Origin: Sanghuangporus weigelae
Taxonomy: Eukaryota > Basidiomycota > Agaricomycetes > Hymenochaetales > Hymenochaetaceae
Length of the DNA stretch: 64,000 nt
Direction of reading: 5' to 3'
Assembly: GCA_033182465.1 (NCBI GenBank)
Contig: CP137318.1
Location: forward strand, 744,001-808,000
In this document: in pieces, positions 1 to 64,000 of the stretch
How positions within the stretch are numbered: position 1 is the first letter of the stretch
Layout of the letters: the number at the start of each line of letters is the position of its first letter
The notes under the pieces: model-generated
What the model saw: only the letters and a program-made list of their open reading frames with translations
What the model was told of the DNA's origin: nothing
The model's database searches: none
Position numbers and translations under genes: made by a program

Positions 1-58
1 GGTAAGCCCTCACGTTACGCTGAGTCTCATTGAAATGTCGCTTAACCTCGTTTTACAG

Positions 59-1055
59 GCTTCTTCGTAAGTATGTTCCGAATAACGCATCTACCATTAT
101 TTGAACTTCGATTCTGCAGATGGCTTCTCTGGCCTTTGACGCCACTGTCACGTCCATGACTCTTTGGAAAGCTTTCAGATTGCGTCGGACGTGCGGAGCG
201 GCGGCCAGCCCTCTTATCCAGACGTTCCTACGAGAGGGTACGTCAAGCTTTTGCAAACAATAAGGATGATTGAGTGATGTGTACCATACCACGCAGGAAT
301 TTTCTACTTTGTTTTCATCTCTATCGCGAATTTGGTAGGTTCAGACACTGATTATTTGCGAAGTCAGACGCTTATTGTTTTAATAGATCAACGGGATATT
401 CTACTTGCAGTACGCTACGATGTTCTTTCCATGACGGGATACCATTCTGATAATTTTCAACTATTATAGGCCGAAGGCAGTGATGTCTGCCATTAACATC
501 CCGCTGAGCATTATGTTCTCGGACCTACTCGCGTGCCGGATGATCTTGGACCTGCGACAACGTGGGTATGAAATATCCCAACCGACAGTCTTCACACATA
601 CCCTGCCACTTCATACCCAAACGACAGACGGGACGGAAGTAACGTCCACTGTCCGCAGTGATCCTTCGCCTTCGTCTCTGCACAAGGGACCGTTCAGTGC
701 CACTCAGAATTCACTGCCGTACCTTCCCGCGCCTGATAACCAACGAGGATGGGGAGTGAAGGGCTTAGTCGGGAATGGAAGGAGCGCGACGGGCACTGCG
801 TTCACAACGACGATCGACTCGGCTGTGTTCTCCCAGACTCAGACGAATAGCGGAGGGGAGGTTCGGAGCCAGGATGGGTCGAGTTGCCTGGAGTTGCGGA
901 GCTTCACGCCGCATTATGATGCTGAGAGCGAGCCTGAGGAGAAGCCGGAAGAGGGAAGACTGGCGAAGTTCTCGATGGTGGGCACTTTCCAGGCGCGAGA
1001 CAATCGCGATGAGACGCCCGGAGGAAGGGATGGCGAAAAGGCGGCTGGAGTATGA
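59..1055 (+). CDS. 3' part of a DUF6533/6534-like multi-helix membrane protein
   Basis: This is the downstream part of a gene whose 5' end lies before the window. The window opens in an intron ending at 58. A tiny exon (59-66) is followed by exons at about 120-237, 297-334, 411-421 and 470-1055, joined by GT-AG introns of 48-76 bp. The joined frame reads through FDATVTSMTLWKAFRLRR, a middle piece GIFYFVFISIANL, then SAINIPLSIMFSDLLACRM and LDLRQRG. This is the pattern of the last helices of the large basidiomycete family of seven-helix proteins with DUF6533/6534 domains, whose function is unknown. The roughly 175-residue tail after the last helix is hydrophilic and acidic (SEPEEKPEEG) and probably cytosolic. 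The exon joins are my reading; the 11-base exon at 411-421 is the least certain. The family call is by pattern recognition. Confidence 0.6.
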
Positions 1056-1112
1056 TTAAGACTACTACCTTATCTGGTGAAGAGTCGATCAATGTCTTGA
1101 TGATTTTTTTTA

Positions 1113-1147
1113 CCTTCTTGCCCGCCCTATCCTAGAGGGCAAGAAGG
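1113..1147. other. Perfect 11-bp stem-loop in a 3' flank
   Basis: CCTTCTTGCCC at 1113-1123 is the exact reverse complement of 1137-1147, with a 13-base loop. It lies about 60 bp after the stop codon of the upstream gene and just after a run of T, so it would fold in the 3' UTR. It may affect 3' processing or be chance; no known family. Confidence 0.4.
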
Positions 1148-3637
1148 TTTTCTCAGTTCCAGGAAGGGATCAAGTAATGGACTCGCATCGTTTTTCCTTC
1201 CGAGTATTCCCTTCAAATTATCTCCCCGGTACCTTCAAATACCAGTCAAAAGAATTCCTCTTCTCCCTTTCTTTGTAGAGTGTAGATACGGTAGAGTATT
1301 ACATTAGTAAGTATACCAAGCTAAGGGGACGTCTTGTTACTTTGTTGTTTCGTGGCTAGCAGTTACGGTGAATCACAGAGTACTACATAGTCAGCAATGT
1401 TAGAGTTTTATCTCCCTTGCAAGAAATCAGCCTGAAAATTGGCGCTTCAAGTCTGCGCTTATTCTCTTTGAGTCTTCTCCGAGTTTCATGTAATATTAGC
1501 CTTACATTAGCGCTCGAACTCGGCGAAGATGCTTTCGTTTGTATTGTCGATATTGACCGATAACTCTTCTTTCGGTCTTCCAAAGCTCCGTTTGTCAGTG
1601 GTCAACGCTAGACAATATAAATGATGTGTTTGGCTGATGGACTTATGTCTGTGGGAACGTGGAACGGATGTACATAAATGTAATGGAGATGAGAACGCTG
1701 TTCGATCACTTTTTTCTTCCCTTTCTCTTTCGTACGGTGGATAGACTTTTCTTTCGCTGCACTGCACGAAGGAACTTGAAGATGCCATTTATTTTGATCG
1801 CATGCACTGCCCTCCGAGTCGATAATACAAGGAGTTGCATTACAGGGCGCTTACAAGAAATTTTACGAAGGGCCTATCCGAGTCGGAGATTTGAGAAGGT
1901 GAGACGAGAAGTCAATAGCAAAGCGCCTAGCAGGAAAAGAATCCTGTTTGTACTCAGAAGTCTAGAATTACATAGACTCGCATGCACAGCGTTGAATTTG
2001 CCTGGATGAAGTGCCCCCCTTTTTTTTCAAACTAAACGCCAATGTTCTGAGTTTTGCATACAATTTGAAAAGATATGATCCACCCATACAAGCCGAAGCA
2101 CGCGTAGGGCATAGTCATTGACAAAGAAGAAGTAAAGAAATGATTGATTGCCGTTCCTTTGTGGGCCTTCTGCGTACCCGAAGAGCTATATATCGACGCA
2201 CTAGTGCTTGTATCGTTTAAGATCCTTTCGTTCGTGCCACTCCACGCTCTCCCGGATTTGAAAAGGAATCATGGGCCCGAACGGAGGCGACGATGACGTG
2301 GCGGAACGGCATAGAGAGCAGAGAAGAGAAGAAAAGCCATACTCGTAATGAATCGAAAGTCAAGTCAAAGTCAAACCAAGCAGTGGCAAACACCGTGACG
2401 GTGATTCCAAGTCTGTGATCATATGTGATTTCGCACCCGAGGAACATCGAGGGACGAGGATGATAGACTCGGAAGGCCAACGCCGCTGTCGTCAACGACA
2501 ATCTACGGAGGATCTTAAATCTGAGTAAGGTACGATGAGATGAGAGATTGAAATTGGAATATCAATACACGGCCGAGGCGGCTGTAGGTGGCGATGACAG
2601 TGGACTGGCATTTAGTTAGGAAGTTTAGTGCGATTCATACGACATTGACAACATGGGTGCCCCGCCAGAGATTATGGCCTTACCGCAGGCCACAACCCAG
2701 AAAGTTCCACCGGCCCTGCACGACAAAAGAAGAGAAAAGCGAGAGTGAACAATAATCATCTAGTATCTTCCATCTAGGGTACCTGCACTAGTACTGTTCG
2801 AGAGATACACATGCCAACCAGTATCTACAAAGACGATGACGACTAATTCTGCTTCGTCGCGCTTTTCATGATACTGAACAAATGTAGTACCAATTGCTCG
2901 AGCACGAACATATACTCATATCTCAGCGCGACAGCCAGAAAACAGACCGTCAAGGAGTCGAAACTTCGTCTACCGATTCAAGTTCAGAGCGACACGAGAC
3001 AATATCATCATACGCTGAGACTTTTCTCAGAAGTGGCAGCCGGCCGAAGGAAAGCTGCTCGCGCTTGAGACGGCCATAGATCAGATAGCCACTTCTTTCC
3101 TTTCACCTCTAGGTCAGGATAAACCATTTTTGGCTCGAGTACGGCCATTTCTGCTTATCATCAGAGGAAGCTGGCAGCAAGAAGATGGATAGAACATTCC
3201 GGGAGATCGACGAGCCACAGTGACCTCCAAAAAACAAAGGTAGCACGTTCCGGACGGAGAACAGAAAAAGACAAGGACTCGTTCGGCACTTTCACGAAGA
3301 AAGACCATAAAGATATCACTCCTCGTCCTCTCGCCGACTTGCATTGAGTGGCAAGCATATGCCACTTCGCGGGGAAGAAGTGAACCAGCGAACACAAAAG
3401 TCTGCTTGCTTGATCTGTGCGACCAATGGAAAAGAGCAAAATACCGCGGATGTACAGAAACTGAGGACGCTTGAGTGAAAGAATACTGTACACACCTCGG
3501 GCTGCAGATGTGGTGAGTGGCAGAGATTGGTTCCGAGGGAGAGACGCGTATTAAGTGGCCCGCCTAAACGCGCAGGATCACGGCGCGTTTCACGTTTCGT
3601 TTCTCCGGCAGCCGGCAGAGTCCGCGGCAGGTACTTT

Positions 3638-3644
3638 ATAAAAT
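3638..3644 (+). promoter_or_regulatory. TATA-like box upstream of ALG9
   Basis: TATAAAA lies about 130 bp before the ALG9 start codon and leads into an AT-rich run. Spacing fits a fungal core promoter, but there is no transcript evidence. Confidence 0.35.
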
Positions 3645-3766
3645 ATTTTATTTTATTTATTCCTCGACATACAGCTATTTGTACCTTGCTGGCAACGCTA
3701 ACGTCATCCTTCTAGTCTCTCATCACTTCGACCACCACGTCCTCGACATCTCAGTAGCTGCTCAAT

Positions 3767-6220
3767 ATGAACGTCCGTCCGGGCACGGAAACGATACGTT
3801 TCCAGCGCCCGACAACGGACGCGTCCAAGGCGAAGAAAGATCCTCCAAAGCACAATTTACCTCATAACGGGCTTTTACAGGACCAGTCTCGCAGGTCAGT
3901 TGCTTCTGTTTAGAGGACTAGATATCGCTGATTGCTATGCCCTTTACAGGTCACACCGACCGCCTTGGTGTCCGAGCTTCGTACTTGCTGTGCGAATACT
4001 CATCCTCATTCGAGTGAGTGGAGCCATGTACTCCAATACCTCGGATTGCGACGAAGGTGAGCTGGTATTTGCTCGGAAAGAAATCTTGTTTGAATGAAAG
4101 TTGCTATTATACGTCGGCAGTGTACAATTTTTGGGAACCCTTGCACTATCTTGACAGAGGATACGGGTTTCAAACATGGGAGACCTCGCCGAACTACGCT
4201 ATTCGGAGCTGGGCCTACATCGCTCTGCACCTCTATCCTGCGACGGCGATACCGCGGCTTTTAGGGCTGAACAAGGTGCACGTCGCTTTTCGTGCTTCGT
4301 ACAGGATACTCGGCTCATGTAATTTCGATTTAGAGGGCAATATTCTTCGGTCTTCGTATAGTTTTTGCTTTCGTATCTTCGCTGTGTGAAGCGAGGCTCT
4401 ACAGAACTGTGATGGAAACGATCAACTTCCGCGTTGGCCGCTACATGTTCTTTGCGCTCCTGTTCAGTGCGGGAATGTGGAACGCAAGCACAGGTCTGCA
4501 AGATACACTAGTGATTTCTAAAAATCTCAACTGACTATCTGCTTTAGCTTTCCTTTCGTCCACGTTCGCGATGTTCACCAATACCTTGGCATTCTCCTAT
4601 GCTTTGCACCTGCCTTCAACTGAAAACAGTCGGCGGACAATGTGCGCTACGCTACTGTTCGCTACAGGTGCTATCCTTGGCTGGCCATTTTCACTCGCAC
4701 TTGCGATTCCTTTTGTCCTCGAAGAGTTATTCATATATGGGGCGGATCGTGTAGCTCCAGAGAAGTGGAAGGCTTGGTTCTTCGCACGGGTGATGAGACT
4801 ATTTACTGCTGGAGCATTTGCGGCTCTTCTATTTGTAGGTCCATTCGTCGGATTCTATCTCTGTATTGCTAAAGTCGGTGCCGCTTTTTCGTATTCAGAT
4901 TCCGGTTGTTACTATTGACTCGCTCGCGTATGGACGATTGACTATCGTCCCCTGGAACATCGTCAAATACAACATCTTCGGCGGAGCAAGTCGAGGACCA
5001 GATCTCTACGGAACGGAACCATGGAGTTTCTATATCCTGAATCTCGTCCTCAACTTCAACGTCCTCGCTCTTCTCGCTCTCTTATCCCTCCCGGCGCTCT
5101 TGGTAACGTATTTCGTAGATAACAAACGCGTAGGTGGTCCTTTACGTTCTTCGTCGAATGCGGACAAGGAAAAAGACGAGGCGATAAGTGCCCGAAGCTC
5201 TTCTTATACGCTCCTTACCTTCCGCCTTTTGCCCTTTTACGTGTGGTTCGGGATATTCTCCTTACAAGCACACAAGGAGGAACGATTCTTCTTCCCTGCG
5301 TATCCGTTCCTCGCGTTTAACGCTGCCGTCGCGCTCTATCTCATGCGCGGATGGGTCGAAACCGCTTATGTCAAAGTGACGAGATCACCCTATCAGGCCT
5401 CGCGAACGAATTTGTTCAGGCTGACGACGTTCGCTGTTGTGTTGTTCTCATGTGCTGTGTCCGTAGGGAGGATCTTGGCTCAGAGCTATTACTTCCACGC
5501 ACCTATGCAGGTGGTGTACCAATTCCAATCGAGAGAGCTCGTGAGGGTATTGAACGTCACAGGTCTCTTACCGCCTCCCCCTGCCCCACCCGTATCGTCC
5601 GTCGCGCGGAACAGCAAATACGACGAAGACGAAAAGTTACGCGTCGATCTCACTCCTATCAAGGAACTCAACCTCACGCTGTGTTATGGGAAGGAATGGT
5701 ACCGTTTTCCAAGCCATTTCCTCATCCCGGACGGAGTGAATGTGGAGTTTGTGAAGAGCGAGTTTGATGGGATGTTGCCGAGGCATTTCGTGCCTAGTGA
5801 GTCGGAGGAGGCGGGTGTGGGAGGATTGTTCTGGAAGAGGAGCGGGACGAGGTATGTCCCTGAGGATTTGAATGATTTGAATAAAGAGGATATGAGGCAT
5901 TATGTGCGTTCCATTTTTTTTTCGATTCTAATACATATCTCACCGCGCGTCCTTGCTTTTACTTACGAAATCTCTAGGTAGCCATCTCAACATGCCACTA
6001 CCTAATCGACCTCGACTTCCCCGAACACCCATCTTCAAGCCCACTTGAACCGCGATACGCCGTCGACTCGGAGAACTGGGAACGAGTGCACTGCGTACCA
6101 TTCCTCGACTCGAGGCATTCGTCGCTCTTGACGAGAGTGATTTGGCTACCTGGAAAGTGGTGGCAGAGTCGCAATTCGTTCGGGGAGTATTGTTTGTTGA
6201 AAAAGAGGGGACTTTTCTGA
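3767..6220 (+). CDS. ALG9: ALG9-type alpha-1,2-mannosyltransferase (GT22) of the ER
   Basis: ALG9 adds alpha-1,2-mannose from dolichol-phosphate-mannose to the lumenal lipid-linked oligosaccharide that is the N-glycan precursor. The model has seven exons (3767-3894, 3950-4056, 4121-4275, 4334-4493, 4548-4834, 4899-5903, 5978-6220), which sum to 2085 nt or 694 residues. Visible family marks are SDCDEVYNFWEPLHYL near the N-terminus, the TWETSPNYAIRSW motif, CEARLYRTV, the helix-rich middle (SAGMWNASTAFLSSTFAM, GAILGWPF), GRLTIVPWN, the HKEERFFFPAYP loop and the C-terminal FGEYCLLKK. The acidic DCDE pair after the first helix is the expected GT-C catalytic motif. The exon at 4334 uses the acceptor at 4333, because the later AG breaks the frame of RIVFAFVSSLCEARL. 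No defect is seen. Confidence 0.93.
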
Positions 6221-6404
6221 GTTTACATAAGTAGATACAAGTGGACTTTTCATAAGATATGATATTGTACATATGAACTGGTAATGATACATATAATGGC
6301 ATTGAACAAACACGCATGCAATATATTGTACAGACGGACAAAGAGAACGGTGCTTGAACGATACAGCACAGGCAATATGAGTAGATACGGGAAAATTATA
6401 TCCT

Positions 6405-9278
6405 TTAGGGATGATGTTTATGCCTCGGAGGAGCAGGCAGTGTTGTCACCTGCACGTTATCAACGACTTCAACGCGGATCGAATGTGGTCGTCTCACGCC
6501 GGCCTCGGTATTAGTGAAAGCAGTAGTCGTTCGCGCTTCGGATTTATCCAGCATCTTCATGAGCTCTTTCTGTGGGATAATCGGACCAAAGATCCCGCCA
6601 GCGAGTCCTCCACCTCTGCCGCTGCCTCTGCTAGTAAGTGAGGAATTTTGGTTCCTGGAAGAAAATGACGAAGGCTGGTGATGAGAGGAGGAACCCCGCG
6701 TTCCCGAGCCGCGGCCGAACGAGCAAGCAGAACGTGAGCGCTCGTGCGTATTCCCTGCCACCCCTGATCCGGATGCGTCATTCCGCTGGCGCATGTATTC
6801 CGGGGTCGTATCGCTGTGACTTCCGCGGCGGTGCTTCGTGTATGGAAGTGGAGGACGCGGTGGAGTCTTGAGGCGCGGTGGCACGAACGGCGTTTTCGTT
6901 GCTGTTCCTGTTCCTGATGCTTTTGTTGTCGTTGAACCTTTGACAGGCGATGCGAATGATATGGATGCCGGAGCTCCAATTGGGAGGATGCCCTGCTCGG
7001 AGATAGAAGTCGATGTGGATCCGGAACGTCGCCTATTTTGCGAAAAGACGGTTTTCGTGGGTGAAATAACCTTGGGGTTAGGCTTGTTGTTACGAGAGAG
7101 ATTATGTCCATATTCCTCGTTCGCAGATATCAAACTCGCAAGCGACCTCGCCGATATCGACGCACACGTTCGCGTCTGTAGTATCTGCTCAGCTGTAAGC
7201 ATAGGCATAGGCAAATCTGGGATTTCCAACTTCTGCGCAACAAGATTTGGCATCAGGGTCTTCTTCATGATGTGAAACACTGTCACTTTATACGCGTGCG
7301 AAGGATGGAGCAAGGCAGGCGTACAGCTGAACGAGAGAGGCGTGATGATTTTCTCGCCGCGATGTGCGCTTCGCCCATCAGGACGCCGGCTGGAGACGAA
7401 GTACTCGAAGCGCCAGTTGAGTCGGATGATGCGTCCCCCACTTGCAGGACCAGAACCTCCCCCATTCGCAGCGGCATTAGGATGGGAATGAGAAGAGGTG
7501 CTGCTGGTGCTGATGAAAGAAAGCGGACGATCCCCGTCGATTCGATGGTCCTCTGTTCCATGAACGAAGAATACACCATTTTCGCGCAACCCAATCGTAG
7601 CAGCACGAGAGATATGGTCCTTCGTCTCATCTCCCGTGGTAATCCTATGAAGCGTCGGTGCCCTATCAAACGCTGCATGGTGGAAGTAATGCGCTGCACG
7701 AGAAACAGGAAGGAACTCCGCAACGGTTGTGTACAGGGGATCGTGATCCTCTGTGACTTCTATTGTACCTGATGGGAAAGGGCCATAAGACGAGTCTTGA
7801 GAGTAAGGAAGACCGTTGCTGACGGATGCGAGGAAAAACTTGGGTCGGATTGCGCGGAAGCCTTCTTGGTCTATCCATAGTTCTACGATAGTATCACGCA
7901 GCCATTGGGCATGTTTAAGACATGGGACGGGGAGTGGGTTCCTGGGGATATAATTGAAGTAAGAAACATCGTCATAGTCTGCGGGACTACCGGTCTTAGT
8001 TTCGGTCGGTTCTGCCGGCAAGGGTTTTTCGCCTGGTTTAGGTTCGAACTGCTGAGCGACAATGCCTTCGCCAGCAACATACATTTGGGACTCACTTGAT
8101 GCCCCAACACGTGTGATGCACTTTGTGGGAGATTGAGGCTGACGCTTCAAGAAGGTCGATTGAGTGGGAGTCTTGTCATCAGAGTCAGGAGAAAAGGGGA
8201 CTGTCAAGGCACTTCCAAGTGCAGAAGAGGCATGGACAGTAGGTACTAGATGGGTCGTGACGGGTTCTTTGTTCACATTTGGTTGATGCTTAAGGAAGGT
8301 TGTTTGAGTCGGGGTTTTGTCGTCGTCGTCCGGTGAAAGAGGAACAGTCAAGCTTGAATTTCCGCAAGTAGGAGATGGTTCTTCTCCGACAGAGCTGTTA
8401 GACCCCGGAAAGGTCATAGTGTATATATGTTTGCTGTCGGTGCTTGTGCTTGAAACGGATTGTCTAGCAGTAGACTTCTCTTGGTCCGGAGGTTGACGTC
8501 TAAAAAATGTTGACTGAGTAGGAGTCTTATCATCTACGTCTGGTGTTGTTGGAGCCAATAGTAATCCCTGCGAGGAAACAGGGAGGCTGTCTACCTCTTC
8601 TGATCTGGTTCTGGCTTTCAGAGATTTGAGAGATGTTGTAGATGGAGAATCCAGATAAGCAGAGATCGAAAAGTTCGAGATGTCGCCCAGCTTTTTCTGG
8701 CCTACATCGTAATCTTGTACGCGGACGCTAGGCATGCTGACAGATGAGGGAATCGGCGCCTCGGAGTTTGAGTTCTCTTGATTGCCGACTGCTTCTGTCG
8801 GCGAAGGAAGACCAAAGTCTGTGCTCAAAGGCGAATAGACCACAGACCCATCGCTCAACACAGAACACCTCCGCTGGCTAGTGTCCGAGTAGTACGATGC
8901 ACGTCTTCTAGTTCCGAAGGCCTCAGTACTAATAGTATTTAGAGTACCCGAACTATCACTCATAGGAAAGAACGCAGACATAGGTGAGAACCTTGCTAGA
9001 GCAGGTAGTTCGGGTTTCAAGCTCGCCATCTTAGAAATTCTTTCCTCGGATGGAATAGAGCTAGTCGTCAGGAATTCAAAGATGATGGGTATTTCTCCAG
9101 TTACATTTGTGTCTTTGGCGAAGTTGATAGAGATGCTAGGAGAGAGTGGCGGGGAAGGGAGGCAGAGCTCGGCCAGAGCACATAGGGAGCTTGATCGCTT
9201 GCGATGGCACGGACGGCCTCGTACGGAAAAGAAAGCGTCGGGGGAGCCATTAGCTGGTCGTGAGAGGACGATGGACAT
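6405..9278 (-). CDS. 957-residue Ser/Pro/Thr-rich protein of unknown function with three TPTQ repeats
   Basis: One unbroken frame of 957 codons without introns, unusual beside its intron-rich neighbours. I do not recognise a named family. Residues 1-440 are low-complexity and rich in Ser, Pro and Thr. They carry three copies of a D-D-K-T-P-T-Q-S/T-T-F-L/F-K/R-x-Q-P motif at about residues 246-263, 315-333 and 364-381 (8136-8543). Residues 445-690 look folded: they contain PRNPLPVPCLKHAQWLRD, ELWIDQEGFRAIRPKFFL, RLNWRFEYFVSSRR and an HAYKVTVFHIMKK segment. The C-terminal 250 residues are again basic and disordered, with Gly- and Ser-rich runs. There is no signal peptide or transmembrane helix. 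Repeated S/TP sites suggest control by a proline-directed kinase (inference). The start at 9278 gives the longest frame; a later Met (residue 84) is possible. Confidence 0.8.
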   Translation of the reverse strand: MSIVLSRPANGSPDAFFSVRGRPCHRKRSSSLCALAELCLPSPPLSPSISINFAKDTNVTGEIPIIFEFLTTSSIPSEERISKMASLKPELPALARFSPMSAFFPMSDSSGTLNTISTEAFGTRRRASYYSDTSQRRCSVLSDGSVVYSPLSTDFGLPSPTEAVGNQENSNSEAPIPSSVSMPSVRVQDYDVGQKKLGDISNFSISAYLDSPSTTSLKSLKARTRSEEVDSLPVSSQGLLLAPTTPDVDDKTPTQSTFFRRQPPDQEKSTARQSVSSTSTDSKHIYTMTFPGSNSSVGEEPSPTCGNSSLTVPLSPDDDDKTPTQTTFLKHQPNVNKEPVTTHLVPTVHASSALGSALTVPFSPDSDDKTPTQSTFLKRQPQSPTKCITRVGASSESQMYVAGEGIVAQQFEPKPGEKPLPAEPTETKTGSPADYDDVSYFNYIPRNPLPVPCLKHAQWLRDTIVELWIDQEGFRAIRPKFFLASVSNGLPYSQDSSYGPFPSGTIEVTEDHDPLYTTVAEFLPVSRAAHYFHHAAFDRAPTLHRITTGDETKDHISRAATIGLRENGVFFVHGTEDHRIDGDRPLSFISTSSTSSHSHPNAAANGGGSGPASGGRIIRLNWRFEYFVSSRRPDGRSAHRGEKIITPLSFSCTPALLHPSHAYKVTVFHIMKKTLMPNLVAQKLEIPDLPMPMLTAEQILQTRTCASISARSLASLISANEEYGHNLSRNNKPNPKVISPTKTVFSQNRRRSGSTSTSISEQGILPIGAPASISFASPVKGSTTTKASGTGTATKTPFVPPRLKTPPRPPLPYTKHRRGSHSDTTPEYMRQRNDASGSGVAGNTHERSRSACSFGRGSGTRGSSSHHQPSSFSSRNQNSSLTSRGSGRGGGLAGGIFGPIIPQKELMKMLDKSEARTTTAFTNTEAGVRRPHSIRVEVVDNVQVTTLPAPPRHKHHP

Positions 9279-10090
9279 AGTGAGAATCTAAACAGAACAT
9301 TGCTGTGCTTGACTTTGGAACGCTTTAATCCAAAAGCTTCGTAGTGGGCTGACGGGCTGACATCTTGGATCGGAGCTTTCTGGAAAGCTCTGTGGGCTAT
9401 GTACGTAGCTCCAAGACAAAACTCCCTTCCTGTATGAATATGAAATGCATATCGAAAATACCTGTGTTGAAAAAGTAATATTCCACGTGCTGGTCAGGCA
9501 TCCGCTTCGGAGTCAAACCAATGCTTACTTGGTTCGTCTTGAAGATGAAATTGAATATACCTGTCGTGCAAGTGATATTGACATGAACATAGGTCTTACT
9601 AGCATACACCAGGTAAAAGCACGTTGAAGGCTGAATGAATAGACGGACTAATAATGATAAGGAAAGAAAGGAAGTGTGTTGAGGTTTAAAAAGAGAGCAA
9701 CGTGGACGTTGGATATAGAGGTCGTGGGAAATGAACCAAAAGCGGCTACCGTAGATGGCATCGGACAACGACCGCGCCTTTCCCTCACATCTTCTTCCTC
9801 ATATCTTTCTCTCTTACCGCAAATTCTTACTTCAACCTCTTTCGCACCTTTCATCTCAACCACCATCCTCGTTTTCACTTCACGAAACACTCCCCTCAAG
9901 GTACGTGTGCGCTTCCCGCCATGGACTTACTTCTCCTTTCCTATATCCGTTGGCTATCCCCACTTTGCAGTCTGCCAGACTTGTATCGTCCATCTTTACT
10001 TACACATACCTTTCGTTCTTTCAGGCAAGCTACACGTGTACTTCTCGTTCCATTACCGCTGCAATCTTTGTCTAATTGCGCGGAACAAGA
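9279..10090. other. Divergent upstream region between the 957-residue gene and RAC1
   Basis: About 0.8 kb holding the two divergent promoters. The RAC1-proximal half is pyrimidine-rich on the plus strand (runs of CTTCCTC and TCTTTC), a common fungal 5' leader feature. No other gene is seen. Confidence 0.5.
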
Positions 10091-11103
10091 ATGAACGCTG
10101 TGCAGGCTATCAAGTGTATGTTTGCACTTTCTCTCGGCAACTTTTGTCGGAAATATTCAGCGACTCGTCTGTAGGTGTTGTTGTAGGAGATGGTGCTGTT
10201 GGAAAGGTTCGTACTATCATACGGTTGCCACATACGAGTTGCTTCTGTCTTGCTCATGACTGTTGGGATTAGACCTGCTTGTTGATTTCATACACGACGA
10301 ATGCGTTCCCGGTACGTAGTCCGACACAAGTAACCTGGGAGGTCTCTAAATAACTTTACCTACGCCTCAGGGAGAATATATACCTACTGGTCCGTCTCAC
10401 ATTGATGGAATTAAGCACGTTGTGAACTGATAACGTCTTCCCATCAGTCTTCGATAACTATTCCGCAAGTGTGATGATTGATGGCAAGACGATTTCGCTC
10501 GGTCTCTGGGATACGGCTGGCCAGGAAGATTATGATCGCCTTCGTCCGCTGTCGTACCCTCAGACCGACGTGTTCCTCGTCTGTTTCTCGCTCGTTAGCC
10601 CTCCGAGTTTCGAGAACGTGAGAACGAAGGTACACAGTCTGTTATCTCTTAAATTTAGAAAGGCCGGGAATGCTAATAGCTCTGTTGCCATCAGTGGTAT
10701 CCGGAAATCTCGCATCATGCTCCGTCGACAGCCATTTTACTCGTTGGCACGAAGCTTGACCTTCGTGACGACGAAGCAACCAGGGAGAAGCTTCGTGAAC
10801 GGTGCGTCGTGTTGCCTTCTCACCCATTCGGAGTTGCTATATTGACCGTGTGATGTTAGGCGTATGGCTCCAATCACGTACCAGCAAGGTCTGCAAATGC
10901 AGAAGGACATTAGAGCCGTCAAATATCTCGAATGCTCTGCGTTGACCCAGAAAAACTTAAAGACGGTCTTCGACGAGGCGATCCGCGCAGTCTGTAAGCA
11001 GTTAACCTTCGCACATGCGGAGATAATCTGACTTGTACTTCCAGTATACCCGCCTGCTAAGGAGAAGAAGCCCCTGAAGAAGACGGGATGCATCATCGCA
11101 TGA
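10091..11103 (+). CDS. RAC1: Rac-type Rho-family GTPase with CIIA C-terminus
   Basis: Eight exons (10091-10115, 10175-10206, 10273-10311, 10371-10389, 10448-10629, 10695-10801, 10860-10993, 11045-11103) sum to 597 nt, 198 residues. All small-GTPase motifs are present: P-loop GDGAVGKT, switch I EYIPTVFDNYSA, switch [28 protein letters not shown] and ECSAL. The Rho insert is Rac-like ([22 protein letters not shown]). The tail [14 protein letters not shown] is polybasic and ends in the CAAX box CIIA. Rac proteins cycle between GDP and GTP at the plasma membrane and direct actin, NADPH oxidase and polar growth in fungi. A terminal Ala is unlike the Leu usual in Rac and would favour farnesylation over geranylgeranylation (family knowledge). 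CDC42 is excluded by the Rac-like insert and effector region, though the two are close. Confidence 0.92.
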
Positions 11104-12023
11104 GTTCATTTTCGAGATATAGATTTGGCTCTGGCATACGGCACGAACGCTTTGTGGAACCCTGCGGTCGTTACCCCATTTCTTTCTCTTCTCATGATCG
11201 ATCTTACGCGTCCTTTTTCTGCTCTGCGGCATTATCATCCTACATGATTCTTTTCATTTTGTTTTATCAAGGCCGGCCATCTTGCGAGACCATATTCTCT
11301 CTGCGATAAACCATGCGTCCCTAGGACCATTGGCAGGCAAGACTCGCTAATACTTTTCCTTCAAGAAATTAGTTGCGCTAGAGCTTCCTTCTGCTTGTTC
11401 TTTCGGATGGCTAAGGAATATCTATCTTCCAACGACCTTTTCATGATGACGTGCGCTCTTTGTTGCTGCTCATTGACCCACCCGTTCTGTTTCAACGTCA
11501 CTCATGGTTCATGGTCCTAATGGCGAATGGGCAATATACACAATTCTGCCTCTATTTCACGACTTCTTTCTTGTCTCTACCGTATCTCTTTTTCACCGTT
11601 GCGCAATTTTCTGTTGATTTGTACGGAGAGGATTGTCTCGCTATGATCCGATGTAATTTGACGAAAACAAAAATACGGATGTCCATTTCTTTTTCTCACC
11701 TCTACTTGTGACCGACATTGCTTCTCGGCTCTTTTTTCACGGTGGAATAAAGGTTAGAGACGCTCAGGGATTTAAAGCTAAGTCTTATAGCCATTGTGTT
11801 TTGTGCGGATCATTCCGAAATCGTGCCGGTCGTTAGTTTCAAAAGCGGCTGATCGACAACAATGGCTGTCTCTTTGACCTTGCCGGCCATGAGGGCAAAC
11901 TTTAAACCAGGAAACGCTTTCATGAGCCACGCTTCTTTTGATGCTCATCTGCTCTTGCTCTTTGTCTGATACCACAACCATCGTATTCATCTTACTGGTG
12001 CTTGGCGACAAGCCCGAGTCACT
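11104..12023. other. Intergenic region between RAC1 and the aldos-2-ulose dehydratase gene
   Basis: RAC1 3' flank and the promoter of the next gene. A minus-strand frame at 11778-12254 overlaps the next gene's first exon and has no family character, so it is treated as a shadow. An additional 5' exon of the downstream gene could lie here, but none is required. Confidence 0.45.
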
Positions 12024-14700
12024 ATGGATGAATTTCTGTATCCCAACTTTCATCAAGAGGTTATCGATGCGATCGGACCTTCGGAAGGCCCTTCGCATTG
12101 GATAACTTCCTTTCAGTTTCGTGACAAAGGAAAGAGGAAGGATGATCTCGTTGCTCTCGGACTTGGGAAGGGAAGACGTCTTTCCGACATCTCTCTCTAT
12201 GAAAATCCGCAAAATCTCGACTTCGATGAAGGGTGAGTTGGTGTCTGACATCATTTTTTTAGATCAAAGCCACTACTTACCGATGGTTGAATATAGGATT
12301 GAGGACGATAGCGTCCTCACCAGGTGGAATAAACTTGCCCTTCATAAACTGAAGCAACCTTCCTCGTGCATTAGTGTCGATGTTACAGGAAATGGATTCA
12401 GTGATCGTACGTTCTTGAATCGTTATTCCTGTTAGGTGGCTCAGAACAGCTTCAGTCGTGGTAACATGCGAGTACGGAGAGACATTTGATATCATGGATC
12501 CTTATGGTGGCCGTATATGCTGGCTCGAGAATTTCGGAACGAACGAGGGTGACTGGTCGTGTCATGAAATCGGTCGATTTCCGGGTGTCAATTGTATCAA
12601 AGGTTGATATTCGATATTCTACTTAGATAACATTATTGACCAAGTTCTACTACAGATGGTCATTTCACGACGACATACTCGCTTCAACTCCTAGCTGTCG
12701 TGAAGTCCTCACGCGCGGACGCCTTCTCCCCTCTTATCATCTTCACTCGCCCGCCAGACATTTACAAGTCGAAGCACTGGCTTGTAGCCACAGCGTTTGA
12801 GAATGTTTTCTCTTCCATACAAGATTGCATTGTCATTCCTGGCACAGGTGGTGCTCTTGACAATGTCCTTATCTCAAGCAAACAGGGCCTTTCACTTGCA
12901 TGGTACCACGGACGATCTTGGCAATACAAACCTCTGAGCTGCGTTCATTTCCCTTCTGCAAGCATGCCAGGAAGACTATGCACCGGCAGAGTCGGCCGCG
13001 ACGCCGTTGCGTTCATTGTCTCGTCGGAGGTGAATATCCTGAGTTCGCATCTTCATTTTCGGCCGATTGAGATTTGTAACTTTCCAGGCTTTCGGAGGCA
13101 GTAAATTGTCAATATACATCAGGAACACATTCATTGGATCACGTTGCGACTTTCGCGACGTCGAGTGGAGACATACGCTCATAGATGACTTCGGCGCTGA
13201 ATATGGGGCATCCATTCTGGATATCCTCTGTGAGGACCTTGACGGTGATGGAGTGGACGAAATTATTGTCTCGTTATCAAGCCGAGGTCTCCTGAAACCG
13301 AATTTCCCATTGCTAATCGATCTGACTCCGTTCAACTAGGTCCAGATGCCGGGATTTACTACTTCGATATGCAAGAAGACGGCTTCATAAAGTACAAACT
13401 GCACAATGAGGCTGCAGTGAAGTTGACTTGCGGACATTTCACCCTTAGAAACAAATTGGTAAGCGTTTCACAAAGTGACTGATGGGCGTGATAAACGTCG
13501 GTGATTAGGACCTTGCTTTGGTGACTCGCGCCAAGCCCAGCAAGACTTTGGTGTTCTACCAATCATATGTTTCGTCACAAATCAAGCCTTCCATCGAGGA
13601 CTCTGAGCTTTTGTTTTATATCCCTCGCTCAGCGAGGTCAACTGGCGAGGTTGATGTCATTGACATAGCAGGATATACCATTTCTCTGATCGTTCTTCCT
13701 CCGAACGCTTCGTTTGACATTGCATCGGACGGAACTGAGGCTGTTAAGGTGTTGCATGGCTTACTCGGATGGGTTGACTCACAATCCGAGATCATCGAAC
13801 GTGCACGCGTCGCCTGTGCTCCTGGCTGCGTGGCGCCTATGCTCGTGGACTCTCCCGAGGGACACGTCCGCAGCGGGAATGACGGGGCCGTGTTTGTTCG
13901 CATGAGACCGTCCAGTTTGACTGATGCCGTTACCCTGAATGCACTGAATGTTTTGCCTTCTTATTTCCCTTGCGATGTTCGGGCTCATGAGTTTTCATGG
14001 CATGTTTTGGAACGGGATGGACGGGACGAGAATACAAACGATATATCATCGACAAATGACTGTATGGATTTTCCGCGTTTGATCGGGTTTCCCTATTTGC
14101 AATGACGGACTTGCGTTATTTTCTCTGTTTGCAGTATATCATCTCTCGGCCTTCCGAGTCCGCTTTCATAATGATGATCCTGTTAGGACGGAAGCGGAAG
14201 AAGTAGACACGGGTATCGCGTTCGTTCATTTCTGGGCTGCTAAACCAGGTAGTTCGACAGCCCTCCATAAGAACGGGTCTCCACCCTCGTCATTAGGCGA
14301 CATGCAGGACCTGGCACGAACCCATCCTCGGCAAGACAACACATGCAGCATCCGTGCGAGCTTATCCAATCCCAACGGCGAAGGTGGCCTCATATATTGC
14401 AACGACCCTCTTGGCTGGGGATTCACACCTCCGACTCCTCTTCAAATTTCACGAGCACGGAAATTGATTTTACCGGTCATGTACGAACATGGTCCCTTTT
14501 GGCGTACCTCGAAGGCAATAGGATCGGAAGAAGAGAGTACAGTGGAGGTCGAGTATCCGTGGCACTCATGGATTTCTGGTGGCGCCGGCCGGAAGCATCA
14601 GAGTCAGATGAAATGGGACATTTGGGCGGCTTTTGATTTCTCGGCTTTTGAAGTGACGCAGTCTCAAGAAAGTGATGGATGTACCTGTATTATCTGCTGA
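12024..14700 (+). CDS. Aldos-2-ulose dehydratase-like protein (beta-propeller plus cupin), lacking the C-terminal lectin domain
   Basis: Aldos-2-ulose dehydratase (AUDH) of white-rot fungi converts glucosone and 1,5-anhydrofructose to pyranone antibiotics such as cortalcerone and microthecin. Eight exons (12024-12232, 12297-12406, 12456-12602, 12656-13029, 13088-13286, 13340-13458, 13509-14076, 14135-14700) sum to 2292 nt, 763 residues. Matches to AUDH as I recall it run along the whole protein: YGGRICWLENFG, GHFTTTYSLQLLAVV, SEAFGGSKLSIY, the FG-GAP-like calcium loop DLDGDGVDEI, LPPNASFD, and near the end VMYEHGPFWRT and EYPWHSWISGGAG. The P. chrysosporium enzyme is about 900 residues with a lectin-like C-terminal domain; this model stops just after the second cupin. 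The HNHVE-type metal region of AUDH appears here as ALHKNGSP, so activity is uncertain. The intron 14077-14134 was chosen to keep the family frame. Confidence 0.8.
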
Positions 14701-14951
14701 CGCAATCTCGTGTACTTCTATATCATTCACCAAAGTAAATCAGAAGAAGGATGGATGGAACCTGTACTCTTCTATTTATTTACGACAAGTATGTTTTTAT
14801 AGGCCCGAAGTCGATATGTCAGACGTAACCGCCCTACGACCACTCGAAAACATCAGAGAACCATGTTCCAGTGCGACACCACAGATAATTAAATGAAGAA
14901 GACAAACTGGAATAAGAGAACACGTCGGTGCCAATGTCTGTAGATAAGTTT
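14701..14951. other. Convergent intergenic region
   Basis: Shared 3' flank of the aldos-2-ulose dehydratase gene (plus) and the first DUF6533-like gene (minus). Nothing else recognised. Confidence 0.5.
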
Positions 14952-16600
14952 CTATTCAGGAACGCCGTCGTCTCGCATACTGGAGGGTTGAGACGGGCTC
15001 GTTCCTATTTCAGTGTCAAAGGTACTAATGGCTCCTAGACGTTCATTGATTTTCAAAGTATCCAGTCTGCCAGGTTCCCCAGGTTCCGGACCATACACCG
15101 TCTTTCGAAGAATCAAGAGCAAACGTTGTGCCAGTATGGCGTGAGTGACGCTTTCAATGCTGCGTTGGGCCGTCAGCTACATTTTGAAGAGAAACTCGAA
15201 TGCGTCGCTACTGACCTCGCAAGCAGCGATGCGAGGCGGTGCTGATCGTTCAAAATCATAATCAGCCGATGAGTATGGAGTAGAGAACTAAGAGGATACG
15301 ATGCTTACTGGCAAGGCGGATATTACAATTACGTTCGCGACCGATAAGGCTGAGTTTTCATTACAGTATTAACATTGTTCATAACCGGAGGATGCTGGCT
15401 ACCCACCAAAAACGTAAACACAGAAAATCGTGCCTAATACGCTCAACATTTGAGCATGAAAGTGGAGAAGCAGTCGGTACCAACGCACCATTCCTGAATA
15501 AAGCTCTGTATAGAGTCGAACTCCCGAGATCCCTACCTGTACAGCAGCTTAGTAGGTGATTGGGGTGGCCCGAACACACACGTACGAAGCTGTGAGCCCT
15601 TTATCGCCAGTAATACTATGATACCTTGAAAAGGAGATCAGATTGTATACACACGATAGCAAAAGCATTAGATAGCAACCAGCTTCATAGACCATCAATA
15701 TAATCCAGACGGATCTAATCAGTAAGTTTCCTGAGGTAAGTAGGCAATCGGGAAGCCCGTGGGGTTGAGAAGTGACTAGGACATTTAATAAATAACGTCT
15801 TGTAAAGAAGAATACAGAGACGAGCCTCACATCCAAGAGCTGTCATAAAGAAACCCATAACGACGAACTCTGCAACTAGGTTGAGGATGGCCCAAATGCC
15901 GAGGATGACAGTAATAAGCCGGCTTCTTTCCCATATCGCCCATGTTCGAATAAGTAGGATAACTAGAGAACAATACCACGGTTAGAATGTGAACCAACAT
16001 CTCGTTCATCAAGTCATACGTTCTGCGGTCAAGAACCCGACGTTGATAAGCCCTGCAAGTTGTTTGGAATTATTAAAGAAAACGGATTACTGTAAGATAC
16101 TTACATATCGAGCTCTGGTACGACAGCTCACATGCCTTAGGCGATAAGTCTTTCGATGCATGGCCTGCAACAAACATCAGAGGTCATTATTACAAAGCTA
16201 AAAAAAAGACTCACGGATAACAGGGATCAAAAGGTCTATGAAAGGAAGGTAGCGGGTCAGAAGGAACAGGCCTTTCGTAACCGTCCACTGCCCCGGCCAG
16301 ATCAATGTGCGTTCGTCCTCGAATGTCAATATGTAATCGTAAACCTGAAAGAATACGTCAATCCAACGAGAATTAGCCTAGAAGGAACTTAACATACTAA
16401 TATAGTGAAGCTTGCAGCTTAAGGGCAGAGTCATGAACATGCGTTTATGGCGAGTAGCAAGGTTATGCTCTTACTATCCACGTACTGTAAACGCAGGTGT
16501 TAGAACAAAATAGACTCAAGACAACTAGACCTACAGCGGAAACGCGAAGGCCTTCCAGGGCAGTTATAAACTCGAGGATTTCCATAGCGAAGCTGGCCAT
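14952..16600 (-). CDS. DUF6533-like seven-helix membrane protein, tandem copy A
   Basis: A minus-strand multi-exon gene of the basidiomycete DUF6533 family (function unknown; plasma-membrane or endomembrane, receptor-like topology). The start is MASFAMEILEFITALEGLRVS at 16600 (an alternative Met lies 6 bp upstream at 16606). The signature exon near 16230-16350 reads VYDYILTFEDERTLIWPGQW followed by TKGLFLLTRYLPFIDLLIP. The helix before the loop reads SVWIILMVYEAG near 15690-15720. The last exon ends with THAILAQRLLLILRK and a polar tail, with a TAG stop at 14952-14954. Several short introns separate these blocks and I did not fix every border. It is a paralogue of the next gene: exon order, the TFEDERTL block and the IILMVYEAG helix are shared, and the two lie 1 kb apart in the same orientation. 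Confidence 0.7.
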
Positions 16601-17585
16601 GGCCATTTCAGAGATGAGTCGTGGTAAAGAAGCTTTGAGTTGAGGAAAAACTTCATCATCATCTATAAAAGCAATTTCCTGCTGCGCGACACAGGTCCGG
16701 TCTGAAATCCTTTCCGGTACGTCTGAACTGAGCGGAAACGACTTCATCCAGAACCAAAGGGAGGCACTTAGTATTACTTTCTTTGAAGACGGAGGAAGTA
16801 ATGAATGACAGCTTGCACCATCAGGCCTCATTAAGCGTGGAACAAGCATTGCTGAAGGTAATCTATGCCATTTCAAGATAAGAGCATCTGCTCTTTCCCA
16901 TCAGCATCGCCTCTTCTCGCGCTGAGAGTCCGCGTAGACTGCAAATCCGGACGGAGTTATTGATGGCCGCTCTGCGGACGTCATAAACTTCAAGAGGCTA
17001 TTGTAAAAGTTGCTGAAGGTCAAGAATATTTGACTCCACGAGTGACTAGTCCTGTGAGGAACTCGGCGCCGAGTTGCAATTCGTCTGCGCCCAGTCGAAT
17101 TGACATTGCTTCAGAGTATCGTTATTTCTGCAAAAGTAAACGACGGTGAGACTTTTCGTGCAATTGAGCGCCGATAGCTGACGTCTACGAACTTTCAGTG
17201 ATTTATTTCCCAACAATGTAGGGAAAGAATCGCCACATACTTCAATCAGATAATTTTCCGCGTGTCCTAGGCGTAGGCTTCTTCCAGCAGAAGCTTCGGT
17301 CACAGCCACAGCCAAGGGTAAGGTGTGTCTCCACGGTCGAGTACGAGGACCTAGATTGAATAGCAGAGCGCTGGTCTTTTTCCGTCACCAACTTACATAA
17401 GAATGAGGAATGAGTAACTTCTTATATTCTTCAATTATAAGTTGAAGGCATTCCGCTAAAGTGGCGTAAGCGGACATACGTTCTTCAAAGAATGTATTTT
17501 TCCAATAAGGCATACATAGATGTAGTGCAAGATTCAGAGTGTAAGTGCAGACCGATACATAAAAGGCGACTCAACGAGTCAACGA
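16601..17585. other. Spacer between the two DUF6533-like genes
   Basis: Promoter of copy A and 3' flank of copy B. One minus-strand frame (17046-17315, 89 codons, Cys-containing, from MAVAVTEASAG) is present, but it has no family match and no clear signal peptide. I see no other gene. Confidence 0.4.
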
Positions 17586-19218
17586 TCAGTTGAAGCTGAA
17601 GGATGATATAACGGTTCCAGTTCCAGTCTCGGTATCCGTGGTGTTGATGGCCCTCGGACTTTCGTCAAACTTTATGGTCTCTAGCTTCTCCGATTCATCA
17701 ACTTCCGGCTCGGAACCTGCCCTTCGGAGGGCGAATAGCAAGCGTTGCGTCAAAATGGAGTGCAAGACTCGCTCGATACTAAAGAATCGAAATAAGTAAG
17801 AGTCAAAGCTCTATCGTAGAAGTTGAGAACCTCGCAAGCATCGTGGACAGATCGCGCTACATCAGTGACGGGATGTTACTTGAGGTCAATTCGGGAAAAA
17901 AGGAGCTACTCACTGAAAGTCTTGACACCACAATAACATTTGCGACAGATAGAACTAGTTTGCAAGTAAGGTCGCGTCAGAGTGTCCAGGGTGCTCACTG
18001 ATATGTCAATACGCACCGAAGATATAGACATAGAAGATGGCACCTATAAAGTTGCTTTAGCATATAGAACAACAGTTTGCTGCTAGAAACTCACCATCTC
18101 TGAATACTGCCAGAAACAGCCCTGTCCTTCCCAGCTCCCGATCTACACGGCAGGTCAGCTGATGAATAAGGTTATAAGCACGTAAGACACGTACACAATT
18201 GAACTCCTTTCAATACCATCAACACCACGATACCTATGAGATGCATCTAAGCGTATCTCCTAGGCCCGATGCACATAAGAACTTACCGGCTTCGTACACC
18301 ATCAGTATTATCCAGACTCCCATAATCAGTGAATTTCCTGAGGTAACTAGGCAACCAGAAAGGCCTGTAGGTAAAGCCGAAACTGCAAGTAGAGCAATTT
18401 GAAGGTAAAATTTTGAGCGACCAATTCTTACTTACAACCAATAGATTTCATGAAAAGTCCCATGACGACGAAGTTCGCGACCAAAGCAAGGGCAGCCCAA
18501 AAAATAAGGACAAGACCGATCCATCGACCACGGTTCCAAATTGCCCATGTTCTAATGAGTAGAATACCTTAGGTATGATCAAAATCCGACGGGAACGAGG
18601 AAAAATACGAGATGCAATGCATACATTCTGCGGTCAAGAATCCAATGTCAATTAGCCCTGAATAGTCTACTATTAGCACACGTCCAACAGGACTAATAGA
18701 TACACTTGCATCCCGCGATTTGGTATGCGAGATTGCAAGCTGCTGGTGTCATGCCCTTCCTAAAGTGATCTGTGCATATACATCTATTAGTGTTTGAAAT
18801 TGCTTGACGGAAAGTCGAACTCACGCGACGCCGTTATTGATAAATCTATAAAGGGTAAATACCGCGTCATGAAGAATAGCCCCTTTGTAGGCGACCATCT
18901 CCTAGTCCACATAAGGGTACGTTCGTCCTCGAACGTGAGCAAATAATCATAAGCCTTAACCGCACCGATGTCAGCCAATAAATTAACACTTCCTCGCCTA
19001 CACACACCAATAAGGCGAAGCTTCCCGCTTGAAGGAATGGAACTCGGCTCAGTGACAAAAATGGGACATAATGCAAATTTCTTACTGTCTACATACTGCC
19101 ATAAAAAGGGTCAGGGTGGACAATGACGCCAGCAATGAACGGATAAACGTACGCTAGATAGACGAAGACCTTCCAAAGCACTCATAAGCTGGAGGACCTC
19201 CTTTGCGAAACTTGCCAT
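17586..19218 (-). CDS. DUF6533-like seven-helix membrane protein, tandem copy B
   Basis: Paralogue of the gene downstream of it on the same strand. The start is MASFAKEVLQLMSALEGLRLS at 19218. The DUF6533 signature block near 18840-18960 reads AYDYLLTFEDERTLMWTRRW and then a TRYLPFIDLSI helix start. A later exon ends VWIILMVYEAG (about 18285-18330). The last exon reads RVLHSILTQRLLFALRRAG, then an acidic tail and a TGA stop at 17586-17588. Function unknown; members are abundant in agaricomycetes and are often found in clusters. Internal splice borders were not all resolved. Between copies A and B the helices are better conserved than the tails, as expected for an old tandem duplication. Confidence 0.7.
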
Positions 19219-19867
19219 GTTGATGCCACAAATCGAACGCTGAGGTGCTGAAGCTCCGTCAGGGTCGATATTCCCTAAGTATGCCAGTATCGCTTCTTAA
19301 GTGACTTGTTTTAAGCTTAAGCTCCTATTTCTCAACTCCGCAGGGGAAGATTGCTACATTGGTAGCCGCCGACATAGAAGCAACCAAAGCGAGCAGAAGC
19401 AAGGTAGACGCTGGCCGGCTCCACATCTCCGCTTCACCGGAGAGATAGGCCACGAGGGACTCGGAGCCAATCTTCAGCTTTGAATAAAGAAGCGTTATTC
19501 TAGGTGCGCACCGATCCGCTTTAAGACCCAAGTTCGCGCGGCAGGGTCGCCTTTCGCCGTCTTCTTGAGCGTCTAGAGCCAACTGTCGCGATGCCGATAT
19601 GGCGATGTTCGCCGCCGCCAGATCTGTGCTATTGCAAATTTTCATAGAACTTGACGATCTTCGTGATCAGAAACGATGAATCCGATATGCTCGCATTGAT
19701 TGATCAGTTTGTAATACCTGCTGAGACTTTATCTGTTCTCTCCGATCAGTCAAAAAAAAAGCAGTTCAACGTCAATGCAATGTTTTAGGAAATTTTCTTT
19801 CATTTTGATGCTTGATAAGGAGCCACGGGATAACATCATAGAGGTCTAGCTAAGCTTACAATTACAT
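19219..19867. other. Intergenic region upstream of DUF6533 copy B
   Basis: Contains a short minus-strand frame beginning MWSRPASTLLLLALVASMSA (about 19330-19430), which resembles a signal peptide but stops after 33 codons with no obvious continuation. Otherwise promoter of copy B and 3' flank of the permease gene. Confidence 0.4.
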
Positions 19868-22009
19868 CTATAAGATTTTTATCAGTATCTGCACAGCCGA
19901 GCGGTGATAGAAAATACCGCGTACCAGCCACGACCAAAACCGTTCTATGATATTCCTTGGCGGAGGTTCGTCATAAGACGAATCCTCAGCCTCTTTCTGT
20001 CCCGTAACGAAGTCCATTTCTTCTGGGCGAACAGGGGACACTCTGCGGAACACGCGTGCCCCGAAATAGACAATTGGATACAGAACGAAGGGTAGGTAGC
20101 TAGTTACAAAAGTGGCTGTATCCCAGTTGTCTCTCAGGAATACGGCGTATCCTTGGAACTGATATTGAATGAAAGTCAAGCTTTGACAGAAATGCCAATG
20201 AATTAACTTACCAAGCAAATCGTTGGACAAGCGATGACAGCATACCAAGCGGCATAGGGATTCAGCTTATGGTGATAAGGTAGTCTGGATCGATCAATGC
20301 CTTGAGCGACTAAACCTTTGTGGAATCGAGTATAGGTCACAACGATGCTGAACCAATTCATCAGTCCCGCGACGGAGCACATATTCACAAACCACTGGAA
20401 AACCTTCCCGGAACCCGACGAAACAGACATATATGCCAAGAGAGAGAAGCATGCCGTGAACGCAATCGCCACAAGCGGAAGCCCTCCTCGAGTTGTAGAA
20501 CGAAATATCCTCGGAGCATTTCGCCCAAGAGCGAGGCCGTAGATCGCGCGTGAGGCGACATATAGATCGGACGATGCAGCAGACCATGCAGAAGTCATGA
20601 TGGCAGTATTGATAACTGACGGCAGTCCTCTAATTCCGGCGCTCTTGATGGCTATGACGAATGGAGAGCGGGCACCAGTAGATGTCGTCAACCCTAGATC
20701 CGGGTGGTTCGAAGGAACCAATAAGCCGACAACAAACGTTCCACCCAAATAGAACAAGAGTAATCTGACGTATACGCGGGAGATCGCCTTCGGAATATTT
20801 CTGCGAGGATTCTTCGCTTCTCCAGCAGCAATCTGGAGAACGAGGTCACGATAGTGAATACTTTGATATGATGGACAAAAAGGACTGACGCACGGCGATG
20901 ATCTCGGAACCGATGTAGGAAAATGCAGACTGCGACATGACCGCCCACCAGCCCAAGAAACGTCCCTTTGCACCAGGGATATCCATATATTGGACGAGTG
21001 GACCTGGATCACGCCAGTAGCGGAATCCGATTCGGTCGTGACTGGGTCCACCACCAAGGTCGAGCACGATTCCCAATATCTCATGAATCATGTCAATAAA
21101 CTGCATAGCGAGAGAAGACGTCCACGGGACATACAATAAGTCCAACAATAGTTATCACTTTTATTGATGCAAAAATAAATTCGCATTCGCCGTAGACACC
21201 TGTCAACGTGAAAACCTCGGTACAGAAGTCATCAGTCTAGGTAAACCCTACCCACCGACACCAAGTAAGTTGATAAACACTACGATGACTAAACCCATTG
21301 TGATCCACACTGCAGGACTCACGTCATCAGGCTGAGGTTCGTTCAGCTAACGGAATATCACTTACATCAATAAGCATACAACTCACCGATTTCCAAAACT
21401 GCATCAGAACTGCGAGAGCGCTTAGTTCGGCCGGGATACCTATCGTCCAGTTATACCAATAAAACCAGCCCAAAGTAAAAGATAGAGCAGGATCGACAAA
21501 GCGCTCGGCCAGTTTAATATGGCCTCCCGGGATAGGTAGAAGCGTGACCATCTCGCCAATAGAGATCTAAGTTCCCGGGATGAGGAGAGCTATACTCTTA
21601 GAGATTCGAGGACGTACCATGACACTGTAACATATCGTGCCAACAATAAAAAAGCCCAGAAAGAGCCCAAGAGGGCCACCGTTTGCAAGACTACTGGCTA
21701 TTCCGAGGAATAATCCGGTTCCGATGACACCTGCATTAAATTAATATCATCAGAAGTTACCTTGAGGCAAGCTAAACGTCTACAGACCTCCGATACTAAG
21801 GCAATGTCAGCACATGGAATTAATGGCAACCTCTGTCAAGTGGCACACCTAATTAAGGCAATATGCCTGTTCTTCAGACTCCTGCTGAGATGGTTCACCT
21901 CACCGTTGCTACTGTCTTCTTTCAGGTCGATCTCGGACGAGGTGTGCTTGCCAAACTGAGGTTGCAGTTGCTCGATATCCTTCTCAAATGGCGACTCGGA
22001 AGAGGTCAT
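19868..22009 (-). CDS. Amino-acid permease of the fungal YAT/AAT family
   Basis: A proton-coupled amino-acid importer of the plasma membrane (APC superfamily). The start is MTSSESPFEKDIEQ at 22009, giving a cytosolic N-tail followed by LSRSLKNRHIALIS, then GGVIGTGLFLGI, the helix-1 signature of the family. Later blocks are ISIGEMVTLLPIPGG, ERFVDPALSFTLGWFYWYNW, IPAELSALAVLMQFW, GRFLGWWAVMSQSAFSYIGSE, AGEAKNPRRNIPKAI, SAWSAASSDLYVASRAIYGL and AYMSVSSGSGKVFQWFVN. The last exon holds FQGYAVFLRDNWDTATFV, the final helices and a tail with YDEPPPRNIIERFWSWL, typical of fungal permeases. At least five short introns interrupt it. Substrate cannot be read from sequence. All expected regions are present, so it looks functional. 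Confidence 0.88.
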
Positions 22010-22808
22010 TCTGGAGGCTGCAGCGCGACAGAGTAATAAAAAAAATATCGAAGGTGTATGAGGATTCGGTACGACGCCAGTTTAAATATATCCGTCAGGA
22101 TGATCCCGTCCCGAATCGAAACGAAACTTCCATCAATCGGAGGTCTGTGACCGAGATTCGCAATTACACCGTTGGATGAGGAATAAATATAAACTCGGAT
22201 CATGGTCTGTCCCTCGTACCTTCGTCTCCATGACTGTGGCTAACAGATCATATGCCTGAAGAAGAGAGTGCTTGGCCGCACGACGCCCATGTATGATGAC
22301 TATTGAAGAGCGCATGCCAGCTAGAGAAGTCTAGGCCGAACCAGTCAATCGAATTTCTCAACGAGGCTTTTGAGATGTTTGTCGATCACGTTGCGCCATG
22401 ATGAACCATGATGTCGACAAAATTAAAAAGAAGTGGAACAAAATTTTGAAAAAAGTGCATGTGCAATTTTCGCTGGGCGAACCGCGGAGCTGACTCAATT
22501 GTTACGGATTGCCACCACCGTCTTGACCCGGATACCGACTTTTCAGGACAGGAATCAGTCATCCATCTGTAAATATAACAGGCGCGTACGAATCAGACAG
22601 GCCGGCTCAAAGAGATACATCTCATACCTTTACCTTAAATCAACATAGCGTCTCTTGTTTTTACAAAATGTCAGTAAAAATACACGAGATACCCTGGGAA
22701 CCTTATGGATACATAATGATGTGCCGGGTAGGTAAAAGGTAAAACATGCTAGCTTTTGGGAGCACTGGAGAACTGAGGAGGAAAGTGTATCAAGACAAAG
22801 AAATTAGA
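22010..22808. other. Intergenic region between the permease promoter and the PFD1 3' end
   Basis: About 0.8 kb with only short frames lacking any family character. It includes the permease promoter. Nothing else recognised. Confidence 0.5.
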
Positions 22809-23339
22809 TCAGTCTGGATCGGGACGTACAATATCTCTGAGCTGGGCCTGTGCCTCGTTGAACGTCTTCTCCAAATATTTAGCCTACAGTTGTTGATGAG
22901 ATCTTGAATCGAAAGGGTTGATCTTTATACACGCCTTCTTGTTCAAGTTGTTTAAATCATCCGTGAGGTCTTTTTCCTGCGTTTTCAAGTCTTTCTCCAT
23001 GATGGGATGGGGAGTAAGCATAAACCTAGACGACATTGCACCGATGAGAATTAGTGTCGTCGCAGCAGCGAGCAAAGGCTGACATCTTTCCAACGCCTTT
23101 GTACAAGTTGACATCTTTATCCAGCGAGTTGATCTCTTCAATAGTGAGTTGTAAGATTCTTCGTTCTCGTTCCTTAGCTGCGAGTGTAGCCCGAGTCGTG
23201 GTCAATGCACGTTGTGAATTGACTGCTGTTTGCTGAATTTGTTGCAAAATCTGCGATAAAGATATATCAGATCGTTTGATCTAGATCACGCGCAAAGAAA
23301 GCTCACTCTATGCAGTGTTTCGTCAGAAAGGGAGGCCAT
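22809..23339 (-). CDS. PFD1: Prefoldin subunit 1
   Basis: Prefoldin is a jellyfish-shaped hexamer that passes unfolded actin and tubulin to the CCT chaperonin; subunit 1 is a beta-class subunit. Exon 1 encodes MASLSDETLHR, followed after a short intron by ILQQIQQTAVNSQRALTTTR, a coiled coil, then the strand-turn region DKDVNLYKGVGKMF and a second coiled coil KDLKTQEKDLTDDLNNLNKKA with KYLEKTFNEAQAQLRD. The protein ends VRPDPD before a TGA at 22809-22811. Two hairpin helices around a short beta region match the family in order and length (about 120 residues). The last intron must start with GC (AAG|GCGTGT) to keep the coiled-coil frame; the nearby GT donor would give an unrelated tail. It shares a 212-bp promoter region with SNU114. 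Confidence 0.87.
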
Positions 23340-23551
23340 GGTGGTATGTCGAAGAGTGAAAGACGGTGACTAGGCCGAGGCTGAGAAGCGCGTTATTTGT
23401 GCATGTTGATTTGATCATCGAAATTTCGCGTCTTGCTCGGCGCGACCGCGACTCGCTCAGAGCCGTCATCTCTGCTTTTTCATTCTTCCTTCATTTCGGT
23501 TGTGGCATTGGCTTTTACCATCAGTTCGCACCTTTCACATCGCCTTGAAAA
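23340..23551. promoter_or_regulatory. Short bidirectional promoter of PFD1 and SNU114
   Basis: Only 212 bp separate the two divergent start codons, so the promoters must overlap. The SNU114 side is a pyrimidine-rich leader. No clear TATA box is seen, as usual for housekeeping genes. Confidence 0.5.
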
Positions 23552-26500
23552 ATGGCCTCACTAGAAGATTACGATGAGTTTGGTAACTACATAGGCGCAG
23601 ACCTTGATTCAGATGACGAGGAAGACATCCAGCAAGAGACCTTCACGACCACCGCTCAAACTAGAGAAGAATCCCATGCGCCGTTGGAAGGCTTCGACGA
23701 TGAGCAAGCTCCACCTGAAGGGCTGGAGAGCATGGCACTTATGGAGGTAGACGGTGAGAACTCAATCTCTTTCCCTGTTTCATCTCTTACCGTACCACTA
23801 GAGCCGGCGCACAGAGCTGTTGTCTTGCATGAGGATAAGCAATACTACCCAACTGCGCAAGAGGTCTATGGAGCAGACGTGGAGACTATTGTGCAGGAAG
23901 AAGACACTCAGCCGTTGTCCGAGCCCATTATTGCTCCCGTGAAAGTGCGAAAATGGGTTATCGAGGAAAAGGACATGCCTGAGACTCGATTCGACAAAGG
24001 GTGAGTTCTGATGCATATTGTTGTTATCTGCGTTACTCACAGCTTTCATTTTCATTCAGGTTTTTGCTAAACATGACGTCTTTTCCAGAGATGATCCGAA
24101 ATGTTGCAGTCGTCGGTCACTTGCATCATGGCAAGACAGCGCTCATGGATATGCTCGTATTTGAGACTCACAAGCTGGAGTGGGACTCAGACAAGAATGT
24201 TCGTTCCTTTCATCATCTCATTATCTACGCCTTTCTTAGGGCAACTTCCAGCTCCGGTACACGGACACCCATACGTTGTCGCGCGAAAGAGAAATTTCAA
24301 TCAAATCTTCCCCGATGTCGCTCATCTTGCTTACCACTGGAGGGAAGTCACATCTAATACATTTCATCGACACTCCGGGACACGTCAACTTCGTGGATGA
24401 GGTGGCTACCGCGATGCGCTTAGCAGATGGTGTTCTCTTAGTTGTTGATGTGGTTGAAGGGGTGAGCGTTTTTTATCCGTGCTTGAGTTCTGCGAGCTCT
24501 GACATACTTGAAAGGTGATGGTCAACACAGAAGCCATTATCAAGCATGCAATTCAGGAGAACGTCAAACTCACACTAGTTGTGAACAAAATTGACCGACT
24601 CATCCTTGAGCTGCGCATCAAACCCGCTGATGCCTACTACAAGATCAAACACACTATTGAAGAAGTCAACACAGTGATAAGGTCCGTAGATCACCATTTG
24701 TCACCACTTTTTCGTTCCTGACATGTTTGTGAAAGCTCAATTGATCCAGATCCTGAGCTTCGCCTAAGTCCAGAAAGAGGCAATGTTGCTTTTGCAAGCA
24801 CCGATATGGCGTGGTGTTTCACACTTGGATCCTTTGCTCAGATGTACGCGGACACGTATGGTAAGATCAACAAATAATATCAGACATGCCAAACCTTCCT
24901 CATCTCTATCCAGGTGCATTTGATGTCTCTGGGTTTGCGAAACGGCTTTGGGGCGACATCTATTTCGACAATGAGAACCGGAAATTCATTCGTAAGCAGG
25001 CAGATCCAGAGCAGAATCGCACTTTCGTCCACTTCATATTAGAGCCTTTGTACAAGCTCTACAGCCAGGTCCTAAGCGAGGAGACAGAACAACTGCATGA
25101 TACTCTTGAGAACCTCGGGATCAAGCTCAAGCCTATTATGTACAAGATGGATGTTCGACCACTCCTAAGAGCTGTCACCGACCAGTTTTTCGGTCCTAGC
25201 AGTGGCTTGGCGAACATGATTGTTGAGCATATTCCGTCGCCCGTACAAAATGCGGAGAATAAGGTGCAACGGACATACAGCGGACCATTATCTTCAGACC
25301 TCGCACATGCCATGCAGCAATGCGACCCAGCCGGTCCCGTAATGATACAAGTCACCAAACTGTATCATACAACGGATGCACAGAGCTTCAGAGCTTTCGG
25401 AAGAGTTATGAGTGGTACTGTACGGAAAGGTATGGAAGTGAAGGTCCTTGGCGAGGGTTATTCGCCTGAAGACGAAGAGGATATGATGAAGGCTGTTGCT
25501 GAGGAGATATGGATTGCAGAATCCCGGTAGATTTCCCTATTCACAGGGTCAAATACTTCGAGCCTGATCATATTGTTAGATACAACGTTCCGGCAGAGGA
25601 GGTACCGGCCGGTAACCTCGTTCTTCTAGGCGGCGTGGACGCATCCATCATGAAAACAGCTACGATTGCGGCAGCAGACATCGAAGATGACCTCTACATC
25701 TTCCGACCTATCAAGCACATCACACAGTCCGTCCTGAAAATTGCCGTCGAACCTATCCAACCTTCGGAGCTCCCCAAGATGTTATCTGGTCTACGTAGTA
25801 TCAACAAGTCATATCCACTTGTCACGACGAAGGTCGAGGAAAGCGGCGAGCATGTTATTGTTGGCACAGGCGAGCTGTATCTGGACTGCGTTATGCATGA
25901 CCTTCGTCGACTATTCTCGGAAATCGAGATCAAAGTTTCTGACCCTACAACACGATTCTGCGAGACGGTACTCGAAACGAGTGCACTTAAATGCTATGCT
26001 GACACTCCCAACAAAAAGTGAGGTTTTCTGTAGAACTCGTCTAAATTAAACGGCTGATCAAGACGCGCAGAAACCGAATCACAATGATTGCGGAACCTCT
26101 GGAGCGTGGCATTGCTGAGGATATCGAGACCGGACGGGTCACGATGCGCATGTCTCCAAAAGAGCGAGGGACATTCTTCCAGGAGAAATATCAATGGGAC
26201 CTGTTGGCCTCTCGATCAATATGGGCCTTTGGTCCCGACGAGTCTGGTCCTAACATCCTCCTGGACGATACTTTGCCTTCTCAGGTGAGAAGTCCGCTGA
26301 ACTTCTGGCTGGGCAGTCATTGATTTTTCGATTTCCTTTGTAGGTGGACAAAAAGTTGCTCGGGACCGTGAAGGAGCATATCAAACAAGGCTTCCAATGG
26401 GGTGCTAGGGAAGGCCCACTGTGTGATGAGCGTAAGTCCCAAACCATATTATTCTTCATACCGCTTGATTCACTTTGATGTTTCTAGCGATGCGCGGAGT

Positions 26501-27254
26501 CAAGTTCAGGATTCTCGATGCAAGTTTGGCTCAGGAGCCAATATACAGAGGGGGCGGACAAATTGTACCTACAGCACGTCGGGTCTGCTATTCATCATTC
26601 CTGATGGTTGGTATTTATTTTATTTTATTTTATTTTATTGAAGTTCAGCTAATGTTACTCATGGTTTAGGCTACGCCTCGACTAATGGAACCCATCTACT
26701 ATGTGGAGGTACAAGCTCCCGCGGACTGTATCTCAGCGGTATACACGGTTCTTGCAAGACGGCGTGGTCATGTCACGCAGGATATCCCGAAAGCGGGATC
26801 GCCATTATACACAGTCAAAGCTCTCATCCCTGTAATCGATGCCAACGGTTTTGAGACCGACTTGCGGACCGCTACACAAGGTCAAGCATTCTGTTTACAA
26901 GTGTTTGACCACTGGTCAATAGTGCCCGGTATGTGATCTGTGTCGCGCGCCGCACTGAGGCGCGGATGTTTTTCATGCTGACAAACGTGATTTGGTTTCT
27001 TTTAAGGTGATCCCGCGGATACGAGTATTAAACTGAGGCCATTGGAGCCTGCGAGCGGGCAAGCTCTTGCACGCGATCTCGTACTCAAGACGCGTCGACG
27101 AAAAGGTCTGGGTGATCAAATCTCGGTATCAAAATATCTTGACGATGAGTTCGTCGTGAGTATTTGTTCTTTCTGGGATAATTCGACGCAGCTCTGACTT
27201 TCTGCGCCGCAGCTGGCCCTGTCGGCGTCTGGACATGCTGATCTGCTCGGGTAA
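23552..27254 (+). CDS. SNU114: U5 snRNP GTPase Snu114/EFTUD2
   Basis: Snu114 is the EF-2-like GTPase of the U5 snRNP and works with Brr2 and Prp8 to activate and disassemble the spliceosome. The N-terminus is the acidic leader of the family ([20 protein letters not shown], then DDEEDIQ). The G domain follows: [25 protein letters not shown] and [13 protein letters not shown]. Next come the [10 protein letters not shown]-type domain, the [20 protein letters not shown] barrel, [19 protein letters not shown], the late EF-2 domains with [24 protein letters not shown] and [12 protein letters not shown], and the end [11 protein letters not shown] plus [13 protein letters not shown]. About ten introns of 45-75 bp interrupt it. 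All EF-2-type domains are present in order. The GHLHHGKT loop and the acidic leader separate it from true EF-2. The stop is TAA at 27252-27254. Confidence 0.94.
26611..26640. repeat. (TTTTA)n microsatellite in a SNU114 intron
   Basis: Pentanucleotide TTTTA-type repeat of about five units inside an intron, directly before the acceptor region; it may serve as a polypyrimidine tract. Confidence 0.7.
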
Positions 27255-27580
27255 CTAGCTAGATGGTTGTGTATCTTTGTAGAGTAACAAATCTCCGGGG
27301 CTATAAGACGTATTACACTGCAAGTCGAATTCGCTGCGCTCGCGGGAGGCAAGAGAAATAAAGTGTGCTTGAATGATTCTACAGATTTCTCTATGGAGAG
27401 AGAGCTCACGTGCGTGAGAGACTGGGAAATGCCACGTCAGACCTACGCCGCGTCTCGTCCTTATTTCAGGTCCGGACAGCAAACAACTCTTCCGCCAGCA
27501 GCTATTACACTTTCTTTCACCTCATCTCTTCAGCTCCTCTGGTCATTCACCCCCGTCTTGGTTCATCTCTCTAATTCACA
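27255..27580. other. Calnexin promoter region
   Basis: 326 bp between the SNU114 stop and the calnexin start. It holds CACGTG at 27407-27412 and a CCACGTCA element (listed separately). The last 100 bp is pyrimidine-rich. Confidence 0.5.
27432..27439 (-). promoter_or_regulatory. UPRE-like element (TGACGTGG) in the calnexin promoter
   Basis: CCACGTCA on the plus strand is TGACGTGG on the minus strand, the core of the unfolded-protein-response element bound by XBP1/Hac1-type bZIP factors. It lies about 145 bp before the calnexin ATG, a gene that is a classic UPR target. Binding is inferred, not shown. Confidence 0.5.
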
Positions 27581-29580
27581 ATGCGAAGAGTAGCGCTGTC
27601 GGCGTTCTTCGCCCTCGCCGCATCCTCCGTATGCGCTGCTGAGGATGCGGAGAAGCCTTCTGTTAAATTCGAGGTAGGTCTGGTTGACACGTTGCACTAC
27701 GTGTATATTTAAATAGCATAATACTTTTCACTTCATTGTAGCCTACAACCTTGAAGGCCGAGTTCCTCGAACAGTTCACAGACGACTGGTCTGAACGCTG
27801 GACTGTGTCAGAGGCAACAAAGAAGACGCCCGTTGGTACGGAGACCTTCAGTTACGTCGGCAAATGGGAGGCCGAGGAACCCTTGAAGCCCGTCATCGAT
27901 GGCGACAAAGGCCTCGTCGCCAAATCGAAGGCTGCCCACCACGCCATCAGTGCACCCTTCGCCACACCCATTGAACTCGACGAGAAGCCCCTCGTCGTGC
28001 AGTACGAGGTCAAGTACCAAGATGGTGGCAACTGTGGCGGAGGCTATGTCAAGCTTCTAGAAGATGGGTTCCAAACGAGCGGGAAGGAGTTTGACGATAA
28101 GACACCATGGACAATCATGTTTGGTCCCGATTTGACGTGCCCTGGCACGAAGGTTGGTTCGATATTCTCAATGGAAGAATTTTCTGAAGTAACACTATTT
28201 GTGTCTACAGGTGCACTTCATTTTCCGTCACAAGAACCCGGTTACCGGCGAGTTTGAGGAGAAGCACTTGAAGACCCCTCCGAAGCCCAAGATTGAAAAA
28301 CTGACCAACTTGTACACGCTCATCGTGAAGTGGGTCCTCAAGTATGTCGTTAAATTGACCTGTATTCAGTTCTTTCTTGTAGCCCCGACAACTCTTACTC
28401 AGTTCTCGTCAACGGCGAGTCTGTCAGCGACGGTAACCTTCTTGAGGACTTCAACCCTCCTGTTAACCCGTCGGCGGAAATTGATGACCCGGATGACAAG
28501 AAACCTGATGACTGGGTTGAACAGAAGAAGATTCCGGACCCGGATGCCAAGAAGCCCGACGACTGGGATGAGGACGCACCGTACGAAGTTGAGGATGAGG
28601 ATGCTGTGAAGCCTGAAGGCTGGCTTGATGACGAGCCCGAGTTCGTTCCTGACCCTGGTATGTTGAAATTCTGAGTGAATAGGCGTTGGTATTGATGTAT
28701 CCATTTTTCAGACGCTGAGAAGCCTGAGGAATGGGACGATGATGAAGACGGCGAATGGATCGCACCGACTATCCGCAACCCGAAGTGCGAAGAAGCACCT
28801 GGCTGCGGTGAATGGAAGCGGTATGTAGATATCCGTTTCTTGTTCCCAATTGGTATTCATGTATCACTGGCAGCCCATACAAGCCGAACCCGAACTATAA
28901 GGGCAAGTGGTACGCGCCTCTCATTGATAACCCTGCATACATTGGCGAGTGGAAGCCGCGTAAGATTCCAAACCCCGAGTTCTTCGAGGACCTTAACCCT
29001 GTGAAGAGTCTCGTCAACATCGGTGGTATTGGTATCGAGCTCTGGACCATGACTCCGAACATCCTCTTTGACAACATCTACATTGGACACTCTGCTGAAG
29101 ATGCGAATTCATTTGCGGCTGAGACATTCGACGTGAAGCATAAACTTGAGGAGGAAGCCAGCAAGCAGGCCAAGAAAATTGAAGACGAGGAGGACGAACA
29201 AATCAGCTTCAAGGAGGACCCGATTGGCTTCATCCGCCAGGCCATCTTTGACTTCATTGATGATGCAAAGGAGGACCCTATTGCGGCATTTAAGGCGCAT
29301 CCTAAGACTGGTGGTTCACTCGCAATTTCTGCCCTTACCTTCGTTGGCATGATCCTTTCTCTGGGTGGTCTCATCGGAGCACAACAAAAGCCTATCACCA
29401 AGGTATGTAGAGGGCACTTAAGTGTTAGCCGCAAACTCATGGTTTTTGTCCGTCCAGGCTGCTGCCAAGAAGGCGGACGCACCTTCACCAGACAAGAAGG
29501 TCTCCGAACCTGCACCAGTGGCACCCGCTGGTAGCAAGAAGGAAGAAGAATCAGCAGCAAAGAAACGCGTCGGGAAGTAG
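27581..29580 (+). CDS. CNX1: Calnexin, ER lectin chaperone
   Basis: Calnexin is a type I membrane protein that retains monoglucosylated glycoproteins in the ER for folding. The signal peptide is [21 protein letters not shown]. The globular lectin domain carries [30 protein letters not shown] and HFIFRHKNP. The proline-rich P-domain arm has four type-1 repeats ([37 protein letters not shown]) followed by type-2 repeats ([36 protein letters not shown]). It returns to the lectin fold with [21 protein letters not shown] single helix ([20 protein letters not shown]) and a Lys/Ala/Pro-rich cytosolic tail ending KRVGK follow. About six short introns occur. Length and domain order are those of full fungal calnexin; the transmembrane helix excludes calreticulin. 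Confidence 0.95.
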
Positions 29581-29961
29581 ACAGTTGCATTTGCATCGTT
29601 TCTGTACACCATTACATATTACAGAGCCTGCTTTTCCTATGCTTTTCCTCTCTCCCTCGGATTTCGATCTCTTCAAAATACTTCAGTTCCAGTGTTGCTG
29701 GCATGACGTGGAAAGTGTCACTGCTACTCCTTTTTATTACCTATTCGTGGCTCTCTGACTCTCGCCTCTATAATCCGCATCCACTTAAAGAGCAGATTCG
29801 ACCTTAGTGTAGTTATCTGATTTTTATCCTTTTCTTTCCGTGTATTGGGCAAATAAAGTCGGTTTCACGGTGGGATTGGATTTTGCGGTGGATCACGTGC
29901 AAATTGGTAAATCGAAATGCGCAACGTCAGACTTGGTCTCGATACCTACAGTCGGTCCGCC
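29581..29961. other. Calnexin 3' flank and promoter of the EF-hand protein gene
   Basis: Contains the palindrome CACGTG at 29894-29899, about 63 bp before the next start codon, similar to the one in the calnexin promoter. Nothing else recognised. Confidence 0.4.
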
Positions 29962-31338
29962 ATGAAGAAGAGTCTCGCGGTACTCCAAGCTGTCCTGATC
30001 TTCAAGCTAGTGTCAGCCCATGGACATACTGAGGGTCATGATAGCGAATCGGAGTATGCTCAACGACACGTATGTGATGCATTTTGTGCATTTTCATTAG
30101 CGGAACCTGATTGAGGGCGCGTTGTGAAGATGGCTACAGAGCATCATATGTGAGGCCATTTGTTATCTTCTTAATTGTGTTTGTCTAATGATGAAATTGG
30201 ATCTGAATCGTGCAGAGATACCTTTGACCCAAAGTCGTTTTTCCACTTGCATGATTTTAACAGGTCTGTTAAACTCGTCTCGTTGACGGGCCAACCTTTT
30301 GACATCCAGTCCTTCCCACCCATCTTTTATCTATAAATCAACCAAATGTTCACAAATAGGGATGGTGTCCTTGACAAAGACGAAATAGAAGCCATCTATG
30401 GTGTACACCATCCTTACTCGCAGAAGAAGTCCGCGGATGAGGAAGCCCACCAAAAGAAAGCGGAGCACATCGTGTCGACGGTACTGAATGTTATGGACAA
30501 GGATTCAGATGGGAAAATCTCGTTGGAGGAGTTTCTGGAGAAGGGTGTAAAGGCATTACCGAGCTTTGATGGCCTGGGTGCGGAGGGACATCATTATGAT
30601 GTCGAGAGCGGTGGGTGACTTTCTCAAATGAGACTGTGAAGACGGTGCTTTTGACACGGTTGATGTAGAATTCTTCTTGCATCATGAAGGTGGGGTCTTA
30701 GCGCCAACGTGTATACCTAACGCGCTTCTTTACTAACATTATCATCAACCAGAGGAATTCCACTCAACACCGGAAACACAAACGGACGAGGCGTACAGCC
30801 ACGCAGAGGACTTGGAGCATTTTGCCGCGCACGAAAATATCGAGCGACAAGAGATCGTCCGCGAAGCAGCTTACCAAGGGATCTCTGTCGATGAAGCGTT
30901 AGAAGAGCACGAAAGAGCCGAAGCTGCGGCTGAGGCACGGATAAAAGAACTACGTGAGCAAGAAGAGAGGGAACAAGAGCAATTGAAGCAGCAGAAACCT
31001 AAGCCGACTACGAGGCCTGCCAATCCGGAGAAGCTTGACCCGGCGGTGAGGTATGGTGACGCGGAGAAGGAGAGTGAGGAGTTTGGGGAATGGGGTACAG
31101 GTGATAAGGGGTATAAGGTCCCTTCGACCCCGGGTGAACGTCTCAGGTCTGCTTGGTTAATTTCTTTTTTGCATGATCTGTTCTTAAGCTGATGGTTGTT
31201 GTTTTTTTTTTTTTTTTTTCAGGAAAAACGTTCCGTACAAGGTTAGTAGAGTCATTTCAATATCGCTGAGAGGACGGCTTTGCTGACTGGCTGCGATCTT
31301 TGTAGTACAAATTCCGCCGGAACTGGGGAGACTTTTGA
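29962..31338 (+). CDS. SSP120/nucleobindin-like EF-hand protein of the secretory pathway
   Basis: A lumenal calcium-binding protein. The start MKKSLAVLQAVLIFKLVSAHG at 29962 gives a signal peptide; an upstream in-frame Met at 29917 would bury it. An His-rich start (HGHTEGHDSESEYAQRH) is followed by FFHLHDFNRDGVLDKDEIEAIYG and VMDKDSDGKISLEEF, two EF-hands whose calcium loops keep Asp at 1, 3 and 5 and Glu at 12. Next comes a long acidic, Glu- and Ala-rich coiled coil (EALEEHERAEAAAEARIKELREQ, shown only in part as EHERAEAAAEARIKELR). The C-terminus GERLRKNVPYKYKFRRNW is like that of fungal SSP120. The stop is TGA at 31336-31338. Five or six introns occur, one ending in a run of 18 T. It has no ER-retention signal at the end, so Golgi or secretion is possible. 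Confidence 0.8.
31202..31219. repeat. T18 run in an intron
   Basis: Eighteen T directly before an AG acceptor within the EF-hand gene; an extreme polypyrimidine tract. Confidence 0.85.
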
Positions 31339-32096
31339 AAGGTTTATGTGTTATTTTATTATGGTACTGTATGCCTCTGGATGTCCGGGATCTTCGCTTT
31401 CAAGTATTGCGCAACTTATATATCAATATGGTTTCTTCTTTACTCTCGTGGCATCAATTCAAGTGGTCACGAATGGTGATGTCGCAAAATATCGCTAGTT
31501 GTGCGCATCAAACGATGGGTGTTCTTGTGCCAATTCGAGATACCGGCCAATCCCCTTGTTTCTTTTCTGCTCAGGCCCAGACGCCATATCCCCGACTATT
31601 GACTTTGAGATCCGTACTTGGTGTATGATTGGTACGCAACGTAAAGACGCAAATGGGACTAGCTTTTCTGGGGAGCCAAAAAGGAGTACGAATATTGATG
31701 TTTCGATCCTTTATATTGCTCCAAAGCATCTTTGGACGCTCAGAAGGAGCTTTGAAGTATTCCATCAGTACTGACCGCATGCGTTTGTGCTATTTACAGG
31801 TGCAGCTTGGTGTTCGGCGTTATTTTTGACTCAATGGAAATCGACCTCTGCTTTTGTGGCGTCTGATTTACAATATCCGACACTATTTTAAAACCATAGC
31901 GAATTGGATAATGGTCGAAGTCTTGCATTGCTCTGGCTTCGGAGATCTCCATCCTTTCATTGTTATTCTTATGGTCTAGAATCTGAGCCAATGATCGATA
32001 ATATAATTCATTTCATTTGATAGCTTCCCCATGTGTTTTCTACTTACATAGTGAGCTTGTTTGGGGCGTCGCGGTAAGCCAAAAAGAGATTCAACA
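31339..32096. other. Non-coding stretch left of the mobile island
   Basis: 3' flank of the EF-hand gene and about 0.7 kb with only short frames. No similarity to the elements on its right was noticed. Confidence 0.45.
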
Positions 32097-32304
32097 TACA
32101 GTCATTAACCGGTCCTTTGAACACCTATTACAGATCCACTTTTGTAGCTCACCACGCAGCAATTTTCTCAAAACTGAGTGCATACTCCAATTGTCTACCA
32201 TGAGATACACCTGCTAATTTTTTTCCCGGTGATAACATAGACAGGAAAAATTGATATGGCCAATAGAAAATTATAGGTGACTGTCACGTAATACGGCTCC
32301 TTTG

Positions 32305-32623
32305 CACACCGGGCAAAGAGTTATTATAATCTAAAAGAAATTTATAATTAGCTGACAAACAAGATTTGAAATTAAATACTGCATTTAATTACGTGAAATA
32401 TTTCATGTGATAGAACTTGAAATAACAATAAGGATTTAGATTCGGATTAGGAAAACAAAGAGATTTCAAATAATGTCGTGTGAGGAACACATAAAGAAAC
32501 TTGAAGTCTTAGAAAAGCAAAAATGGTTAAGTTTAGTTATTGCCGAAATTTTATGTCTTTGATAGGAAGAAATTTAAAATTCTTTTTATTATTCTGACAA
32601 AGAAAAAATAAGTTTGACTCTCA
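32305..32623 (+). repeat. Left 319-bp inverted arm of the inner element
   Basis: AT-rich sequence starting CACACCGGGCAAAG and ending just before the GC-rich array. Reverse complement of 34534-34852 without indels. Confidence 0.9.
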
Positions 32624-32744
32624 GTGGGCGCTCAGCGGGCGATCGGTGGGCGATCGGCGGGCGATCCGAGGGCGCTCAGCGGGCACTCAGAGGGCACTCA
32701 GCGGGCGATCAGAGGGTGCTCAGAGGGTGCTCAGCGGGCAATCC
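32624..32744 (+). repeat. Left subterminal array, eleven 11-bp units
   Basis: Eleven head-to-tail units with consensus G-N-GGGC-R-M-TC-N (for example GTGGGCGCTCA, GCGGGCGATCG, GAGGGCACTCA). The 11-bp period is close to one DNA helical turn, as expected for phased protein-binding sites. Confidence 0.9.
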
Positions 32745-32841
32745 TGATATTTCACCATACATACAATGCTTAACCAGTCCATGCATCCTCTATATAGCTC
32801 TTCAATAAAATAAGCATGCAGATGCATTTCTTCAGTATAGA

Positions 32842-34432
32842 TGGATCTTTGAAAGGCACTTAATGAACGGAGAGTAAGTCTACCATTCAGTAGCGCCTGA
32901 TCTAGTCTCATTTATCTATCAACGCAGTTATGTCCTCTTCAACAGACAGCCATAATTGCACGCACAAATGTCTATGATGTGTCACAGGGTCCGACTGATG
33001 CTCTATTCAAGTGCGTGCTCGACCGATATGTTCATGTCTGAACTCTGATTAATTTTATGCAGCCTTTCGTCTCAATTATTCCGTTACTCCTCCGTACAAT
33101 GCCGACTTCGATGGTGATGAAATGAACATGCAGTACGTCGTATCACTGCCACCTTGTGCTGTCGTTTCTCATCTTCGTGTAGTGTCCCCCAGAGCGAGGA
33201 GACTCGGGCCGAGCTCAGTCAAATAGAATGGGTCCCCAGGCAGATCATTTCGCCCCAAACGAACAAGCCCGTTATTGGTATCGTGCAGGATACTCTTTGC
33301 GGTATCCGCAAGTTCACCTTGCGAGGTTGTTCCCTTGATTGGCAACAAGTACAGAATATACTGCTTTGGGTACCGAATTGGGACGGCACGATCCCAACAC
33401 CAACCATTTTGAAACCCAATTTTTTATGGACGGGCAAGCAAATTCTTAGCATGACAATCCCGCGTGGGATCAACATTTCCCGGTCGCCCGAGAACAAGTC
33501 ATGGAGTCCTGTCTTCGATGATGGCATACTGATCGAGAATGGCGAGATCATCTTTGGTATTGTTGAGAAAGAAGACCGTTGGCGCATCCCAGGGCGGCCT
33601 GATGCACGTTGTTTTCCGAGAGAAAGGTCCTGAAGCTACACGATCGCTCTTTACGGGTCTGCAGAATATCGTCAATTATTGGCTGTTCCACAATGGATTC
33701 AGTATCGGTATCGGCGATACGGTTGCAGACAGAAAAACGATGGCGTACATCACGGAGCAGATTAAGATGCGGAAACAGAATGTTGCCAAAGTCATAGAAG
33801 ATGCGGCCATGGATCGCCTGAAAGCAGCTCCGGGTATGACTATCCACGAATCCTTCGAGAGTCAAGTCGAACGGGAGCTCAATTTGGCTCGTGATCCCTC
33901 TGGTCAATATGCTCAGGAGAACCACAAAGAGGACAATAATGCCAAGCAGATGGTAGTCGCTGGTTCCCAGGGTTCCTTCATCAACATCTCCCAGATGTCT
34001 GTTTGCGTCGGTCAGCAATCCGTGGAAGGGAAGTGTATCCCGTTCGGCTTCAGACATCGAACACTACCGCACTTCATGAAGGATGATTTCAGTCCAGAGG
34101 CGCCGGGTTTCATTGAGAATTCCTACTTGCGTGGATTAACACCGCAAGAGTTCTTCTTTCACGCCATGGCGGGTCGCGAGGGATTAATTGACACGGCTGT
34201 CAAGACGGCGGAGATTGGCTACATCCAACGGCGGCTTGTCAAGACTCTAGAAGACCATGGTACATTATGACGGGACTGTTCGGAACTCGTTGGGTAATCT
34301 CATACAGTTCGTCTATGGCAAAGGTGGCATGGATGAGACTTTCATTGAGAGACAGAGCATTAAAACGTTCGGTATCAATGATCGCGAATTCGAGCATCGC
34401 TACCGTTACAGATCCGAAGGTGGCTTCCTTCT
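32842..34432 (+). pseudogene. RPB1: Captured, decayed fragment of RNA polymerase II largest subunit (RPB1), active centre to bridge helix
   Basis: Six reading blocks match RPB1 in order: FERHLMNGDYVLFNRQP, QMSMMCHRVRLMLYST, the catalytic loop [19 protein letters not shown], the pore/funnel part ([20 protein letters not shown]), [20 protein letters not shown], and the bridge helix [21 protein letters not shown], then RNSLGNLIQFVYG and INDREFEHRYR. At least three introns remain (for example 32872-32930 region, about 33011-33060 and 33134-33180), so the copy came from DNA, not mRNA. It is broken: an in-frame TAA after FNRQP, a frameshift near 33570 ([11 protein letters not shown] continues in another frame) and another near 34260 after VKTLED. 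Several residues that are nearly invariant are changed (MGHRV to MCHRV, NLSVT to NYSVT). The clamp, trigger loop and CTD are absent. The functional RPB1 must be elsewhere in the genome. Confidence 0.9.
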
Positions 34433-34436
34433 TATT

Positions 34437-34533
34437 GCCCGCCGATCGCCCTCTGAGTGCCCGCTGAGCATCCTCTGAGCGCCCGCCGATCGCCCTCGGA
34501 TCGCCCGCCGATCGCCCACCGCTGAGCGCCCAC
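34437..34533 (-). repeat. Right subterminal array, about nine 11-bp units, inverted
   Basis: Same unit type as the left array in reverse orientation, but with a different order and number of units, and one irregular 3-bp spacer next to the arm. Confidence 0.85.
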
Positions 34534-34852
34534 TGAGAGTCAAACTTATTTTTTCTTTGTCAGAATAATAAAAAGAATTTTAAATTTCTTCCTATCAAAG
34601 ACATAAAATTTCGGCAATAACTAAACTTAACCATTTTTGCTTTTCTAAGACTTCAAGTTTCTTTATGTGTTCCTCACACGACATTATTTGAAATCTCTTT
34701 GTTTTCCTAATCCGAATCTAAATCCTTATTGTTATTTCAAGTTCTATCACATGAAATATTTCACGTAATTAAATGCAGTATTTAATTTCAAATCTTGTTT
34801 GTCAGCTAATTATAAATTTCTTTTAGATTATAATAACTCTTTGCCCGGTGTG
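34534..34852 (-). repeat. Right 319-bp inverted arm of the inner element
   Basis: Reverse complement of the left arm; ends CTTTGCCCGGTGTG at 34852. Confidence 0.9.
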
Positions 34853-35290
34853 AATATCGACTAATTTGCCGACTTGGCATAACAACGTCGATCACATTAT
34901 GTAAAATAAACAGCTTGTGTATCTGTCACATTTTTTGCTTGTTTAGCTTGCATTAATTAACTGAAAGCATATTCCTCCATGAAAATATAAGATAAGACAC
35001 TTATAATAGAGTGATATTAGCTAATAAACTCAGAATCCACATTGGTTGACAGAAAAATGCACAGGACCAATTTGATCAGAGTGAGGTTTACTGGTTTCAC
35101 ATAGATTGACCAGTGTCTAATATTTCCTGACCCAACAACTTGCCCGATTTACTTAAAAATTTGGATATCAATTCAGATATACACTTTGCATCTGCAACAT
35201 TTTTCTTGTGGTGAGGGATGAAGAATTGAGTGAGAAAACGTAAGGTGTTTAAAGGAATGGTACTGTTTAAAGGACCGGTTAATGACTGTA

Positions 35291-36121
35291 CGCACTGAAG
35301 GATTCCAAGACGGGTTAAGTCCGAAAAATAGAAGAGGATGAATGTTCTATGTAGATTTTCCTTCCATGACGAAAGTGAAGCGAACCTGATGAAAGGGAGT
35401 CAGATGAATAGGTATATATTTCCTTGTCTGTGCGGATGAAACGCGACGGAAAAGGGCATAAGAAGTGGGGATGATGACCGACATGTGACATATCCTGACC
35501 GCAAAGACGCGTCTCTCGTTTGCTCTTTGCTCCTGATCATACAAGAACAACGATGGGCGGCAATGTCTCAATAACAAAATGATCTTTTTGGAGCTATGGC
35601 CATGCGCTCTCCATGCTCGTTGCACGGAAGTATGACGACCAGAAAAGGGAGAAATGGAGATAGATGACCGGGGATTACGGGCCTAACACGAGCTATCTTG
35701 GTGGTCTAATTTAATTTCTATTCTATTTTATCGATCAACCTCTAGAATAAAGTAAAGCCAAGATCCGATTTACGATCATGGCATGGCATCCATACATCCA
35801 TGTTCTCTTTCTGTTCTGTGATGTTGTGCAGCCGAGCAACTGGGCGAGCCGGAGTACGCTTGCTCGCTCCCCCGGTCTCTTGCTCAGATCTGCCTAGCCC
35901 GCGTCTACCTATTTTTATTTTATTTTATTTTTGCGATATGTTCTCGGAACTAGAAAAGGACCCCCGCTCCGACTAGTTGATTATTTACGCCCTTGTCTTT
36001 CTCTCCGTCCTTCCTTTGTCTCTGCCACTTTGCCACTCTTATTTGGTCCGTTCTTCATCCTCCGTGCTTTGTTGTCCTGCGGACTGGCGTCCATCTCGTT
36101 CTTTTACGAAGTCCTGTAACC
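35291..36121. other. Promoter region of the first GH5 gene
   Basis: 0.8 kb with no gene recognised. It contains a TTTTA-type run at about 35911-35932 and a pyrimidine-rich leader before the ATG. Confidence 0.45.
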
Positions 36122-37661
<1,540 letters not shown>

Positions 37662-39875
37662 GGACAGCTGGCTCCCATTCTTCTCTTCTCGTTCAATCCC
37701 TGCACTTTAAACTCTTAATGACGATCCCATTACCCCAGGCCCTTCGTTCACTCTTCAGGACATACAATCAGGATTTTCTCTTCGTCTCGCTTAGTCTGTC
37801 ATTCAACTGCAACACGTACATAGCCTGCACTTCCCTCTTCTTCACTGCTTCCATTAATAGTGTTTATTGGAATCATCCGATTCCAGTTTCTTATACTCGT
37901 CTTGTACCCGCATTGTTCAAGTTCAGATCTCGATGGACGCGTCGCGACGCGTTAAGATCACCACGTGCTTCGTGTTTCTCGTGGAGTGGAACTCGTTGCA
38001 TTACGTATATCTCAACCACGCACGAGAGACAATGTAACAGGGAATCACAAGAGAACAGCCACCAAAACCCTCGAGGTCGACATCGATGACGATTCAGTTT
38101 GTTTGCTTGTGCATTACATAATACAGTTATTTGTAATAACTAGTTATTAAATTAAATAACGTAACAAACATCGGCGAAGTTCCATTGAATCCATTCGCAA
38201 CTTACCACTTACCATTGTCTAAATTTCATTTTGTTCAGCAGAAATGTCCGAGTAGCCTTCGCGTCTTCTCGACTGATTCGTGCCTGACTATTTATGACTC
38301 TCACGCTACATGTAACTGGCCGTACATGTTTTCATTTTCGCAAGCACTGAAGTAGCTGCTGGTTATTCTTCCAATCTATCTTCAGGGGCAGGACAAGTAT
38401 TTCTAGGCAAGGCGGGGCAATAAGACCACACCGAGTGGCAACAGTTCTCCCTTTACGAAGGGCCGTTATTTCTTCTACTCCACGGCTTTGCGATTTTGTT
38501 TGAACAAAAGGTATTTCGTAAGTGAACTTACAAGCTTCACGGAATAACCTGAGATTTTACCGAATTCGCAATTCTGGTGATCAAAGGAGGACTGCATGGG
38601 TCCTATGAGTAATATTGGCTCAGTTACTTCCTAGCTTATGGCGCCGCAAGTAGCTTCGACTCAGATGATCAAGGAACGGTGACGCCGAACTGTAGAAGTT
38701 ATTCACTTGCATTGTGAGGAGGCATTAGCGGCCGCTAAAGAGACGTCAGAGGAAGTGTGCCTGGGTGGAAGCGCCTGAAGTCTCAGATCTAAGGTGCGTG
38801 AAAACCATCAATTGTTCTTGTATGCAATGTTCGCTTACGCGCCCGTCTGGGCTCAAAGGTATTGAATCCCAGAGATACATCAGATACGCGCAGCTCTTGC
38901 GCAGAATGTTTGTCGTATAATTGGATCATACCTTGAAACTTCCTGAAATCTCGGAGATTCTGACGGTGTCGACGGATACCACCAAATTCAACTAGACACT
39001 GTACTGTAATCAAAATTAGCTCGACTGTTTGCGAACCTATAGCGCCACCCATTTGCCGTGTAAATACCCCCAAAGCGAATGAAACTTGATGTCAGGTGAG
39101 CACAGGAGGAGTGGCGCCCACATCACTAGTGCTGATGATATGTTTTCTAGGTAAAACGAGATAGGGGTCGGTGACTTATGCCCATGTTGAAGACATTGTA
39201 TCGTATGTTTAGATTTGTATCGGTGTCTGGAGCCAGACTGCACATGATCCACATATCCGAAAGCTGGTTTTTAGCGGTGACTCTACTACCGAGCCGTCAC
39301 GGCGATAACTCGCATCAGTTACAGCGGTGATGAACATCCATTTGATGTCCGACGAAATTCATCAAGTCTGTCTGGAGTTTCTACATCGAGTACTTACACC
39401 TTACGGAGTCTGGTAGAACTGACTATTGGTCTTAGCATCTCTATTGATCGCACTTCATCAAAAGACAAAGATCCGATCTACGTCCTCTGTTCATTCATAC
39501 ACGACGTCCCGGTGTGCAAACGTTTGCGAGCGTCCATGTATATTCCTCTTTCGCGCCCGTTCTGTTATGCAACCGGGCGGTTCGGCATGCTAGATTTAAC
39601 TTGCTCGGTCCCTTGTCTTGGCCTCCAGATCTGTTGAACCTGAGTTTATCCGTTTTCTTGCTCGTTTTAATTGACATGCTCATATTTGTGCGCTGGGATC
39701 TAAAAAAGAACTCTTGGTCCGGATCGGAGATACTTTCGCCTCTGCACGTATAAAATGCAACGCCGGCTCTGGTATTCACTCTAGTGCTCTGCTTTGCTGT
39801 CATCCTTGGAAGCAGACCAGTTTATCTTGCTTGGGCTCGGATCTTCAGCCCGTTACCTGGCTACATCTCGCAACC
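37662..39875. other. 2.2-kb spacer between GH5 copies 1 and 2
   Basis: No gene recognised. Minus-strand frames at 38789-39252 are open but show no domain and no signal peptide. The final 130 bp is the promoter of GH5 copy 2. Confidence 0.45.
39749..39755 (+). promoter_or_regulatory. TATA box of GH5 copy 2
   Basis: TATAAAA about 127 bp before the start codon, with a downstream pyrimidine-rich leader. Confidence 0.4.
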
Positions 39876-41445
39876 ATGTCTCGTTCTCTGCTCAGCTTTG
39901 TCGCTGCTTTCTTCTTACTGGGGGGATCCTTGTTTGGAAGAGTCCCTGTCGTTCGCGCTGACAACCCAATCTCACCAGGCTTCCCATACGGCACTGAGAA
40001 GGTCCGTGTTACTTACGCTTAACGTCTGTTGCATCGGCCCAAGAGGAGTCTTTGCTTCTGAGCTACACTTCATTTGCTATGCTAACGCTTACATGCAGGT
40101 GCGCGGTGTCAGTCTCGGTGGGTGGCTGATCCTGCACCCGTGGATCACGCCTAGCCTCTTCAATAACTTAAACTCCTCTGTCGTCGATGAGTGGACGTTC
40201 TGTGAGTTTCAGAACACCAGCGTCGCGCGCGCCGCTCTTGAAAATCACTGGGATACTTTCTACTCCGAGGAGGACTTTGCTAACATCGCAAAGGCAGGGT
40301 ATGCATCTTCTTTTTTCCTTACCTGGCAACAAAAACATTACAAGATACTGAGTAAATGCATTAGATTGAACCATATTCGGATCCCGCTCGGCTACTGGGC
40401 ATTCGACGTTCAGCCTGGAGAGCCATACATCCAAGGCCAGTTGCCTTACCTCGAGAGGGCCATCAAATGGGCGACAAAGTACGGCCTCAAGGTCATACTT
40501 GCCCTTTACGGCGCTCCAGGAAGTCAGAACGGGTAAATGCCTTTGTTCTTGACGTCGCGCTTAACTATTTCTCATCGCACCGTTCTTTTAGGTTCATAAA
40601 TTCAGGCCACATATTGAGCGTCCCGGAGTGGCCATTTAATCAGACTGACATTGATCGTACGCTCGCGATCATCCAGCGATTGGAGAGCATGTTCGCTAAG
40701 TACCCGAGTGTTGTGCCTATAATTGGTGCTTTGAACGAGTAAGCAAATGCTTTTGCCTGCTAATTTGTGTATCATTCACTGACGCACGTCTTAATGTAGA
40801 CCGGCAGGCTTCATCCCTGGAGTGCTTGATATTGCACGTCAATACTATCGCGACGCCTACACGGCTATCCGCTTCCCATTCGGCTCCGACAAGCAGTCCA
40901 ACACGGTCATGATGATCCACGATGCTTTTCAGCCACTGTCAAACTGGACTGACTTTATGCCTCCGCCGGACTACCAAGGTGTTGTGATGGACACCCATAT
41001 CTATCAAGGCTTCACACAGGCAGAGCTTGAGCAGACCGAGGACGAAGAGATTCAAGAGGCGTGCGCGCACGCAGCTAACATAACCTCCTTAAACCTCTGG
41101 ACAATCGTGGGCGAATGGTGTACCGCGTTCACGGATTGTGCGCCAGGGCTGAATGGACGTGGTATGGGTGCTCGGTACGATGGAACATACCCCAATTCAA
41201 CGTTCGTCGGAAGCTGCGACGGCCTTACTGGTTCCGCGGAGACTTTTAGTGACGAGTACAAGGCGTTCATGCGTCGCTTTTGGGAAGCACAAACGACTTC
41301 GTACGAGACGGGCATCGGATGGGTCCAGTGGCTCTGGAAGACGGAGGAAGGTGCGGGTGAGGAATGGAGTTATAGCAAGGGCTTACAGTATGGTTGGATT
41401 CCGTGGGACCAGACAGATAGACTCTACCCGAATATCTGTGGATGA
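39876..41445 (+). CDS. GH5 exo-beta-1,3-glucanase-like protein, copy 2, with altered substrate-binding residues
   Basis: Same exon plan and length as copy 1. The signal peptide is MSRSLLSFVAAFFLLGGSLF. The order is [48 protein letters not shown], the acid/base Glu in GALNEPAG, DTHIYQGF, the nucleophile Glu in IVGEWC and [14 protein letters not shown], ending YPNICG. Both catalytic glutamates remain. Three -1 subsite residues differ from copies 1 and 3: Glu to His (residue 55, 40135-40137), His to Tyr (157, 40507-40509) and Asp to Ile (167, 40596-40598). The frame is intact and the rest is well conserved, so this looks like changed specificity or a non-catalytic binding role, not decay. Several N-glycosylation sites (NTS, NQT, NIT) are present. 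Confidence 0.9.
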
Positions 41446-41879
41446 CCTTAAAGCTGATCTCGATAAACGATTCATAGCTGTCGTATTTGCAATGACATTT
41501 TGTATTGATGACCACCTCTTCGAACTCTTCGAACTTCATTCCAAATAATCATTTAGAGGGTTTCACTCCAGACATTATGGATTGCGATTTTGCTTTGTTC
41601 TCATTGATCGTAATTGCCGGAATGTTCTTGTACCTATGTTGTCCCGAACGCGTCGCGACGTGACATTATGAATTGTAGACTGCAATGTGCTCCGCGTTTC
41701 TAATCGAAATAATTGTAATCGTTGCAGATCATTACACGAGATTGAAAACAATGCCAAATGTGACAGTGGGAATGACGAGGAAGGGTATCATAAACTAGAA
41801 TAAAGTTAAGAATGAGTAATCCCGGAGTATGAGAGCTAAAGTGGTAGAACGTTAAGCGAATTCCAAGCAACCTCTCGAA
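41446..41879. other. Convergent region between GH5 copy 2 and DOP1
   Basis: Shared 3' flanks; nothing recognised. Confidence 0.45.
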
Positions 41880-44800
41880 TCATCGTCGCCCGTCAAAGAT
41901 ATCCATAACTAAGCTCGACTCGACGGCTTCCCAATCGACAGCTCCGCCGCTCGCGTAAACACCTTCGAAACTCATTATACTCAAGTGAGCAAAGAAGGGA
42001 GCCAAATCGCGGATACTGTCAATTTGCTTCACTGACGAGAGGAGCGGTTGGCGAGCGCCTGTCGAAGAGACTGAGTCTGGGAGCCTGAAGCCTGAAGTTC
42101 GCTGTATGAACCGCCAGGAAAAAGTAAATGCTGTGAATGGCTGAATTGCGAGGCCAGGATCCACTTACTCTACCCCGAGAATCCGATGCAGGCAGATCGC
42201 CTACCATCTCTGAGAGCTGGTCCATAATCGCCTCTGGGAACCAGTCATCAGGGCGATATATTGCATCCACCGTATCAGTAATGAATATCCATTGGTGGCT
42301 TTGCAAAAGTTTTCAATCTGGTTAATTATCATCTTGTGATAGGCAGTAACGGAAGACCTTACATCTGGAATTCCTCTGTCTGCACGACGAGGAGTAAGTC
42401 GATGAGTTTGCAGGCAGCCAACACAGCTTGAAGACCATCCGATCCATCTGATGGTGCTTCGGCCATCATTTGTGAGAATATACGAATCTGGGCAAGAAAG
42501 AAGTCATGATCGGTGTCTAACCGGCTGGGAGAAAATTCTCGCGAGTGCTTACGAGTTCAGAAAGTAGCACCGGCCAGAAACTCGATAGGTTATGTGGAGA
42601 AAGTCGGCAAATGAGAACGCGGATGCAGAGGTATACTTCACTTTCTACGATAGGTGCACCGCCATTACGCAGTAAATCAACCAGCTTCTCTTGGATGGAA
42701 GGTAAATGCGTCAAGAAATGATTCTTCTCGGACGCGAGGAGGACAAAGGATAATCTCCGGATGTTCTGCGCTCTCATCTGCATCTCATATTCTCGATTGA
42801 CAAAGATGTTGGCAGATGATGTCGAAGTGATTTTACCTGCAAACGTAAGCAAAGGTAAGTATATTGTCAGCAGGGCGAGCAACAATAAACGTACTCAGAA
42901 GCTCTGTAGAAGCAGCCTTATCTGCATCAATCAATGACTTTACTATAGGTCGCCACCTCAGGCCCGATGCAGGAGTCATAGTAAAGAACTTGGCATCATT
43001 GAATATATCCATTGCCGGATTTCTCCATGACTTGAGTGCTGCCGGAATCTTGGACATCTGTTCCATGATCGCGATGTAAATATTGTCAATGTCGGTTATA
43101 CTGAAAATTATTTGTCAATGACTCCATGATGTAAGCGAGAACAAAAGCAAATCTCACCCAGACTTGGACCTTAACGCGGGATTCAGGACATAATACACGA
43201 TGTTGTTACATGCTACTGTGATCTTGTCACTCTCAACGAGAAATCGGCGAAGATTAGGAAGCACATCATAAGCAAGATACTGATTTATCTATAGGATGGA
43301 GTTGAGTGCACGAGTCGCCGGATAAGTAGAACTGCCTGTACTCTATCTGTTAGGTCTACGACTGGTGATTTTTGCGACACTTCGCCAGACGAACCGGGTG
43401 GTGTATTATACTTTTCATGTAGGTTTGTCTCGGATTGAGCTGTAGAAAAGTCAGTACTACGGAAGTAAGCCGAACTATACACACTGACTACGCGAAAGCG
43501 GCACTCCAGCACCATTGATTAGACTCTCCTTCGTTCTTCTCGGCCAGATACCTTGGTCAAGGGATTTACCGGACAGAAGCACGCATGCATCTAATAATTT
43601 TCCATATGTATCCTACGATTAGGCTATCAGACGATACTAACTCTGCCATAGGAAAAGAACCAAACCTGAATGTCTTTTCGTATCTTGCGATCCTCAAAAG
43701 CGATGGTTTGAGTCATCTTCAAAGCAAGCACGGTCGTACATCTGCGATGTCATTGAATACCCGGAATAACGTGAACAGCAGGAAGGCGTACCGGAGGACC
43801 GGGAAGACCTGAATTCGATATTCTTTGACGTTCGCGGCAACATCTTTTGCAAGCGAGAGGTATCGAGCCCAAACTTGAAGAGCTAACGGGCTCTCAAGTT
43901 TTGACAAATATTCTTCGAGGAACATGAACAGCAAAAAATCGGTTCTGAATCACCAAAAGTCAGGAACTGTACTTGAATAAAGCACATCGAAAATCGTACA
44001 ACTCAGGATTCAGGACTTGTTTCCTGCTTCGTTCAGCCGTCGGTCCAATTCGCCATGAGATACTCTCGCAAACCATGTGCACGACGTTCTGCGCGCTTGC
44101 CGTCAGGAAGTCTACAATATCAAAGGCCGCGTTTCCGGTTTTATGATTCTCCTAAGTAACAAACCTCAGTCTTGCGCTCTCGGAAAAGCTTTGCCCACCG
44201 ACCTGATCGATATACCAGCGCTCAATCACAGATTCGATGACCTCAAATGCGTGGGCTCTGTAAAGCCGCTCAAGGGCCCTCCTGCATCGACTAAATGTTC
44301 GCGTAAAGATGAGGGAAAGGGTTTCAGAAGCGGGATGAGACCCTGAAATATCCGCTGATACAAGATTCCAGGTCTCATAGAGCACACCGACACCTTCTCG
44401 AAGGGCTCGATATCCCGGAGAACGGGCCTAGGAATTTGTCAACTATACTTTCAGCTATTTTGTCGGTCGGTCTGGACTTACCGTCATGGGGGCTTCGGCA
44501 GCTACGTTAGGAGAGTCTGTTAGGAAGACATTGGAGACCATGCTCAATAAGCCGCTAGTATCCGCCAAAGACTTGTCAGGAGAACTGGTCTCTTCCGCTA
44601 TGATAGAGTCCAGTTCATCCAATCCGAGAAGAATCAACCGCTCTAGCGCGTTGAGTAACATGACGAACTCTGCGTCGTCTACGCAGGACTTCACTTGCGA
44701 AGGTTCCTTAGTTGTGGAAAGGACGGAAGAAAGGTCCCTAAGTGCTTTTCGGATCTGCCTGCATGCGCAGGCGTTCAGCGGAAAGACAGCGGGAGTGAGT

Positions 44801-47800
44801 ACATGTGGGAATTGCGGGACAGTTAAGAGGACGAAGTCGAGCCAATGATGGAGCAATGGGCGGTTGCTCGGTGTCGCTATGCCATCGATGAGCAATTGAA
44901 CGAAAAGAGAATTGGTGGATGCTGAAGCGGCAAGGGGTTGGGTAACACCGTCGTCGGTCATGGAGTCAGGATCGGTGGAGTTGCGCAGAGATAAATTCGG
45001 ACTCTTCGCGTGTTGTCTATCTGAATATGCAGCTGACGACGAGATGATGGAATGAAGGAGATGTAGGAGTTTGTTCTGCAGTTCGAGCCGCTGCGAGTGC
45101 ACTAATGCAAATAGCTTGAAAGTTATCGCTGACTCCAGTGACTCTACAGTCGGTTGGTCCAGATCACCACGCGAGATTACTGACTGCATAAGGTCAATGA
45201 CGATAGAATGAATCTTCGTATTGAGTTTCTTCATAGGCTTTAGAAAGGACGGCCTGGGTTCACTCTGCAAGAATCTAGAGTTGGTTTGAACTGCATAAGG
45301 ACAAGTTAAAGCGAAATGAAAGGACCACGTACCTTGTGAGTAGCTCGACAACTACATTTGCATATGTGACATTCGCGCCATTATGTCCACCTAATTAAAC
45401 AATCAATTTCTCGAAATCCAAGGAAACAGGATAGTCGTGCTTACTCTGCGAAATCCATTCCAGGAGGTGAGAACACGGTGATCGAGAAACAAGTGTTGTT
45501 GACATCACCCTATTGAAGTTCTGACCACCATATCGAGCAACTTGTAGCAGCACATCAAGCAGATAGACTACACGATGTTGGTCAAAGGGTCTGTCATACG
45601 TGAACTCTCTCATGTCCCTTCCGTTCATAGTCACAACCCTTGCAGTCTGATGGATCGTTGGATACACTAGTTCAAGTAGAATAGGATCGAGGACTCTAGA
45701 AATATCATTAGGAGAATGATTGTTGCTGTAAGCATAAGGACCCACCGAGGATATGATCTTAAATTGCAACGCATCCAAGTTTCGCCGACGCGTCGCAAGA
45801 CAGGATCATTGCTTTTGAGGCTATCGAGAACAATGAGCATCGGTACTTTGAAATGTACCCCGGGCTGTTGATTATCATCTATTTATAAGGCACATCCTTG
45901 TCAGTCAGTCGAACACATTATTTTTTAACTCATCAACATAGAACCAGTTCCAGACGATCATACAAGTTGGAAAATCATATAAATTGAAATACTTACCAGA
46001 TAATCGCCAGAGGACACCAAAAGCTCCATATGCTTCGAACCCGGTTTGTGCAATATCCCCTACAAGAGACTGCGAGATGATAGCTTCCAGATGGCAATGC
46101 GTTGTTGCATGCTCGAGATCCCAAATGAGCCGTACAGCGCGGACGTGATACGGGCTTGTTTCAAACCGCAAGTAGGCCATGAGCTATCGCGACGAATGCA
46201 CCCAAACCGTTAACGAGACGCTCAGGATGATCGGTGGACACGACTTACAGAATGCATCATTGCAAGTAATCTCGGGCGATTGTCGATAGATGGAGTTGGT
46301 GAAAGAGCCGGGGTTGCGTGTAGACGAATAGCAAGAGACACCACCCTGTCTGCACCTTCAAAAGAGCAACTCTTCATATTGCTGGTCAGACAATACTCAA
46401 GACGCCACTGAGGAAGATGAAGATGGCTACATTCTGTAGCTTACCTTCAGATCGAGTGGTCGGGAAATGCAATTGAACCAGCGCTCTGCGTCCCATGATA
46501 AAGTTAAAGGTAAAGCACCTGAGGTGTGTGCCGTCTTATCCAATGCGTCAGTTAGTTTCAACAAGAGGGTGACTCCTCGTACGAATGCAAGATGTATTGC
46601 ATTCGTCTGCGGAATATCTTCTTTCTCTTCCACTTCATCTCCAACACTTATCTCAGCACAGGTTGCTGTAAGCTCGGACAAGCGCTCAAAAGACGCAACA
46701 AAAGGGATGGTCGATGCGATTCGACGTTCCTTTACGGTCTCTGGAGTATCCGGACTGATGGTCACAACCTGTTCAGATTCGCAAGTCGCGCTTTCTGAAC
46801 ATCCATTATCCGAGATCCCATAAAATGCACAAGCAGCATCGTCAAAGCTTCCACCAAATGCGAAGCCAGGAAGATGTAACGGGCTTGACATCGCTGTTAT
46901 AGATAAGTGCTCCACAATCCGTTCGAGAAGTTGCATAGCAGTTCGAAAGGTAGATGTTGTGACTCGACGAGGGTCCTTCCTCGAAAGTTCCTTAAGACGA
47001 TAGTATGAGTAAGGCAGCGTTCTCCCAGATGAGTAAATTGACGATACCTCCAGCTTTTCAGCGAGGGCGCAGAATATTAACGGAAGGTGTAAATTTTGTA
47101 CTTCGTCATCATCCATGCGGAATGTAGTTAGGACAAAAAGTAACATTCCGATGCACTAAAATCAACGTCAGTTTTCAAAGCATATCCATAACCATGCTCC
47201 TCTTCGTACCTCTGTTTCAGATGTCTTTTCGGTGACCTCGCCTCGGGCAGCCTTGAATAGTTGCTTCCAAGTCGCTCGAGGTTCAATTGCCTCATACAAG
47301 GTGTTTGCTGTGACAAGAATCTGTTCATAGGTAAGTACGACTTCGGCCTCGGCAAAATCAAGTAGCGCGTACGTACGTCTTCGCCGCCATCTGTGCTTTC
47401 CTTCACGGACTCCTTTATCGACTTCAACGCATCATATATGAGAACCTCCGTCAATGGTGTTCCAATCTCCCATTTATCTAGCAAAGAGATGTATATCTTG
47501 AAGGGCCTTGTCACAGAGTATTCTGAGGACGGATGAAACATCTCCTCGCGCAATGTATCAACTAGCAACGACCGGGCGTGTGCTTGGAAGTATTCGGCTT
47601 GCTTCTCTGAATGTTCGTCCGGACCGAGAAGCCATGCGAATAGACGTCGATTGAGCGAGAGATCACGACGAAGAACAACACCAGTTGCTGCCCGCATGAG
47701 CAGAGACCAGTCTGTTGGTGACGCCGTTGATAATGCGGAGCCTTCTAATCGCAATGTTGATAGAAGTAAATCGAGCGCGCCTCGCTGAACCAGAAGATTG

Positions 47801-48939
47801 TCATCCCCAAGAGCGGCACCGAACGCTCTTAACATGAGTCCGATATCGCGTCCGACAATTGGTGCGATGTCTATTATGGCATACCGACAGTCAGCTTCAT
47901 GAAGAGACGGGATGGGAGTAAAATACGGACCCTCTTTAGCGTCCAGACGTGGAAGCCGCCTTGATAGGTAGGTTAGACAATATGCACGCGGAACTTGAGT
48001 TGTCAACATGACAAGCCAGACATTCTGCAAGAAGAAGGCAGGAGCCACCGCGCCGGATAACCGATCGAGCAGACCTAGCACCTGAACGTGAAATGTTTCA
48101 TGAGTGCAACCATATATATATACAGTTCGGTAGGAAGTCTAACCTGTTCAAATGTCTCGCTTGTCTCTTCCTCAAGCCCAGGCATGAGAGCGAGTATGAA
48201 TGCGCGCATGATCGGACGTAGCTCTCCTTGTAGAGGCACGTAATACTTCTCGAACAGACCAAGAAGCACGGGCTTGACGTTCGTCGCGGCATACTCAAAG
48301 AACGGAAACAATCCAGAGGACCACAGAGGCAGGTCTCGCTTCAGGCCATCCGGCTAAGCAACAACAGTATCATCAACAACAGCCATCACCACGTAAACAA
48401 GAGAAACGCACCCCGAGTACAGACAAAATATGTGAATACACGTCAAGAGCACGTTGATGAACACCGGATGGCAACGCCGGAATCAAGCATTGTGAAAGGC
48501 GTTTCGCTACGATCAGTTTACGTGGTATTTCTTTGAATTGAGTGTACGATTGGAGAGTCTGCAGCAGCGGTACATTCCAGCAGCGGTACATTCCCGTAAA
48601 TGCAAGGCAAGGATTTCAGTGGCAAAAGAAATGTACCTTGAGCAGCTGCTTCAGGAACGCAATGAAGTCCGGCCATTCATGCATCGCCTCAAAACTCGCC
48701 AGGCATTTCTCGACCTGCTGAGCATACTTCTTGTACTTTGGATCGTTCTGTATCGTCGCATCCAGCGCAACTTTATCGAAAGGGGAAAGGCACAAGTTGA
48801 TTTGAGAAATGCAAATCTTGTGGAAGCTGTTTCAAAGCGCTCTACACGCACCTTGTTCGCGCAGCTTCGCAGCTGCGGATAGCGCACCCTTCGAGCTTGA
48901 GCCAGAAGCACCTATATCACCCTTATTCGACATTGACAT
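41880..48939 (-). CDS. DOP1: DOP1 (dopey) family leucine-zipper-like trafficking protein
   Basis: DOP1 forms a complex with MON2 and flippases on the Golgi and endosomes and is needed for traffic and polar growth. This is a seven-kilobase, minus-strand gene with many short introns. Exon 1 reads MSMSNKGDIGASGSSSKGAL, then AAAKLREQ. The conserved N-terminal domain follows: DPKYKKYAQQVEKCLASFEA, MHEWPDFIAFLKQLLK, YTQFKEIPRKLIVAKRLSQC and LIPALPSGVHQRALDVYSHI. Later segments are LMPGLEEE, PLQGELRPIMRAF, WLVMLTTQVPRAYCLTYLSR, GRDIGLMLRAFGAAL and long helical repeats. The protein ends near AVDWEAVESSLVMDIFDGRR with TGA at 41880-41882. Not every splice border was resolved, but a single uninterrupted series of exon-like frames covers the span. 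The N-terminal domain identification is firm. Confidence 0.87.
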
Positions 48940-49121
48940 TATTACAAGAAGGGCTTGAAGGGACTAAGTCTCTGGTCACCGAGCATGGATCACGACAGTT
49001 GAGTTAGAGTTTGTCCGTGTAGTCGAGGCGCGCTTGCACCGAGAGGTTTGTGTCGAAGTCACACGTGTCGATTACCTCGACACGCGTCTCGTCATCATCC
49101 TCAACAACTTCTTTCTAAACC
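48940..49121. promoter_or_regulatory. Short bidirectional promoter of DOP1 and the small membrane-protein gene
   Basis: 182 bp between divergent start codons. It contains CACGTG-like sequence (ACACGTGTC at about 49059-49067). No TATA box. Confidence 0.4.
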
Positions 49122-49414
49122 ATGAGCACACCGAAGAATCATGTCAAGAAGGCTTTGGAGGCAAACCTGAGCCCCAAACTGCCGCGTACTCCTCAAGGGT
49201 CTCCCTTTCAGCGCACCTTATTCCAGTCGTGGTTGAGTACGTACTGTGCTGTATATGTCAATGTTCAATATCTTTTGTCATTTACCCTGCTATAGCTCTG
49301 CCTCGTCGAACACGTCTTGTTCTTTCTTGTGTCTTGTTCGGAACTGCAGCTGCGGGACTGTACATGTCTGACAGGCTCGAGGAGAAGATACCTGCCGGAG
49401 ACCCTGCAAATTAG
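49122..49414 (+). CDS. Small one-helix membrane protein
   Basis: Two exons joined by a 57-bp intron (about 49237-49295) give some 78-80 residues beginning MSTPKNHVKKALEANLSPKL and then PRTPQGSPFQRTLFQSWL. The second exon opens with a basic patch (LPRRTR), followed by one hydrophobic helix (LVLSCVLFGTAAAGLYMSD) and a charged end ERLEEKIPAGDPAN (read here as DRLEEKIP). The frame from the upstream Met at 49034 would cross the intron as coding and is less likely. I do not recognise the family. N-terminal basic residues and a single helix fit a small mitochondrial or ER membrane protein. It shares its promoter with DOP1. Confidence 0.6.
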
Positions 49415-49611
49415 GTCAAATTACACTGACCCAGACTCAAGGGAAGCCGCAACAGTGTGCCTGTCATAGGTATGCTGTAGCTACATAATACGTTAAATAC
49501 GGCGCTGATTGACCGTGATCTAGGAATGTGTGTGGTCTGTTAATCGATACCTTTGATCAATGACTGGATGTTACACAAAAAACTCTAAAAATCCGAACTG
49601 CCTTAATCCCA

Positions 49612-50724
49612 TTACTCTATTCCGCCATATGCATCCGATTCATGGCCAGCGTGCGGGCTCTCAGACGAGCTACAGGCAGACTTCCTTTTGCACCTTGGAG
49701 GCTCTTGCGTATACAAACCAGGCGGTGACGGAAGGATGGAATAATTGCTGCTCAAAGCTTTCATCGTATCCGTACCCGCGGCTCCTACACCGGCTAATAC
49801 TGGTTCAGAAGGACGAGAATTTGCGCTCGGCGTGCGGCGTAATGGGAAGGGTGACACAGGTGGAAGTGGAAACGCCAAATTGCCTTTCTCTCCTTCCGGG
49901 ATGCGCGGCCCTTCCTCATCTTGGTCGTTGAAACTATGTTTTTCAAGGCCATAGCCATCGTCTCCAAATCGCCAGCTTCCCCTGCGCCAATCCGGAACTA
50001 AGACCTCCTCCCCGCCTTTGCGCCGACGGTACGGCCGACATAAAGCCCGGAAGATCGCATCGTGGAACGCAGTGCCGATGACTAGAAGCGCGACTCCGGC
50101 AACCGACATGATACCAATTCCGATGATTTTCCAAGAGTTCATGCTGGAGCCAGTGGAATCGCTCTTGAGATCAGTCCCTTTCTGAGTAGGGGCGGCTCCA
50201 GGAGAAGCATTAGAAGATGTGGCAAGCTGTGCATTGTTCGATTGAGTGGTAGAAGACTGAGCTGCGTTGGTTTCCGGCTTCGCAGATATCGAAGATTCAG
50301 GCTTCGTTTCAGTACCGCTGTGCCCTGTGGCTGTAGAAGAACTGGCATTGCTTGTTGACTTCGAGGCCGTCGCAGTTGCACCATTTGAAGTTGCCTCAGT
50401 TGTCTTGCTTGTCGAGGTCTGCTGTCCCGTCTGATGATCCCCGCCAGCAGCTTCTTGTCCTCCCTTTTGAGTACTTTGCAAGAAGCCGAAAGGATCCAGA
50501 GCATAGTTATGGCCAGTATTGGGATGCCGTTGTGCCACTGCCGATATCACAGACGTAGATGCAGACGATGTTGCAGATAATAAGATTGAGGATAATGCAG
50601 TAAAAGTAGATTCTGCTTGTGATGATGTCTGGATAGTGGTTGGGATAGTTACTGCAGCTGCGAATTGAGCTCTTATGAGCGAGGTGAGAAAAAGACCCAG
50701 AATAAATGTTGGGAGTTTGTTCAT
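49612..50724 (-). CDS. Ser/Thr-rich single-pass membrane protein, sensor-like
   Basis: One intronless frame of 370 residues. The signal peptide is MNKLPTFILGLFLTSLIRAQ. The outer region to about residue 190 is rich in Ser, Thr, Ala and Gln and would be heavily O-mannosylated. A single helix (WKIIGIGIMSVAGVALLVIG) is followed by a basic stop-transfer CRPYRRRKGGEE and a 150-residue cytosolic tail with Pro-rich PLPPVSPFPLRRTPS. This plan (signal, mucin-like stalk, one helix, tail) is that of fungal wall-stress sensors such as Mid2 and WSC proteins, but there is no WSC Cys domain. A role in wall sensing is inference. It sits between DOP1 and GH5 copy 3. Confidence 0.75.
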   Translation of the reverse strand: MNKLPTFILGLFLTSLIRAQFAAAVTIPTTIQTSSQAESTFTALSSILLSATSSASTSVISAVAQRHPNTGHNYALDPFGFLQSTQKGGQEAAGGDHQTGQQTSTSKTTEATSNGATATASKSTSNASSSTATGHSGTETKPESSISAKPETNAAQSSTTQSNNAQLATSSNASPGAAPTQKGTDLKSDSTGSSMNSWKIIGIGIMSVAGVALLVIGTAFHDAIFRALCRPYRRRKGGEEVLVPDWRRGSWRFGDDGYGLEKHSFNDQDEEGPRIPEGEKGNLAFPLPPVSPFPLRRTPSANSRPSEPVLAGVGAAGTDTMKALSSNYSILPSPPGLYTQEPPRCKRKSACSSSESPHAGHESDAYGGIE

Positions 50725-51822
50725 GGAGATAATAATATGTCAGAAGGAATGTGGATGGTCTAGCAGAGGCGAGCTGAAAGTCTTAGTTCAAAATTCGAAC
50801 AAATATCTTGGAAGACTAGTCGGAAGTAAATGAGCGTATGTTGAAGCTTTGAGTTAACTGAGACGGTGGCACAGGTGGTTCGCTGGTTACAAAATACGCG
50901 CGCGACGCCTTGCACGTGAGATTCAAAACGAAAACGAACGGATCAATAGGCACGATTTGCTTCCGTTGATCGGTGATGAGTTATCAAATTTAGTAAAAAT
51001 GGCCCCGAACCCTGCATCCTTATGGTGAGATGCTTTGAGAAAAGGTGTCATCAAAAAGCCGAATTTGACACAAGAATTATAGCAAAAGCAAAAGAAAGAA
51101 TAAGGTTCGGGTCAAAATTATGAAATTTCTGAGACCCCTGTTTCTTTGATTCCTAGCAAAATTGCAGCAAACTGATTACGCCAGGTATTAGAAGTAGCCA
51201 CAATAAACAGAGCAAGCTGGCAATTTGCCTGAGATACAGTACCTTGTCTTAGGTTCCGAGACTCTGAACTCTGTACCGACGTCTGTACGGACGTCTAGCT
51301 GGAGAGAAGAATATTAATATTAATGCACCTAGGAAATTCGGAGAATCGAAACTAGTCATAAGCCACGTGTGATTTCCTAAATGGGGGTGCGGAAGACAAA
51401 AACTGAACTTGTATTGCACTGCACCGTGAATCTTGACCGCAACCCCTTCAGGGTCGTTAGTCAACGCTCTCGCCTTGTTTTCATCTTTAAAGTGAATCAC
51501 GATTGGTTCAAAGAAGCATGCAACTACGTGAACCAACATGTCTTACACTCCTGAAATTTGCTCAGTATCGGTCCGGTCTGGGCCTGAAACTTGGAGAAAA
51601 AGGGAGGCCGGGCGCATGAAAACATACCGCTTGTAAGTATAAGCGTGGTGGCCGAGAGTTCGGCCAAGAGCGCGAGGCGGTTTCATTATTATGGCGTCCA
51701 TGCTTGGGGTCTGGCCATGATACGTATTTGAAGACTGGCTGTTTAACGCCTCCGTTTGCGTTCAGACCGCCACTTCCCTTCTTGCTACCACCACGTTCTC
51801 TACTAGCAGTTGCTATTGCCAC
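50725..51822. other. Divergent promoter region of the Ser/Thr-rich gene and GH5 copy 3
   Basis: 1.1 kb with only short minus-strand frames of no family. The part after 51560 is GC-richer and includes TATAAG at about 51639, some 180 bp before the GH5 start. Confidence 0.45.
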
Positions 51823-53324
51823 ATGCGTCGTATAACTCCCGCTCTTTTATTTGGACTAGGTGTTGCCCTCTTTGCGGACCATGCCACTCACTTCGTGTGC
51901 GCCGACTACCCTGTTACTCCTGGGTTTCCGTATGGATCATCAGAAAAGGTGCTTCTTAAGTTGCGACTATCATATCTCACTTACTTATGCACCCGTGTGA
52001 AAACCAAAGGTCCGTGGCGTAAACATTGGGGGATGGCTCGTCTTGGAGCCTTGGATTACGCCAAGTTTATTTGAACTTACGGGGAACGTGGCAATCATCG
52101 ATGAATGGACGTTTGGTGAATATCAAGATCGTGGCGCCGGCGAGGCAGTTTTGAAGCAGCACTGGGATACGTTCTACACAGAGGACGATTTTCGACAGAT
52201 TGCAGCAGCAGGGTAAGCAAATTCACGGATTATGACGGTTTCTGGGATCTGAGCATGTGTAGTCTCAATCATGTACGCATCCCTATCGGTTATTGGGCAT
52301 TTGATGTTGGTCCAGACGAGCCCTACATACAAGGCCAGTTGCCATACTTGCAGAAGGCCATTGGATGGGCAGCAAACCACGGTCTGAAAGTTATCGTGGA
52401 CCTACACGGCTCTCCTGGGAGTCAAAACGGGTGCGTGGCGAACCTGCTTATCTCCATTCCTAAGTTAGAGCTTATATCCCGTAAAGCTATGACAATTCTG
52501 GCCAGAGGATCGCCACTCCGTTATGGCATACAAACTCGACGAATGTTGACCGCACGAACGCAGTTGTGAAAATGATCGTGGATATGTTTTCTGGAAATTC
52601 CAATGTTGTGCCTATTATCGCGCCCCTCAATGAGTGAGTCTAAGCCATCTCTTATTCAGCTGTTGCCTAACAATCATCAAGACCAGCGGGATACGTAGGT
52701 GAAGATGCCCTTGAGGTCATAAAGCAGTATTGGAGAGATTCGTATGGCAATGTCCGTTATGGAGCTGGCTCAACGCAGACCAGCACTGTTGTTCTCATCC
52801 ACGATGCATTCCAACCTCCAAGTTACTGGTCTGGGTTCCTCACACCACCCTCCCACGGCGTAGCGATCGACACGCACATCTACCAGGTCTTCTCCAACGA
52901 CTTTATCGCAATGAGTCAAGACGAGCACATTGCGCTCGCATGCAACCAGCGTTTAGTTCTCTCTCAATACGATCTTTGGGTTATTGTTGGAGAATGGTCA
53001 CCTGCAATGACGGATTGTGCCAAGTATCTCAACGGTCGCGGCATAGGTGCGCGCTACGATGGCACGTATCCCGGGAGCTCCGGAGTGGGGAGCTGTAACG
53101 GCTTTTCAGGTTCTGCGAGCTCCTTCAGTGATGATTACAAGACATTCTTGCGCAAGTTCTGGGAGGCCCAGGTGACTTCGTACGAGACTGGTTCTGGCTG
53201 GATCCAATGGACATGGAAAACTGAAGAGGGGGCCGGCGAGGAATGGTCTTATAAAGCAGGACTCGATAATGGGTGGATCCCTGGTAGTCCGACTGACAGA
53301 CAATTTCCAATGATCTGCGGTTAA
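51823..53324 (+). CDS. Exo-beta-1,3-glucanase, GH5 (EXG-type), copy 3
   Basis: Third GH5 gene in the window and on the same strand as the others. The signal peptide is [20 protein letters not shown]. Exon 1 ends YGSSEK; after an intron come [58 protein letters not shown] with YDNSG across an intron, the acid/base Glu in [16 protein letters not shown] and the nucleophile Glu in IVGEWSP, ending FPMICG. All -1 subsite residues expected from Candida Exg are kept. About 420 residues in at least five exons with the same intron positions as copies 1 and 2, so the three arose by duplication. It is the most diverged in its N-terminal half ([13 protein letters not shown]). Confidence 0.92.
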
Positions 53325-53874
53325 TTAAGTTTTAGTTCCTTTCGTTCTGTGCTACAAACTGCAAATATTTCACTTTCTGGTCGTCGCTAAGACCCTTCCT
53401 GACTTTACAGGGTTTATTTATTTTTGACTTCTTTGTATCATCCCATGGCTAAGCTTTGTACAATATGCTATCCTTTAAACATAAGCACATTAGATAGACA
53501 TTTATAATCATTAGAAGAGTATTTTTCAGCAGCAAACGAAGTCTGTGTTTGTCAGATGACCAGGCTTTATCCTGATTGGGTAGGTGACCCGTTCCGGGAC
53601 CGGTCGGCCCGCGAGATTCATAGAACACACGCATCACATCTTGACTTCGAACGCCCACCACAACACATGACGCCATCGGGCAGCTAAAGCGCGTCGGTAT
53701 TCGACGATTTGCCAGGAAGATCGAGCCTCGGCAGGCCCTATGTAATGCTCTGATCAGCTGGCCCGAGCAAGCTCATTATTGGCGGTGCCTAACAATGTCG
53801 GGATGCTATAAAATCTTCTCGTCTGCTAGAACTGGCTGACGATTCTGAGTTTCTTCTGAACTCACGGCTCTAAA
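53325..53874. other. Intergenic region with the promoter of the glycosidase-like gene
   Basis: 3' flank of GH5 copy 3 and a promoter with TATAAAA at 53807-53813, 62 bp before the next ATG. No gene recognised. Confidence 0.5.
53807..53813 (+). promoter_or_regulatory. TATA box of the glycosidase-like gene
   Basis: TATAAAA at a typical distance (62 bp) from the start codon. Confidence 0.5.
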
Positions 53875-56211
53875 ATGTACCTTTGGTATATGCTTGCCTG
53901 GTTATCTCTCGTGCTGTGCGCGTCGAGCTTCGTCGTGGCGGCAGGGCTCCATGACACGCAAATAGACCGTTATGCGATCGTGTCGCGATACAATCCGACG
54001 CGTAACGCGTCCAGCGAGGAGACGCCGATGCAAGTTGGTAACGGTAACTTTGCGTTCGGTGCGGACGTGACTGGCTTGCAGACTTTTCAGCCTTTCGCGA
54101 TTATGTCGTCGTGGGGTTGGAAGAATGACTCGCTTCCGCCTGGGCGCACGCTTGAAGACGTACTCACCTACAAGGGCACCTCACTCGATAACCACCGCCG
54201 CAACGTCACGTACATGTATGACGGGGTTCCGGATCTAATGCAATGGCTCATCTCCAATCCGAATCGAGTTAATTTGGGACGTGTCGGGCTTCTCTTCCTG
54301 TCTGCATCAGGTGAAACCCTTAACGTAACTGAGTCCGATCTTGAAAACAAAACGCAGAAGCTCGATCTCTGGACAGGTGAAATCACAAGCTCGTTCTCGT
54401 TCAATGGGACTGTTGTCACTGTCACGACTGTCTGCGCGCAAGATGTGGACGTCATAGGCGTGCAGGTTGATTCAGCGCTAGTCTCGCAAGGACGACTTGG
54501 GTTGTTCCTCGATTTCCCCTGGAACGACGGTTCGGCAAAATTCTCTGCTCCCTTCGTTGGTCGGTTTAATGCGACTTCCAACCATACTACAAGTCTTGTC
54601 CAGAGCTCGCGCCTACCGAAAGATTCGCGGACTCAGATAGTGCATACACTTGTGAACAACTCGTTTGTCACGACCGTTGAAGGATCCAAGTTCAACGTTT
54701 CTCGTGATTCTCCAAATGCGCACCGATACAGCGTCATCCCTTCTCGGAAGTCATCGACATTCACGCTCTCGCTTTCGTACGCACTTCAGTCTCCGGATTA
54801 CGTCCCTGGGTTTAAGAGCGTGCAGCAATCTTCTGTGAAGGCATGGAAATCGTTCTGGACGGATGCTGGTTTCGTGGATGTGTACACGGGGTCGACCGAC
54901 CCGAGAGCGGATGAACTTCAGCGCAGGATAATCCTGTCAAGCTATCTTATGCGAGTGAACGAAGCTGGAGATTATCCACCGCAAGAAGTACGTCGGCACC
55001 TCATTTGATTCATACTGCTCTCCTAACCTATTCTTCAACAGTCTGGACTCGTAAACGACGGTTGGGTCAGTAGCCTTCAACTGTTCTGCTCTCCGTAATC
55101 TTAATTTCTCACTGCTCCTGTCTAGTATGGCAAATTCCACTTGGAAATGGTCTACTGGCACAGCGCTCAATGGGCTCTCTGGGGTAAATGGGATCTTCTA
55201 CATCGTAGTCTTCCCTTCTATTCCCGTTTCCTCGAAACGTCCATCGAGCGCGCTCGTATCCAACAAGGTTGGCCAAGGGGTGCACGATGGGGCAAGATGT
55301 CAGACCCAACAGGACGCAGTGCCCCAGGTCAAATCAACGAATTGCTTATCTGGCAGCAAGTCCATCCTATTGTTCTTGCAGAATACGAGTACCGTGCCTT
55401 TCCTAACCGGCAGACGCTGACGAAGTGGCGCACGATTATTAAAGAGACTGCAGATTGGATGAGCGTCTTTGCGTTTCATAACGAGAGTACTGGGAAGTAT
55501 GATATCGGTCCTCCGCTGTTCCTTGTGAACGAAGATACAGATCCCCTCGCCACGCTCAATCCGGCATTTGAACTGTCATACTGGAAATACGGATTCCAGC
55601 TGGCAGAAACTTGGTTCAAAAGACTCGGCGAGAAGGTTCCGGAGGATTGGAGGACAGTTCGGGAGAACCTTGCGAGTTTGCCTATCGACAACGGCACATA
55701 CTCGCTTTACGAGGGAATCGAAAGCGATTTCTGGACTGACCCGGAGCATGTGAACGATCATCCCTCGTTAGTTGGATTATATGGCTGGCTCCCTGAGACG
55801 CCGGGATTGAATTTGACGATCGCGAAAGCTACGATGGAGAAGACATGGACGCATTGGAACATCTCAAATTGCTGGGGGTAAGCTCAAATTTCTTCCTCTA
55901 TGTTTGCCGTTTCGCAAACTTCACTCGGAACTGTCAGATGGGATTTCGGGATGTTGGCTATGTCAGCAGCTCGGAACAACGAGCCTGAACAAGCCGTCTC
56001 TTGGCTTCTCCACGACCTATTCTCATTCGACGACGTTGGTATGCCCACTGGCGGCACCCGTGTTCCGACTCCGTATTTCCCTGGTTCGGGAAGTCTACTA
56101 CTTGCCATCGCTATGATGGCTAAAGGATGGGATGGAAGCTCAGGAACGGCACCTGGATTCCCTCAGACTGGATGGAACATTAGTACTGAAGGAATGGCAC
56201 AGGCACTCTGA
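53875..56211 (+). CDS. Secreted (alpha/alpha)6-barrel (six-hairpin) glycosidase-like protein
   Basis: A large extracellular protein of about 720 residues in roughly four exons. The signal peptide is MYLWYMLAWLSLVLCASSFVVA. The N-terminal part (RYAIVSRYNPTRNASSEE, QVGNGNFAFGADVTGLQTF) and a beta-sandwich up to about residue 310 with many N-glycosylation sites resemble GH65-like and related fungal six-hairpin glycosidases. The barrel starts near ADELQRRIILSSYLMRVNEAG and contains NDGWYGKFHLEMVYWHSAQW, INELLIWQQVHPIVLAEYEY, NEDTDPLATLNPAFELSYWK, WNISNCWGWDFGMLAMSAAR and the end YFPGSGSLLLAIAMMAKGW. The Glu in KFHLEMVYWH is a candidate acid catalyst by position. The exact GH family and substrate are not certain. 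Near the GH5 genes, a joint role in glucan or glycan use is possible. Confidence 0.75.
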
Positions 56212-56550
56212 GATTGGAGAGTAGACCTTTCTCGATCAGATTGTATATTTTACGATCAATATTCTGACCAAAATATTGTGGATACTCTATTGTCCTTGTA
56301 AAATGATTGATACACTTCATTGGGAAGAGCTCCGCTAATTGAGATTCTTCGCTAATTTTTGGAAGAACTTACCGCAAACTATTGATGTGCATTCAATTTG
56401 TTCAAGGCAGTATATAGAAATACATCCGTCAACATCTGAAAAGAGGCAATAAATGAAATTGAAATTGCCAGAAGGAGACGCGTGCAGTTGTTTAGATGAA
56501 GGGACAGCGAGAATAGCGCGCGATCAAGTAGGCAAAGGGATCCTCCTCAC
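56212..56550. other. Intergenic region
   Basis: 3' flank of the glycosidase-like gene and the promoter of the next gene; nothing recognised. Confidence 0.5.
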
Positions 56551-58381
56551 ATGTCCACCTCTGACCACCTTCCAAACGCTTTCAGAGCCTCCGCCTGGAT
56601 CTCTTACGCTCCCAACGCAGACAACGACAGCAACAGTAATCCCAACGTCAGCAACAACATGGACGACGACGTAGACATGTTGGACGCACCGCAGATCTCA
56701 ACTCTAAGAGAAGAAGCAAGTCCGCCACCGCAACCAACCCCGCCGCCGCAGCAACAGCAGCAGCAACATAATCAGGGCAGCAGCACCTCAAAATTCAGGA
56801 TAAAACTGAAAGTCAACGCGAAACGTGATCACGCTATGATGAACGGCGAGGCGGTTCGTCATGCTGCTGGCACTGGCCGAATAAGTGAAGACCTTGGTGG
56901 TTCTTCTCGCAGAAGAGAAGGGGTAGGTCGAGGTGTGAGAGGAGAGGATGAGGGCCGCGAAGAGAGGAGCCAGGACTCTCAGGACTCGGAGGAAGAATGG
57001 GACCAGCTTGCTGATGATGACGACGTTGCACCGTCCTCGTCCGTCATCAGCACACCTGCACGTCCCTCTCATACCGTCTCCGCTTCGGGTACACCTAGTG
57101 CTAGAGGACGAGTTGGTGGAAGAGGTAGGGGAAGACGTGGTAGAGGACGTGGAGGTGCTGTGAGCGCTGCTGAACCTCCTCAGACGATTTTCGAGATCGC
57201 TCCGAGCGTGGCTCAGGCTGAGCACGGTATTCCAGGTGTCCTCGACACAACTAGCATTAGTACGAGCTCACCGTCACCCAGTAAAGTGCCACGCAGACGT
57301 GGTAAAAAAGCCGAAGGTGAAAAGAAGAAGCCGAGTCGGAAGCCAAGGTACGCATGTTCATGCAGTTCTTTCGTCTTTCTTTGTCTTCTAAGTGTCACAT
57401 CCGTTGTTTAGAGCTTCAAAGGTGCTCATGCAGCTTCAAGATGATGCAGCCAGCATTGCGAGTGAATGTAGGATTTCAACTTTCTCTTATGCAATCCCAA
57501 TGTCTGATATAACGGTTCCAGCTTTCGGAGGTACTGCAGCCTCCTCCCCGCTCGGTCATGGAGGGGACTTCTCGACGCCGGAAGTCGAAACAATGAACCT
57601 CCCGCCACCCGCACAAGACGTTCTTGTCGCACCAGGAGCAGGCGGACCGGAATTATCCACTACCTATCCTCAAAATCACCCCCAACAGCCTCTTTCACTG
57701 GACCCATCCGTCCCGATCCCTGTCTACCGCCTTCCTTCCAAACCATTCCTCGTCCAACCACCACCAAAGATCCCGTCAGGATTCGCACCCACGCTTCCGC
57801 TCGACAAGGGCCCCGCCGCTCGCGCGTCTGTACGAAGGTGGAGGCCCGCCCTTCGTGCGATTAGAGGGATCGCAGGAGGGCAGTGGTTCGCACGGACGTG
57901 GGTGGGCGAGAAGGAGAGTGCATATGCGAGTGTCACGGGCCGCGACATTCTAGGTCCTGGAGGGCTTGAAAACGCTGCGCCTTACCCTGCGCATGGGCAT
58001 GGGCATGGCCATGTACACGGTGGAGGCAGGGGAAGAGGAAGTGCGAGTGCGAGCGCGATGGCTTCACCTGCGCTTTCTGCAACGAAACTCCCTCCCGTTC
58101 CGTCATTATCCTTTGCTAATAAACCGCCCGGACGTTCTAAGCTTGGGAGAGGAGGCTCAATGCCAGCTGGCGGAGCAGGCTCGACTGCTGACTCCTCTCG
58201 CGCTGGTTCAGTCGATATTCTTCCCAATCCTAATCCCCCTCCTCTTGAATTAAACTCTATCTCTACTGGAGTGAACACACCCGTCGGTGGTCATCCGCAC
58301 GCCCATGCTAGACCTTTGTCGAAGATGCGACACGCTGTGTCTGCGAACGAGACGGAGATGAGCGTGGACGACGCTCTGTAA
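56551..58381 (+). CDS. Basic, disordered nuclear protein, possibly an INO80-type chromatin subunit
   Basis: Two or three exons. The first (56551-57345) encodes MSTSDHLPNAFRASAWISYA, an acidic stretch, a short Q run, SKFRIKLKVNAKRD, an acidic EEEWDQLADDDD segment, an RGG-like block (RVGGRGRGRRGRGRGG) and a nuclear signal PRRRGKKAEGEKKKPSRKPR. The second starts near 57411 with ASKVLMQLQDDAASIASE. A possible further intron (57469-57522) is a multiple of three and leaves the frame open either way. The only folded-looking part is ASVRRWRPALRAIRGIAGGQW with FARTWVGEKE. Such an R/K-x-W then I/F-x-G-x-x-G pattern reminds me of the Ies4 subunit of INO80, but this is a weak resemblance. A His/Gly run and Pro-rich tail follow. 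No catalytic domain is visible. Confidence 0.65.
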
Positions 58382-59052
58382 GGCTATTTCTCCATCGCGT
58401 GTAATGATTATGTAGATTTCTCCTGGTTTATTTCATTTGTATCGTCTTGACCGAGTATTGTGCTTGTCGCTGTGCGTCGTATGCTCGTGCTCTCCAGCTG
58501 CGCATCCCTTCTGTCAGTCTACCATCCTACCTACCTACCTACCTACCAGATCATCATACTAATTGGGTTGGACAGTATTTATTGCGGTCTTTCTTGTATA
58601 TATCTCACTTGTCTCTGTCTCAATATGCAACACCAGTTTCTTCTATGCCATTTGATGTTCATTCACATTGAACGAATGAACGAACGAATCTCGAGAGCAG
58701 CAGTCGTAGGGATAGTATACACGATGTGGACTTTTCTGTGAGTGCGTTGAGACTAGGACCGGGACTGTGTGGATAGAACGAGATTCATGCGCAGGTGTGA
58801 TGATGAGAGGAAGGAAAAGCTGAAAAGGAAAGCGGAGAGCAATATGGATAGAGGAAGAGAGAGAAAAAGAAAGTATCGCAGTGAGATGACGAGGGAAAGC
58901 GAACGTGATAGAAACACGAAAGAAACAAAAAAAAGTATACACAGTAAATGGAGTGATAGATGAAGAATGCGAGGTAGTGGCGGATGTGCATATACAAAAC
59001 GAGGATAGAACTGGAAAAGGAAAAAAAGGAGAAGAATCTAATGGATTAATGG
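58382..59052. other. Convergent intergenic region
   Basis: 3' flanks of the nuclear-protein gene and the GT17 gene. It holds a CCTA microsatellite and, at about 58800-58930, a strongly purine-rich stretch (GAGAGGAAGG-type). No gene recognised. Confidence 0.5.
58526..58547. repeat. (CCTA)5 microsatellite
   Basis: Five perfect CCTA units plus CC, in a non-coding 3' flank. Confidence 0.9.
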
Positions 59053-60721
59053 TTATCGAACGGCAGCTAGCAGCAGACCAGCGTTCCGTTCTCCATCAAT
59101 CCCATCCTTCTCCTCACCAGATTCAAACACCGACTTGGGAGGCTGGCGCTCACACCCACCAGGTAATAGATACCTAAACCTCTTTGTCTGCGGGATGATA
59201 TATCGAGGGAGCTGGATTGCAGAAGCCCGTATAGATCTAGTTTTGAATAATAGCCCAACCACGTCAATCCGTGAATGCCTGAGAGAAGATGCGTGGACGT
59301 ACGGCTCTGAACTGAGCAGTTGCAGCATTTCTTTATACTGAAAGATTGAGAAGTCGAAAAGTCATTGGATTGAGGGGCTCTGCGAAGGAAGTGGTGAGAA
59401 AGACGTACAGTGTAGGCCTGTAAAGATAGCCATTAGTACAAAATGGATATACACGGAAGGAAGTTATTTGCGCACCTCTGGTAAGTTATTGACCAAATCT
59501 TTGCCGTCACAGATCGCTTCTTGCAAGCTTTCAGGAGTAACAGAAGCTGCTTCCGCACCGTAATCATCTTGCGAATAAAGTTAATCAACGAAACCCTAAC
59601 GCATATAGCCATCAAATAGCATACCTTGCATCTTCGCAATGATATCATCAAGGTTCTTGTAACAATACGTACAATGCCACCCAGCGTCAGCAAGTGCGAG
59701 CTCACTGACCCGTTCTCGCGAGTACTCAGTATGTGTCCTCGCGAGGCGCGCTTCACCCGGACCCAGAGCCTCAAGCCGCGTTCCGACATCCCATACATGC
59801 ACCTGCGCACGCCAACTATCCCATCCCCAGCCCATAGGCGGACTCGGCCACTCAAACGAGTACAGGAACTTGCGCATCTGGAGGTGCAGCGGGCTAGGGA
59901 ATTTACAGTCACGTAAAAGGCGCATGGTGTGTGCTGCAGGGATTTCATCGGGCGTGGAGAAGAGCACGGCGGGTGGACGGCGCGTGTTGCTTGATCGGGA
60001 GCGGAGGAGGGAGTTCATCTCTGATCGGAGGCGGGCGGACCATGCTTCGGGAGAAGGTGAGCGGAGGGAGTCGATACGCGGTGCGGGCACGGCGCGGTAG
60101 ACGATTTTTGTGTGGAAAGGGAGGAAGCGCTCCTCCCATCGCTTGTCGCCCCAGTAGAAGCCCTTCGGTGTTCCATTGATCGTGCCTGCTCGTCGAGGCA
60201 CGTTGACGCGGCCACCGGGCGCAATAAGAATAAGTAGAAATCAATTCAGTTTCGATCCGCGATCCCAACTTCGATAATGAGTCGACGACTTACGGTTACT
60301 CTCGACGATGAAGAACTTATCCACGAGGTTATCCAGCTCGTTCAGTCGGATCTCCAGTAAATCAATTTCCGCCTCGGTTGGTGCGTCGAGGATGATCGCA
60401 TCCCAGAGTTGTTGCTCGATCGACTCTAAGATGCTTCGTGGGGACCAGCCATGAAGTTCACAGATATCGTCTCCGAACGCCGGGAGGTTCTCTGCATAGT
60501 AGTGTGGTAGAATCTGCCGTGGACCGTCGGGCGGGGAGGACAGGAGAGGGCGCGCGGCAATTGTTATAGTGCTTTGGATCTCATACCTATTCTCGCATTA
60601 GAAGAGTTTGATGATCTCGAAAGAGGTAAATAGCGCACCAGTAGAAAACTGTCGGATACACGAAAGCAAAAAAGAACAAAACGAGGAGGATAAATCTGCG
60701 TCTGCCAGCAAACACAGACAT
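59053..60721 (-). CDS. Glycosyltransferase family 17 protein (beta-1,4-GlcNAc-transferase-like)
   Basis: GT17 includes the animal bisecting GlcNAc-transferase MGAT3; fungal members are Golgi type II proteins whose acceptors are poorly known. Exon 1 (60639-60721) encodes MSVFAGRRRFILLVLFFFAF and VYPTVFYW, a short cytosolic tail and membrane anchor. Exon 2 begins YEIQSTITIAARPL and contains the GT17 core AIILDAPTEAEIDLLEIRLN, ELDNLVDKFFIVESN. Then come TINGTPKGFYWGDKRWEERF, KIVYRAVPAP, the DEIPAAHTMRLLRDCK segment holding the acidic DE motif, MRKFLYSFEW, GWHCTYCYKNLDD, GKDLVNNLPEAYT, and the last exon YKEML with LPRYIIPQTKRFRYLLPGGC. The stop is TAA at 59053-59055. Family order is complete. The ATG at 60721 gives the anchor; the longer minus-strand frame from 60803 does not. 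Confidence 0.87.
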
Positions 60722-61413
60722 GGCGCCGGCTTGCAGGAGGGCCGACAAGACTAACTAAGCGGGCGTCCTCGTCGTCGTCGTAGGAAATAAAAGGACGCTG
60801 CAACGCGATAACGAATCAAATCAAAGGTGGACACGGTGAACGACGACGCCCGACTGATGAAGTGCCCTGCCTCTGCGACGCCCACCGTCAGCACGTCGTC
60901 GACGTGTCAAAAGAGAACTGCGGCGAAGGCAACGGCCCGTTCGTATGTTATCACGCGGTGGAGTGGGGCTCTCAACACAGCCGGGTCAACGCAAATTTTT
61001 CGCAGAGAACAAGACGCATACGCATATATGCCGTTTATTCGGATATATTTGCAAAAAAGTCCTAGTCTGCCTCAATTTCTCGTCTCGCTTGACAGAACAA
61101 CCCTAACACAGTCGCCAACTTTGCGAGCAAGAAAAGCGTCCGCTATCGCCATATACACACTTCCTCGGTAACCATGTGTGGTCATCATCTCGTTTCTCAA
61201 AAACAATAGTTCCCGCAACCTCTCACGTTCATCATATAATGTGCGCTATTTTAGACATATCTATCCCGAGTTACTCACGGAGCAAACATACTTATCAAGG
61301 TATCATATAGTTGACGAAAGGGGATGACGAGAGACAGGTCAAGGATAGTAACAATCAGTAAGTAAATATGCGAATCCGAAAGAATGCAATAAATAAGCAA
61401 GAGATTCTGTGAC
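60722..61413. other. Promoter of the GT17 gene and 3' flank of the Mei2-like gene
   Basis: Short frames only; nothing recognised. Confidence 0.5.
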
Positions 61414-64000
61414 TCATCGCTTTCCGGCTTGAGCCTGCTACAAAACGATTGATTGATCAGCCAAAGAAGTAGCACATTGATATCAATTCCGAAGCTCACC
61501 AAAAAAGACATCAATTGCTGGTAATCTTGCGCAGTCGCACCTCCCATAGACGGAGAAGACGCCGTTTGCTGGGTGGGCGGGACACCATAAGCAGAAGCCG
61601 GTGGCATTTGTGAAGGTGGGACACCAGGAATTTGAGGCGATGCAACTGCGCCCGCACCAGGAGCCTGATTCTGCGTTGCTTGCTGGAGCATAGCGAGAAT
61701 ATTCGGAGGCAAGCCCGAAAGCGAAGCCGGAGTCGGAGCTGGCGGGGCAGGTGCTCCGTTTGTGGCTTGCTGCGAGGTCGCAGAAGAAGGCGGAGGCGCT
61801 CCGTACGGATTTGTCATTTGTGGAGGAGCAGGTGCGGGAGGACCACCGGGGTACATTTGCAGAGGCATACCAGGCGCGTTTGCTGGAGGTGGTTGATAGT
61901 AATGTGGTGCTCCAGAAACGGGAAGGATCGGCGGTGCGCCTGAAGGTTGTTGGGACGCTGCCGGTGGTGCTTGCCCGCCGGTTTGAGGCTGTTTGAGCGC
62001 TGCGAGAAGTTGCTGTACTTTACGAGCTTGTTCAAGACGCTCATCGACGGGCTGAAAGGTCATCAGTAACAAGAATCCTATTAGAGGTCGACAAGCTCAC
62101 TGGAGCTGAAGGCGCCGGAGGAGGAGGACCCGAAGGCTGACCGTAAGAAGGTGGAGGAGGACCAGGCGGACCACCACGCCCATACCCTCCAGAAGAAGGT
62201 GGACCTCCATAATCATCGTTCCTACTATCGTGGCGATCACCACCATAATTGTTGTATCCTCCACGACCTCTTCCGCGTGCGCGTCCTCTGCCTCCCCCTC
62301 CTCCGCTATCATAATCTTGATCATATCGGCGATCTCGATCTCGATCCCAATCATCTCGCCGGTCCCAATCGTCTCTCGGGAATCCGCCTCCTCTTCCGCG
62401 AGGAGCACCGCGACCACCTCCTCTGTGGCCCCGCGTGGGAAACTCACCATAATCACGACCTCCGCGAGTAGGTCTTTCTTCCTGACGCCTAAAAGTTCGA
62501 AGAAATAAGCGACCATCTGTGGAATGCTTTGAAAAGGCGTACCTTTGAGGAATGGGCCCAGGTGGAAGAGGAACATCAGGAATATCCGGAGAGAAGCCGA
62601 CTTCTAAGACACCGTCTTGGAAAGGTTGATCATGCATCCTTTCATATGCATCTTCGCAACTCTAGCATCACGAAAAAGTCAGAAGCAATGAGTGTAAACA
62701 AAACATCCGCAGCATACCCTAATATCGTAGAACTCAACATAGCGTTGACTGAAGAAAGTAGTATTAGCGTATCTTCGGGAAGATCTACGCGAAGATAGTC
62801 ACCTATGGCGATTGTCACCCGGCTTCACATTTTTTATATCTCCAAACTGCTGAAATCTTCGGCGAACCTCATTGTCATCAATTGGCGAAGTAGTATTGTG
62901 AAGGGTAGCTAGAAGTGTGCCCTGGATGGTCACAGAAGAATCTCAGAAGAAGGAGTGAAATCTTGTGAAGAGAAGACAAGCCTGGTTGCGGTCCTTAGGG
63001 TCTTTGCTATTTTGCTCGTCTGCACGAGGTAATGAATAATGCACGTCGATCTAAAAGAATTATGATATCAAGATTCTTCGGATTTAAAACGAGTGCTTAC
63101 TGGACGCCCTCCAATTTCCGTGTTTTGCAAGCGCTCACGAGCACGTTCTGCTGCGCGCAAATCGTACTAAAAGTGGAAGCATAAAAACTCTGTCCTTTTC
63201 TTTAGCCTTAGGCTCACTAATTGCCGCTCACATATGTCACAAAGACCATGCCTCGATTTGCAATGAGATCAAAGAATGTTTTAATTTCGCCATGCTCATT
63301 GAACTGCTGGCGGACCTCGTCACTGTTTGTCTCATACTGTTCACAGATGTTCGGAATAAGAATGAGCTCAATTTTTTGCGCCACGTAAGAGGACTCGCCT
63401 TAATGTTACGAATAAAAAGAGTTCTACAAGGTCGTTCACGCATTATCCTCTCCTCAATAATTGGATCAGGTTTCTCATCTCGACTACGGGGAGGAGGTAC
63501 CCCAGGGCCACCCCCTCGTCTACCTCCACGACCTCCACGACTTGATGGGCCATCTAACAAACGATGTTTGTAAGTTCAGGATGCTCACCGGGCACAATAG
63601 TCGTGCAACAAGAAACGAAATCAAATTCAAACAGACGTTCCTCTCGAAGGACACAGCGAAGCGGCGAATCTCTGAAAGAAGCGTTCCCTTTCTCGGCATG
63701 ATATAAGAACGGAACGATCTACTGCGCCTCGCTGGGAATAGTTTCGTTATAGCGGCGATCGAGCAAGCTTCCTTACAGAATCCTTAACTCGAACATCAAC
63801 CTCAGGCGCCTAATCGAATTCATGAAGAATGATTCGCAATTGAACACCGCCAAGTTCTCTGGAAGAACTGAGAAGCACAGTGATGTTTGTTTATCACGGT
63901 TTAATGCGTCCCTTTTATTCGATTTCACCACGGCCCAGAATTGGAGAAGAAATGACCGGACTCAGAATTGTCAATCTAATTCAAGCGCACCTTCGTAACT
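61414..64000 (-). CDS. Mei2-like RNA-binding protein with two RRMs and an RGG tail, 5' end not in window
   Basis: Mei2-type proteins bind RNA and in fission yeast drive meiosis; this relative has the two N-terminal RRMs but no visible C-terminal Mei2 RRM3. Upstream exons read VDVRVKDSIVPFLYHAEKGN, then REERLFEFDFVSCCTTIVP and DGPSSRGGRGGRRGGGPG. RRM1 is CRTLFIRNIK plus YETNSDEVRQQF, FFDLIANRGMVFVTYYDLR, and RPIDVHYSLPR. RRM2 follows with QGTLLATLHNTTSPIDDNEV and RRRFQQFGDIKNVKPG. The tail has an RGG box with repeated DDWDR units, then a Pro/Gln/Ala-rich part, and ends DYQQLMSFLQAQAGKR at 61414. The intron after FIRNIK starts with GC (AAG|GCGAGT); the nearby GT would bring in a stop. Frames stay open to about 63970, so the start is probably beyond the right edge. 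Confidence 0.82.

Follow-up and report, generated by a model that had tools for sequence, protein, structure and literature searches.

The element at positions 32305-34852 of the window (the 64,000-nucleotide stretch of Sanghuangporus weigelae DNA analysed here) is very probably a non-autonomous, Pack-CACTA-like member of the CACTA/EnSpm transposons. Its ancestor would have captured a 1.64-kb stretch of host DNA from the gene for the largest subunit of RNA polymerase II (RPB1) and then been copied by a transposase supplied in trans. The 2,548 bp are confirmed to be a genuine transposon. An initial annotation of this DNA had described long inverted arms around a 1.6-kb RPB1 piece that contains DYVLFNRQP and the catalytic loop. 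This is borne out: the piece measures 1.64 kb, and the arms (32305-32638 and 34519-34852) measure 334 nt each and are 100% complementary as an inverted pair. The components of the element and its insertion target are:

32305..32619, forward strand: left terminal inverted repeat, AT-rich, starting CACACCGGGCAAAGAG; equal to the right arm, with 43 genome matches (best 40 of 61 candidates scored)
32620..32740, forward strand: left subterminal array, 11 units of 11 bp, CTCAGCGGGCG-like (self-comparison, shuffles)
32741..32792, forward strand: filler of about 52 bp between the left array and the RPB1 piece, with no RPB1 match above shuffles
32793..34431, forward strand: captured RPB1 piece, corresponding to native coordinates (natg) 1501-3146, with three introns and a 1-bp insertion (alignment, Pfam)
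34432..34537 (start approximate), reverse strand: right subterminal array of 11-bp units (self-comparison, shuffles)
34538..34852, reverse strand: right terminal inverted repeat, ending ..CTCTTTGCCCGGTGTG, identical to the left arm
32097..35290, no strand assigned: host repeat that forms the insertion target, with inverted ends TACAGTCATTAACCGGTCC, 646 bp when the element is subtracted (alignment of the L034 and L032 flanks)

The subterminal arrays are GC-rich and lie inside the AT-rich arms, and the first 19 bp of the left array are also part of the identical inverted arm. With a period of 11, self-match amounts to 81% in the left and 69% in the right array, values which none of 500 shuffles reached. 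The cargo borders had been placed directly at the arrays. This holds on the right, where the array starts at the end of the RPB1 sequence, but on the left the filler intervenes (51 bp of the left filler of family 1, the family of the window copy, gave no RPB1 match above shuffles).

The window copy (L031) lacks a 3-bp target duplication, unlike most of its sisters; compared with the flanks of other copies, the host repeat runs on at its junction without clear loss or duplication. L034, L032, and the window copy each lie inside a copy of one host repeat (TACAGTCATTAACCGGTCC-like ends), hinting that family 1 may prefer to insert into other transposons. A private 9-bp deletion is found in both arms of the window copy at mirror positions, which suggests that the arms exchange sequence, or are homogenised, within a copy. 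L033, L035, and L038 carry one to three private changes each, present in both arms.

The native RPB1 gene is encoded on the minus strand of the same contig (C1, at about 3991-3997 kb). Its open frame, read from within the N-terminal part, comprises 1216 residues and ends in CTD heptads. Because RPB1 with its CTD lies elsewhere on the contig, the piece in the element is not a split native gene, as it might have been had the genome held no other RPB1. The cargo (32793-34431) aligns to natg 1501-3146 with 1520 of 1650 columns identical (92%) and keeps three native introns at the same places as in the native gene. Since the introns are kept, the capture was from DNA, as the initial annotation had concluded. 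Its overall claim, that a DNA transposon took up a piece of RPB1 from genomic DNA, is thus supported by the arms, the introns, and the native donor. In the native protein, the captured stretch corresponds approximately to residues 413-902 of the budding-yeast chain. It extends from just upstream of DYVLFNRQP through the catalytic 10-residue motif and ends past what we take to be the bridge helix.

When the forward frames were scanned against Pfam, the two main forward ORFs showed only RPB1 domains 3, 4, and 5. A 1-bp insertion at about 33567 disrupts the reading frame. It is present in all eight loci that fit the test pattern (13 element loci were compared, with L030, L039, L041, L042, and L043 fitting neither way). 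Private changes fall at all three codon positions (positions 1/2/3: 39/31/30 in L042, 22/17/17 in L039, 15/14/8 in L038), so that the cargo is not under coding selection. The family-1 cargo is frameshifted, has no coding role, and decays neutrally.

When the genome was searched with the arm, 43 matches were obtained (best 40 of 61 candidates scored), and 20 stretches around such matches were examined. Sister elements both with and without RPB1 cargo were found. Ten two-armed copies carry RPB1 (L031 to L039, plus L042/L043), and in all ten the cargo borders are at native coordinates 1501 and 3146/3148. Because these borders are shared, we attribute family 1 to a single capture followed by amplification. 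RPB1 also occurs at five loci with broken or single arms (L030, L040, L041, L047, L049), while no RPB1 match was found in the two-armed relatives L044, L045, and L046 (arms 80% or 69% alike). The capture reported for the window copy is therefore real but not private to it: it is a trait of a family of at least ten two-armed copies, and RPB1 recurs as cargo in related families. Cargo divergence is 0.2-0.4% among L032, L033, L034, and L035, and such near-identical copies suggest recent movement.

Exact 3-bp target duplications are seen in nine of the 13 two-ended copies examined (tgc, tat, ata, tat, ttt, tga, act, ttc, aat). There are two near-cases (4 bp at L036; 3 bp at L039 if the last base has changed), and L031 and L042/43 show none. 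As a separate observation, nested near-perfect palindromes of about 1,085 bp, TA-flanked and 92-97% self-complementary, are found in L037 (2411-3495), L039 (2269-3353), and L047 (420-1505).

The ends of family 1 are 5'-CAC..GTG-3' inverted repeats. In the genome, the terminal 13-mer CACASCRGRCAAA is found 212 times (107 on one strand and 105 on the other), compared to 5 times (1 and 4) for the reversed control. By eye, its first 100 places are mostly inverted pairs. Short elements of about 130 and about 380 bp carry the 13-mer too, as does a giant element (C1:195805-215722, with L074 and L073 as ends). A common element of about 130 bp has the terminus CACACCGGGCAAA (e.g., C1:1193000-1193129) and is nested in two family-1 copies, at 1114-1241 in L034 and at about 2690-2818 in L049. 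A second giant is found on C6 (about 2027.3-2045.6 kb), with arms at 2027267 and 2045609, about 18.3 kb apart; the two giants thus measure 18-20 kb. In a comparison covering the arms, those of the C6 giant are 99-100% alike to those of the C1 giant over 202 bp.

The tnp2 transposase family (PF02992, Transposase_21) has three matches in the genome, one in each giant and one at C5:367674, and no RPB1 match lies near the latter. The tnp2 match is partial (46.7 bits, profile positions 27-154 of 213). Both giants carry RPB1 natg 1086-2036 near one end. They have the terminus CACA[GC]CGGGCAAA in common with family 1 but lack its long arm, and we found no element in the genome that combines the family-1 arm with a transposase. 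The link between the window element and the giants accordingly rests on the short terminus and the style of the arrays. The 11-bp periodicity is weaker in the giant: L073 has a best period of 23, followed by 11 (0 of 500 shuffles), and the value for L074 (54 of 500) is not significant.

Subterminal arrays of short repeats are typical of CACTA/EnSpm elements; they are clear in family 1, L075, and L076. We file the element under CACTA/EnSpm because of the CAC..GTG ends, the 3-bp duplications in most sisters, the arrays, and the tnp2 matches in the giants. A Pack-MULE, for which a target duplication of 9 bp is expected, does not agree with the 3 bp found. Nor does a hAT element, for which 8 bp would be expected (PMC12730594). 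CAC..GTG ends with 3-bp target duplications are described for fungal EnSpm elements in the same report (PMC12730594).

Other candidates for an autonomous partner were rejected. Plavaka and KDZ transposases are encoded in the genome, but their matches lie only outside the C1 and C6 giants. The 9.6-kb L042/L043 looked like an autonomous element but belongs to family 1 and contains a nested insertion, the ORFs of which look Ty3/gypsy-like. In L045 (4.9 kb) and L046 (4.3 kb), the arms of which are 69% alike, all five ORFs of at least 100 aa are without a Pfam match over the cut-off, and RPB1 is absent. A 17.7-kb insertion on C2 (L047/L048) has different ends (TACAGCTAATTGCAAAATT) and is taken as a separate element. 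The two ORFs at the left end of the C1 giant match no Pfam family over the cut-off, and a search of a plasmid collection returned nothing.

Some further features of these rejected elements were observed. The C2 insertion (C2:3225397-3243057) has inverted arms of 2.1 kb (L047 2396-4488 and L048 5469-7560) which are 99.5% alike, and its end is similar to the ends of the 1,085-bp palindromes. Nearly the same long ORF (MPNQDYFERLLRQNSGG.., 291 and 339 aa) is found in L046 (2428-3303) and L047 (5869-6888), which are transposons with different ends. It is possibly a second shared cargo; the copy in L046 has no Pfam match over the cut-off.

We propose that the ancestor of family 1 took up the 1.64-kb piece of host RPB1 through aberrant transposition, in which neighbouring insertions would have been re-mobilised as one. 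Such re-mobilisation has been proposed for plant Pack-CACTA/Pack-TYPE elements (PMC8903248, PMC13317346). Gap repair with template switching may have led to the same result. Amplification would then have been driven by a transposase acting in trans, most plausibly the putative tnp2 of the related giants with their CACA[GC]CGGGCAAA terminus, which we infer to act on family-1 ends.

RPB1 pieces are not confined to family 1. A query of 3,046 bases of native RPB1, from the N-terminal part to near the right border of family 1, gave 45 matches, of which 44 are non-native. Merging matches that lie within 5 kb of each other leaves 35 places, and merging within 10 kb leaves 33; such genome searches give lower bounds. 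The pieces fall into three or four classes of arms and borders, the giants included, and some matches (e.g., C10:1797852, C2:2767535) are outside all of them:

Family 1: natg 1501-3148
Giants and C6:174310: natg about 1086-2036
Class 3, two copies on C12: natg 347-1587; two others end near 1587
Class 4, a group ending near natg 1981: in C2:1993937 the match resumes at about 3008 and extends to at least about 3101, perhaps to 3160

In one copy from each of four classes, an array with a period of 11 or 22/23 bp is found at the RPB1 end or within about 0.3 kb of it. The best array period exceeds all 500 shuffles in family 1, L073, L075, and L076. Array and arm sequences differ between the four classes, and the sequence past the RPB1 end shows no RPB1 match above shuffles in L073 and L075. 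We infer that the C12 and C2 classes are CACTA elements too.

No comparable scatter was seen in the controls, which are few and of different search types. PF00562, one domain of the second subunits, has seven matches; the three loci concerned are consistent with native genes, and no loose pieces were seen. Host DNA from the window (19.9 kb) gave two matches of 65-66%, which look like paralogues. Outside the native genes, all matches of PF04998 (15 of 15) and PF00623 (42 of 42) coincide with RPB1 DNA matches, so that no origin from RPA1 or RPC1 needs to be invoked.

The number of captures was assessed by a codon-position test alone, because the FastTree topology is unrooted and cannot separate one capture from two. 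A shared neutral past should leave shared changes at first and second codon positions. The giant was compared over 513 sites. Its piece in L073 shares 16 states with family 1, all of them third-position or intronic and none at a first or second position. At 13 first- or second-position sites where family 1 differs from the native gene, L073 has the native state; at one more it differs from both. Over the same stretch, the older family-1 copy L042 shares nine of 14 first- and second-position sites with family 1 (Fisher p 0.0006). L030 shares 12 of 29 such sites over the whole cargo (p 0.008); the short stretch by itself (1 of 4) has too few sites to help. This pattern favours the interpretation that family 1 and the giants captured RPB1 separately, or that they split very soon after one capture. 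RPB1 was thus probably taken more than once by this transposon group.

It is also conceivable, though we consider it rather less likely, that a long RPB1 stretch was acquired once, by one CACTA ancestor, and was passed on to all the descendant families, with different internal deletions and with arms that diverged. The array style common to the classes and the terminus common to family 1 and the giants are in line with such a history, as is the right end of C2:1993937, which lies so close to the family-1 border at 3148 that class 4 and family 1 may derive from one capture. In the codon-position test, however, nothing points to a neutral history that the giant and family 1 had in common. That the cargo is the RPB1 of another species, brought in by horizontal transfer of the transposon, is very unlikely. 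The family-1 majority differs from the native gene at 20/20/53 sites (codon positions 1/2/3) plus 19 intronic ones, a third-position excess as seen between species, but a native gene that went on evolving under constraint after the capture would be expected to show the same excess. Moreover, changes on the branch of the native gene would account for the 16 states that family 1 and the giant have in common. A false inversion around a misplaced RPB1 copy, an assembly artefact to which the 100% identical arms and the missing target duplication of the window copy might point, has a negligible probability. The initial annotation had tied this alternative to arms that are found only here, which is not so in view of the genome matches; sisters with their own flanks are found on many contigs, the cargo differs from native RPB1 at 115 aligned sites, and the host repeat carries on past the element, as judged from the flanks of other copies.

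The preferred reading, capture followed by amplification in trans, leaves the role of the cargo to be considered. Most likely it is a passive passenger. Alternatively, it could serve as hostage or camouflage: any small RNAs or methylation that silence the element would strike an essential gene as well, which would lead the host to tolerate the element. The 44 non-native RPB1 matches at about 35 places, transposase-bearing giants among them, are compatible with this, as is the lack of such scatter in the PF00562, RPA1/RPC1-type, and host-DNA controls, although these few controls differ in search type. The long inverted arms could yield hairpin RNA, and the idea itself has been stated for plants (PMC13317346, section 11). 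A CpG footprint argues against full protection, however. A CpG C>T excess is found in the cargo of seven of the ten copies tested (L032-L035 not tested apart), for example in L039 (36 of 195 CpG versus 25 of 599 other sites, p 2e-9), L042 (p 1e-16), and L030 (p 9e-14), and is absent from L031, L036, and L038. Because of this excess, many copies were probably methylated. In addition, the captured part of native RPB1 shows no CpG loss (observed/expected 1.21, versus 1.13 outside). We thus regard it as improbable that the host tolerates the elements on this account. It seems just as doubtful that several CACTA families, including transposase-bearing ones, took RPB1 independently and escape sequence-guided silencing by means of essential-gene sequence. 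If true, this would explain why RPB1 recurs and why it is present even in transposase-bearing elements.

Several known systems resemble the one described here. Plant Pack-CACTA/Pack-TYPE elements (PMC8903248) are likewise non-autonomous, have CACTA-type ends, and carry a gene fragment between inverted repeats that is multiplied by transposition. The present elements differ in that the host is a fungus, the arms are 0.33 kb long, and the 11-bp arrays are GC-rich; furthermore, several families and also transposase-bearing elements carry pieces of one and the same donor gene. In fungi, hAT elements transduplicate histone H3 in Pyrenophora tritici-repentis and Pseudocercospora fijiensis (PMC3538342, PMC6710886). 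There, too, a fungal DNA transposon captures and amplifies a housekeeping gene, and in P. tritici-repentis long transposase-bearing and short forms coexist (PMC3538342, PMC6710886). The elements described here are of the CACTA type, carry an internal piece of RPB1 instead of the H3 coding sequence, and represent several capture classes of one gene. Fungal EnSpm/Plavaka elements with captured TET/JBP genes (PMC12730594) are also CMC-type elements with captured genes, with CAC..GTG ends and 3-bp duplications reported in the case of EnSpm. Their cargo encodes an enzyme thought to act against silencing, whereas here it is a broken, non-coding RPB1 piece. The epigenetic conflict over captured genes in maize (PMC13317346, section 11) provides a framework for an essential donor that shields a transposon, in a different kingdom.

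In a literature search, which drew mostly on papers outside subscription and was aimed in part at RPB1 or RNA polymerase II, we found no report of RPB1 capture by a transposon. The initial annotation likewise knew of no described fungal case with RPB1, but the capture of a housekeeping gene in fungi had already been published (PMC3538342, PMC6710886). Gene-fragment capture by DNA transposons is familiar from plants, and in fungi histone H3 is a documented case; what is added here is RPB1 as a donor that has probably been hit more than once.

Few genes of the cell are as constrained as this donor, pieces of which are present at about 35 places in a genome of 34 Mb. Because the near-identical copies suggest recent movement, the system may be open to direct experiment. 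Whether the recurrent capture of one essential gene reflects chance and hitchhiking, or has been selected because silencing endangers the donor, can now be tested.
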